From Pelecanus crispus (Eukaryota > Chordata > Aves > Pelecaniformes > Pelecanidae), in NCBI RefSeq assembly GCF_030463565.1, contig NC_134649.1, positions 37,411,044 through 37,475,043 of the forward strand: a stretch of 64,000 nt of DNA. Direction: 5' to 3'. Below are positions 1-64,000 of the stretch, piece after piece. Made by a program: the position numbers and the translations under genes. Each line of letters begins with the position of its first letter. The stretch's first letter is position 1. The notes beneath the pieces were generated by a model, which saw only the letters and a list, made by a program, of their open reading frames with translations, searched no databases and was not told where the DNA came from.

Positions 1-300
1 TGCTGCAGCCCTATTGCATCCCCCGTTGCAGCCCCCTTCCACCCCTGAGGTACCCCTCCTTGTATCCTCATGGAAGCCCCCTTATGCCCCTCACTTGCAT
101 CCCTGTTGCATCTCCCCTTTGCACCTCCGCTGAAGTCCCATTACACCCCCCCACCTTGCAGCCCCTTTGCACCCCCATTTCACCCCCTCCCCTGCACCCC
201 GTTGTCCCTCCCCTCTCTCCTCCCCCTTTCACCCCTCTGTCACCCCAGCTGTATCCCCTCTACCCCCGCCCCTTCCCCATCCCTCCCCCTGCACCGCGCA
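1..300. repeat. Degenerate C-rich, pyrimidine-rich low-complexity tract
   Basis: The strand is dominated by C and T, with loosely recurring units of the form CCCCTTGCACCCC or TTTCACCCC. No unit is repeated exactly enough for a clean satellite. Open frames here are Pro/Leu/Ser-rich artefacts of composition. The tract sits directly upstream of the CpG island taken as the ABHD6 promoter, so it may be part of a GC-rich promoter flank. Confidence 0.5.
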
Positions 301-425
301 GAGCCGAGCTGCATCCCCGCCTCGCCGCCGCCCCCGGCACCGCCGCGGAGGGAGGGCGCAACGGAGCCGCCGCGTTTTGCCGCTCGGCGCTGGCATTGCG
401 GCCCGGCCCGGCTCGGATCGGCACG
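300..425 (+). other. ABHD6: Probable non-coding first exon of ABHD6 (5' end uncertain)
   Basis: GC-rich sequence ends in CACG followed by GTGAGA at 426, a strong donor match. No ATG-initiated frame here continues into the next exon. The ABHD6 start codon lies in the next exon behind an in-frame stop, so a non-coding leader exon is required, and this is the best candidate. The start coordinate is arbitrary within the CpG island. Confidence 0.45.
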
Positions 426-471
426 GTGAGAGGCGGGGGTGGATGTGGGGTTGACGGTAGCAATGCCAGGA

Positions 472-544
472 CCGGGGGGGAACGGAGGGGGGGGGGCCCG
501 GACGCCGGCGGCGTCCGGGCCCCCCCCCCTCCGTTCCCCCCCGG
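472..544. repeat. Perfect 35-bp inverted repeat with 3-nt loop
   Basis: The left arm (472-506) and right arm (510-544) are exact reverse complements around the loop GGC at 507-509. Each arm contains a 7-nt and a 10-nt G (or C) run of exactly matching length. It lies 47 nt downstream of the putative ABHD6 exon 1 donor, inside intron 1. It would form a very stable hairpin or cruciform. A foldback error in sequencing or assembly would give the same result. Confidence 0.95.
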
Positions 545-1204
545 GGCATCGCTAGGGATGGGGAGGGAGAGCGAGCGGATCAGGAGCAAAGCCAAAATGC
601 AAAAAATAATTTAAAATACATTTTTATATATTTAAGATTTAATTAATTCGCCTTAAAATCCGCCCCCCCCCCCTCCAAAATAATCAGAAAACCATGCACG
701 AAGGGGAGGAGAGCGGCGTTGCATCTCAGCCGCTGCTATTTGGAGGATGCCGTCATTTTGCTGGACGAGGATGCTTTTGGAGGGGAGGGGGGGGGGGCTG
801 TGTGCTGGGAGAGGGGACCCGGAGGCTCCCCATCCCTCCCCACCTCTTTCCTACCCCCAGCCGCCCCGGGGAGTGCTGAGTCCGGGCGCACTCGTGACAT
901 CAGATGTGCCGTGCATCCTCCGCTGCGTGCCTGCGTGGCAGGATGGGGATGGCGACGGGGTCCAGAAGGACGACGGGCACGTTATAAATTTCCAAACCAG
1001 CAGCTGGCTGGTGGCACAGCCTGCTCCGGTCGCGTTTTTCGTCTGCCTCGTCCCCAAGGCCGGCTGGCAGTGACGCTGACGGCTCATCCCTCGCTGTTCC
1101 CCAGCCCAGGGTGCAGCAGTCAGACTCTCCTGCTCACATTTACAAGCTGTGTTGCACGGATACAAATGGGTCAGAGATGCACGTTTTGTGGAATGGCGCT
1201 GCAG

Positions 1205-1460
1205 AAATAATGATCTCATTTCTGCCTTCTATAAATAAATGAAGGTGAAAGGACACATTTCGCACTCCCAGCCCTTCGAAGGCTGGATTAAGACCAAGAA
1301 CTGGCTGGCTGATGGACAGACATGTTTCAAATATTAATAGCTCTTAAATTATAACTTCACTGTGACTGGCATCTAAAAGATAATACTGCGCAATAGACCA
1401 CTGCGGAATTGTAATATTAGTTATGCGCCGTTTATGGTCAATATTATTTTTCAGGCTGTT
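1205..1460. promoter_or_regulatory. Candidate conserved non-coding element in ABHD6 intron 1
   Basis: An AT-rich, high-complexity island stands out from GC-rich surroundings. It carries several homeodomain-type TAAT/ATTA cores and no repeat signature. This texture is typical of vertebrate conserved enhancers. Conservation itself cannot be seen from one sequence, so the call rests on composition only. Confidence 0.25.
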
Positions 1461-2163
1461 GAGGATGGCAAAGGGGAGGTGGTTTCCAAGGGAAATGGCT
1501 TACTTGCATGTTTGGGGTTTTTTTTTCTTACAGTTAGTGGTGTGAGTCAGGGTTTCTGGGGGCCCCATCTCAGCCGCTGAGGCCTGTCAAAGGCCCCTGT
1601 TTCTGCAGTGGGATCTTAACATTGGTCAATGTTTTTTCTTCTTCTTTTTTTTTTTTTTTTTTAATTAAAGTATGCCTAAATGCTCTGCTTAGCTTTCAGC
1701 TACTCAGAGTTTGTAAACCTATTGTCAGTCAGACATGGGCTGCTCTGGGAGCAGGGGGCAGCAAGTGAAACACCCGGCACAGGCAGCAGCCCTGGTTTTA
1801 CAGCCCAGTCCTGGTGAGCGCAGCCCGATACAACCTTTGTGCTTGAGTTTTGGCACGTCTGGTCAGTGAGCGCACGTACACATGCGATTCCTGCACCGTG
1901 AAAACCCTCCCTGGCCTTGCACGGGGCTGCCCAGAGCGTTAGCTCCTGCTCTCCCCTTCCAAGCCAAGCCCCTCTGCCTTGTGAAGGCTTTTGTGCTGCA
2001 GCCCCCCAATGTGCCCCCCCCGCTTCCCCTTGCCAGCTCTTGCCCTGTCAGAGAGGTCGGCTCTGAGACCTGCTCTGCGAGAGATGCTGATCCTGGTGAA
2101 GAGCCTCCAGGTCTCCCTAGGTAACAAACCCAGCTGCTTTCACATTTCTGGGATTGCTTTTGC

Positions 2164-2186
2164 TTTTTTTTTTTTTTTTTTTTTTT
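2164..2186. repeat. Poly(T) run of 23
   Basis: An uninterrupted run of 23 T in ABHD6 intron 1. It is a simple mononucleotide repeat with no attached retroelement body that I can recognise. Confidence 0.9.
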
Positions 2187-2226
2187 GAGCTAAATGCAAT
2201 TTTTTTATCCCACACACTGGGGTATA

Positions 2227-2245
2227 CTGCTGCTGCTGCTGCTGC
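2227..2245. repeat. CTG trinucleotide repeat, six units
   Basis: Six uninterrupted CTG units lie shortly after the poly(T) run, in ABHD6 intron 1. This is a short microsatellite with no coding role. Confidence 0.9.
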
Positions 2246-5200
2246 ATCTTACTTGGGGCTTGGAAAAAATCAGTATACACACCTGAGTTGCACTGTTGGG
2301 TCTCCTCTAGCCTCCCTGGTGTGACCCAATGATCTTGATAGAGAAAAAATACCAATGCGGATTCAAACCTTGCTCACAGTAATTTATTGTGCCTTTGGCT
2401 GGTGGCCCCAGGGACTGTCATCAGCATGCTGTCCTCCATAGCAACCGGCAGCCCCCTCCCACCTCTTGGCCCCTCTGCAGGTGATGAGGCACCTGCTTGA
2501 ATTTGGAATTTGGTGCAGGGGAGGAAGTGGGAGACAAGTGGAGATGTGGAGCCTGCCCTTAGCGTCTGTCCTTGGTCCACCCATCCCGTTACCTGGGGTG
2601 GCTTCTCTGGGGGGTCCTCCCAGGCAGGACGCAGGGGCGGTGGTGGTCAGTGCCTGCGGCTCGGCTGCCGGTATGGGAACCGGTGCTTCTGTGGTTCGGC
2701 ATCCCGTGCCCTGGCAGGCGTGCAGCCTGCTCAGCCTTATTGCTGCCGTGATCTCAAAGCATTTATCAGACTTGCCTAATTGATGTTTGCAAGTTAATGT
2801 GTGAGGTACTTGGAGATCCTGCCAAGAAGGCAGTAGCAATGCTTGAGGCCGTTGGCTGTGACTCTTGGTCCCAGGGCGCCTCAAAGAGATGGATGAGCTG
2901 TGGTCTGAAGTCTTACAACTGTTACCGCAAGGCTTGTTTTTATTTTTAAGCCCGTGATGTCTCTCTAGTTGGTATCAGAGGACTGTGCCAGGCTCTGGGG
3001 CGATGCTGCCTGCTTCCATCCCTGGCGCCGGTGCGGCAGGGAGGGTGCGGGTCCCCTGGGCAAAGCACCACTGCAGGGGGTTGGCACCGCAGGTGCTCCC
3101 GTGCGGCTTTGGGGAGCCAGTGTCCCCGCAGTGCTGCTGGGTGCAGGGGTGGCTTTATGGGGCTGGGGGTGCTGGGGGCAGGGTGACAGTGGCTGCCCCC
3201 AACCGCAGACTGCTGGTGTTTCCCTTCCCGCCACCTCCATCGGAGGTAACCATAGAAATCAGCGGCGATGCTCTGCCCACGCTCGGCTGCGCTGCAGGGC
3301 TCCCCAAGCACCCTCCCCTGCCGGCACCCATGGCTGGGGGGGGCACCGAGTGGGGCTTGCCGGGTGCGCGTGGCTGGCCTTGGGCGCTGGGGCTCACGTG
3401 GTGAGTGGCAGCTGCCGTGGCCCTGCCGAAACGCTCCGGCACAATGGGGCCAGGAGCCCCCCGGGGCACCCACGGCCCCACAGCCGTGGCAAGGGGGATC
3501 TCTCAGGGATTTTCTGGCTCAAAGCAGCCCCGGGGCACTGTGCGGCGGGGGCTCCGGTGTTCCTGCTGCACCTCCAGCTTGAATTTCCACCACCAAAAGC
3601 TGCCGGTGAGTTCAGGCCACCATTTTCCTGCCTCTCCAGTAATTTTCTGTGGCTGCAGTACGCTTCAGCCCAGCTCTCACAGGGAAGGCTCGGGGGGGCA
3701 CTGAGAGTGCTTGGAAAATTACATTTAAGACGAAGAGGAAGGAGATAGGAAGCAGCTTAGCTGGCTTTGTTCTAATAGCTGTAATCACCCAAAGTGCAAC
3801 CATGAGCCCTGTTTCACGGGGTGCTGCACAGCCCTGCCGCTGCAGGGGCTGCTGGCATTGGCTTTCGCCGCCTCGCCAGCTTTCACTTCGTCTCCAATGG
3901 CAGCTTGCACTTTGTTCCTGCTTGGAACAAGTGTCCTCATTTGGCTTTATCATACAAAAGACTGTATTTACATAAACAGGGGAAAGGCTAGTCAGAAGGT
4001 GAAGATGAGGCGTCTTGAAGGGAAGCCGGTGGCTTAAATATCCCAAACTCGCCATGTTGCCCGGCTACGAAGTCTGAAAGGAGGAAAAAAAACCCAGGAG
4101 TGCAATTTTAACCTTTTTTTTCCTCTTCCAAGAGCGTTTTCAGACACCACCACTGCCCACAGAGAGCAGGACCCGTGCTGAGAGGAGGAGGGAATCTCTG
4201 CAAAGTAAGCTGGGCTTTTCAAAGGCTTTCTTCTTCTTGTTTTGTTTTCCAAGAGCGGGGAGGCGGTGGAGGCGGTGACCCCACGCCGGGGAGCGCAGGG
4301 GCTCCCACTGCCCTGTGCTTTTCCCATGCTTTCTACTAGCTGCAACCTTCTCTTGTTACAGGTCACCGATGGGGATGACGGTGATTTTCTGTGCGGAATT
4401 TCTTCCGTGTTTTAGTGACATAGTGAAAGGCAGCAAATGCTCTCAGGTGGGCTCCTGTGCAGCCCTGCTCTCATGGACAAGGTTTATCTGTTGCACAAAA
4501 TGTTTATTTATGAACAAGCCGTGCAGAGATCAAAGATCTTTCTACACAATGTTAATTAAACGAGTAAGGGCATATTGTTGAGGCTTGAAGAAGGAAATGA
4601 GGTTTAGCTTTGTTAAGGAAGTGCCTGGTGGAAATATTTACAGTTTTCCTCAAATTCCAGTTATTCCTATTTTCCCTAGGGCAAGAGGGCAAACCTGGCT
4701 GTTGCTTCAGACGTTCTGTAAACTGTTTTTCTTGGTTATGTGTAATGTGGGGGTTTGGTGTGATCCAGTGTGACAGTGTCAGAAGGGGAGAGGATGTGAC
4801 TGTGGTGATTCGGTTCTTGCTTCACAGCATAACGTCCAACATACCATGTGCCGCCATGAGTCTTGTAGGAAACAGAAGTAAATCTGCCTGGCCTGGCATG
4901 GAGAAATGTGCATTGTAAACATCTCATTTTAGAAAAAAATGTGTGACAAAAGACCTAGTGCCGAGGAAAGGGCAAGACATAAGTTGGTTAGCAGTGGGAA
5001 TTAGAGGAGATGTGTGTGTGACAGGGTTTAATCTCTTAATGAGAAAAATATATCCTGGCTGCCTGTGGTGGGGCAAGTTCAGGGACAAGCACGGCATTGC
5101 ATGAGAGCTCACCCTTGCACACTGTGTCCTCTGCCTGCTGCCCCTGAGATTTGTCCAAAGGATGCTTGGGAGCTGGGATGGGACCTGTGATCGACAGCCA

Positions 5201-5866
5201 GTGCAAAATGCCCACAGGGCAGGAGCAAGGACATGGGGACGGGGATGGATTTGTCTCAGATAAGGGCTGGTCACCAAAGAGTGCCCTGCCAGGTTGTTTC
5301 CTTCAGTTCCCAAGCCCATTAATAGGCTCTGCTCCCTTGATTAGTTGGTGCCTGTGCGGAGCAGTAATGAGAGCCAGGCTCAAGCCATCAATTCTAGGTC
5401 AGTGGTTGTGTGCTGGGGATTTGGGATTGGGCAAGGGGAGGGAAGCTGGAGCTGGACTCCTGCATCCGAAAAGCAACGTGGAGCCTGCGTTAAGGCAGCC
5501 CTGCCTGCACCCATTGGAGGGGAAAAGCTGCCTGCACCCATGGCAGGGACTGTGCTTCCTCGTCTGCAAAGTGCCCCAAGGGCCATGCCGCACCCCATCA
5601 CCCAGACGGGTCCATGCCTGTTAGGAGGCTCATTGCCTGTTTGAGATGTGCTGTCCTGAGAGGGTAACATTGCAATAATTAGATCCATTAAGGAGCCAGA
5701 AGAAATAATGGAGTTTTAAAACTGAAAGAGACTTTGCTGTGCTCCTGAGTGGTATCCTTTGCCTCTCGCAGAGACGCTTTCCTCTCTCCCTGGCAGCAGA
5801 GATCTCATTTGGCATCGACCTGTCACCGTTTCCAGTGTTTAATCTCTGATCCTTCCCTAAATGCAG

Positions 5867-6014
5867 GCAGGTGAGGCTGGGAAGTGAAGAGCAGCATGGA
5901 CTCGGATGTGCTGAACATGTTTGTCATTGCCGGCGGCACCCTGGCCATCCCCATCCTGGCTTTCGTAGCCTCCTTCCTCCTCTGGCCCTCAGCGCTCATC
6001 CGCATCTACTACTG
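5867..6014 (+). CDS. ABHD6: ABHD6 exon 2: leader, start codon and membrane anchor
   Basis: The acceptor is ATGCAG (5861-5866) and the donor is TG|GTGAGT at 6014/6015. Coding starts at 5896 and gives residues 1-39 plus two bases of Trp40. The product is the hydrophobic anchor (about residues 9-29) and the start of the cytoplasm-facing linker. An alternative acceptor four bases on (GCAG, 5867-5870) would change only the 5' UTR. Confidence 0.93.
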
Positions 6015-9000
6015 GTGAGTTCATTAACCCGGCCGCTCTCATTTTAGTGCAGGGTGGAATTACTGCTGGTCCCTACACCCTCACACGCACACAGGTGCAC
6101 AAAGAGCTGGTGGGCAGCAAGGCGGACAGAGAGGTGTATTCCTGCCTGTGATGGCAATAGGAACAGGTAAGGTGGGGTTTTCCAGGGGCATACCGGCTGT
6201 GTGTAGCTTTAAGCATCTCTGGGAGAAGAAAATGGCATTTTCTTACTGCTTTTTTGCTGCTGAGGTTTCTGTCTGCCAGGGCAGCCTCAGCTGGGCTGCA
6301 GGACATCTCCAAACTTTTCGGGGTTGTTTCCCCCAAGGACAGGACTGCGGCTGGGAAAAGCATCACCACTGCTGCCCGTGCCCCAGCCTGGCAGCCCCGG
6401 CAGGCTGGTGACCTCCCACTGCCTCAATGCAGCCGTCAGGCTCCCTGGGCTCACGCGTTCTCTCCTGGTTAACAGCCTGCTTGGCAGGCAGGGACTTACC
6501 TCTCACTAGTAGTTATGGACCAGGCTTTTCTCATTCTCTGCCTCTCTTCTGGGCTGGAGCGTCAGAGAAGGTGGAGTGATGCTTTTCCTTACCCCCTTGC
6601 ATCTCGTCCTTTCCAATTAACAGCAGGCAGGCACTCCATCCTTCAGTCCTCGTCTGTCCCTGGAAATCAGTGATAAGCATGATCTGGCGGCTTTCCTATC
6701 TCAGTTTGTTGAAGAGGAAAGCTGGAATAATGCTCCCTTCAGAAGCCGGGACGGCGTCTCACCACCCGGCGTGGGCAGCAGCAGGCAGCGCGGCAGGCTG
6801 TCCTCACGTGCCGCCGGCAGATGGTGGCTCCTGCAGTTTTGCTCACGCGGTATTTCCAAATCAAAGTGACCTCGTGTGAGAGGAGGACGTTAACCCACCC
6901 CGGCACTCAGACGCAGCAGGGTGAAGCCTGTTTTTCTAATGGCACATTTATTATCAGCCTTTTAATCACAGCATCTGGAGGCTGACAGAGAGGAGGGAGG
7001 ATGGGATGAAAACTCCAGCGACTGGATCAGCACGGGAGAGAATTTTTTTCCATTGTGCATCGCATGGGGACCTTCAAGGCCAAATGTCGCTCTGCAAAGG
7101 AGAGCAGGCGGTGTGATGGCCTCCTGCCCTGGGGATGTCGGGACTGGCACCCAGGGGCAGGTCCCAACAGTACCAGGTTTGTCAGTCAGAGGAGGTTTTT
7201 TTTTTCCTTTGGACATACGAGTGGCCAGCGGAAGCCCAGGAGGACCCTGATGGGCTCAGGTTCAGAGGAGGATCAGTGGAGAAACGCTGCCGTGCCAGAG
7301 CAGAGCGAGTGTGATCGGGGTGAAGCCTTCAGAGGGGTGCAGGCAGGGGTGGCAGGACAGGGCAAAGGAGGCGAAAGGGGCTGATGCTGGGGAGCTTTGA
7401 GGAGCCGGGTTGAGCGGGAGGTAGAGAAGAGCCTGCCTCCTTGTCCTTCAGGGTTGCAAATTAGGGGCTGAGTGAAAATGCACTGTGGGTAGGTCGGTCT
7501 GTGTTCTGCTGAGGGAGAGAGCGTGTGAGCAGAGATCAGCAGGGCTGTTTTCTTTTGAAGGGTAAGTGCCCCCATGTTTCTCTCTTCCAGTGTTTCTGGT
7601 AGCGTTGGCATCTTGCAGGAGTGACCGGGTCACTCTGTTTCATGGGCATCTCGTTTCTCAGGGCCAGCAGGCGAGAAGAGTGGGTTTGCCCTTTACTCTT
7701 CCTTTCCTATTTGCTTCTTTACGAGTTGGCTTTTTCTGGGATGAAATTGTTGTGTTTCCCCATCGGCAGAGGCAGGAGAGGGAGCAGGCAGCATGCAGCC
7801 AGCTTCACGGCACCGCTCCTGGGAGGTCCCCGGGAGGTCCCCAGGGACCCTTCTCCCACCACTCGCTGCCCCGCTCCTTCTCCTCACTGCTGGTCTGCAT
7901 GTCCTCAGCCGGCGCGGCCAAGGGTCACGCAGGGTCCTGGTCGCTCCCTCCCCTGCAGTTAATGCACCTCCCTGCCAGGCGTGACGTCCAGGGCTGCCCC
8001 GCTGACCCTGGCCGCAGGGCCTGCCTGCTCTGCCTGCTCTGACACCAGGGGTTAATCAGTTAGCTGCTGCCACTAAGCGCGTTAACACCTTGCGAGGGAT
8101 CAGTTCAGCTTTGCACAGATTATTTTGCCTTCTGCTGAATTGATCCTTCAGGATCAGTTGCTAAAAATGTTATCATCTTCCCCATCGGTAGTTTACACCG
8201 GTGCCTTTGAGGCGAGGACTCTTAAGACACTTATTCATGGAGAAATTCACCTCTCCTTGTAGGACCAGCACAGAGCCGAGATGCTGCTTAAGTCCCACTA
8301 ACTCCCTCCAAAAAGGGATTATGCTGAAAGAGGATTGCACTATGCATAAGCTTTGAGTGGGCAGAGAGCTAGGACAGCCCAGCAGTGTTGGTGACCTTGC
8401 TCTTGTGTCTCAAATAAATTCTGATATTGTGTATAAATGTATTTGTTGGTATCTTGGCCATCAGGAGTAGCCTGGTAGTTGTCCTGACAAGGATTACGTC
8501 TGAGCATAGGGGAAATGCAAAGAAAGCGTGCCTGCTCCTCTGTCTTGGACTGCACGTACACATCATGTGTCCAAAGTGTCACTGATAATCTCTGGCCAGC
8601 AGTTTCCCCTCCGGCCGGCAGTTTCACTGCGTCCTCTTTGAGCAGGCTGCAAGTGTGTGCTGGCAGGAGCTGTCTGTCTTCTTGCTTTCAGAGGAATAAC
8701 CCAGGTTTCCTTGGGGTTAGCCAGGTATCTTCTGGGGTGTGTGACCGTGGATGGCCCCCTCCAGTCCTTCGCATGTGTGTAAACACATTTTTAAAGATCA
8801 TCTAGTTAGCATATGGGAACCGGGTTTCTGTGGTGCTTCTGGTGACACGGTTGTTTTGGCTGGGATCGATATGCTTGTCCGTGGGGTGATGTCCCATGGC
8901 TGCAGGGCTGCAAGGTTGTGCACAGATAAACCCGTGACAGATCCGCCTTACCCATCAGAACAAGTGCCTCCCTTGGCCTGCCCATCCTGCACTCTGCCTT

Positions 9001-12000
9001 GCCATGTGTTCTGCCTTCCTCTCTTGAGCCTCTCTCCTTATACCAACATTTGGGTGTTTTCAGTTTTAGAGTTGTTATTTTGGCCCACTTCCATTGCCAA
9101 ATCAATTTTGTGTGGTCTTGTTTGAAGTTTTTAACAGAGTGTCTCTACAAGCCATCTGCTGTGCAGCCATGAATAGTCAGCCGCCAGTACTACACGTGTA
9201 AGGGATCACATGTAAGCACAGGGTCTGGTCCAGGGGCCAGATGCTCAGAATTAGTCCCAGTTAAGGCTGTGAAAGCACTGGTGTGAGCCCAACCTAACCG
9301 GCCCTAGCAAACTGAGTTTGGACCTGTCACCTGGCTTATATTGCCGCTGAGCCCTGGTCTTGCCTTGCTCACTGGTGGTGTTCTCTCCTTGTTTCCAGGT
9401 ACTGGCGCCGAGCCTTGGGCATGCAGGTTAGATATGCAAACTACGACGACTATCAGTTTTGTTATTCCTATAGAGGGAGACCTGGATACCGACCATCCAT
9501 CCTGATGCTACATGGGTTCTCAGCCCACAAAGACATGTGGCTGTCTATAGTCAAGGTGGGACTCCATTTCTATCATGTTACTACTTAGTGACAGCTGATG
9601 GTCCTGGGCTTGAGGGCAGTGTGGGGACCCAACAGTTGCATGCGTGGGATGTGGTGATCGCTGTAATGTGCTGGAAATACCCTCCTTAGCTCTGTGCTTG
9701 TTGCTTGTTGGATCCCTTTTATCCCTATGACATGCAGATCTGCAGGGAAAGAACAGTATGTACCTTTCTCCTCCCTGGGAAGCGAGTCTTGGCCATGGTT
9801 GCTCATCATGTCATCCCTGGTACATGAGCTGACTTATTTGGGTGCACGAGTAGCCAAGGGCTGCTAGGAGGAGAGCAACCTGCCCTGTTCCCACCCTTGG
9901 TCACCAGTTTCCATCCCTGGGCTTCACAGAGGTTCCCCTGCACTGTAACCACCCCGGTTTGTTTCTGCAGTTCCTGCCAAAGAACCTGCACTTGGTGTGT
10001 GTTGACATGCCTGGGCACGAGGGCACAACCCGCTCGGCCTTGGACGATTACTCCATTAGCGGGCAAGCTAAAAGAATACACCAGGTAATGCCCCAGCATT
10101 GCATCACCTCTGCAGAGGGATGCAGGGATGTGAGAGATGTGGGGACATGAGGGACGCTAAGCCCCATGAGCCCTGCCTTGTGTGGCCCCACTCGCTCCCT
10201 CCCTTCCCAGGCAGCCAGAGCCACAGACCTCAAGCTTTTGAGTTGAATTTCTCTAATGACCCCACGCCGTTGCTTCCTCTCCCCTAACAACGCTCCTTCT
10301 GCTCCCCTGCCAGTTCGTGGAGTGCATCAAGCTGAACAGAAGGCCCTTTCATCTGGTTGGCACTTCCATGGGGGGAAATGTTGCCGGCGTCTATGCTGCT
10401 CAGTACCCAGAAGACATTTGCAGCCTGACCCTCATCTGTCCTGCAGGTGGGCAATGCAGAGGAGGCGAGACAGGGAGAGATCAAGCAGGAGCCAGTGCAA
10501 AAGCCCAGAGCAGCGCTGGGAGCAAAACAGTGCAAAGCATTTTGAAATAATTTGTATGTACAGTCTGAAAATCTCTGGCAGGGCATGGGACGAAATCACA
10601 GCCTTGTCCTGACTGCTCTTCTCCAGGGCTTTGGAGTTTGCCGCGCTGTGCTGTGGTTAGAGCTGGGACTAGGGAGAATGGGACAAGTCCTGCTCTGGAA
10701 GAAAATGTGTTTCCCCTTGGGGTGGCAGGCACATCCATAGCCTCTCGGTTCTGGAGGGGGAGCCCAGGCAGCAATGGGAAAAGCCTCCCCAGTCTGGCCA
10801 CTTGAGAGCCTTGGTGTGCTGGAGGGCTGGGGCTTCGGGAGCTGGAGAGCTTCGTGTCCCTCATTTGGGTGCTCCCCTGTTTGGGTGCTCCAAGCGGGAA
10901 GAGCGCTTCGGGGCCAGGCGCAGGTCAGCAGGGTGTCCCTGTGCCTATGCAGAACCCCTCCATCCCCACCATCCCCTTCGCCGGGGGGCTTGGTGGACCC
11001 TGGGCATGACATGCAGCAGGAGGCATGGGGGTTTGGCAGGATTCTGCTCAGGAGGCCTTTGCTGCATCCTGTTTGTTATAGCAGCTGCTTCCCCCTCCCA
11101 CGCAAGGAAAGCGGCTCCCAGATAAGAAATAAGTAATGAAGCAAAGCGAACGTTACCTGGCTACCAGGTTCTGGGGGTGGCAAGGTTCCCCCTCCTCTCT
11201 GGGAGAGGTGTTGGCTGACTTTCCAGGTGTTTCTGGATGTGAAACCTCTGTGTGGGGGCTGCAGAGAGGTTTGGGGTTAAGCTGCCAGGGGATTTCTTTC
11301 CCCACAGTGGTGCATGCTGATGGGGCTTCTGAAATTTTCTGTCCAACCCTTTTCTGTGGCAGGCTGGGCACGGGCATTAGTATTTGCATCTGCTGTCCAC
11401 ATAAAAATAAACACTATAATTTTTGCCAAAGTATTCATGCCTGTCTACAGGGAATACACCTTGTGTTGCGTCAGCTGGTGGGGCTCGGTGGTGCCAAGCC
11501 CTGGAGCAGGAGGAGGCTGGGGTGTCTCTGGGTGCATACTAAGGTTGCTGTATGTACAGGTTTTATTCTCCCCCTCTACTTTAATTTTTTTTTTAATGAT
11601 TGAGCAGGCGGGAGGCCAGAGGCAGGGATGATGGAGGTCAATACAGCAATGCTCTGTCGCTGGGGCTGTTGAGGTCTTGCCTGGGTTTTAGCTTGTGCCC
11701 CTCTTCTCGTTCGACCCAGGCCTGCCGAGTACCATTGACAGCAAGTTCATTAAGCAGCTCCGGGAGCTGCAAGAGTCCGAACACATCAGCAGAATCCCTT
11801 TAATTCCCTCAACTCCCGAGGAGATGGCGGATATGCTGAAGCTTTGCTCCTACGTTCGCTTCAAGGTGCCACAGCAGGTGAGAAGCCCAGGCTGGCTGCG
11901 GCAGCTGGGAAAGGGGGTCCTGGGTGGGTTTGCTTCTCCCTGAGCCTGCGTGGTGGCAGCTGAGGCGATGCCAGGAGCGGAGCCAACGCTGCCATCACCC

Positions 12001-14284
12001 CATCACCCAGGCGGGACATCCCCGGCCCCACTCCCAGCACCTTTCCAGCACTTTCCATTCAAACCCACTTTTCCTAGCTCCCTCCAGCAGCGCCCACTGA
12101 AATTCCGCCTCCCATGAGGTGTTTGGCAGTGGGCTGGAGTGTCAAAGGGTTTTTTTTAGTAAATATGGCTGGCAGGAAGCATTAAATAACTAACTAAGGT
12201 GGCTGTTGTCTGGCCTGGAGGGGGATTGTTTGTTGCTTTTTAAGCAAAAGCAATGGATTAAACACCTTGTTGTCAGGCAAGAGGAACTTGGCGAGAGGCT
12301 CACCATTAAGCTCGTTTTCCGTAGGAATTCTGGGATAAGTAGATTGGAGAGTAAGAAAAAAGTGTAAGGTAACGCTAAGGCCTTTTTTTTTGTTGCCAAA
12401 AGAATAAAAGAAGGTTGAATAGCACAGTCATGGCTGAGGTGGGCTCCTGGCCATGGATAGCCGGACTGGGGGAGAAATTTGGGTTTGCATCATAAAAGAC
12501 GAAAACACAGTTGATGAAATACATGTTACTTAAGCTTGGTTGCGACAGCCAGACGTGCTTAGGAAGGAGCTCGCGCCAGGGCCAGGCTGCGCAGGGCACG
12601 TCGGGACGGCGGGGGCACGCTCCTGGCCACCTGCCATGCACGGGCGCTCTCGGGCGCGCTTACCCCTGTGCAGGGCGTGGGTGCCCCCAGCAGCTCTCCT
12701 CTGCTCTCCCTGCAGATCCTCCAGGGCCTTGTTGACGTTCGCATCCCACACAACGATTTTTATCGGAAATGTAAGTGCGCGGCAGCAGCCCCTCTAGCCA
12801 GGCTTTCCAGCCAGACCCCTGGCGCATGGGGATGGGCTGTCCCCAGCCCCCATGTCCCCTGCACTCCGCCTGGCCCCAGCACCCCCCTGCTGCCTTGCTG
12901 AGGGTGGGAGGGGGCAATGTGATTAACAGATTTGGGGGTGCACCTCGGTCGCTGGTAGCAACCCACTGCCACCCCCACAGGCGATGGGGTCGCTGCTTCA
13001 CCCTCGCCCTCCCAGCTGGGTTAATTAGTACTGACACCTATGAAGAGACGGGCTCGGAGGAGGATCTCTCCGTAGCGGGGCTTGGTGGCATTGCAAGGAC
13101 AGCCCGTCGGGGCTCTCCCCGTCACCCCTACCTGGGGTTTGCCACTGAGGGGACGCTGGCAGGGCTGGCCCGCAGGGACCCCTGTGAGGAGGGAAGGCAA
13201 AGCATTCCTCTCGCGTAGGACTGACTCTCCTCTTGCCCCCACTAGTGTTTTTTGAAATCGTGAATGAAAAGTCCAGGCATTCTCTCCATGAGAACATGAG
13301 CAAGATCAAAGCGCCGACGCAGGTCATCTGGGGAAAGCAGGACCAGGTACACGGCCCCCCTCCGCCTCCCCCCGTGGGACCGTGCCTCCATCTCTGCCCA
13401 CGTCCACCCGCAGGGACACCGGCACGGGCTGTGGTGCTGAGCTGTGCGCTGCTCTGCAGCGAGCTGGCACACGTGTGTCCCCGTCCCTGGTGGGTTTGGA
13501 CACGGGGGCTCAGCAGGGTGATGCGTGGAAAGCTGCCAGCCAGCGCGGGGCTGGAGGGAGGAGGGGGGAGAGCCGGGGCCAGGGGGGGCAGATGCCAGCG
13601 CCGCGGCAGGCGTGGGCTGGGAAGAGGAATAAAGTGCCAGCAAAGAGAGTTGTCCTGGCAACTGGGGAGAAATGTGCTGTCCGTGGGCAGGCAGCAAGGC
13701 AAAAGCATGGGGCTTCCGTCTTTTGGTCTGTGTTTCCGTGTAGGGATGGTTACGGAGGGAGGAACCGGGGGGGCGAGGGGAAGGAGGCAAGCTGTAGGCA
13801 TGCAAAGGGCTGTGCGAATGCAAAGGTGCAAATGTTTGCTTGCAATGACCCTTTTGCACTGAGCTGGCAGCCAAAAAGCATCCAGGAGAGTTCACTGCCG
13901 CATACTGAGACCAGCACCATGCAGGCTCCCTGCCCTGTTCCCAGGCGTGGGTACCATGGGACGGGGCTGCCATCACAGGGACCGTGTCCGCATCCCTGCT
14001 CAGCATCTTACTTGGATTTGCAAAAGCAGCTCCAACAGGGTTTCTACGGTGGCCAGCAAAACCTAGCTCTACCCGTGGGAGTGACTGTTTTTTCCCCTGC
14101 CATCCAGGTCCTGGACGTTTCTGGCGCCAGTGTTTTAGCGAGCGCTATCCCAGACTGCCACACGTACATCCTAGAGAACTGCGGGCACTCAGTGGTGGTG
14201 GAGCGGCCCCGCAAGACGGCCAACCTCATCCTGGAGTTCCTGGCGCTGCTGCACAGCGCGGACAGCAACAAGAAGCAGGCATGA
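5896..14284 (+). CDS. ABHD6: Monoacylglycerol lipase ABHD6, complete, eight coding exons
   Basis: ABHD6 is a membrane-anchored serine hydrolase that cleaves monoacylglycerols such as 2-arachidonoylglycerol and also bis(monoacylglycero)phosphate and lysophospholipids. The coding parts are 5896-6014, 9399-9555, 9971-10084, 10314-10446, 11720-11877, 12716-12770, 13246-13346 and 14108-14284. They join in frame to 337 residues, equal to human ABHD6. Residues 9-29 form one hydrophobic signal-anchor helix. The alpha/beta-hydrolase fold follows, with the HGF oxyanion motif at 78-80, the nucleophile elbow GTSMGG with Ser148 (codon 10365-10367), Asp278 (13341-13343) and His306 (14186-14188), all matching the family triad. 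The start is secure: the ATG has A at -3 and G at +4, and an in-frame TGA lies at 5872-5874. All introns are GT-AG. No frameshift or missing residue is seen. The family identity is based on recalled human sequence. Confidence 0.97.
6015..9398 (+). other. ABHD6: ABHD6 intron 2
   Basis: A 3.4-kb intron with no recognised exon, RNA gene or retroelement. Open frames in it are short and compositionally random. Confidence 0.8.
9399..9555 (+). CDS. ABHD6: ABHD6 exon 3: residues 40-92
   Basis: The acceptor is TTTCCAG (ending 9398) and the donor is CAAG|GTGGGA at 9555/9556. The 157 bases complete Trp40 and end in phase 0. It holds the first beta strands of the hydrolase fold and the oxyanion-hole HGF (78-80) followed by the SAHKDMW stretch typical of ABHD6. 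Confidence 0.96.
9971..10084 (+). CDS. ABHD6: ABHD6 exon 4: residues 93-130
   Basis: The acceptor is TTTCTGCAG (ending 9970) and the donor is CCAG|GTAATG at 10084/10085. The exon is exactly 38 codons, phase 0 at both ends, and contains the VDMPGHEGTTRS strand-turn segment conserved in ABHD6. Confidence 0.96.
10314..10446 (+). CDS. ABHD6: ABHD6 exon 5: nucleophile elbow, residues 131-174
   Basis: The acceptor is CCTGCCAG (ending 10313) and the donor is TGCAG|GTGGGC at 10446/10447. It encodes GTSMGG with catalytic Ser148 and ends with one base of Gly175. Read-through at the donor quickly loses similarity, which supports the exon end. Confidence 0.96.
10447..11719 (+). other. ABHD6: ABHD6 intron 5
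   Basis: A 1.27-kb intron bounded by GTGGGC and GACCCAG. No embedded feature is recognised. The other ABHD6 introns (9556-9970, 10085-10313, 11878-12715, 12771-13245, 13347-14107) are shorter and equally empty. Confidence 0.8.
11720..11877 (+). CDS. ABHD6: ABHD6 exon 6: cap/lid region, residues 175-227
   Basis: The acceptor is GACCCAG (ending 11719) and the donor is CAGCAG|GTGAGA at 11877/11878. With the carried-over base it gives 53 codons ending in phase 0. It encodes the helical lid segment, including IPLIPSTPEEM and the CSYVRFKVPQQ motif. Confidence 0.96.
12716..12770 (+). CDS. ABHD6: ABHD6 exon 7: short exon, residues 228-245
   Basis: The acceptor is TCCCTGCAG (ending 12715) and the donor is AAAT|GTAAGT at 12770/12771. 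It is only 55 bases long and encodes ILQGLVDVRIPHNDFYRK plus one base of Leu246. Its phase matches exon 8 exactly, so the short size is real. Confidence 0.95.
13246..13346 (+). CDS. ABHD6: ABHD6 exon 8: catalytic Asp, residues 246-279
   Basis: The acceptor is CCCACTAG (ending 13245) and the donor is GACCAG|GTACAC at 13346/13347. It completes Leu246 and encodes the IWGKQDQ strand with catalytic Asp278, ending in phase 0. Confidence 0.95.
14108..14284 (+). CDS. ABHD6: ABHD6 exon 9 coding part: catalytic His, residues 280-337
   Basis: The acceptor is GCCATCCAG (ending 14107). The exon encodes VLDVSGASVLAS, then ENCGHSVVVERPRK with catalytic His306, and ends at TGA 14282-14284. The exon continues into the 3' UTR. 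Confidence 0.96.
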   Translation, partial: VLDVSGASVLASAIPDCHTYILENCGHSVVVERPRKTANLILEFLALLHSADSNKKQA

Positions 14285-15734
14285 GCGTGGCGGGGAGCCG
14301 AGCACCCACACTGGGTCTTTTAAATTGTAAAGTACTGCAGCTTTGATAAGTTCTCAGGGATCTTGTATGAATTGGGGTGAATGTGCCAAAGTCCCTGAGG
14401 AAGGCAGAATCACTGATACCTAAACCTATAGCACCGCCAGCACAGCGACCTAGGGGTCATTGAGCAACCTCCATAGATACAGGAACGGAAGCAGAATGTC
14501 TCCCTTTTCTACTTAAAGATAAAGTAGGAACGAGCTGAAATCACCAAGCGCTAGCCATGCAGTGTGTTGAAGCTCCTTACACATCCGCCCATCTTATCCG
14601 AGTTACTGGCACATAGTTGTGTTAATGACATTTACCTAAACTATATAAGAAATGTAGGAAGGAGGAAGTGTCATGGACTGAGACTTACAATATTTCTACT
14701 ACTTAGAGTCTGTCACCTTGCATGCTGCCGTGCTGTGAGAGAATCCCAGTGCTCCAGGTGTCTGCTCAAGTGCTCTTTGTGTAGCTCCTTAACTCGTGAT
14801 TTATGCAGAAAACAAGAGAAAACTTTGTGCGTGGAAGTCCAATGACTGTATGTGCAAAAATGTTTACACTTTGAGTGGGTTTTTTTAAATCCCCGAACAG
14901 CTCCTGTGTGTATGTAATGCCTTAACTTTGCCCAGGGTACGGCGCCTGCGCGCAGCCCGCCTCACCCAGGGGATGGTTCCCCCTGAGGGTGAACATAGCA
15001 AGTGAAAACTCGGGGTGCAGGCAGCAGCTGTGCCACCGTCGTGTGAACCGGAGGGACAGAAACCGCCCAGAGCGATGTGGTCCCCGAGCCCGAGTCAGCA
15101 ATAAGCCCGTGGGCAGGGTGCGAATCAGCAAACTCGGGTGAACTCTTGTCTCAGCTCTTCTATCACATCGTGCTGCTGAACTCGTTGATGTAAATAACAA
15201 CTTTCTTAATGAATTCCGTGAATTCTGTGAATGCCGACGTCACCAAAACCAGGCGTGAGGGGCGGGTTGCGTATGCGAATAGCGCAGGGGTACGGGCTCC
15301 TGGGCTCGCTGGGCGGCGAGGAGGGGGACAGCTCGCCTGCGAGGTGCTGGGTGGTGGCGTGGAAACATACGGTGTGCTTGCGTGTCCTCTTGACGGTTTA
15401 TAATTCCTGAAGGGCAATGCAGACAAGCTATGCCTTGCAGCCTGCAAGGTGATGTGTGGGGACGGATCCTGCACCTCCCTGGGGCGCGGTTCCTTGCTGC
15501 GTGTCCCAGGGGGAGAGACCTGGTCCTGGTCTCAGCAGGACCATGGCTGCTGGCGGGCAAGGCAGTGCGTGGTGCTCTGGAAGGCAAAGCAGCAGGCGGC
15601 CGTCACCCCTCGGTCACCCCCAGCCCTCCTCGGGGGTTGACACGGGGTGCTGCTAGAGCCCCCCCGCAGACCAGGTACGCACGCTTGCGGGGCTGACAGC
15701 CATCTTCTTGCTATCTTTCCAAGGTACCCCAATC

Positions 15735-15742
15735 TGTACATA
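15735..15742 (+). promoter_or_regulatory. Pumilio-type response element in ABHD6 3' UTR
   Basis: TGTACATA matches the TGTANATA consensus bound by vertebrate PUM1/PUM2. It is in the predicted 3' UTR on the transcribed strand, in an AT-rich stretch near the poly(A) signals, where such sites usually work. An 8-mer can occur by chance. Confidence 0.35.
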
Positions 15743-15868
15743 TATGTGAAACTCCCCATCAGCTTCTCTGCTCTTTTTAAGAGAAGAAACATTGTTCTTT
15801 TAGAAAATTAGAAATTTGCTGTTAACGGCTTGGTTATTGTTTCTACTACAGGAGTTGATTAAAAAAAA

Positions 15869-15981
15869 AATAAATTGCTGATAGTTTTACGTGGTAAAAG
15901 CTAGAAGAAGTTGTTGGGTATCTGTATGGTTTCTCATATGCCACAGATTGCTGTATGCAAAGGATTTATATGGCTATTAAA
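15869..15981 (+). terminator. ABHD6: Poly(A) signals of ABHD6 (AATAAA and ATTAAA)
   Basis: AATAAA is at 15869-15874, immediately after an A-run. ATTAAA is at 15976-15981. Both are on the gene strand, at a plausible distance from the stop codon, before the sequence turns GC-rich and non-coding. Confidence 0.55.
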
Positions 15982-16774
15982 ATCTAGTGATTTAAGGAGT
16001 CCGCCGTGCAATGATTATTTTTTCCTTTGGGGATGAAGGGGGCTGTGGTGTGGGATGGTGCATGGCATGGGGGACTTGCTCTGCTTCTTCTTTCCTCCCC
16101 ACATTTCTGAGAAATGCAGGTTTTGCCTCAAGGAATACTTAATGTCAAGAGAGATTGTGAAGACCAGGAAGACTCAAGTCTCATGTCTTCAAAGACAACA
16201 GGAGTTTTGCTTTTTTTCTTTTTATTAAGAAGACGTGGCCTTGAACACTCAAGAAGCAAAATAAAACCCCAAGGGGCAGGGTAGTTAGGTTTTAAGCACG
16301 AAGATTCCCCTTAAAAATCTTGAAAGTGTGTTAAATACCAACTTCAGCTGCAATACAAGTCTTACTGAATTCATGCAGTGTGCTGGGAATACCATTACAT
16401 CACTACCCAGGCAAAAGTATTTGCATTTCTGCGTTTCCCAGGAGGCTGCTTCGTGTGACAGAGGAGCTGCAGAGAAGGCTGGGGAGCACCCTCCTGGCAC
16501 CTTGTCCCCCTGCCCGGGCCCTGCTGCAGCACCCTGGCTGCGCTGCAATGCACAGGCCGAGGCGATGGGGGCTGCAGGAAACCTATTAATTACTGCAGCG
16601 CAGGGGGCCTCTGGCCAGGGGCTGGGGCACCTCAGGGGGTCTGCATCATGCGTTGCAGCCTTTCAATTTAATAAAAATCCCAGGTCTATTTGGGGGGTGG
16701 GGTCTGGGTGCTGGTCCTGTTCGCCCCAGCTGCGTGGCTGAGGGAGGCTGCTGCTTGCTCCTGCATGCCCCAGC

Positions 16775-16818
16775 TGTGCCCGTGCCTGTGCCCGTGCCTG
16801 TGCCCGTGCCTGTGCCCC
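16775..16818. repeat. 12-bp tandem repeat, three and a half copies
   Basis: TGTGCCCGTGCC is repeated exactly at 16775-16786, 16787-16798 and 16799-16810, followed by a partial copy. It is a small minisatellite. The minus-strand open frames through it give artificial Gly-Thr, Ala-Gln or His-Arg-His-Gly repeats. Confidence 0.95.
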
Positions 16819-18919
16819 AGCCAGCCCCATAGCAGCAGCTGAGCCCACTGAGGAGAGGCAGGGAGGGAAGCTGCCTGCACCTGGAAGCACACCTGACAGC
16901 ACACCCAATAACACCGGTCACTATTCCCACTAACCCTCATTTCCAGCTGGGAGCCATAAAAGCCTCACACCACAACCCTGTGGCCCTGGCTGCAGGGCAA
17001 GGGCTGCTCCCGCATTTTCAGCTGCTGCCCCCTTGGCACTGACCCCCCTGTGAGCCCCAGCCATCCCCCAGGTAAGGCTGCATCCCTGGGATGCACATGG
17101 GGCTTGGGAAGGGGCAGAGGGCTGGGGGAACCATGGGGAAACCAGTGGATCCCAGTCACAGTGAGCCTGGGCACTGGAAACCTGCACATGAGTGTCCTGG
17201 TGTGGCAGGAGGGAGAGAGTTTGCCTTTTGGTTTGTTGCCCAGTGTTTAAGTGTTTCTTTCCTTGTAATTATGTGGATAAACCAGGTCTGTGCTGGGTGC
17301 GGGCTGGGTGGCAAGGCACAGGCCAGTGGAGGCTTCTATAAAAGCTAAGTAACGAGTCAGTACTTGATTGTTATGGGTCTTGCTAGGGCTGATTCACTGT
17401 ATCCTGAAAAGAGGCTGCAAAACACAGCAGGGCTGGCTTGCTAATAAGCCTAATGATGCCTCTGAGCGAGCTGTTTTGCTGCCGAGCATCCAGGTCCACG
17501 GTGGTGCCCATCGCCCTGCTCCCGGGGTGTCGGTGGGAGCAGGAGGGGCAGAGCTGGTGGCAGCTGCTCCCAGGCACTTGGTACGTGCCCAGCTGCTGCT
17601 GAAGGGGGAAACGTCGTGCCCCTGAAACGTGGGCAGCCAGGGAAACCTGGGCTGGGTCCTGCTCAGCACAGCTGCAGCCAGATGTTTGCTTGTAGCGGGG
17701 AAGCATCTTTCTCCCTTTTTTCCAGCAAAGGAGAATAACAGCATCCGCTGCCTTGCGGGCAGGTTTCACCAGCGCAGCCCTGACAGGCGGAGCGATGCTC
17801 AGGGTGTCTGGCACCATGGTTTGGGTGCGGGTGCCCCCCACCCCAGCAGCCTGTCACCTGGGCTGAACCTGCCCCTGACTCAATGTGTTTCACAATCCTC
17901 TCGGACACAAACCATGTTTTTCCCATGGAAGCCTGGCTGGAGCATCCTGGGGCACGGCCCCTCTCACCCGTGTCATGGAGGCACGCGTTCCCCGCTAGGC
18001 CTGCAGCTGCCCTGTGGCATGGCAAGGGTCCCCTGCCTGGACCCTCCAGCTGATACTTATGGTGAATGCAAGGAAAACATATAGGACCTGGTGGGGGCCG
18101 TTGGGTTTGGTGGTTTTTCACTCTTGGAGGCCCTTTTCCAAACACCAGCCTCTTGGCGGCGGTTTGGGATCATTCATTGAGTATTTGCTGGGCGCCCAGT
18201 ACTCCAGGGCTTCTCCCTGCCATTCCCTGCCCGACAGCGCTGCCTGCTGCCTCCTGCCCGCAGTATGCAACGCAGAGCGAGCCGTGATTTTCCTATTCTA
18301 ACAGGAAAAACTTTGTCTTCAGTCATCTCAACAGGCTCACAGCTTTTCTCTTTTTTTTTTTTTTTTTATGCCCAGGAAATATGTGTGAACAGGGTGCTCT
18401 GACAAGGGCTTTGGCTGTTGCCTGAAGCCAGGTGCCCATCAGAGATGGTGGCATCGCACCGCTTTCTGAACCCCACACTCTTCCCCAGAAACCCCTATTT
18501 CACTCTGGAGAGCAGGACCTGTGCACAGCCTTGCTGTGCTACTCTTCTGATTTTATTTGGTTTTTTTCTTGTGTTCTGGTAAAAGCCGGATGGGAGCGTT
18601 GGGTGAGGCGGCAGGTTTCCAGTAAAGGGCATGGGGATTTGTGCTTCTCCCCTGGGTCTGCAGGGCATTCCCTTGGTCTGGGCTCTGGACTGCCTTGGTG
18701 TAGGCAACCCGCATTCCTCAGGCGGACAACACCAAGTCCTTGCAAGGCACAGACAAATGCAGCTGCAGGGGAGGCTTCACGCAGGTTTGCTTTGGCCTCT
18801 GCCTTGGCCACCCAAGCGTTGAGGAAGCCCAGGAGAACTCAGGCACCAGGTCAGAGTCCGTGCCTGTGCCCTGAAGGAGCAGCCTGTGCTGCTCCACAGC
18901 CATTTCTTGGGATAGTAGT

Positions 18920-19330
18920 AATGTACAACTGGGAGAAACCTTGCGAGATCATCCAGGCCATCCCTAGATCGACTCCTGCATCAGTCCCGAATGACCCCAC
19001 TGGTCTTGGACATCCCACCACAGCTCCCCGGGAGCTGCTGGGCTCACAGGGCATCCTAATGAGTAGCCCAAATCTCTGCTGAAATTTAAGCTTATTACTT
19101 CTTCTATCTCCATTGGATGCTGCGAGCATGTTCATAACTCCCTGTAGCACCTTCTTGTGTGTTCACAGACTCACTGTGTCCACAATAAGATCCTGCAGGC
19201 TCTACCAGCTGCTCCTGCTGTACCTGGAAGGGTAATGCAGGCAGCTGGGCACAAACCCCAGCCTTGGGCTTTGCTGGCTTCAAACACTGGGTGTCTTGCT
19301 TCATGAGTGTCTGAAGAGCAAACATCCCAG
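18920..19330 (-). mobile_element. Old, diverged CR1/L3-like LINE fragment, antisense
   Basis: The segment at 18931-18960 resembles the antisense CR1 3' region (GGAGAAACCTT then GAGATCATCCAGGCCA). The part from about 19081 resembles the next antisense L3/CR1 block, with a TTAAGC-TTATTACTTCTT core and CATAACTCCCTGTAGCACC. The terminal ATTCTATG repeats are not visible and divergence is high, so this is an ancient copy. The similarity is from memory of the repeat families; boundaries are approximate. Confidence 0.5.
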
Positions 19331-20168
19331 TCAGCTTGGTTTTAAAATAAATAGTAACAATAACACCCCCTCCCGAATGATGTTGCTCAGGCTGTGATTC
19401 ACCCTTTCCTGCACTCTTGCTCTCTAGCCTGCCTTTGCACAACTGATTATTCATACCTAAGAGCAGAATCCTGCAGTGGTCTTTCCAGAATTACATCCTT
19501 CTTTCATTTCCCCCTTTTTTTTGCCTATTTGCCAAATTCACCCGTGTCCTACCTGAACTCTCCAGTGCATCCCCTTGGGGTGGTCTCAGCTGTGTATTCA
19601 TTAAGCACCCTGTCCCCATTCTCCAGCTCAATTAGTGAGCTACTTATTGAGCTGTGGAAAACTGTATCTCCTTCCACTGCCACAGGGAACCACCGGTAAT
19701 GAGTAAGAACAGTTTTGCCACATGTTTTGCAGCCACCTTGCAGGCTGGGTTAATCTCAAATTTCCTTATTCTTTCATTGGAAATGACACCAGCTCACTTG
19801 CCAAAAACCCAATTAAAGAAATACAGTCCCTACTGCTCTCTCTTTGCCCTGCAGGCCTGTTACCCTATTGCAAAAGAAAATTGATTTGGAGCAACATGAA
19901 TAATTCTCATTATCTACCACCCTGCTGTTTTCTAGGTGCTTTGCGTCCCCTTTCCCAAGCTGTTCTGGGACACCATGGGGGCTGCCTCCAGGTCTGATGC
20001 CTGGAACAGCCACCTGCCTTTGGGGAAATAACCCTTGGCGGTGTTTGGGAAGTTGGGAAATATTTGGAGTCCTGGCTTTGACCCTGTAGGCAGGAGAGAG
20101 GTCACTGGCCTGTTTGGAGAGCCAAGTGAAGGTTGTCCTTTGGAGGACAAGTGGGGCTGTTTGGGGCC

Positions 20169-20224
20169 ATGGGTGTCGAGGATGGGCACCCCACGGGCAC
20201 TTTGGAGGGGTCCTCGACACCCAT
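20169..20224. repeat. 14-bp perfect inverted repeat, 28-nt spacer
   Basis: ATGGGTGTCGAGGA at 20169-20182 is exactly complementary to TCCTCGACACCCAT at 20211-20224. It could form a stem-loop in RNA. No promoter, terminator or gene lies next to it. Confidence 0.85.
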
Positions 20225-23200
20225 CCTCAACACTTATGGCATCCCCACTTTCAACACCCCAGGTCCCCGGCACTTGTGGCGAGGTGGCACCAGGTGGCAG
20301 CAAGTGACCAGCATGGGAAGATGCTGCAGCACCCTGGGGGAGCAGAGGGGAGCCCTAATGCTGCACCCCCCCCACTCCAGCCTGCACCCAGCACAGCCCA
20401 GCATCCCACTGGGGTCCTGCCCCTTTCTTTGGACTGATGCCCAGGCAGGTTCCGGCTGCTCTCTCCCAGGGAGCTGGGTGCACCATGCATCCCCAACCCA
20501 TATGTCACCCATCCAGGGGCAAAGCCCAGCATTCCTGTCTCGTGTTCAGAGCTGGGTGCTCTCGGGGTCAAATTCTCTCCTTCCATAAGATGTCCAGACT
20601 TTCAAGTTTACGGGCAAGTCACCCCTGAAAGGGGTTAAATCATTAACTTGTTTTGCAAAAGCCTTGATTTGGCCTGCTGCAACTGAAAGCAAACCCCTCC
20701 ATGTTCCTGGGGATGCTGTCACCAGCTGACGAAGACCTCTTCTGAGCTCTGGCTCAGAGGGGGGTTGATGTGAGGGATGTGAAAGGAGAAAACTGGTGGT
20801 TGCACCACTGCCAGGAGCAGTGTTGGTGCATGCACCACATTCCCTGGGGGGGGCTGGAGGAGACAGGGGCAATGCATGCAGGATCAAGTCCCCTGTGCCC
20901 CTGGAGACGTGATGTCAGGCCTCCCATCCTGTGCAGCTCAGGAGACTCCATGCAGCAGCATCCTCTCCCCTGTGCATCTCTACTCAGCGCCCGCTCCCCT
21001 GCCAGCATTTCCCAGCCATGCAACCAGAGCACCGTGGCCAGGAGGGCTCCTGCAAATCCTCCGGCAGTGCTTGAGAGCTACAGACCTGGATTTGGCTAGT
21101 GGGAGACACCTGGCCATGGGCTCCCTGGAAATATTATCTGTCTCACTGCCTGACTTTGGGTTTAGCTACGTGTGAAGCCCGAGCAGGCAGCTCTGGGTGG
21201 AGGCTAGCGTGGCGCCGGCACAGAGCAAATGGAATCAACAGCCTCTTCCTGTTGTGCAACTGCTGCGCAGCCCACGTAGAGAATTTTTGGGAGATTTGTC
21301 AGGGCTTTTGTGTTTCCAGATAATATTTATTTGCTTGTTTCGGGTCTCGCTTTCACAAGCGAGGGATTTAAATAGCACAGGCTGAGAGGGGGCACGAACC
21401 TTGGCTGGTCTTCCCTGAAGCACCGTGACCTGCCCCAGAGGCTTCCCGTGCCCACCCCACCATGTCCCCCAGCAGCCCTTGCCAACCCAGCCCCAGCTTC
21501 CCCTGAGCACAGCTCCCCGGTCCCGCTGGCTCTGGAGCTGGGATTCTGGCACAAATGTTATTTACGGTTTCGCCTGGCAGCCCGCACGTGTTCCTGCCCT
21601 TATATAATAGTTCAGCCTGGGGTACGAGCCTGCTCATCCATCCCCTGCCCATGCGGGGGGCCCTGGGCTGCGGGTACCCACACCCCCACCCCAGACCTTG
21701 TCCTGGAGGCAAGGGATGGCTGAGCTCATCCCACGGGTGTGCAGGGCCCCGGGTGAGCTCTGCCTGTGGGGATTTGGGCTCCTGGCTGGGCAGGGCTGAG
21801 ATGTGAGCTCCTCTCTGCTCCAAAAACTGCCATTTTGCCACCTTCCTGCTCCCCAGTTCAGCTTAGTCCTCTGATCCTGGGGTGCAGCTGGGGGCGGGAG
21901 TAAGGCGCAGAGCTGCATACTTTAACCAGCGTCTTCTAGCAAGACCCATATTTACTTGACTGCAGGCATTTTGGCTGTGTGTACCCCTGACCTCGCTGCG
22001 TTTCTGCTTGCGGTTCCCGGAGCAGGCACAGGGGTGCAGGGTGGCGGGGCTGTGGGCAGCGTGTGCCCAGGCATGCGTGGGGGGCAGGAGAGCTGGCTGC
22101 CCTGGGCATGGCACTTCCCAGGGCAAAGCCGCCCATGATGCATGGTGGGGAAAGGCAGGGAAAAGTTGCAAAAGCCAGGGCAGGGGCCAGAGCATGAGGT
22201 GTGCAGCTGACACGCGCCGTCTGTGGTTCAGGGGGTGTTGGGGCACAGGCAGAATTTAGGAAAACAAGCACAGGAGCGACACTAACACTGCCAGGAGCCC
22301 AGTGCCACCGGCATCCTGGCCATTGCGGGATGAAGCACTGCTGCTTGTGCTGCCGTTGGCACATGTGCTGTCCCCAGGGAGGGGTGCTGTCGGCAGCAGG
22401 GTGCAGGGCAGCCCTCTCCCCATCTTCATGTGCTGGGCACCCAGAGCTGGTGGCATAAGCACCAGCCAAGAGCTGCCCACGCACGGCTGGCAGCAGGGTC
22501 TGTGCTATGGGGTGGGCATTCTCCTCAGCCTCTTGCTTTTGGGTGGGCAATGTGGGGAAGGATTGCTCTCCTCCCACTGCCTCCAGCCCCCCTGCCACAC
22601 CAATGGTTCACCAGCGAAAGGCAGTCAGGTCATGAAAGGTGTCCAGGGTTGGGGTGGGAGGCAGTGGGTCAGATGAGGCAGAGAGCAGCCACCTGAAAAA
22701 AATCCCTGTTTTTTCAGACTGTTATTTTAGCTCATCCCCATGGCCCCCAGGAGCTAGGTGACCGTGCCCTCGCACTGGGCACATTAGAAACCGAACACTT
22801 GACTTCACCGCAGCCTTAGGACGCTGCTCTTGGTGGGTTTGCCTTTAATTGAGCGAGCAAGGCGCCTGCCAAAAGAGCAGCTTGGGGTCGGCTCCAGCTT
22901 TCCCGGGTGCGATCCCATGCCAGGCACAGGTGGAGGGAGGCCGACACCTCGCCCTGCTGACCAAAGGAGGCTGGCGTGCGAAAGGCCACCGAGGGCTGGC
23001 AGGCAGCGTGCCCAGGCAGCACCCTCCTGCCCACTCTGATCTGCACAGGCAGGACCGCATATTTAAAACCACATGTGTCAGCACCGGGGTTGTGGGTTGC
23101 TCCTGTAACCTGGAAGGTGTTGGCTGCACCAGTGGGTTCAGCCAAGTCATTCACATTGCTCCAAGAAACTGAGGGATCCCTGGGAAAGGGGGCAAAGCCA

Positions 23201-25189
23201 CTGCAGTGGCATTGGCCAACTCCTGGGATGGGAGCATTGCTGTGCTCCGGGGAGGGCAAGCCCTTAGGGAGACAAGCATGAGGATGCTGGTGGCACTGGC
23301 AAGCACCAGCCTCTTGCTGGCGGTGCTGGGAGATACTGGAAGAGTGACAGAAACCTTTGTATGGTCCCAGCTGCTTTTTCCCTGTTATAAAGAGCTCAGA
23401 AAGCTTTCTTGATAAGAGCTGCTGTAAATCAAAAGCTGAACCACAACTAGGAACTCTCCTGGCACATGCCCTTGTGTCCCAGCGGGGATGAGATGCGACA
23501 CTGGTGGGGACGAGGTGTGACACCAGCACTCCTTCACAGCATGGTCATGGCCAAAGCTCACTCCTGTCATGCTTGCACCTCTCCCTGTGCCGGGGCCACG
23601 GTCAGCATCCCAGCCCCTAATGCCTGGAGGCACAAAGGTTGGTGGGTGGTAGGAACAGGACCTCCCTGTTCCCCTCCCAAATACCAGGAGCAATGAGGTT
23701 TTCATAGTTCCTTTGGGGAAACCAGGAGTGGTTTGTCTAAGATTTATTTAATCATCAGGGGGTGCAGGTCACTCTCCAGGACCATTACCACAGCTGGAGT
23801 GATTCCCCCCGCAGTTTGTCGCCAGCAGGAGCCAGTTCCCCATTTCCAAGCTCCACGCCACCTCCCATCCTTAACAATCCCCATGCCCTTCAGTAAACTG
23901 CCCCAAGGTAATTGCAGGTCCTGTGCTGGCCTGCCCATGGCTGCAGGCGTGCTGGAGCTGAGGGCACCCAAGAGCTGGTGCTGGACCCCTACTCCACTGC
24001 AGCCCTGCCAGCGCCGTCTTCGGTGCGGCCAAATTTTGGCCGTTAAAGTCTGTCCAAGTGCTCGCAAAGCAATCTAGCTGTTGTAGGCTGGGCTGACTGG
24101 CACCGCTTAGTGTTAAAATTGCCTGGAAATTCCCTTTTTAAACTTTATTCACAACAGTTCGCAGCTTTATCCCATCTTGGCCATGGGGCTGGCACTGGAC
24201 AGGACAAGTCACCTGCCTGAGGTGGCTGTTGCTGAAATAGTTTTAGATGTGGCCAAACCCAAGCACATCATCACCCCTCCATAATCAGAAAGGAAATACA
24301 AAATCTAAAAGAAAATATAAGATATTATGGCATTACGGGTGCTGGGCCCCTATGGGATGAGTCCAGGTACACCTTACCCAACCTGGGGAATCCTCACACC
24401 TCTCCCAGACCCCATCCCACCAGGACGCCTGTGTTCCTGGGATTCGCACAGCTGAAGTGAAGGGGAAATGCAGCTGTGAGGAAGCTGTCTCCCCTCCCTC
24501 CCAAGCCATGGTTTCATTGGAGAGTTCTGGGGGAGTGCATGTGGCTCTGTGAGCTTTTGCAATGGGAAAAGCCTCCCGGCGCCATTGGTTTGGTTTCTGT
24601 GGTGGGTCCCTCTGCTAAATGTCTCATTACGGGGCAAGTTAGCATTTTTTTATATTTTTAGATGCCTCTCAGAACAGCAAACACAAGTGTTCGGGACTTT
24701 ATAATTAAAGCAAACATTTTGGCAGTCGGATATTGCTAAGCTGGAGCTTTTGGTTTGAAATCTCCTTCCCGCAGAAGGATGCGTGACACCGGCACCATGT
24801 CCCGGCGAGGGCACGGCTGTGCTGCGAGGGACAGGGCCCCGTGGATGTCCCCCTTGCCGGGAGAGATGGAGAGGCTCAGTAGTCACAGCCAGGGTGGGCT
24901 CTGGGTTTTTTGAGACCTGCAGATCTGGAGCCGTGGGCTCCCTGTGCCACTGCTCCCCCAGCAAAGGCAGCAGGAGCAGACCCGCTGGGCAGGCAGGGTG
25001 GCACGATGGGGACCAGCATGTCAGGGCTTGTCCTGTCGCATCCACTGTGCTCTTGATGCATCCGAGGTGCATCCCTCCTCTGTCCCCACTGTGGGAGTGA
25101 CTCGTCTCGGCGCCCAGCCATGCCCCGATGGGTTGCGCAGAGCCTGCCTGAGCCAGCAAAGCCTATTTCCCTTCACGGGCCAAGATAAA

Positions 25190-25255
25190 CCTAAAAATAA
25201 CCTTGTTATCGTCTACTTGATCCAAATCAACATCAGCCCCAGCTATAAATAGCCG
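25190..25255. promoter_or_regulatory. AT-rich island with MEF2- and GATA-type sites
   Basis: Within GC-rich DNA this island has CTAAAAATAA, an AGATAA and a TTATC GATA core, and CTATAAATAG at 25243-25252, which fits the MEF2 consensus. The last site could equally serve as a TATA-like box, but no downstream exon is seen. Confidence 0.25.
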
Positions 25256-25975
25256 TGTGCGTGTCTAGGTGGATTGATGTTGGGAGAAGGGCTGTCCACG
25301 GAGGCTGCAAGGGCAGGTTGCAAGGGATGGGGGCTCGGTGGGGTCACTGTCCCCTGAGAGGTGCTGGCCCCGTTGCAGGGGGGTGTCTGCACCAGACCGC
25401 AAAGTCACTGCTTTGCCCCCACCACGGGGCCGATGCCCTCCCCGTGCTGAGAAGGGCTGAGCCCCCAAGGTAGCCGCCTGCCGATGGGCAAGGCAGTTCT
25501 ATCCTGCTGCAAAACAGGTCCCAGAAATAGTCTGGGATGAGTGCTGAATAAACACCGCCCTGATCTGCCCTCGCTGACACGGGGCCTCACGCAACTCATC
25601 ACCTGAAAATCCCCCTGGCACCGTCAGGGCTGCAGGACCCTGCCCCGAGGGGCCGCTGCGGGGGTCCTACGTGGTCTCATCCTGCCCGCGGTCTCACCCC
25701 GCGCTGGCACGCCGTGCGATGCCCCCCAGGGCTTGCTGCGGCCCCTGCGGGGCCCCACGATGGCCAAGGGCAGGCTGCTGGCACCCCCTGATTTAATACC
25801 TGCACCCCAGGTTTGCCTGCTGCCCTGTGCCGGCCCCCCCCCCGGGAGGTGTGCCTCGTCCCGGCTGCAAACACAGAGGAAGCTTTGGGATGGAGGCAGC
25901 AGAAGAAACCCTCCGAGGGGAGAGCGGTGGGGCCGGGTGGGTCAGTGGAGAGGGGTGAGCAAGTGGCTGGGAAGC

Positions 25976-25999
25976 GGGAATGGGAACGGGAACGGGAAC
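25976..25999. repeat. Short GGGAAC-type hexamer repeat
   Basis: About four imperfect copies of GGGAAY/GGGAAC in a row in GC-rich intergenic DNA. It is too short to have an evident role. Confidence 0.7.
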
Positions 26000-27131
26000 C
26001 TGCGCTGCTCCATGCAGATTAAGGAGGAATTACTGCACCGGTTAATCCCTTGGCTCAGCCACAGGGAACAGCGGAACTGGGACAAATCCCTGCTTTCGCA
26101 ACCGTGCGTATGTGCTGGGAAGGGGCTGCTGTCCCCTCACAGCATGGCCACCTGTCCTCGCCCCCGTCACTGGGGAGCAATGTCAAGCTGGCACATTTCA
26201 CACCGGTCCCAGCGCGGTTTCCTCTGGCCTGGCTGGAGGATGCCTGCTGGTGGTGGCAGCTGCCCGCCCGCTTGCGGCTTTCCCCAGCTGCTCCAGGCTG
26301 GGAAACCCTCGCGGCGGCACGCTGCGTGGGGGAAATGATGCCGAGATCTGCAGCGTGCCGGCAGGGAGCCTGGCCCTCGTCCTGGCATCAGCCGGCGCAG
26401 GCGGCAGCAGGCGGGAGGGACTCGGGGCAGCCTGGCACCACACCAGCCGCCGTGCCGCCTGCTAGCGGGTTTGGAAACTGGTGCTCTAGGTGCTGCTGTC
26501 AGGGTGAGCCCCCAGCCTGGGGCTGTTTTGGGGCTCGGGGGCACGAGCAGCCCTTTGCAGCAGGGTTGGAGCTGCGCTGGCTTTGCAGCGGTGCCTGGGC
26601 AGGGCAGGGAGCCCACGGTGTCCCCAGTGCCCTGTGCTGGGCCCCAGCCAGCGCACTTGCACTCGCTTCTCCGAGCACTGAAATTAGCTGTCGACATCAA
26701 AGAGGAGCGGGGAAAAAAAAAAAGAGAGGTAGAGGCTTTGTTTACTTGAATCAAAAATAATTTGTGGCAACACGTCTTCTTCCAAGGCAAACAGAGCGGG
26801 AGCCTGTCCATGCTAATTTGGGAAGCTGAAAGGGAGTTAAATAAAAACATGAACCTGTGACAGGGAAACAACCAGTCTCTCGTGCTAAAATAGAGCCGTG
26901 GACGCCAGTCAGCTCAATCTGGAGGAGCTGGGGAAGGGCAGGGAAGGTGGGGTGAAGTCCAGGGCAGCGGGAGGGAGGCACACCCGCCGCGCTCCAGCAT
27001 TGGGCAATAAAACATAAGGTCACCCGTGCTGAGCCCTGTGCCAGCAGCCACGGACAGCCTGCAGCCCCGGGTGGGCAGAGCAGGGCTGGGGTGCTTGCAT
27101 GGGGGCATCTGCTTGTGGTTGCATACAAGGG

Positions 27132-27199
27132 TTATATATATTTTTATATATTTTTATATGTTTTATATATTTTTATATATTTATATATATTTTTATATA
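27132..27199. repeat. AT-rich tandem repeat (TATATTTT-like)
   Basis: Roughly 68 bases of alternating TATATA and TTTT units with a period of about 10. The plus-strand frame across it gives a false Tyr/Ile/Phe-rich hydrophobic peptide. Confidence 0.95.
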
Positions 27200-30100
27200 G
27201 GGAGGGGTGTGCATGTATCTGCTCCACCTGGGGCTCAGGGTGGGGACCCAAACGGGCCATCACATGGGACATCAAAGCCCCCAGGACCTAATGCATATGG
27301 CCAGGATTGCAGGATGTGTTACCTCCTATCACCCCGCCTCTCATGAGACCCCCAATGCCTGTTGGTGTCCCCGGCATGGATGCTGGCACTGGAAATGTGC
27401 GTCACTGTCCTTGGCAGCGGTGACTCGGAGGTCGGGGAACCCTGGGAACCCCCTTGCAAAGGCTGTGGGAGGGTGCGAGGTGGTGGCACCCCCAGCCTGG
27501 CAGTGGACGTGCCATGGGGAGGGTTGCAGGCGCTGCTGCTGTGGGATGTCGCCTTCGACTGTGTTTCTGCTGCAGCTCCTCTGCACGCCCCAGGCAGCTG
27601 GGAGAAGCCCCAAGCTGGGAAACGCTGCTGTGTGGTGCAGAGCAGGCGGCCGAGCTGAAGCAGAGGTGGTGGCTCCAGCTCCCCGTGCTGCTGGGCAAGG
27701 TGGCAGCAATTGCCACCTCCAATTGACGCCAAGCATCACCGCGTGGCTACCAAAAGGCCTCTGGTGTGACACCGCACTGCTAGCACCCGCCACATGCGGA
27801 GGTGTGACTCTAGGGAGCCAGAGAAGAAAACCAGCTGCTTCTACGAGCGTGGTGATGTTTGTTTGGGCAGCAGGGAGGAATGGGTGCGTGTGTATGAAAT
27901 CTGTACCTGCCATGGGAACAGCACGGGCTGTCCCTGCTGCAAAGACAACCTGTTCCAGCAGGTTTCCATACTCTCCAAGGGGAACCTGGGAAACACCCCT
28001 CGTGTCAACCCCATGACAAGGGACTCCCCGGTGCAAAACACTGAAGGAAGCCCTCCACGGTGCATCAGAGGGGATGGGACATCCATAGCTTCTGCTGGGG
28101 TAGGACAGGGATAGATGACCAGCCAGCAGGTTTGCTGGGGCTGCTGCTGTGCAGCCACAGGAATATTCTCCATTAGGGAGAGCACTGGGCTCAGCCCTCT
28201 CAGCTCTGGACCCACTGCAGCTTTCCTGGAGCCAAATGCGATTAAAAAGTTGACCATGTGGTCAGGCACTTAATAACAGCACCCTGCTCTCATCTGCACC
28301 CTCCTGGGACATGGGCATGGTCCTGCCCGCGGCACTGGCCATCGGCAGGACTAAATAACGTGTGATGGTGGGACACCGAGGTACCAGGTGCTAGGGGCCA
28401 CAGAAACCCCATGTCAGCAGCACTGGGAATCATTTTCCTCCAAAATTTTCCAAATTAATGGTGGAGCTGAGCCTTGGCTGTGCAGGGATGGGGGTTCAGC
28501 TGGTGGAAGGGCTCTGCTGGGGTTTTGAGCAAGGGGGGGGACACGTGTCCCTAGGAAGGGACGACCTTCAGCACTGTTTTTTCAAGCAGAAACGCTCTGC
28601 CTTGCGAGCCACCTTCTCACCTCCTCACCCGCTTAGGGTTTTGTAACTTGGCACAGTTTGGCTTCACCTCCCCACCTGCTCTCCATGGAAGGGCAAAAGT
28701 CCCATCTTGCAGAAAAGGATTAATTGCTTGTCAGTAATTTTAGCCAGGAAAGCCTGAAATTATCTGAAATTGGAGCAAAGGGGAATGCGGCGCCGGGGAG
28801 GTCAGAACCGCAGGGGTAGCTGGCTGAGCTGGGCCCCAGGGTAGTGTGCCCAGCTGGAGCTGCAGGAGCGAATACCAAGGAAAACAAGTGCATGTGCAAA
28901 ATCCAAAGCAAACAAAGCCACCCACACCCCCGAAATCTGCACCTCTGTTAATGACGGGGCCGGCTGGCTCCCGGGGCGGCTGGCGCAGGTCGGAGCTCCA
29001 AAGAAAGCCCGTGTGCATCTGTCCGTGCCAGCTTCTTAAAATAACTGCAGAGCAAACGTGTTTAGTGCAAGGAGACTAAACCAAAGGCAGTTTCTCTTTG
29101 GCGTGATCCTGAAGGGGAGGGCTCCGGGAGAGCCATGCAGGCGTGCCAGCTGAGCCGCAGCATCGCCTCACCCATCTCACCATGGACCAAGGCATTTTGC
29201 AAGGCTGAACTGCACACGCTGCTCCAATGGCTGCCTGTGCCACCCCAACTTTCTCACATGGGGTGAATGTAGGCTGATGTCATCGTTAATTATATGACAC
29301 ATGGCGTTTTCCCCCCCAAGGGTATTTCTTTAATTGAAAAAGTGGGCTGAGGAGAGACCTTCCACCAAGTGCAGTTAATTGCTAACAGGAGCAGGGAGTT
29401 TGTGGGGTGCCAGCCCTGACGCAGGGAGGGAGGGAGCCAGGGTAATTCAGCACTCCCCATTCAGGTCAATTGGCAACACTTTGAAAAAAAAAATAAAAAA
29501 AGGAGGATGCTGGCTATGTTCTTGGAGAGCCTCTTGAAAGCCGGGTCACGGCATAACTGCAGCTGGTGAGCAGGTGGACCCATGGCGAGACGCAGCCGTG
29601 CTGGGTGCTCGGCTGTAAGGAGCAGTTTTGCAGTGCATGAGCCCTGCTGCTCCGGGCTGGGTGCGCAGCCCCCAAGAGCTGGGATGCGGCGGGGACCAGA
29701 TGATGGTGCAGCCTCTCTCTGTGCCAGGCAGCCTGAGCAGCGTGGCTGCCTGCCCCGGCCACATCCTTGGCAAGCCCTGTCACACGCTGGCGTCAGCTGG
29801 CAGAGAGGGGGACACTGCAGACCGCCGGGGGGGATGGCAAAGCTGTGGGTGTCCCGGGGAGGACACGCTGCCGCTCTCATCCATGGTGGTTACTGCAGCC
29901 GACCATGCCTGGGCTTGTAGCGGCTGATGTGGCTCCACGGCTGGCAGAGAGCTGATGGCAGCGTTTGGGGCGACGATTGCTCCTACAGACCCTGAGAGGA
30001 ACCCCCTGGGTGCGGGGTGTGAGGGAGCATGCCCAGGACCAGGGCTGCCCGGCAGGCCTGAGGGACGGCGATGCATCCCACCGGGATGCTCTGGGGTGGC

Positions 30101-31959
30101 TGCTGGAGCGGGAGCTGGCGTAACCCAGAGGTGCTGCTGGGGTGGCATGGCCCAGCCCTGCCCGGCTGCCGGGGACAGCAGGACCCCGGCATGGGTGAGT
30201 CTCTTAGAAAAGTCATTGGCGTGCTCCAGCATCGGATGGCTGTGGAGGGGGAGCATCAGTGCAGAGCTTTCTCCTGGAAAATCCTAAGTGTTTGACTCAA
30301 GTCAGTCACCAGGGGAAGCAAGCATAGCTCTGTCCCTGCTGAGCTGCACAGCGGGGAGGAGATGGCACAATCATTGGGGTGCCGTGTGTTGTGTCCCCCC
30401 CTCGCCCCATGCGGGACACCGCTGCCTCTCGTGGCGTCAGCACAGGGGCATGCCTCGCCAACTGCGATTAAATGGTCCCTGCAACCTGCTCGGTTCCCAG
30501 CACGCAGGACCCCACACCAGGACGAGTCATGAGCGTGCCCAGCCAGAGGGAAGAGGCTTTGGGTTTTGCTCCGTGCGTCACCAGCCCGGGGGGTGACCTC
30601 TCTGTGGCTTCTCCCCCACACACTGGCAGATGACGGCCAATTTTGCCTGTCCCCCCTCCTGTGCCCTGGGCACTGCAAGGGTGGTGGTGGCCGCCATGGG
30701 AGTGAAGGCAGGGGAGAAGGGCTGCCCTGTGCCTTACTCCTCCCTGGATTTCTCCCCATGCGGTTTCTGCAGAGGGCTGAAGGCTTCGAATCACTGAAAC
30801 CAGCACAGTCAAACCCAGAAATCGCCCCTGCCCGGCTCCACGTGCACAAGTGAATACTAGAGTGGGGGCATGGGTAGTTGCCTCCTCCCCGCTGCAAGAG
30901 CCCTCACTGCTGGGCTGGGAAAGGTTCATTTCCTCGGGCAAATTATAATCTATTAATCAGGTAATAGACACCGTTGGTCGAGGTTTGGGTTTCACCCACC
31001 GTGATGTCAAACAGAGATCAGGCTCTTGGCTTGTCCCCTGCCCTGCCTGCCCTCATTTAAAGGCTGTGCTCCCCACAGCCGTCGCTCGGGCAGCAAGGGC
31101 TTCTCCGCTGCCTGCCCTGTGCCCCCCGGGCTTGGCACGGGCACACGTTGGTACGGCTGTTTGCAGTGCAGAAGCTTCTCCTCAGGTCTCTGGGATTCGG
31201 AAGTAGCATGGATGGTCTCCAGGACATCCCCCAGGATCCGGATTTGAGGTGTGGGGGGCTGCACGGAGGTCAGGGTGACCTTGGCATCACCCCGCACTCA
31301 GGGTGTTCCCAGTTTTGCCGGGCGAGGGAGGGAGCGCGTGCTGTTGGCTGGCACAGCAGCGGGATGGCGGTGCTGGCCATGGCCCGTCCCTGTTCTCAGC
31401 AAGCCCATGGTTATCTTTGCAGCCCAGAAACATTGCGCTCCTGATGCCATGGGTTAGCAAAGGTACTGGGATGGATCAGATTAATGAGAGCAGCTTCCTC
31501 GTGACCTGGAAAGGTGCAGGGAGCCAAGAGCTGGTGCTGGGGAGGCTCTGAGGACCCTGGCGGGGGGTGGGTCCCACAGCCTCATTAGATGTTAGGACCC
31601 AGAACCCATACATGGAGCAGGAGTGACGCGCAGCCAGACTTTCCCTGGGACGCATCCCGATGAAATCCCGGCAGAGATGACTGGGGAAGGCCCACCCCAG
31701 GCCGATGGAGGAGAGCTGGCTGCCCTGTGAGGACTCACTGCATTGCTATTGGTGCGTCCGCTCACCGCTGCAGCTCTCCTCTTCTATTTTAATTTGCTTT
31801 TCTCATTTGCTGCATTGTTATTTTGTTCTGAAAGAGCTTTAGGAAGCCGCTTTCCATCAGACCCGCTGGGAGGAAGCAGAGCCGCCCCTCTGCTCTCCCC
31901 GCTCCCTGGCGTAAGGAGGCCTTTTTTTCCCCCTTTATTTTAGTGCTTTGATGTCCTTA

Positions 31960-32060
31960 TAATTTATTTTTGCAGCAGAGTTGTTTTCATGATAAAATGG
32001 AAATGTTTCCCGTGGGTGGCTTTAAAATGAAAGGCTGAGTGAGGAGGCTAAAAATAGCCC
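31960..32060. promoter_or_regulatory. AT-rich island with MEF2-type site
   Basis: An AT-rich stretch in GC-rich surroundings ends in CTAAAAATAG at 32048-32057, an exact MEF2 consensus match. It has no repeat signature and is a candidate enhancer on composition and motif only. Confidence 0.25.
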
Positions 32061-32639
32061 TGCGTGAGCCGCTGGCTGCCTGAGCTGCTGGGCTGGGTAG
32101 GGGCTGCCTGCCCGCTGAGCCAGGGAGGGGAGCTGGTGGTCCCGGGGGCTGTGACCGCGGGGACCCTCGCCAATGGTTAACCCTCCCCGCACCAGAGCAC
32201 GTGGGCTGGTTCACAGGCAGAGCTCTGGGTTGTCTTTCTCTGGAGCTAAGCTTGGTTATGCTGTGTTTGGGGCAGAGGCGTCCCGTCTCCCAGTGTGAGC
32301 CCTTGTTGGATGGGTGGGGACATGGAGAATCCCCACGGGACCATTGCTAATGGCACTGAGTGCACAAGGCAGCCGGAGCAGTGCCAGCGAGGGGGTGCTG
32401 GGGCCCCAAGCCTCTCCCCACCGCCAGGAAGGAGAAAGCCCAGAGCTGATGAGCAGGATGAAGCTAAAGGGCCATAATCAGGAGCTGGGTCTGCCCAGCC
32501 CCTGCCTGGCTGCCAGCCCCAGCCTCTATCTGCAGGGGTGCACCGAGGGCTGCCTCCACGGGAGCTGGATGTGTTCTGGGTAGGACGTGGCTGTCAGCCT
32601 TCATCCACTGGAAGAGTGGTGCTGCTGGGGAGAGCTCTC

Positions 32640-32830
32640 CTGGTAATGACTCTCTTTATATGAACCAACTGCCCCGCTAGCAGGAAGGTTCAGCCCCGTT
32701 TACCCTGTTGACTCATCCTCTTCCCTTTCATCTTCTCTCAGATGTAGCTTATTATATGGGGCTATAAATAGGTCTTGTTCCTGATTACATGTGCCCAGCT
32801 ATTACTGCTTCTCACTCAGGCGCGATGCGA
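32640..32830. promoter_or_regulatory. Candidate enhancer with AP-1 and MEF2-type sites
   Basis: A complex, AT-leaning stretch contains TGACTCA (AP-1/MARE core), CAGATG (E-box) and CTATAAATAG (32762-32771, MEF2-type). With the islands at 25.2 and 32.05 kb it makes three full MEF2-type matches in about 7.5 kb. Function is inferred from motifs alone. Confidence 0.3.
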
Positions 32831-34227
32831 GCAGATAGCCTCCCGGCCAGGATGCATAACACTTTGTTATGGCTGTGGGAATGGGAGTGGGTGGGTGGAC
32901 TTGTCTGGGGCTGGACGTGTCGTCTTTTATTTTTGATGGCAATAGCTCTGTGGGTGCCTCTGACTGAATCTCATCGCAGCATCCCTTTCTGCTGCTCACC
33001 CACATCTCCTCTGTCCGCCAAGCGCCAACCCCAGAATCCCACTGCCCTGTGCCAGGGCCCTGCTGACTGGCCCCTGCTGTCCTGGGACTGCAGAGCAGAA
33101 CCATCCAGGCTGTGACCTTGCTCCATGAGTGGCTGGGCAGCATGGCAGGTTCCTGTCCCTGAGGATGGGGACAATGCAGTCACTTGGCATCCCGTGCTTT
33201 GGTCGCATCTCAGCAGGATCCAACATATTTCCTGAGCACGGCTTCAGAGCCCTGTAAGTGTGCCAGGGATGGCAGGGAGACCATCATAGGAGTTTTATTC
33301 CCTGCGTAGGTGCTCTCAGGCTGTGGTTGAGTCACCCCACAGCCATCTCTGATGAGGAGGTGCCGGGCAGGCCGGCCCGGCACAGTGATGCTCCCGGGAG
33401 GCAATGGAACATCACTCAAAGGCATTTGACATAAATAGATGGGAGGCTGAAACCGAAAGCTGTAATCGTGTGTGTGCCAGCACGAGACGGGAGCGGGTAA
33501 ACACAGGTGGCTGCTGCGTCCGCCAAATGGGTCCCTCCCAAAATGCAGCTCAATGACGTGACCGGCGTCCCACAAGTGTGGCCCGGTGACACAAATATCC
33601 CCAGCATAGCTGCGAGGTGGGGAGCAGGACGAAGGCACCGTCAGGGCCTGCAGCCCTGCTGGGATGGCAGTCAGAGTTGGCAGGGCTGATGGGGACCTTC
33701 AGCCTCCTCCTCCTCCACCAAAGTCCACCCCTGGGAAATTATGGACATTGAAAATCCCATCAGGGATTGAGCTGACCCTGACCGCAAGCCCTGTGGTGCC
33801 CGGGGATGTTTGCTGGGATAGCGGTTTCTGCAGAATTTGTGTTTTGGGGGCTGGTTATGTGGCTCACATTCCCCAAGGCGCAGTGAAGTCAGCCATTTAC
33901 TTGGAAATTACTCTCAGCTGAAGGCAGGCGAGGTTAAATTGCAAACGAAAGTCAAATATTTACAGCATTCAAATTAGCGCTATGATCTGGCGGGCTGAGA
34001 AACCTTGTGCACCGTTTCCTACCTCGCACAGAAATGTTTGCAAGCTGGCAGCTTTGTCCTGCTCCAGGCAGGCCAGGGGCTACGGGCAGGTCCAGCACAC
34101 TCAGTCCTGCCACAGAAAGCATGGACCCAGCTCGCCTCGCTTCCCAGTGCTGCCCTTGAGGGATACCAGTTCCCTGAGTGGTTTTGGTGCCACTCTGCAG
34201 TGGGTGAAGGTGCTGGGGTGCATTGCC

Positions 34228-34315
34228 AGGCTTTTAAGGCCAGGAAGAACAATGATCTCCATTTAGTGGAACCGCTCTGTAATAGGGACTATTGTGACTC
34301 TTGCATTCCTTGGTA
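34228..34315 (-). mobile_element. Ancient CR1/L3-like LINE remnant, antisense
   Basis: TTTTAAGGCCAGGAAGAACA followed by ATGATCTCCATTTAG resembles the conserved antisense L3/CR1 3' segment (TTAAGGCCAGAAGGGACC, then ATGATCATCTAG). The weaker match continues through TAATAGGGACTATTG. Short, highly diverged and without terminal repeats. Confidence 0.4.
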
Positions 34316-37300
34316 ACCATTTGGGTGGTTAATTACCCTTGCTCTTAAGTAAACAGATAATTGTGCCTTATTGAAGGGTGGATGTTGAAGAGACAAAAGA
34401 TGGGGTATGGGCTCTGCTTCCCTCATTTGCAGCGGCTCCTCCTGGCCCTGCCATGCAGGATGAGGATGGATGGCTGGTCTTTTGCATGGTGCTGCATCTC
34501 CAGATCATGGGCCACTGCTGCAGCTCTGCCCTCAACATCCTCCAACACTTTGAGGAGCCCGCCTCCATGGATCTGGGGTGATTTTTAACGAATTTGCGTG
34601 ATTCAGTGAATTCCCTAATTGATCACTTGCCAGCAGGGCTGGCGTCACTGGCCGGCATGAGGGAAATGTGACAAGAACAACCAGTATTTATTAAGGAGCT
34701 GGCACTGGAAAGGAAGCACCCTGGTGAGAGCCCCAGGGAAGCTGCTGGGACTGGAGAGGCTGGGTTTCCCAGCAGATTTAGGCAGCAGGACCTGGGCAGC
34801 CTCAAGCCAGTGGAAGCAGAAGACATAATTGCCCTGATTACTGCCATGCCATGGTTTCTAGTTTTTCTTTGCACTGATGGCCAGAAACATAATGGTTTTA
34901 ACATCAGGACTGAGATGCTGGAAGCTGCTCCAGTGATAAGGAGCCTGTCAGGGCAGGGACATGTGAATTCATGCTGTGATGCCCCCAGTTCTCCATTTCC
35001 ATAGCCCTCGGTGATAAGAAGGGCAGGAAAATGAAAGAACCACAAAGCCACACTTTGAAGAACCTCTCTGTTCACCTAAAAGAAAGGGATCAAAGAGCCT
35101 GAGCACCTTTCCCATCTTCCCTGGGACAGCCTGCACTGGCGAGCTGCCTTGAAGCTGCCCAAGTAGAGATGTGGGCTTTGGGTCTTTGCAGGAAGGTGAA
35201 GAAAACTCTCCTGGATGGGTACCTGCACATCACACAGGCACAGTCTAGCTCTGCCTGCGATGCCGATCGGCTGTGGCTCTCCCGCATGGCACTGGCCAGG
35301 GCAGGCTGGCATAAGCTCTGCCGCAAAAGCCCCAAATGGGGCAAGCAGGGCTGGAGCTGCTCTGAGGGGCTGCAGCCCTTCCTGAGCAGCACAAATCGTG
35401 TCCCCATGGGGCAACAGTGGTAACAGATGACAATAATCCCTGCCAGCTGTTAGCAGAGGTGCTCTGCAGGCTTCACAAGCAAGCATGAAGCGAGCCTCTT
35501 GTCACCTTTGCGAGGATGGGAAGCCCAGCGTGAGCCCGGCCAGCTCGCTGTGGCTCACAGCACGCGTGCACGCTGCCAGCCTCGTGCCTCCCTGCCGGCA
35601 CGGCACCAAGCCACCTGTGATGAGGGAACCAAAACGCTGTGGCCGGGAGGATTTTGCAGGTTTTTTCATTAACCTTGGCCCAGATACAGTTTGGTTTAAC
35701 AATCCCTACACAGATTGCCCAGATCAGGGCAGCGTTTGCCTCATCTCTGAGATGAGAGAGAGAAAATCATCAGGAATTTTTTTTCAGATAACTTCACCAC
35801 CTCTGTGACCCCACCGATAGATTTGCCCTAGGAAGGGGGCAGCAGCCTTTGCTCTGTGCCAGCCGCAGCTCACGTTCCTCCCATCTCTAGCATGGCTGCT
35901 GTGGCCGCTCTGCTTGCGAGCCTGCCCTACTTTGGATCAGCCCACAACATCTTTGATTTTGAGGTCAGTGACAGCTGCTGGCAGGCCTGGACTTATGCCA
36001 TGTTTACTTTTTAAGCAGCTCAATGCAAATACAAAATTAACAGCTTCCTTGGGCTGCTTTAACTATTTCATAATTTTTGCTGAGGAATTGAGCATGAATT
36101 AGTGTGGGGCTCATGGCCTCCACGCAGCTGCGGCTGTTTGCACCGGATGAGGCTTTGGTCCTTCTATTTAATCCTGGGTTTGGTTATTGAGCCCTCACTA
36201 ATAACTGCTTTATGCTGGGCTCACATGTAATCTGCAGCGTAACTCTGGTACTCCTTTTCCCTTGGGGGATGGAGGGGATCTTTGCAGCTTTCCAGTGACC
36301 TTCTGCATCCTCTTCCCTCCAGGGGATGCAGGGCTTTTCTGGCAAGGCGTTTGCCCCGCGCTGCCAGCAGTGCACCCCCTGCCAGCCCTTCCCGGGGCAG
36401 AGGCACTGCGAATACACCCTCCAGTCCTTCTCCATCGGCCAAACCCTCCCGCCGCCTCGCTGGGAGAGCCTTGGCCCTGCAGTGACAGGCAGCTGAGGAG
36501 CGGCAGGAGGCCAGCAAGACGTCATCCCTGTGCTGGGAGCACACGCTGTTCCCTTCTGCAAATGACTCGGGAGGAAGGAATTTAACTCAGAATTTCCTCC
36601 TTAAGAGCGCTGGCCCTTGTTCTGGGCAGAGTCTTCTGGGAGAGGGATTTTGGCCAGCTGCAATGCAGGGGGAGGGCATGGGGTGGCTGTCAAGGCTGGG
36701 ATGCTGCTGGGGAAGAGTGCTCAGCCAGCCAGAGCCCCCTGTTTCCTCATTTCTTCGAATCTCTCCTGCACAGGTTTCTGTAGCCCCAGCTACCAGGGGA
36801 GGCTCAGAGATGGAGAGGTGGGGAGGAGAGAGATTAAAAGTGGCCATGGCTTGGGCAGCCCCCACGGGGCCCTGGAGGCGCTGGTACGAGGTGACAGTGT
36901 CAGACCGCCTCGGGAGGCATGTGAAGCATTTGCAGCCTTGTAGGCATGCTGAGGGCTCCCTGCACAGATCCCCTGCCTCTCCTCACCGCTCCGGGGCTGC
37001 ATTGTTCGTGCCGGGCTAGCTGCCCGCAGCGCTCTGCCCAGGGGCTGCTGAGAGCCCAGTGCCCAATGTACAGCATCTTTGCGAAGAGGTGCAGGGCGAA
37101 TCCTCCTCTTTGCCACATGACTGCTGGTGCCATGTCATGGCCTGAGCCGCCCTTCCACATGGCCGGCTAGCACGTGAGTTGCTCTGACCCAAAAGCAAGA
37201 GCCGGTGGCCAGGCTGGAAACTGTGACCTCCCTGCAGGAGCAGCTCTCTCTGTTACTTGCTCCAGAGCCATGGTGTTCTGCTTTTGCTTGCTTCTCTTTC

Positions 37301-40300
37301 AGCTCTACAGTGGTCTGGGTACTGGGAACAGCCAGCATAATTAGCGCTTTTGGTGCCACTTGCTCGTCATGGACATTGAAGCCCTTTGCAAATTTCCCTG
37401 TAAGAAGTAGGTCAGCATAAACCCTCTCTTTGGAAAGAGAAGCAGCACAGAGGATTAATTAACTTGCTTGGTATTGCACAGCCAGGCAATGGCAGTGCTG
37501 CCGGAAAGCATCCCCCGGTCCCGGGGGGGAAGCGGGGGTTCTCATGGCAGGGCCCTCCTCCTCCTCGCCCAGCACCCACATGATTGAGATGCTCCTTGTT
37601 TGCTCTCCCAAACCAGGCTCCATCCAGCAGCTTGTGAGTGCAGCCTGGTTGTCTGCTGACTGAGTGATAAAGTTCCCGTCCTTAACAGCCCTGCGGCTCG
37701 CGGTCGCTGATGCCTGGATGTTCGCAGCCGATGCCTGTTTCAAAGCAGCAGAAGCTGGCAGTGATGTAACCCGGCACTAAAAATATCCCAAGGAAGAGTC
37801 CCTGAAGCAGCAGGAGAAACTGCAGGGAAGGCATATACGGGATATATTTGACAAGAAATGACACTCCCAATCGATGCTGATTCAGTCTGTCCTCTTGGCA
37901 TTGCCCAGAGCGCTGGTGCTCCAGGGACGACGGGCCAGGAGTGCTGGCTGCTGCCAGCTTCCTATCTAGGAACTCGCAGAAAGACAGAGCGTATTCATCC
38001 CAGCTGGGAGAGAGCACTGCTCATCCCCATCCTTCCCAGTTCTTGTGTGGGTCTTCGGTTTGCACCCTTAGCCATGGAGAGTTATAGCTGGGTGGTGGGC
38101 AGGATGGAGCCCGCAGCAAGGGGCAGGAGGGTGCAGGTCCCAGCCATGGACATGCACGTTACAGCATTTTTTTGGCAGAGGACAGGTCTGCTATCGAGTG
38201 GAGCAATCTGCTTGGGGAATTCCCCATGAAATAACTAGGAAATCTGCAGTAGCTGAGCCTGTTCCTCCTTGGTGCCCAGCACACAAGGCTGAGCTTCCCT
38301 GCATGGCCATGGCCCTGAGTGGGCTTGTAGCCCTGGAGCTCGCAGCCACTGCTGGCCTGCCCCATGGCACCGTGGGCTCTGCTGTGAGTACTGTCAGCTC
38401 CTCAGCGGGGACAGCTCCATGGAGGGGAAGAATTTTGCTCTTCCATGAATAAAGAGGATTTATTGTGAGGTGAGCTGGACCTCCTCATTTAGGAGAACCT
38501 GGTAGAATTTTCCCCTTCAAAGTGGGATGAAAAGGCTCATTTGCAAAGCTAAAAGATAGATGGGGGTATGTTCTGACTCCTACAGCATCACCTCCTCCCT
38601 GATGGCTGCTCAGAGGAAAGCTAACAGGAGGAGCAGGCAAGGGGAAGGAACAGGAGGAAAACCACAACCAGGCTCCTCCATGGGAGAGAAGACGGGGGAC
38701 TGCCTCCAGGGACTGACTGGAATGGGAAAGGGAGGGAGGCTTTGGTTCCTGCGGCAGGGGGGTTACTGCCGGAGCATCTGCAGCACGAGCCTGCGGTTAT
38801 TCTGTTGCTGCAGTCTTGGTGGGCAGGGAACGGAGCTGTTGCTGAGTCTGTGCCGTCCCGAGCCAGAGTCACGCTTGATTTCTGCAAGGAAGCAGGTATC
38901 GCAGACAGCGCCTGGCCCATCTGCAGTGAGACGGATGGCAGTGAGTGAGGCGTCACAAGCCCTTTCCTTCCTGCACAAAAGGTGCCCTGTGATGTGTGAA
39001 ATACAGACAGTCCCCTCCCAATCGCTATTTTTGCCACTATTTCTTTTTCTCGTTTGACTTACTGGTGCAAAATCTTGCAAGCATTAAATTGGCTGTATGG
39101 GGACGAGAAGTATTCTGTAATTGGTTCTTCACCCAGGGGGACTCGGTAAGGGATGTCTGCAGCTGCCAAGCCAAAGCCTCTGACCTTCTCTAGCGTGCAA
39201 ACACCTCTGAAAGGGTCTGCTGGGACTGCCCCTGATTCTACAGAAATGTAGCGGGAGCAGGATTTGGGGTGTATCTCTGGGCAAAACCAGGCTGTGCAAA
39301 GCGGCCGCAGAAGCGAAAATGGAAATCGAAGGCTGGGGGTGGCAGGTTTAAAGCAGCTGAAGGACAAGCTGACTTATTTTGATTGATATTTATATCTGAA
39401 CTGGCTTTTCCCTGCCCTAAATAGTCTGTGCTGCTGTGCTGCACTGAGCAACGCCAGTGACATTTCAGCAGTGCCAGGCAGGTAGGTGTGGCGGGGTGTG
39501 CGACCGCAGGATGCCAGCCAAGCCCCAGTATCACCCGGCTTGGGAAGTTCCCAAAATGTTCTCTGGAGGAGTTTCAGCTCTGAGTCGTGCTTCTTTTTGC
39601 ATGCTGGGGAGTTGGGGCTGTTTCACTGAAGGTGAAGCCATGAAATTGTGGCCATATACAGGGCAGTGCCTCAGGGTGAGCACATGAGCTGCTTCATCGC
39701 GAGGTCTGGGTGCACCAACAAAGACCGAGGGTCTCTGGGCAAAGCCTGGAGCGGAAAGCACAATCCCAGACATGGGAGTCTGGCCCTAAGCACCACCATG
39801 ATAAACATAATTGTTCCACAAATAATAACACAAATAGAGATAATTATTCCAGCCTGCTGGAGTGGCCCTTGTGCTGCTGCCCGGCCCTGCAGGATGGGGA
39901 AAGGAGCGGGGCGATTTATTCACCAAGGAGTGCCTGAGGGAGGCTCAGAAAAAGGGGATTCAGATGGCAAAAGCTGCAGGAGGGCAGGCACTGGGGGATG
40001 GAGCTGCTGCAGCCTACAAGCACAGAGGAAACCGAAACTGCCGGCTCTTTCCGGCTTCAGCTGCGGCTGAGATGGTCGCTCATGGAGCACAGCAGCACTG
40101 GCACGGAAGGCAGGAGCAAGGGGCTGACCCAAACCTGTGGATCTGGGTTTTCACTGCAGAGTCTGCAGCAGGGCTGTGACCTGCCCCAAACACACACCCC
40201 ACCAGCCTGACAGATTCCCAGTGTACTCTCCCAGAAGAGCTGGAACACCATGTGTGGGTGATGCCACTGTGCCGGAGTGGCCACGGCTGCGTACCGCCAG

Positions 40301-40549
40301 CGTTATCAGTGCGCACTGGGAGACGGGGTCCCGCCTGCGCATTTAAAGGCTCTGCCTTGCCCCACAGGAAAACTTAGAAAAGATTGTATGGAAAAAAACC
40401 CTCTGGCCTCTCCTAACCTTTGGGCACTTGCTATCTATGTATTGTTCATTTTGTGTGGTTTTTGGCAAGTGATTGTTTTATCCTACAGTAACACATGAAT
40501 TCTGCCGTGGCAGCAGTTCACTAGGTAAGAGAGTTCTGCTGGAGAGTTA

Positions 40550-41001
40550 CAGCCTCAGCAGACAGGACTGATGAGGAGCGGCTGAGGGAACTGGGATTGT
40601 TTAGCTTAGAGAAGAGGAGGCTGAGGGGAGACCTTATCGCTCTCTACAACTACCTGAAAGGAGGTTGTAGTGAGGTGGGTGTTGGTCTCTTCTCCCATGT
40701 AGTTAGCGATAGGACGAGAGGAAATGGGCTTAAGCTGCGCCAGGGGAGGTTTAGGTTGGAAGTTATGAAAAATTTCTTTATGGAAAGGGTGGTCAAGAAT
40801 TGGAACAGGCTGCCCAGAGAGGTAGTGGAGTCACCATCCCTGGAAGTGTTCAAAAAACGTGTAGATGTGGCACTTCAGGACATGGTTTAGTCTAGTCTAC
40901 CCTTGATTGGTTTAGTGTGGACTTGGTAGTGTAGGTTAATGGTTGGACTGGATGATCTTAAAGGTCTTTTCCAACCTAAACGATTCTATGATTCTATGAT
41001 G
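40550..41001 (+). mobile_element. CR1 LINE, 5'-truncated 3' end, sense
   Basis: This is a clear CR1 non-LTR retrotransposon tail of about 450 bp. It contains the typical CR1 blocks GAGGCTGAGGGGAGACCTTA, CTACAACTACCTGAAAGGAGG, TTGGAACAGGCTGCCCAGAG and GGTTGGACTGGATGATCTTA. It ends in the diagnostic tandem ATTCTATG repeats (40983-41000). The frame at 40597-40890 is a relic spanning the CR1 3' region (ending in [17 protein letters not shown]-like sequence), not a host gene. Severe 5' truncation is the rule for CR1 and this copy cannot move by itself. It is much less diverged than the other two CR1 remnants in the window. Confidence 0.95.
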
Positions 41002-41929
41002 AAGGGAGGGGAGCGTGGGGACACAGCAGTTATCAGGACCCCAAGCCGGATCTCCATTAGCAGCCCACAGACACTGTCTCCAGGGCTCAGTATGGCTGAG
41101 TGGGCAAGGCAGGCTTTCTGGGGCTGGGGGGGCTCATCCGGGAGCCCCCAGAGTGGGTCTGGCAAGAGTTCTTGCTCTCTGAAGAGGCTGAAGATCTCCC
41201 CGGCACAGGCCAGGGAGTGGTTTGTATGCATTGCTGGCTCAGAGGCAGGTCTTTTTTGCTGCCCTCTTTTCTGATCGCTCTCCTGCATCTTCCCTGGGCA
41301 GCGGAGCAGGCTGCAGCAGGACAGGGGCACACACAGTCAGTCCAGGGCTTCTGCAGAAACCCAGCAAGTGCCGTCGGGCTGGGCCATGGCATTCAGCCCT
41401 CTCGCAGCAGGTAAGCAGCCTGCCTGGCTGGGCACTGCCGCTGTCCCCATTTTCAGCGCACCGTGGATCACGTGTGCTCCCTGCTTGCCTGAAGCACAGC
41501 TAACACATTAAACCTTAAACCATAAGTTACAGATGGTTTTGCTTGTGGTTCCTGGGTCTGGTCAGATCAGTTAAAAGGAACTTGGGGTGGAGAAAAACTT
41601 TTCCATTAATCGCAGCCTTTTGCAGGAAAGCACAGATCCTTCACCTGTGATCCCCTCGCACCCTGGCTCGTCGAGCAGCAGTTGTCAGCTCTCCATCTCT
41701 GCAGCTCTTGAGAAATCCCAGAACTGAGCTTCCATCCCAGTAAACAAAGTCCGGTTGTGTTTTTCTTCTGTGACTCATCCATCAATTTGTAATTGCTCAG
41801 GAGTAATAGAAAGTGCCTGGCGAGGGACAGGCCTGCCCAGCGGGCGGCTGAACTGCTGGGGCTCCAGGGCAGCTGACTTTACTGCTGCCCTGCACAAAAA
41901 AACCCATCGTCATCCTCCTTCTTCCAGCT

Positions 41930-42130
41930 CCGTTCTCATAATTATTATTTTTGACCCTGAGAGGACTGAGGATAGAGCATGGAATCTATTTCCGTGCAAG
42001 ACATCTTTAAAGCATGACATTTCCCTGCTACCTCATTAAATTAAGTGTTGTCCTCTTTTAGTGGCCTGGCTTTTTGAGTCCTGAATCAGACACATCATCT
42101 GATGAAATGTTTTGCAAGTAAATAATAACT
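41930..42130. promoter_or_regulatory. AT-rich candidate regulatory island
   Basis: Complex AT-rich sequence with ATAATTATTA and ATTAAATTAA cores, in otherwise GC-rich intergenic DNA. It shows no repeat signature and no coding potential. This is a weak call based on texture. Confidence 0.2.
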
Positions 42131-42632
42131 AGAACCATGTGCATTAATTTGAACTACCACAGGCATGGTAAAAATGGCACAGACCACACCACGCAGACAG
42201 AGCACGGGATTAAGATTGTGGGTGAGGACTATGCAGTTAGAAAACTCTATTGGGTTGGAACTGGGCTGATTTGGCAAGAAGTGGCTGAATTTTGGGGGGT
42301 TTATATTTTTTGATTCAGGGTCTCAGTTTTCATACAAATTAAATTTTGCAACCCTCATTGCAGCAAGAATAATATTGAACCAGGGAGTTTCATAACAGTC
42401 CACTGCTCCCTGTAAAAGGAACAATTCCTAGATCCTTAGCAGGGGAGACAAAAAAATGAATATGCATGAACTTTATGCTCAAGGATGTTTCCTCCAGATC
42501 ATGGATTTGACACAGCCCAAGAGGGAGAAGTTTTGCTCTGCCGCTTCCTATATTGTACCGGTTCTGTAAATAACGGGAAGTGCTTGTTCCTTTACCCTGT
42601 CAGTCTGACACTTTTCACCAGCTCCTTAAAAA

Positions 42633-42680
42633 TGTGTGTGTGTATACATATATATATATGTGCACACACAGTGCACACAA
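42633..42680. repeat. TG/TA/CA dinucleotide microsatellite
   Basis: TGTGTG, then an alternating TATATATATA core, then GTGCACACAC. The alternating purine-pyrimidine stretch could adopt Z-DNA and is likely length-polymorphic. Confidence 0.85.
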
Positions 42681-44079
42681 GGGAGAGGAAAGTGTTTGTG
42701 GAAGCGGGGTGTTTGTTGCCTATTTAATTTGTGAATTATTTTGGCAGTGGGAGAAACAGGCACCTTTCTGACTGCCTGCGTGAGCAGATCCTCATCGGCT
42801 TAAACGCTGCATCTCCTTTGTCTTGGCGAGGAGGAGGAGGGTGGAGGAGCGTTGCTGTTGCAGTGACTCCTAGAGCTAAGCGTCTTATATTCAACAGCCT
42901 CACACCATTGCTCAGGGTGAAATGTTCTCACGAAGTGGTGCAGGGTCACCTGGAGTGCCAGGCAGCCAAAGGATCAGCCTTGCTTGCGTGTCTGGGAGCA
43001 TGGCTAGCTGGAGGTTCATCCTAGAGCCGATGGGATGCGGGGCTGGAAGTTTAGGAAGTGTCCATGAGCCATGTGTGGGCAAGGACAGTGGGGGAATGAA
43101 AGGCTTGCCAAGCCGAGCTTGATGTTTACGTCTTATTACAGGCATGAACTGTATCAGGGAAGCTGATCGCGGGGGAGGTAGGAGATGGCTGAGTGACTCG
43201 CATAGCCTGGAATTGCTCCCCCGCTAATTAAGAGGAACAGAAAGAAGCGCAGTGAGGAGCAAGCCTTGAGGAAACCTAATGCTGCCATGAGCATGTGGGA
43301 ATATTCCCAGCCTCTGGAGGGGTTGTGCAGCCACCCACTGGGTAGGGGTCCCATGGGGTGGCACCTCAGATCCCCTCTCCTTGTGGCTGGGGAACATAAA
43401 TCAGACATGAGCCCTGGACCAGCTCTGGGCTTGCAAACAAAGATTAAAACTAGTAGCCTGTGTCGATAATCTCCAGCCATAACTGGCAGTCTCTTGAGTA
43501 AATTACAGACCTGCTCTCTCACGACCAGCTTCAGCCCAAAGAGGCATGTATTTAAAAGAAAATCTTTAAATATCCAAGGAAAGTCACCAGTTTTAAACGG
43601 CGAGAGACACATATGAAAACAGATTTTGAAATCAAGATAATCATGATGGCGCCAGCCAGATAAATTAGAAGATCCTCACCAGGCAGCCCTGCTTGGCTTT
43701 GACTGTCAGCCTGATGGACAAGAGAGGCATATTTTAAGCAGTGAGAACCAAGGGGTATAATTGTTTCTTACACAAGACTGTACACATGCTTGTACTTTAG
43801 AACAAGGAGAAATCAGACATCTCTTGCCCTCTGAATCTCTTTGGTGAACTGATGTTCATGTCTCCAAATGGAGGAGCCGTTCCTGAGCCAGACAGGCCCC
43901 GGGCCCACGCAGGAGCGGGCAGCTGGGGAGTGGAGGTGGGAGGTTTGAGCGAGATGCTCTGTGTGTGCAGCCCTGCCTTGGCAGCCCGTGGCCAGAAAGG
44001 CTGCGTCCCTTCTGGAAACAAAGGATGCCTTTTGCTGTGTGCGTTGTACAGCAGAATTGTGGTGGCTGGTGTGGCTTTT

Positions 44080-44300
44080 AGCTCTGACCTTTATTTAAAT
44101 AAAATGCAGAGTAATTTGTATCTAAGTGGAGTTGTTCTGTCTCATTAGTGTGATTAAATAGATGGCAGAGCGTTACTAAGTTCATTGTCAGAGAGACTGT
44201 TGCTTAGTAATTTAAACTGCAATAATCTCATTATTCAGTCATTTTTTTCTTACAACGATGGTGGCTCTGTTGTTACAGGCGCATTCATGGGCTTGCATGC
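44080..44300. promoter_or_regulatory. Candidate conserved enhancer upstream of the 45-kb CpG island
   Basis: About 220 bases of AT-rich but complex sequence with many TAAT/ATTA cores, TTATTTAAATAAAA, and paired TTACTAAG and TTAGTAAT motifs. It stands out from its surroundings and lies about 1 kb upstream of the second promoter island. Conservation cannot be judged from one sequence. Confidence 0.3.
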
Positions 44301-44989
44301 AAACCCCGACAACTGTGATGGCATTTAAAACATCAGGCCACAGGCTGTGAGAAGTCATTCAGGGTAAAGCTGAGTACGGGGAGCCTCTGGGACTTTCGAC
44401 CGCATAAGCCTGAAGGAGATTTTTGGTGGTATAGAAACAGAAATGCAGAACTAACAGTTGAGCTTAGGCGTACGGCCCTATAAGCCTCCTCTGCTTCAAG
44501 GACTTGACGGATGCTCTTCCTCTGCCTGCTCAGCGGGGCAAGAGGTGAAAGCGACCCTGCAGCCAGGCCCCAGTCACATCCTAATTAACAGCACCTGTCG
44601 CACACAAACAGAGATAAACCGTTTTGAAGCAGGCACTGAGGCAAAGTTAACCAGAGCCCTATCTATGGCTGCTGCGGCCTGCAAGTCAAGGAGGAGCGAC
44701 TCCGAAGATCGTTAAGGGCGCAGGAAGAGGAAACCCAACCCTCCCCACCCCGCGCAGGGCTGGCACCAGGCTGAGGGCCGCTGGGTGGGGGCTCAAAGCT
44801 CGGGGACAAGGCAGGGTGCGTGGCAAGGCCAGCTCAGGCAGAGGCATTCGCCTCGAAAAGGTGGAGGCCGTGTCCTGTGCTTGCCGGACAAAGCTGAGGC
44901 AGGTCCCACGCGGAGGCTGGCAGCTACAGAGGGGCTGCTTCTCCCCGTGGTTCTGCTTCCCTAGGCCGGGACTACGGAGAAGGCCGGCC

Positions 44990-45950
44990 ATCCCCACCTC
45001 CCCGTAGCTTCCGAGGAAGGGGTGCGCAGCCAGGCCGGGCTGCAGAGCGAGGACGGGGAAGCCCTGAGGCGCCGAGCGCTGCCTGGGCCTGCCGCACCTC
45101 CGCCCGCCCCAAGGCCGCCGAGGCGACCCTGCCCGGTGCCCGCCGCCCGCCCCGGCTCCCCTAGCAACAGCGGCGCTGGCGGCCGCCCAATCAGCGCGCG
45201 GCGGTGCGGGCCGAGCCAATAGGGAGGCGGACGGGGGGCGGGGCGTGCTGGGGTGGGGGAGGGCCGGCCCCGCGTCGCGACGCCATTTTAACGTCTGAGG
45301 AACAAAAGAGGCGAAGCCGCCGCCGGTGCCGGCCTGACACCAGGTAACGGGCGCGTCCCGCCGCTGCCCGGCGCCTGCCGGACGGCCCGCTCGGCGCTGC
45401 GGGCTCTCGGCGAGCCTGCCGCCGGCCTCCCCCCCTCCCCGGTGCCGTCGGCTCTGAGGGGGTGGCCGGGGGCTGCCGCTGGCGTGTGAGCCGCGGCGGG
45501 GCCCTCCCTCCGCAGGCCCCAGCCCCGCCCGTCGCGGGAGGTCGGCGCCCGGACCGGCGGAGGCGGGGGGAGGCGGCTGTCCGGCTTCCCGCTGGGGATG
45601 CTCGGCGGCAGTTTCGGGCGTGTGGCGGCGGCAGGAGGAGGGGCATTGCCCGGGCTCCGGGGGTGGGGGGTGGGCACTGCCATGGCTCCTTCCCGGGGGA
45701 GCGGGAGCAGGGCTCTGGCCTGGCATCACCCCCCGGGGGTGCGGGTTTGCTCCTTGATGCGGGGGCGGGCAACAGCGTTCACGGAGCGTCCCCGTTCGCA
45801 CATCGCACCGCTTCCTGCGAGCCCTGCGCTCCCCCGCGGGACTGTGCGGGGCGGCGGCGGGGGTTACCGGGGCGGGAGGTTTGCGGCAGCGCCGGGCCTG
45901 GCTCCGGGGGGCCGCGCAGTTCTGCGATCTTACGTGGCTGGGTGACCCCC
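44990..45950 (+). promoter_or_regulatory. CpG-island promoter, probably the upstream promoter of IP6K2
   Basis: A strong CpG island has two CCAAT boxes (45187-45191 and 45216-45220, 29 bp apart), a GGGGCGGGGC Sp1-type box (45235-45244), TCGCGA (45275-45280) and GCCATTTT, a YY1-type site, at 45282-45289. Motif order and spacing fit a TATA-less plus-strand promoter with initiation near 45.28-45.30 kb. A donor follows at 45343/45344. The next plus-strand gene is IP6K2, so an alternative IP6K2 promoter is the simplest reading. A separate non-coding RNA, or a divergent promoter, is possible. Confidence 0.6.
45285..45343 (+). other. Putative non-coding first exon with splice donor
   Basis: Sequence just downstream of the CCAAT/Sp1/YY1 cluster contains no ATG and ends in ACACCAG|GTAACG, a good donor. 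No coding exon in a compatible place follows until IP6K2. The acceptor TTTTAACAG at 61095 is the natural partner. The 5' end is approximate. Confidence 0.45.
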
Positions 45951-48900
45951 GAGCTGGTTGTCGCCCCTTGCTGTTACTCAGCAGTTCTCATCTGTCTGAA
46001 TCATAAAACGTTGGTTTTCCTTTTTGTTTGGGTGGTGGATGTGCTGCAGGCTTGGCGACTGTTTCATGCACTCTGTAATATTACAGAATGAAGAAAAAGA
46101 GTGCTTCAGGAGGTGTTGCATAATTGGACGTGATGCTCACGAATGCCCTTTTGCTGTGTAAAACGGAAATAGTGGGTGATGTCTTGTTACGAGCTGGTTT
46201 AAGCATCACAGCTTTGGTAACTTGTCTTGGGGCCCTCAGGCTATTAAACAAAAACATGTTTGAGGCTTTGGAAATCGGCATAGTGCTTAAGAAAATAAAT
46301 GTTATAATTGTTGATAGAATAACAGCCTGCTGGTAGTTACACCCTGATATGTTCTTGGCCTTAATTCCATTGTGAAAAGTATGTGTGTTTAACACTGATA
46401 TCTTTCCTGATATATGCTGGAATTTAATTGTCCTCTACTAGCTTGCCTTTTTATTTTTTTTGACACTGTGCCATATGTGTCCCATATACTCAGGTGTTTT
46501 AGAGATGCATCCAGTGCCCATATGCTTCTTTAGGCTCATGAGCATCTAAGGGGGCAGTTCTCTGTCAAATATTGTAATTAGAATTTTGCTTTAATGTTTT
46601 GTTCTGGAACATTAAAGTTAATGTGAGTCTGTTTTAACTTTTCAGTCAGGTGGTGTGTTTTTGATCATTACTCATCATGTAACAGTGAAGTGAGAGTAGA
46701 GCAGTTCAAATTTGATGCTTGAGAATAACACGTAAGGGTTATTTTGGCTTTTAAATGTCTAAGAATTGGCATCTTTGCTCATAACTTTGCTTACAAAAGA
46801 CAAAAACTATTTGTAAAATTTGAAATTGTCTTTAAGTTGGAATTAATTTGCATATTTTCAGGACTTATGATAACATTAAGGAATGAAACTGGGTTTATAT
46901 ACACATGCATCCACACACAAATAATTGAAATGTGTATTTGAACAGTGGACTGATTTATTTGTTTACATTTGGCCTGTTGAGCATCTTCCAGCTTGTTGCT
47001 ATTTTTCTTGATTAGAGTATATTACAAAATGAGGAAGAACCCAATGATTTAACTGTCAGAATTCAGGAATATTTCTTCAAAAAAGAATAATCTTCAGTGC
47101 TCAGAAGTGTCTCCTGGTTAAGGGTTGCAGGAAGAATTACAGCCATTCATATGTACTTATTTGTAAAAATTTCAGACCTTAACCTTGGCCAGGTAGCTTT
47201 TCATAAATTTATGTTAATTCATTTGCTTGAAAAGCCATTTTCCTACATGTTCTGTCTTTGCTGTTTGTACCTTTCTGAAGTAATAATGTTATCTTGTCTG
47301 TGGTACTTTAGTCATTCAAGTAATGTAAGCTTTATGTTGCTGTTCCTTCTTGAGGGAAGGTAGATGGGAGCCATCATAACCATGCAGTATGGTAGCTTGG
47401 GAAGGATCTGGAAGACTGGATAGTGGTCAGTCATATGAATGCTGGTCTTTGTGCTCTCAAAAATTCTTTCCCTACCAGTTGCTTGCAAGGAGGACCTCAG
47501 ATTTGTCAAGCATGCAGTTTTGAAAAAACAGGATGAGAAAAGATGTTAAAGAAAGAAACTCATTGCTGCCTGTCAGTGGATGGGTGTCCAGCCAGGTCAC
47601 TGGTATGGTGGTACTTGAATTGTTCTCTGATCAGCTGGGGAGTGTGAGAGGATATTTTGGGGATTTTTTTTTTTTCTTCTAAGGGGTAGGGGAAGTGTGT
47701 AAACCTTGTCATAGCTAAGGGTGTGTCAGTCTGTCAGCTGTGGTGCTAGGGACACAAATGCCTGCCTCTTTGGTTTAGGAATAGGTAGAGGCAGGGAAGT
47801 GTATGCTGTCAGGTTGATGGTGAAAAACGTACTTCACTAGTGACAGAAATGCCACAAGGATATTGCATCTAAAGGGATATGTTAAATAGTCATTCTTAAA
47901 AATCTTTAATTCTTTACTGTCTGAATACTTTTTAGTGAATTGAATTAGATAAGGTCTGGAGGAATTCTGAAGTAACTGGTATTAGATGTCAGTTACTTTT
48001 GATGATTCTTGTCTGACAGTGTTTGGAAATCAGGAGACAGCTGAGGTGTTTCTCTGGGAGGTCAGGAGCACTGCTCCTGCAGCCGAGTCAGTGCCTGCCC
48101 GAGCTCCGGAGCAGGTCCAGATCCACAATAGGCGAAGCAAGTGTCTCCTCAGTAACGCTTCTGATGCTGTCCTGCCTGGGGAGCTTCACTTCGGGTGGGA
48201 AAGACTAGGGGCAAAGGCAGGGTTTTGAAGTGAAGCATGATTTGATGTGGTTTATAATGCTAAGCCGAGGTGTAGCTTCTTCCTTTTTTATGTAGTTCAT
48301 TGGTTTCCTTAATATTTCTGCACCAGTGCTTCAACACAGAACTTTTTAAATGGGTAGGAATGTATTCCAAAAGTTCAGATACTGCGTCAAAAGATTGAAA
48401 GGGCAGAAATTGAGTTGGGACTAAAAATTTTGACTTGAATGCGGTCTAGGGCGCTAGCTGTACCCAGAAGTGTGGGGGTAAGAGCTAAGCTGTGGAGTTT
48501 GAAGCTTTATTAGGCTGATATTTTATATCCATAATAATTCTTGTGTGTCTAGTGAGCATGGGCTAGAACCATTATCTGAAAGCTATCAGGTTTTTACACT
48601 GGTGTGTGGAAAAACTTGCTGCCTCTCATTCAGTTCATCCACTTATCAGTTGTTGAATTTGCTGATGCTTAGCTTGTCCCTGTTGGCAAGAAGCTGCGGT
48701 TGGTCTCCAGGCAACGCAAGTCCGGCTGAGCATCTCAGCCTTGCTTTAAGAGATGAAAATTTTCCATTGCGGGGAGAGGATTTTTCCTCTCTCGCTAATT
48801 CTTTTATCTGGCTTTGTCTTGCACAAGGTTATTGTATCTTTGAAACAATATAGGGATGGCTTTCAAATGTTAAGAGGCTACATTTTAGAATTTTAAGGTG

Positions 48901-51900
48901 TAACTGCAGATGTGCATTTCTATAGCTTTTGTTAGAAATAGCTCATTAGAATGTTATTTTTGGGCCTTTCATAGTAACTACTTTGTTTCAAAATAATCCT
49001 ATCTTCCCCCCCTTTTGCAAAAAGCTGTATGACACAATATCATGTGCTGTAAGTAGCTCGAAATTTCTCCTTCTGCAAAGTCTGAAATACTGCAGACATA
49101 ATGGAAGCAAAATTGTTCAAGTGAAGGTCTAATGTTCATTGGTTATGTTTAATTGGGTGTTCAGGAGCTTGAAATAATCACTGAAAGCTTTTGCAACTTC
49201 TTGACTTGTGTAGCACTAAGTCTTTGGAGTCCTGACTGTCTCAGAAAGACAGGCTGTGTTAGAAGGTAATGATAATCTTCATAATAGGTACAGAAAGTAC
49301 TCTTTCACTCTACTGGTTATCAGATATTTAACCTGCAGTCTTTGATGACGCTGTGTCTGGGTTGCTGGTGCATATGGAAGATTGTCTATTGGAGATAGTG
49401 GGAACCAGTTAGTGCCCAGTTTTGCATTGTTTTACTAGAAAAAGAAAGGCTTGCTCATGAAATGGTTTTGGCCACTGAGAGTCTTGCTTTATGAAGACAA
49501 ACTCTGTGTGTGTTTGCCATGATGAATGGTTGGGCAAGAGACTACACAGGAGATGGCTGGTTTGGAGCAGTGTAAGTGCTCATCAGCCAGTTAATAGCCC
49601 AAACAGAACAGGTAAGTACTGAATTCAAGTAGCCTTTCAGCTGTACTCCTCTCTTCATTCTTGTCTTCTGTCCTGCTGTGTTGACATCCAAAAAGTTGGA
49701 AGGAAGTGGAAAAAAAAAAATTTGGATCACTTGCTGATACTGTTTAATGATGCCTCAGGTTGTTGAGACTTACAGTGAACAAGCTCAAGGACAGAAGATA
49801 CAATTATTTAGGCTATTTTTCCTCAGAAAATCACACTTAGAAGTAAGAGTTTGGGGGGTTTATGCCAGAACTTGTATTAGAATAAGTGCAACAAAAATTA
49901 TTTTCTCGAAGCACAGAGGGCTTTGAGCCTACCCAAATAGCTGTGCAGTGTTGTGATGCAGAAAATTTTCTACAGTGCCTGAAACCTTATCAGGAATTAT
50001 GGGTGGTGCCTAATTTTATGCTTATTGAAGATGACATCTTCCTTTTAACATTTGCTCTTTTCCTTTTTCATATCTCTTCCCAGAACATCATTTTGGATAT
50101 ATGGGGAGAATGTGATGGCAATTGATTTTTTTTTTTTTTTACAGTGACATCAATTAGATGAATGTAGTTCCTTGTTACAAAGGTGAGGAGTGAAACTGCT
50201 GACATGATAGGCATCATCTTGATGTGTCTGAGGTGTTAGCTCTTTTAGAAGATTGATTCAGTTTAACTGAAGATAGGAGGTTAAATTGATGGGTGGATGT
50301 GCTCATCCTGAAATAACCAGCATTGTAGCTGGGAATCTGTTCAAGCTAACTTAGGAAAAAATTTGGATCTGGCTTAATATAACCGGTCAGTTTTCTGAAG
50401 AGACATCTGTGAATATTAAAGTTGAGGGTATAGTTCTAGATGGGGAGGGAACAAAATGTTTTTGGAGAATCATTTCAGAATTCCTGGAAACAAGTAGTCT
50501 CTCAAGGATGAGGGGTAAATGAAGTAAATGCTCATGGAGCTGCAGTGAGTTGTGTGGCAAGAGGACTGTCTTTCAGTTCTCTTGAAACAAAACCTTTCAC
50601 ATATTTAGATGTTGAATGATGATTTATTGTTTTAAAGTGCAAATAATGATTTAACATCACTATGCACAGTTTGCTTCCAAAAAATAAAACAGTCTTTTGT
50701 AAGCTTGAGTTCTCCTTGAAAATTTTTTTTCCTGACAGTATGCTATTTTTTAGAAATACAGAATTGAACATGAGCACAGTGTGGATGGCAGTGCTATATT
50801 GAAGGTTTTTGAAGAGAAAATGGGGTTTCAGCAATCATCCTGTCTGAGTCTTCCCTTTTTGGTTCGTGGTTGTTTCTCTTTGAAGACAGTAGTGCAAACC
50901 ACACTTGCTTGTGCTGCAGAGTCACTGGCTGCTATAAAAATTGCCTGTAAAGCAACAGATGTGTTTAAGGGAGTAAGACTTATAGTTGTGTCCCATTACC
51001 TGAGCTAATAAAACTTGTGCTTTTGTGTCATTAAATGTAGTTCAGCCTGTGGGGGGGTGAGCGCGATACAGCCAAGCTCCTGCGAAAGCTTCCTTTATAG
51101 ATTACTGAATTTGATAAGATTTTAAGTGGTTTTGTACTGCTGTTTGAATATGTAAACTGTATGAGATTGAAATGGATTAATATTTTGACAGTGATTATTA
51201 TGGTGAGCCTATAATTGGCCGCAGATGGTGTACTATGTGATCACTAAAAGATAAAACATGAAATATGTAAATAATTTTTTTTTAAAAAGCATTTTTTAAG
51301 TGCTGTTCAGGTGTGCTTGTACAAAAGATCCTTGTCCCTTTTACTAGGGAGAAACTGTGCTTGAAATGAGTTACATTTACCAGGGGAAAGATTCATGACT
51401 TTCCCCTTGGTTTTGTTGTGCCACATCAATCTTGTAAGATTCCTCTTTTGTCCTTACTTGCTCACATCCAATCTGCTACAGCTTAGCAGAAGCACAGTGA
51501 AATTATTCTTTTGTATTTTTGGGGTTTGAACTTTGGTAATTGCTCAGTCATCTTGGAAGAAGCTATACATTCAAGGTCTTAGGACCCAGTTATTTTCATA
51601 ATTCTTTTTAGAGAGAGAGCATGTAGAGGTCACTGAATCCTATAAACTCTTCCTTTCAAGGTGCAAGTCTGGGTTGTGTTATCTGATTTAAGATATGTTT
51701 TCAGTAGTTTGAAATGTTTTGAAACATAAATACAATTTTAAAAGGTATGTTAAATTCATCTTATGAACTTGAGCTGCTCTGGAGCAAAACTCCCATCTGT
51801 CATGATCATCAGAAGTAAAGTCTTGGAATCTACACTTGAAGAATTGTAGTTAAAAATCTGGATGGGCATTTCAAGTCTGATGACTGTCTCCTGTGCTACT

Positions 51901-54900
51901 TTTTGACCAGTTCATACAAAAAGGAACTAAGCTTCATATGAAATATGTTGATGGTACAGATGAATATACACATAAATGGGATGCATGAAATATGTAACTG
52001 CGTTTTGGGTGCCATTCTTCCTGCAATAGTTTATTTATAGATGATCTTTGCTTTGTGCTTCTATGGAAATGTCTGCTCAAGGAGTTAGATTGGATTGTAG
52101 GATTTGGTCATCTAAGCTTAAATTTAACAATCTTGTCCTGTGGGCCACTAGCGCTTATGGTTTAAGAAGTATTAGGGCTTGGGATTTGTGAAGGGAATAC
52201 AGACATAGAGAAACTTTGTGTAGTTAAGTGAATGTGACTTTTGAACAGGACTTGACAGTTATCCTCTTGAGCAACTTCTCATATATGGCAAATTGGTCAC
52301 AACTCAAAGGCCAGTCATAAAGGTACCATGTTCTTTTGAGTGGCTAGAAATACAGTTCCCAGACTGCTAAATTCATGGTAACGAGAAAGGCATAGCCTTG
52401 GATTTATTTTAATCTTAATGCTGAAATTTCTGGCATTTTTGGTATTTTGAATGACACTTTCATGTGTGTAATCCACACAATTTAGCTCTTGCTGTCATAT
52501 TTTCAGAAGATTAAAGGCTGAATGCTATTTTGGTTTCTCCACGACAAAGGGCAGTATTGTCTTCTTATAGCAACTGGTGTTTTTAGCCACTGGTGCCAGA
52601 ATACTGTTCTAAGATGGATCAGTTTCTAAATAGGAAGTTTAAGTAGCTTAGTTTTGGTGGTTCAGGTTTCTTAGTTTCCATGGCATTTTTACTTGGAAAA
52701 GAGGCTAGTTCTTAAATTACACAATCCCTGGAAAAACTGCATGGGTCAGAATTGCATGCTCTTTTTCTGGCTGAATATGCTTAGTAACCTGTAACTTGGC
52801 TTTATTTTAATTCTAGGGAGATAAAATAACATTACTTGAGAGGTAAAGCTCTGGCATTTCTCCAGAGCTTTGTGTGTAGTTAAGTTTATAGATTACAAAT
52901 GGTGTAGGGAAACCTGAAAGCTGTTGCTTTTTGGGATGCTGAAATATTAGTTCTACTGAGCACATAACCTCCTCATTGAGGTTTAAGAAATTGCAGCTGA
53001 GGGGTTTCTGTGCATGCTTCTTTTAAGAAAAAGCTAGAAGCTCTTGGAGACCACCTTGGTTACTGCCTTGCTTTCCAAGACAAAAGGATTGGGAAACAGG
53101 ATTTCTCCTAGTAATGTAGAGCTGGTTTAAGGAAGATGGGGATATTGATTGTGCATGAAGAACAATAATGGAACATTATACAACTTCAGATTTTTTGTTT
53201 ATTGTTTCTCCCTTAATATGTTATGCTTAGATATATCAGTGTTCCATAATTCTTAGTTTCATCCATTTAAGTTGTATCCAGAAGTCTTTCTGGTATTTGC
53301 TACAAGAGGTGGCTCTGCAGCTATGGTGTTAAATTTACAGGTGTAAATGCATGTCTTGTGTGGTAGTGTTTATTTCTCATAGTAGCTACTGCTGTGTTTG
53401 GGTTATATTTAAAGGAAGACAAAACTAGAAGTTCATGTTTAGAGAATAAAGGGAGATAGCATAAAAATGTTGCTACTTTAAAAAAATGTTTTGTGCTGAA
53501 AAAGTACACATTTCTATACATTTGTCAGCATCTGAGTGCTTTGTCTTTCTATATTATAGACAAAATTTCTACTGGATAGACCTGATTCCCTCTTTACGAA
53601 AAGTGATGTGTTCAAAGGGTGTTGGCTTATGCTCTTGCGAAGTTCATAGCAGAACAAGATCTTGAATGTAGCGCTTTGGCTACAATGGCAAAGGGCTCCC
53701 ATGTTGGACTGCCCTCCCTCTGTTTTCAGTGGAGGGGAAAAGATCTAGAGGAGTAGTACCTTCAGGTGTGACAACATGACCTGAGGTCCTCAGAAGAGCC
53801 TAGGGTGTTTCAGGATGTTTTTCTGCACCATAGTTTTAAACTCCCCAGAGGGTTTTTTGAATTACTTAGTGGTTTTGAAGAGATGTTAAACCGTTATATG
53901 TTTACAAAAATGTTGGAATGTTTTTAAAAAAACTAAACACTATTTCAGCTGTGTTTGGCTTGTCATGTGCCAGTGCTAGATGAGCTCTAGCACAGAGTAT
54001 ATAGATTTTTCTTAAAATCTAATGCCAGTTGGTGTTAAATTTATTGTTAAATTCCTCCAATAATACAGCAGGAGACATGTATACAACTTGATAGAGGGAG
54101 TTCCTGTAATTGCTGTGGAGAAGGGCAAGGCCTGCTGCTTTAATTTATTGAACTGATGAACAGATACTTTTCCACCTGCTAATAAGCATGCATTCTTTCT
54201 TGGTGGGAATCCTTTGTTTGCAGTCTAATGTTAAAAATAGGATTAGCTTTCTACCCTGATGGGCCAAGACTGCTAGCTCTGTCATGTTCCCAAAGGGTTT
54301 TGCTAACATGTTTTGTAGAAACTTTGTGTATGAGTTAATGTATAGTTCTGGGTTCCTAGATTCAGTCTGTTTTGTGTGATTAAGTAAATTAATTTGAGAT
54401 TTTTTTTCTTATCTGGAGAAGTTTTTTCATTTTTTTGGAACTACAACAACATGTTACTGCAGTTACCAGCCATTTAATAAAGACAGATTAAAAAAACCAT
54501 ATTACTTTATATCATCACTTTTAACAAGCAGGTGGTTTCTTTTATTGGTCTAGCCCAAGCACCCTACATTCAACAAGAAGAATTTGCTCTTTTTTGGCTT
54601 GTTGTATCTATAGGTGGTTATGATAGACTCATCACTACAGTGCCTGACTCCCATCACCCTCATCACTTACCAGTGAAGGCTATAGTAAAAGTATTTCTGC
54701 TTGGAAAGGGATGCACGTGTCGTCTCAATATGTAGGTGTGGAGGAGTTGGTATTTTACTCTTGGATTTGTAAGTGTTCCTGCTGAGTCTTTTTACAATAC
54801 CTCATGCTTACTCATCTCTGAGTACAAGTCATGTGGAGGTAACTTAATGATTGTTACATTGATTGATTTGCTGCAGAAGAGCTTAATTAACCTTGACTTG

Positions 54901-57900
54901 CGTAGAAACTTAGAGCTCAGCATCTTTTTTTTTTTTTTTTTTTTTACCATCACAACCACTTGGTTTAAAGTTATTCTTAATGAAAAAGAAGGGTGTTTTT
55001 CCACTCTGGTCTTTCTTTTAAAATAAGCTCAATGGAGAAGTCTTCTGAAATACCTTATGGGTCTGGGTATTTCCAGACACTAGCCAAATTTGTTAGCGGA
55101 TGTTGCAGAGACCTAGAGCATGGTGCTGCCTTGTGTTGTATGTCGTTCTTGCATATGGTCACTTGTGAGATGTCCCATTCTCCTCCCCCCTTGATGCTGT
55201 GGCACTGCCCCTCTTCCCCCCCATGATGTTGAAAGCTATTAAGTCTGCTGTATTAAATTTGCATTACTTGTAGTTTAGGGGACATTTTTTTGTCAATGCA
55301 CTCTTGTACTGAAGATAAACTTTTTCCTTAAAATTAGTTACCAGAATAAGTGCTTGTTTCCTGTAATCATGCAGATTTTAAGGCTGTTCTTAAGGCTTTT
55401 ACCAAAACCGTAGGATTCATGTGAGCACATTATTATGCAAGCTCTGCATTTTTACCTGATGAGATAAAAAGCTAGAAACTATAGCTTTTATTGCTTAAAC
55501 TTGGTTATATGTTACTATTGAAGGATACAAAAGGCATCAAAAGCATCATAGCGTGGGACTTGCATGATACTTAGAGGTATAATGCATCCTTGAAGATAAG
55601 AACTTATTAAAACAGTTGTGATAAATGAACACAGAGATCTTTTTTTCTGTTAAGAATGAAAAACATCTATTGTACAGGGTTTGCTTCCTAATCTATATGC
55701 AGTTCATCTTTCAAATGTAATTTTGTATTTCTGATATGTTTTAAGGCTGCAGACTGGACACTAGAGAATTTGAGTATCTCCATTCTAGTCTTAAGAACTT
55801 CTGGAGCAGAACACACCAGAGTAACCTCAATTCATGAGCCAAGCAGCAACTAAATTGAATGTTAGAAGCAATCCCTCACAAATGTTAGACTGGGCAAATT
55901 TGCTAATAAAATAGTGTTATATGTAGAGGAATGGCATTGATTTTCATCAAAATTAACCACAAGTTGTGCAAGAACTTTGAGCCTGAGCATGTTTAACATA
56001 TCTAATGTTTTTAATATTCTGATGTTGCATCCTCTGCTCTGTATTTTGTGTTCTTTGATTCAAGGAATGTACCTTGCTGTTTGCAAAGTAACAGAATACT
56101 AGTAACAGAATGTGTAGTTTGGTCACATAAGGACTTGTAAAATTCCTGTCACTATTACAGCTTGATAGGTGTATTGTAGGTTCTTAAAGTGTGTTTATTC
56201 TGCTTCAGTCATGAAGGGTCATTCTCTTTGAGCATTGTAATGATTTACCAACTTAGACCTGAGGTACCTTTTCAATTTTGTGCACAAAACAGGTGGTGGC
56301 CTCTTGCAAACATACCAGATGCTTTCCACATTGATATTTGCATGTTCTTATGTCCTTTCTCAGCTGGTATTCCTTTCTTCCTGAGCCATCTTTGGGTTGA
56401 AGGAGCTTTCTCTTTGGCTTCTTTAATGGGTCACTGACACTCTTTTTTTTTTTTTTTCTCCTGTTGTCTGGCTGTGCCATTCCTCTGTTTCCTTGGAATG
56501 TCGGGAAGGGGCTTAGCTTTGGTTCAGTGGGGTTATAGCATCCTGCAGCAGCTCTGCTCTGGAGGTAGCTACCCTGTCAGCTTCCTCTTTGCACTGCCCA
56601 GTGAAGTGAGAAAAGGACAGGCAGAAAACTTTGCTGCCTTGCTATTTCTGTCACTGTAATGCTGATTTATGGCTATTTGGAGCTGCAGATATTGACCACC
56701 CAAAGTAAAAAGTCTGCACTTGAGAGAACCTGGTTTTAACAGATTGCTTAGGTGGGCAGCTCTGCATCAGTAATTCAGCTATTGGAATGTTTTGGGAAGA
56801 GGTGTTTTTGAGATTGTTATGAAGGAAGGAGCTGCTGCTTAATTGAGAGCGGTGCTCTCCAGAGGATGTGTTAATGCAGTTGTGTACGGGACTAAGTCAA
56901 GAATCTGTAATGACATTAAATACCTTCCAAAGAATGCCATCACCTGAGATTAATATTAAAGTCTGAAAACATGAGTTCATTGCAGTATTCTTTCGATGGT
57001 CATTGTCACATGTGAATGAGAATAAGAAGTCTGTACATGTCACTTCTGTCTTACAGATTTGGGTTTTAAACGTCTTTTGCTGCATACTGTAAGAATGACA
57101 TGGCTCAAGCTGTTATTATGTCTACACGAGTTTTTATTTGCTTCCTTCAAGTTACGTCAGATTTTTCTTTTAAAATGCTTGACATGTCAAGGAATAGTAC
57201 ATCTGCCTTTTTCTGCTGATGTGTCCTTTGAACAAAAGAACTTAACCAAAGGCGCTTAAAAGCACGTAGGAGGGAAAGGGCAGGGTACACTGAGCCTGCG
57301 TTTGCTGTCTGGAAGACTGCCTGAAAACAGCTGTTCTGTGCTCTTTCTCTTGCCCAAAGTGCATTGAAAACAAACTGGGTGTAGAATCGGAGGAAAGGCA
57401 GTGAAGAACTGTATTGTGGTTATGCTGGTTGACATCAATGCCACTTCAAGTATTGGTCTTAGGTTAAAGTTTTTATTTCTAAGGAAGTGGAACCAATTTG
57501 ACACACTTGTGAGGTTTTTTATGGTATTTATAAATGAAGCACTGCAAAGCATTTCTGATGGGCATTACAATTGTGCTCTAGGTCCTGTTGTTAATCTGAG
57601 TGGCAAGATTCCCAATATTGAGTAGAGCCAAAATGACAAATAAATCCTGATTGTTTGTAGTGGTAATGTGAAAGCATGCAGCAGGAAAAACCTTAGGATC
57701 TTACCCAAAATTTTTTTGCAAGTGAGAACTTCATTGGATGAAAACAAACTGAATTTATTAGGTAAACAGTGCTTCTTATCATGAAAGCTAAAATACATTA
57801 ATTGTTCAAAGTGCAAACTGAAACCTCTGGATTCATTAAAATATAAATTATAGACAAGATTGTGCAGGCTTGCTGCTGCCTTCTTGAGCACTGCTTGGTT

Positions 57901-60700
57901 AAAGGCTTTATGGCAAGGAACTCCTTGCTGACGCTGTTCAGCAGTCCTCTTGCACGCAGCTTTATACTGCGTAGCTGTATTCATACAGCTTTTCCAGCAG
58001 GGGCACACACTACGGCAGTCTCACAGTAGAAACAGAACATGTGGGAGTTGCACTGTGGTTTTGGAAGACAGAAACAGAAGGAGAGCTTACTAATACAGGC
58101 ACAATAAACTCATCTTTATTTGTTTGAGTTTCCCCCTTTATCTCTGGTAGATGCACATTTGCCTTGTGGTCATGTGGACTGGGTATGTTGTTTGACTATG
58201 TATAGATGTTTCTAACATTTCTCTCTTAAAAAAAAGCCCAAAACAAACCAACCACACAACCAAAATAAAACCTGCCTAAATATTTCGTAACTGATACTTT
58301 TATAGTATCAGGGCTATAAAAAAGTTGCTTTGTTACCCCTCAAACGGGAAGTTACACTGTGTGATGTGCTGCCAGATCTTACTTTTTCAGGAAACGGTAG
58401 AGCAGCATGAGTAGTCCTGTCCAATTCTCACGTGGCAATGGGATTGCCAAGCACAACGTGGTGCACCATGTGCAAGTATTGTCTGGACCACTTGGGTATC
58501 TGTGAAAGCAAACAAGTTTGAGCTGCTACTAATGAGCTCCCTGAACATGTGTTGGGTAAACAAGGTGGCGTGCATTGTCTGTATTGGAGGTGCTTTTTGC
58601 TAGAGAGTCATTTCTATAGCATAAACATCTACAAGGCTTAACTGCTGATGCAACTCTGATGCAGTACTACTAGGACTAACTACGTGTTTGAGGTTCAGGG
58701 ATGTTGCAAGGTACTTTCTCAGTTTGAATCGCTGCAGCTGCCATCAATGTCTGTACATCAGGGGTAATTAGGAAGGCGGCCACAGAATGGTAATGCTGTC
58801 TTGGAAAGAGTGGCTCTTGTAATGCTGATGTACTGTGATACTATTAAAAGTGGCTCTGCCGGTGTAAAGCACTGCCACCACAGGATCTTGTACCTTTGTA
58901 GCTGTGCCTCCCGGTGAAAGCTGGCACTCTTCTGGCTTTCCCTGGGAAATTCCAGAAGACTGGAGGCATTGTTGGCTCTAGGAAATCCCGATGAAAACTC
59001 TTGAGACTTGTATAATGCACCAATGATTTTACAAACGCAAACTGATGCTTAAAATTTCTCTAATAGAAAATGGAAGCAACTCTCAGTCAGAGCTGTGCTC
59101 GGGAACTGATGCGGCTTGCTAAGCGTGCGTTTGGTGAAAGCCTGAAGTTTGCTACACACTGCTGGTAAGCCAACTTGCAGTCGCGTCTAAGGTGAGGAGC
59201 AGCGTGGCCCTGCGTGGAGCGGGTGGTACTGTGGGGAGACATGGAGCAAATCTGTGACTCCAGAGCACTCACAGTGCCACCTTCCGACTGCGGCAGCTGC
59301 GGAGATGGGTTGCACTGCCTGGTACTGAGGGCAGGCCAGGGCACATGGCTTTCCATGCTGGCTGGGCACCGCTTGGTTGTAGTTAAATAGTTGTTTGGAA
59401 ATGGCTTGTGTCCAGGGTGGAACTGAGAGGTTTTTAATCTGTGTGTGTCTGAGTTGTCAAGTTGTTGATGTTGAGGTAAGAAACTTCTCTGGGGATGCAG
59501 TAGCTGCATTATAAAAAAATAGTGGGAAATAGAAAGTAATAGAGATGGAAAGGTTACTGATTTTGCTCTAATCTTAAAATATAAATAGAGTATCAGAAGA
59601 GAGTATTGTTTCTGGGAAATACTACTCCAGTTTAAATTTTACATACTCTTGCAGAGGTATGCACGAAGAATCTCGTTTTCTGTAGTAAATAACTAGCTAA
59701 AAAAAAAACCTGGTAACTTTCTGTCAAATAAGGCTCTTGAAAGAAGGGGGGCGGCGGGGGGGAGTTAACCAGTGTGTAGTGAGTAAAAACTGTATTGACC
59801 TGTTATCCTGAGGTGCAGGTAAATATTCCAGGAGCTGGAGTTCAGCTGATCGATCTGTTGTTTATCAGTTTAGTTGTTTAATTCAATTAATGCCCTTAGG
59901 TACAGGGCATGCTGTAGGCGTCTGTAGTTGTTAGGGCTGCTGCTTTAAGCCCGCAGGTCTCTGCTTTTCCAGTTAATGTAAAGCTGTTAAATATATAAGG
60001 AGGACAAATAAAAATAGACCTGTGACCTAGAACACTTTGTAGTCTCTTTGAATTAAGTGCATTATTGTTCGTGTAATGATCTTCAGACAAAATAAGTACG
60101 AGGTTGTTTTTAGCTGCAAAAAGTTAATCATTAAAGCTCAGGTCTAAAATTAGAGCAACTGGACTTAAAAATTTACTGGAAGGTAGAGACCAAGACAGTC
60201 ATGGTTTTTTTTTTAGCTTTGCTCCTTTAATTGCATATTGAAGTGCAAGTTGCATGAAACTGGAGGCTGGCCAGAACTGAGCAGTGCATAGTCACAGGGC
60301 TACAGATGCAGATGGCACAAAACACTCTGCCTTCTGCTGTATTTACACAAAAATAAGTTCTTGGAAAATGGCTTACTAGCATTATGTTTTTCATCTGAAA
60401 AGTTAGCGTCTATGTAATATTTTAAATATCTGACCTGTTGTGAATAAAACGGTGAAATAAGTGTCCAGCCTGGACCTCGGCAGGTTTCTGTGATTGCTGT
60501 CATTGTCTGAAGGGAGGAATTGTAAACCTTCTGAATTTCTCTGGCTGGCCTGGGATGCGCGCTGTTAGCCGGCAGCGCGGGGAGGGAGGGATCGTTGGGA
60601 ACGCTGATGCGTCCGTTTCTGTGAACGGACGCTGGAGGACGTCAGGCGTAACTTGAAGTAGGACTCGCCAAGACTTAGCATCAGTATTTTTTTAATTAAA
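45344..60700 (+). other. Long AT-rich region, probably IP6K2 first intron (upstream promoter form)
   Basis: After the CpG island the sequence becomes visibly AT-rich and stays so for about 14.5 kb. I see no coding exon, tRNA, recognisable microRNA precursor or young retroelement on either strand. Only T-runs (for example 54925-54945) and a few small hairpins occur, such as the 10-bp stem 52845-52854/52862-52871. The change of composition at the island fits a long intron better than intergenic DNA like that upstream. Confidence 0.45.
54925..54945. repeat. Poly(T) run of 21
   Basis: A mononucleotide run with no attached retroelement. A similar T-run lies at about 56440-56457. Confidence 0.9.
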
Positions 60701-60729
60701 AAAAAAAAAGGCAGGAGTTTTACCCGCAG

Positions 60730-61080
60730 CTCGCCCTCTGACCAGCGCCGCCGGTGCGCGTGCGCGGCCGGGCCGGGAGGGGGGAGCGCTCCGCGGGGCT
60801 CTCCGCCCCGCCCCGCTCACGCCCCGCCCCGCGGCGGCTCCCATTGGTTGCGGCGCGCTGAGGGGCGGGGCCGCGGCGGGGCTGCCTGGCTGCGCCCCGA
60901 GCCTGGCCCGCAGTCGGCCGGCTCGGCTCGGCTCGGCTCTGTTCTGCTCTGCTCTGCTCTGCTCTGCTCCCCGCGGCTCGGAGCAGCCTGCGCGGCCGAC
61001 TTTGCTAGCGGCACCGCCTCTCAGCCTTGCTTACCCAGGCCGCAGCGTGCGGGGAGACTGACGGCGCGGCGCTCTCTTTG
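60730..61080 (+). promoter_or_regulatory. IP6K2: CpG-island proximal promoter of IP6K2
   Basis: This is a dense CpG island with several GC boxes (CCGCCCCGCCCCG near 60803, GGGGCGGGG near 60862) and an inverted CCAAT box (ATTGG, 60843-60847). No TATA box is present. Initiation is expected at about 60.88-60.92 kb. I see no strong donor between there and the start codon, so transcripts from this promoter probably run straight into the exon carrying the IP6K2 ATG. Confidence 0.75.
60917..60970. repeat. GGCTC/TGCTC pentanucleotide repeat at the IP6K2 transcription start
   Basis: About four GCTCG units are followed by about six GCTCT-type units, giving some ten tandem pentamers within the CpG island, in or beside the IP6K2 5' UTR. 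Pure tracts like this are often length-variable. Confidence 0.85.
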
Positions 61081-61095
61081 TGTTTGTTTTAACAG

Positions 61096-61192
61096 ACTTT
61101 TGAATCGGAACAAACACCTTCAGGTCTCCGAGGCTTCTGGCTCTGAACTGCCTTCACTACTGTCGCCTTCTTCTGTCTAATGTGCTACAAGG
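61096..61192 (+). other. IP6K2: IP6K2 5' UTR segment with possible internal acceptor
   Basis: TTTGTTTTAACAG (ending 61095) is a reasonable acceptor with a pyrimidine-rich lead. The following 97 bases lead to the ATG. A message from the 45-kb exon could join here, while one from the proximal promoter would keep the sequence before it. An in-frame TAA at 61178-61180 closes the main frame upstream. Confidence 0.5.
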
Positions 61193-61299
61193 ATGAGCCC
61201 AGCATTTGGAGCTATGGAAGTGGAGCACTATTCCAAGGGAGTCCTGCTCGAGCCTTTTGTCCACCAGGTTGGAGGACACTCCTGTGTCCTCCGGTTTAA
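61180..61299 (+). CDS. Upstream ORF overlapping the IP6K2 start, 39 codons
   Basis: An ATG at 61180 in a weak context (C at -3) opens a 39-codon frame, +1 relative to IP6K2 in position terms, which ends at TAA 61297-61299, over 100 bases inside the IP6K2 coding sequence. Ribosomes that use it cannot start at 61193, so it should lower IP6K2 translation unless skipped. The IP6K2 ATG has A at -3. The peptide resembles nothing I know; the role would be regulatory. Confidence 0.4.
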
Positions 61300-61394
61300 T
61301 GACAAGACCATCTGTAAACCCCTTATTCAGAGGGAACACCAGTTCTATGAGACTCTCCCAACAGAAATGCGTAAATTCACTCCGCAATATGAGG
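61193..61394 (+). CDS. IP6K2: IP6K2 first coding exon, residues 1-67 plus one base
   Basis: It runs from the ATG to the donor GAGG|GTAAGT at 61394/61395, a near-perfect match. It ends with [21 protein letters not shown], the conserved start of the kinase N-lobe, plus the first base of Gly68. Confidence 0.95.
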
Positions 61395-63719
61395 GTAAGT
61401 TACCAAACCTTAGGATGGGGTTGGGCTTTTTCTTTCTGTAAATACAAGCGTGCTGTGCTCTCTGTTGTCTCTGAAATCTCTTCTGTGTGGAAGAGATTTT
61501 AGGGTTTTCTTTTCATGTATTTTGATGTTGTCTGAGGCAGGCTGTGGAGATGCAGGGTGGAAATGCTTGCCAAGTTGGTGTTTGGGCTGACTAACAGCAT
61601 TAGAGTAGAGCAGCTCTGCTGGTGATAGCCCATATATCTCCCTTAGGCACAGGTAAGTAGCTAACAGCTTGTGAATGTTTTCAGTAATTCTCTGCTGCTT
61701 TTTTTGTGGATTTCTGATTTTTTTTTTTTTTTTGCCACTTGTTTAATGTTTGTTTACAGGGATTCGGTAAGAGTGGTTGACAGTGTTTTGTGTAAGCTTA
61801 GTTGTGGTCTCTTGGTTTTGGATTTCTCCTCTGACTCTCATTTTGATCACAATAAATACATGTCAGCAAGGTGTCATGTTGAATATTTGCAGTGTTGTTT
61901 CTGCCATTAAGGAAATGAAAATCCATGGCATTTAGGTAGGCAAGGATCAAGTAGCTGTGATGAGGCTGAGTCAGATATTACGTAGGAGTGGAAATTCCAG
62001 TTCTCCTAAGCATTGTGCTAGTTTAACAGAAACACTTTTCTTTCTCTTTGCTATTCCATCAACTGCTGCCTGGTGATTAATAAATAATATGTCTGAAGCA
62101 CTTTTTAAAATGGAGTTGCTTTTTAAAGCACATTGATTTTAACAGCCATAAGGGTGATGAAGTTTTGCATACTGTTTGTGAAACTGGCGGAAGACTTCAG
62201 AGGAGGTGTTTCAAAGTTTTATGCTCCCTGCATGCTTACAGAGACTTTTTGACATGTCTAACTGCAAGTTCTGTTGGACTGGAAGAAAATGTGATCTTTG
62301 AATGATACTTCTTAATGTAATAGAACAATTGTACTAGTGTATATGGCTTTTTGGGGAGTGTGGGGAGGGACTTAGGGGTAAGGGGCCTCACTTGGTCCGT
62401 CTCTGTTATTTTTTCCAGGATAAAGCCAAAGGCCATTTGCTAGCTGGCTCCCCCCTTTTTTCCTGTTGTCCTTTCCTTTGTGGCAGCAGGACTGTCAGTC
62501 AGAGCTTCTGCGCTCCCTGCCCCAGCTACTGTAGGTCTCGGAGCCGCCTGCCCAGCTCAGAAGTGCCAATCTCTCGCCGAGACCTCTCCCCTCTGGCCTA
62601 GTGATGAGCTGCAAGAACTGTGCAGACTGGTTGATATGAGAATAAAGAGAGAGGACTGAAAAAATAAAATTAAAAACCAATTCAGACAATTGTTACGGCT
62701 TCTTCATTAACTGCTGAAACTTGCTAATGTAGCACTGAGCGCATCTCTGTCAGAGCGCTCCACTAAGACTCTTAAAATGCAATGCAGTGCTCTAGAGACT
62801 ATTGAGGGGAGGATGAGAAAAAAATGCTTTCAAGGTTCACCATGTTTCTGTACAACAAACAGATTTGTTTTGTATTGCATTTTTGTTATTTATTTCACAA
62901 GATTGCTGCATAACCAGTATCAATAAAATATATTCCAAAAAGGAGAAGAAAATGTATAATTAAACGTGGTGATTAAGTGGAAGCTTTTGGACTAGTTTCT
63001 ATTGTAATGTGACATTTTCCTTGTTTTGCTCTACTTGCAAATCTTTCCTTTCCCCTGGGGATCTATTAACCGAATCTTGTTTGGATAATAAGTGCTTTTT
63101 GCTTTGCTGTTGTGCAAAACTTAAAGCTTTACATCTTGCTTAGGGTCAGACCAGTCAGGTTTTTCAAATTAATAAAAACTTTTATTAATTGAAATTGTCT
63201 CCTGTTATTATTTGATTCCTACTTGACTGCATCGGAGAGAGAAAAGAACCTTTTGTATCATTGTTTTGTCAATATGATAAATTGTCTTTTGTGAGGTGTC
63301 ATTTTTGTCTAGGTCTTTTGATATTTGTTAGGTTGGCAGATGAGGTTTGGCCTGTGGCAAGATAGAAACTAAGGACCAGGGTAAGAGAAAAAAAAACACC
63401 TAAAGTTGCTATACTCTTAGTGTAAAATCATGTCTTCTAAAAGGCTTGCTTGTCACTTCAGCAATTCATAACTGTCTGTGTCCTTTCTCTCTTCAGGTGT
63501 GGTGTCAGTGAGCTTTGAAGAGGATGAAGATGGAAACTTATGTCTAATAGCATATCCATTAAATGGGGACCACGATAACTTAGAAAACCTAGATAATTCT
63601 GACTGTGAACCCAAAAGTAAGCTGTTGCGATGGACTAACAAAAAGACAATGTTGTTAGAAAATGAGAAGATACCGAAGGAATGGGTCCGACAGCACAGGA
63701 AAGAGGAAAAAATGAAAAG
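61193..63719 (+). CDS. IP6K2: Inositol hexakisphosphate kinase 2, N-terminal part, runs off the window
   Basis: IP6K2 phosphorylates InsP6 to the pyrophosphate 5-InsP7 with ATP and acts in the nucleus and cytoplasm in growth and apoptosis signalling. Coding parts are 61193-61394 and 63497-63719, joined in phase 1 through Gly68, giving about 141 residues before the window ends. The N-terminus [11 protein letters not shown], then [18 protein letters not shown] and the short linker [14 protein letters not shown] are IP6K2-type; IP6K1 and IP6K3 differ in both. The catalytic PxxxDxKxG motif and later lobes lie beyond the window, so activity cannot be judged here. The ATG has A at -3 and follows an in-frame stop at 61178. 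A second in-frame ATG at codon 8 also has a good context. Confidence 0.95.
62419..62690 (+). other. IP6K2: Probable alternative terminal exon of IP6K2 (68-residue truncated form)
   Basis: A strong acceptor (TTATTTTTTCCAG, ending 62418) is followed by a GC-richer block of about 200 bases in an AT-rich intron. AATAAA lies at 62641-62646 and again at 62663-62668. Joined to the first coding exon in phase 1 it reads Gly68 then TAA (62421-62423). After that stop the same frame continues as SQRP, then ASW, then FPLW, which resembles the tail I recall for a short human IP6K2 isoform, with the human Gln codon CAA replaced by TAA. The human match is from memory and needs checking. Confidence 0.55.
62641..62668 (+). 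terminator. IP6K2: Intronic poly(A) signals of the IP6K2 alternative exon
   Basis: Two AATAAA hexamers, 62641-62646 and 62663-62668, lie about 220 bases after the alternative acceptor at 62418. That spacing suits a short terminal exon. Confidence 0.5.
63497..63719 (+). CDS. IP6K2: IP6K2 second coding exon, residues 68-141 plus two bases
   Basis: The acceptor is TTTCTCTCTTCAG (ending 63496) and the donor is AAAAG|GTAAGT at 63719/63720. It encodes [20 protein letters not shown], the acidic linker and [12 protein letters not shown], all collinear with IP6K2. It ends with two bases of the next codon. Confidence 0.95.
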
Positions 63720-63878
63720 GTAAGTTTGATAGGGGGAACTGGAATGCAGAGTGTTGAAGCATAACATTTTTTGCTGTCAAATTAGGATCTGGTCTCCAGA
63801 ATTCCAGAGAACTCTCCAGGACTCTTAACTTTCATTTTCTTTTCTTCTTTCTTTTGTTTTTTTTCCTGACTTCTTCAG

Positions 63879-63924
63879 TGCAGACAGGTTCAGTAGTGAA
63901 ACTCATATGTCCTCAGCCCAGTAG
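63879..63924 (+). other. Possible second alternative exon end in IP6K2
   Basis: A very long pyrimidine tract ends in CTTCAG at 63878. If joined to the preceding exon (ending AG), it reads Ser then 14 codons to TAG at 63922-63924. The acceptor is excellent, but no poly(A) signal is seen nearby and the tail matches nothing I know. It may be a decoy acceptor. Confidence 0.2.
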
Positions 63925-64000
63925 TGTGTTGAATCTTTTCATTATTCTTTTTTGCTGTAGTCAATTAAAAAAGGTTTCCTTATGTTATTTTTGAAGCTTC

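Follow-up and report, generated by a model that had tools for sequence, protein, structure and literature searches.

A candidate intronic terminal exon with an early stop codon in IP6K2 of Pelecanus crispus

The window, that is, the whole 64,000-nucleotide stretch of Pelecanus crispus DNA analyzed here, carries the 5' part of IP6K2 at its end, and the remaining gene continues past it. The gene is identified through presumed human protein sequences, since sequence searches of Pfam, NCBIfam, and PDB returned no hit. The first exon, which we take to be that of IP6K2, shows 82% identity with the presumed human IP6K2 sequence and 54% with that of IP6K1. The exons were searched each alone and joined against Pfam and PDB (for PDB, the second exon was the only one searched singly) and joined against NCBIfam. 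A later IP6K2 exon outside the window (L002:4900-5079) encodes PCVLDLKMG, which we take as an instance of PxxxDxKxG, presumably the kinase motif. Two more IP6K-related loci are present in the genome, at C7:31.3 Mb and on C17. The former is presumably IP6K1, whose presumed human sequence it matches at 95% over its first coding exon, and the latter was taken as IP6K3 by elimination. The neighbors PRKAR2A, SLC25A20, and NCKIPSD, sought with presumed sequence pieces, were not found (no match for PRKAR at E values up to 1; 0.27 and 0.09 for the others). IP6K2 makes the signaling molecule 5-IP7, as stated in PMC10907089, and PMC4063336 and PMC5345130 link it to apoptosis.

Directly 5' of the presumed IP6K2 5' leader lies a pentamer repeat array with the consensus TCGGC (60914-60981; 13.8 copies). 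The composition of the window shifts sharply over 42001-60000: in 2-kb bins, the GC content is 0.50-0.60 as far as 42 kb, then 0.474 (42-44 kb) and 0.647 (44-46 kb), and finally 0.36-0.44 for 46 to 60 kb. The intron after the first IP6K2 coding exon is 2.1 kb long, and the features that concern it are given below, with splice scores from an approximate weight matrix.

61193..61394, + strand: first coding exon of IP6K2, with ATG at 61193 and 67 codons plus one base (phase 1), by translation
61395..61400, + strand: common 5' splice site GTAAGT at the start of the intron (donor score 6.41)
62387..62391, + strand: candidate branch point CTCAC with its A at 62390, 28 nt 5' of the acceptor (consensus match)
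62396..62418, + strand: alternative 3' splice site, pyrimidine tract plus AG (score 9.56)
62419..62690, + strand: candidate skipped terminal exon, approximate at its 3' end (sequence signals)
62421..62423, + strand: TAA, the first whole codon past the junction (translation)
62427..62489, + strand: block whose 21-residue post-stop frame resembles the presumed human short-isoform tail (tblastn)
62450..62489, + strand: long pyrimidine tract ending in the tandem acceptor CAGCAG, for exon starts at 62487 or 62490 (scores 5.94 and 4.22)
62641..62646, + strand: poly(A) signal AATAAA (sequence match)
62663..62668, + strand: poly(A) signal AATAAA (sequence match)
62688..62706, + strand: candidate downstream element, moderately U/GU-rich (by eye, unscored)
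63497..63719, + strand: next canonical coding exon, whose acceptor (9.98) is in competition; donor 8.62 at 63720

The earlier note had described a strong acceptor in the right phase followed by two AATAAA signals, and all three were confirmed (9.56, phase 1, and AATAAA at 62641 and 62663). The acceptor 62418/62419 ranks second among the 142 AGs of the intron, with the canonical acceptor at 63497 included. Counting these two, 8 of the 9,476 AGs found on the window's two strands equal or exceed the score of the candidate. Splicing of 61394 to 62419 would give a product of 68 residues ending in FTPQYE-G-stop, in which Gly68 is encoded by the split codon G/GA and is followed by TAA. The statement that the first new codon is a stop thus holds for the first whole codon, while a glycine is completed before it. 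The product would lack a catalytic motif, as had been claimed, the PxxxDxKxG motif being encoded by the later exon at L002:4900-5079.

Two sequence features expected of a skipped terminal exon are predicted here: an upstream donor with a new intronic acceptor, and an intronic poly(A) signal past that acceptor (62641 and 62663). The best donor within 480 nt 3' of the candidate acceptor scores only 0.32, against 6.41 and 8.62 for the true donors, and the block reads as a terminal exon because no usable donor lies within that distance; a near cassette exon was rejected as unlikely for the same reason. Farther on, a moderate donor (4.83) at 63381 would imply an exon of about 960 nt. The core of the block (62430-62619) has a GC content of 58.4%, compared with at most 46.3% in other windows of the same intron. 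A search of the genome (1.31 Gb, 310 contigs) matched the segment 62300-62750 once, and a repeat element as the identity of the block was rejected on that basis. Repeats within the intron belong to short families only, and no Rfam match was obtained at the gathering threshold in 60500-64000. Among viral contigs, one search for relatives gave two pattern matches, none confirmed, and a second gave 0; phages gave none. Genome contigs gave 43 and 54 pattern matches, none of which was confirmed.

The AATAAA signals on their own are weak evidence, because the intron holds six of them against 0.95 expected, a count reached in 0 of 1,000 simulations. In 1,000 introns simulated with a first-order Markov model, 2.9% gave a comparable acceptor followed 100-400 nt on by AATAAA or ATTAAA. 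The same test in the real window found two places on the + strand (50145 and 62419) and none on the - strand, and one place when restricted to AATAAA. The argument from these chance rates is moderate rather than overwhelming. The modest GU-rich downstream element, the moderate donor at 63381, and the A-rich DNA around 62660, which is liable to internal priming, were counted against the terminal-exon reading.

The other IP6K introns served as controls. Of 10 introns from the three IP6K genes, a set short of all their introns, only the candidate-bearing intron of IP6K2 has both a poly(A) signal and an acceptor scoring 9.5 or more. Exon edges in this set were assigned automatically, several of them with improbable splice-site scores, and since one IP6K3 exon was not located, one of the counted introns may really be two. 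Weaker pairs occur in later IP6K2 introns (8.98 and 6.82) and in IP6K3 (7.38 and 6.69), and a stronger acceptor (10.73) without a poly(A) signal lies in an IP6K3 intron. The 8.98 pair is formed by an acceptor-like site at L002:3992 and a poly(A) signal at L002:4299. A blastn search at E values up to 1 in two 9.5-kb stretches of IP6K1 and IP6K3 found no match to the candidate exon, and an exon common to these paralogues was rejected on this result. AATAAA is absent from the equivalent IP6K1 intron; the end of the equivalent IP6K3 intron is uncertain, its next exon not having been found.

We take the human IP6K2 short isoform (UniProt Q9UHH9-2) to be annotated with an alternative terminal exon, and its tail, written down after the bird sequence had been read, presumably is DKAKGQRPLVSWPSLPHFFPWSFPLWPQGSVA. 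The human tail letters used by both readers are presumed ones and not a database record, and the comparison was made with the peptide. The best tblastn match of this tail in the window is the block at 62427-62489, with 65% identity, an E value of 5e-6, and 32.0 bits. Shuffling the tail 500 times never gave a score as high (best, 29.6; median, 21.6). This supports, for the presumed tail, the likeness between the post-stop frame and the human short isoform that the earlier note had reported. The first five tail residues, DKAKG, are encoded exactly at 62419-62433, in another frame and from the first base of the exon. The first bird bases fit the back-translated human tail at 28 of 29 positions with one 7-nt gap and at 26 of 36 without a gap, and the gapped fit is unique, at 1 of 127,880 window positions (the first 15 bases being the prefilter). 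In the simplest alignment, the bird would differ from the human tail by a one-base phase difference at the junction and by one missing 7-nt CAAAGGC-like repeat unit, and the two together would restore the downstream frame. The human isoform also appears to share the gene, the donor, compatible exon-start letters (GATAAAGCCAAAGG), and a similar stretch QRP..SW..FF..SFPLW; it presumably reads DKAKG and on for about 30 residues, whereas the bird reads Gly and then stop. If the presumed tail is right, the letters TAA are not necessarily a novelty, as the bird would read the exon-start letters in a different frame. The change of CAA to TAA proposed in the earlier note was not borne out, since the presumed human tail has no Q at the stop position (DKAKGQRPLVSW) and DKAKG is intact in another frame. 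Fragments of the presumed tail were not found in a literature search.

At the DNA level, the best-conserved part of the peptide, FF..SFPLW.Q, corresponds to the long pyrimidine tract 62450-62480 with the weak tandem acceptor CAGCAG at its end. This speaks against a peptide reading: such a "peptide" could be preserved by constraint at the RNA level, and selection acting on RNA processing is plausible.

On balance, we consider it probable that 62419-62690 is a skipped terminal exon with intronic polyadenylation that yields an early-polyadenylated, kinase-dead IP6K2 mRNA and likely diverts transcripts. In part of the IP6K2 pre-mRNA, the first coding exon would be joined to 62419, and cleavage after AATAAA 62641 or 62663, at about 62660-62700, would produce a short mRNA encoding the first 67 residues and Gly only. 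This mRNA should escape junction-dependent decay, because no exon junction follows the stop. Its likely role would be that of an off-switch, diverting transcripts from the full-length kinase, and the balance would be set by competition with the near-equal acceptor at 63497 and also by the U1 snRNP. The sequence itself shows the signals, the phase, the stop, the single genome match, and the lack of a good donor within 480 nt; from these we infer use in RNA, the off-switch role, and homology with the human short-isoform exon, the last by way of a presumed peptide.

The main contender, to which we give a distinctly smaller chance, is that a cryptic acceptor and AATAAA signals coincide in an AT-rich intron and that there is no exon. 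The abundance of AATAAA in this intron, the second qualifying place at 50145 on the + strand, the weaker acceptor/poly(A) pairs in other IP6K introns, and a per-intron rate of 2.9%, which is non-negligible genome-wide, all speak for coincidence, but the candidate acceptor nearly equals the canonical acceptor in strength, the core is GC rich, and the presumed human tail aligns right from the start of the exon. It is improbable that the terminal exon is instead entered through the tandem acceptor 62487/62490, which would give a protein of 124 or 123 residues with a tail of 57 or 56 residues and a TGA at 62657-62659, just 5' of the second AATAAA. The long pyrimidine tract at 62450-62480 and a frame open as far as the poly(A) signal are compatible with such an exon; however, its scores of 5.94 and 4.22 compare poorly with 9.56 for the strong AG upstream, the 60 nt before 62487 contain no branch-point match, and the human form presumably enters at the equivalent of 62419.

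The explanation that we find hardest to credit is the loss of a coding tail through a single CAA-to-TAA change, with the exon surviving: the post-stop frame is like the presumed human tail, as this explanation would have it, but the missing Q and the intact DKAKG in a different frame oppose it, and a shift in phase combined with a 7-nt difference in the repeat is the better fit. A cassette poison exon leading to nonsense-mediated decay, in place of a terminal exon, is very unlikely. The immediate stop codon would suit it, donor 63381 (4.83) would give a cassette of about 960 nt, and human IP6K2 exon 3 (ENST00000432678), which is not mapped to the candidate, is variably skipped in liver cancer according to PMC6923823, whose abstract and results disagree on the direction. 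Against it stand the best donor score of 0.32 within 480 nt and an AATAAA at the right distance. From PMC3937324 came an accession but no account of isoforms.

The putative terminal exon is a good candidate for an element of an already known kind, with a bird twist. Skipped terminal exons are described in PMC5928244 as mostly 5' events, 84% of which have AAUAAA or AUUAAA, in introns far longer than average. The isoforms described there resemble the candidate in having a small new exon with its own acceptor, an intronic AAUAAA end, and a place early in the gene; they differ in that the IP6K2 intron is short (2.1 kb) and the candidate is a prediction from sequence. The nearest mechanistic precedent is intron 3 of CstF-77 (CSTF3), where a conserved intronic poly(A) site is controlled by splicing competition and the U1 snRNP (PMC3708835). 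There too the poly(A) site is early, and the short mRNAs, without apparent protein, are proposed to lower full-length expression; yet use of that site is proven, and its 33.2-kb intron begins with a very weak 5' splice site (PMC3708835), whereas the IP6K2 intron has a moderate donor. In the literature collection searched, no paper combined IP6K2 with intronic polyadenylation.

A further reading, which we offer tentatively and think rather doubtful, is that an early-termination exon has been kept in IP6K2 since the bird-mammal ancestor purely for RNA processing, with mammals reading a tail and the bird a stop, and that the "peptide" is a constrained pyrimidine tract and tandem pseudo-acceptor that tune exon use. 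The element class itself is already well known. If birds and mammals did share an early poly(A) exon whose tail is translated only in mammals, they would provide a natural experiment in which the two kinds of selection, on RNA processing and on a peptide, are separated.

Other splice-like sites are present in the same intron. Its top donor-like site (8.7) is a perfect CAG/GTAAGT at 61650-61658, upstream of the candidate exon, which is similar to recursive splice sites or U1 docking sites; CAG/GTAAGT occurs 2 times in the whole window against 0.54 expected. The donor-like GGGGTAAGG at 62375-62383 (score 4.23), about 40 nt 5' of the candidate acceptor, is a possible U1 site close to the poly(A) signals. 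A second, weaker acceptor (6.46) is followed by AATAAA at 61851 (61760-61856) and, by eye, would read GGG ATT CGG TAA.
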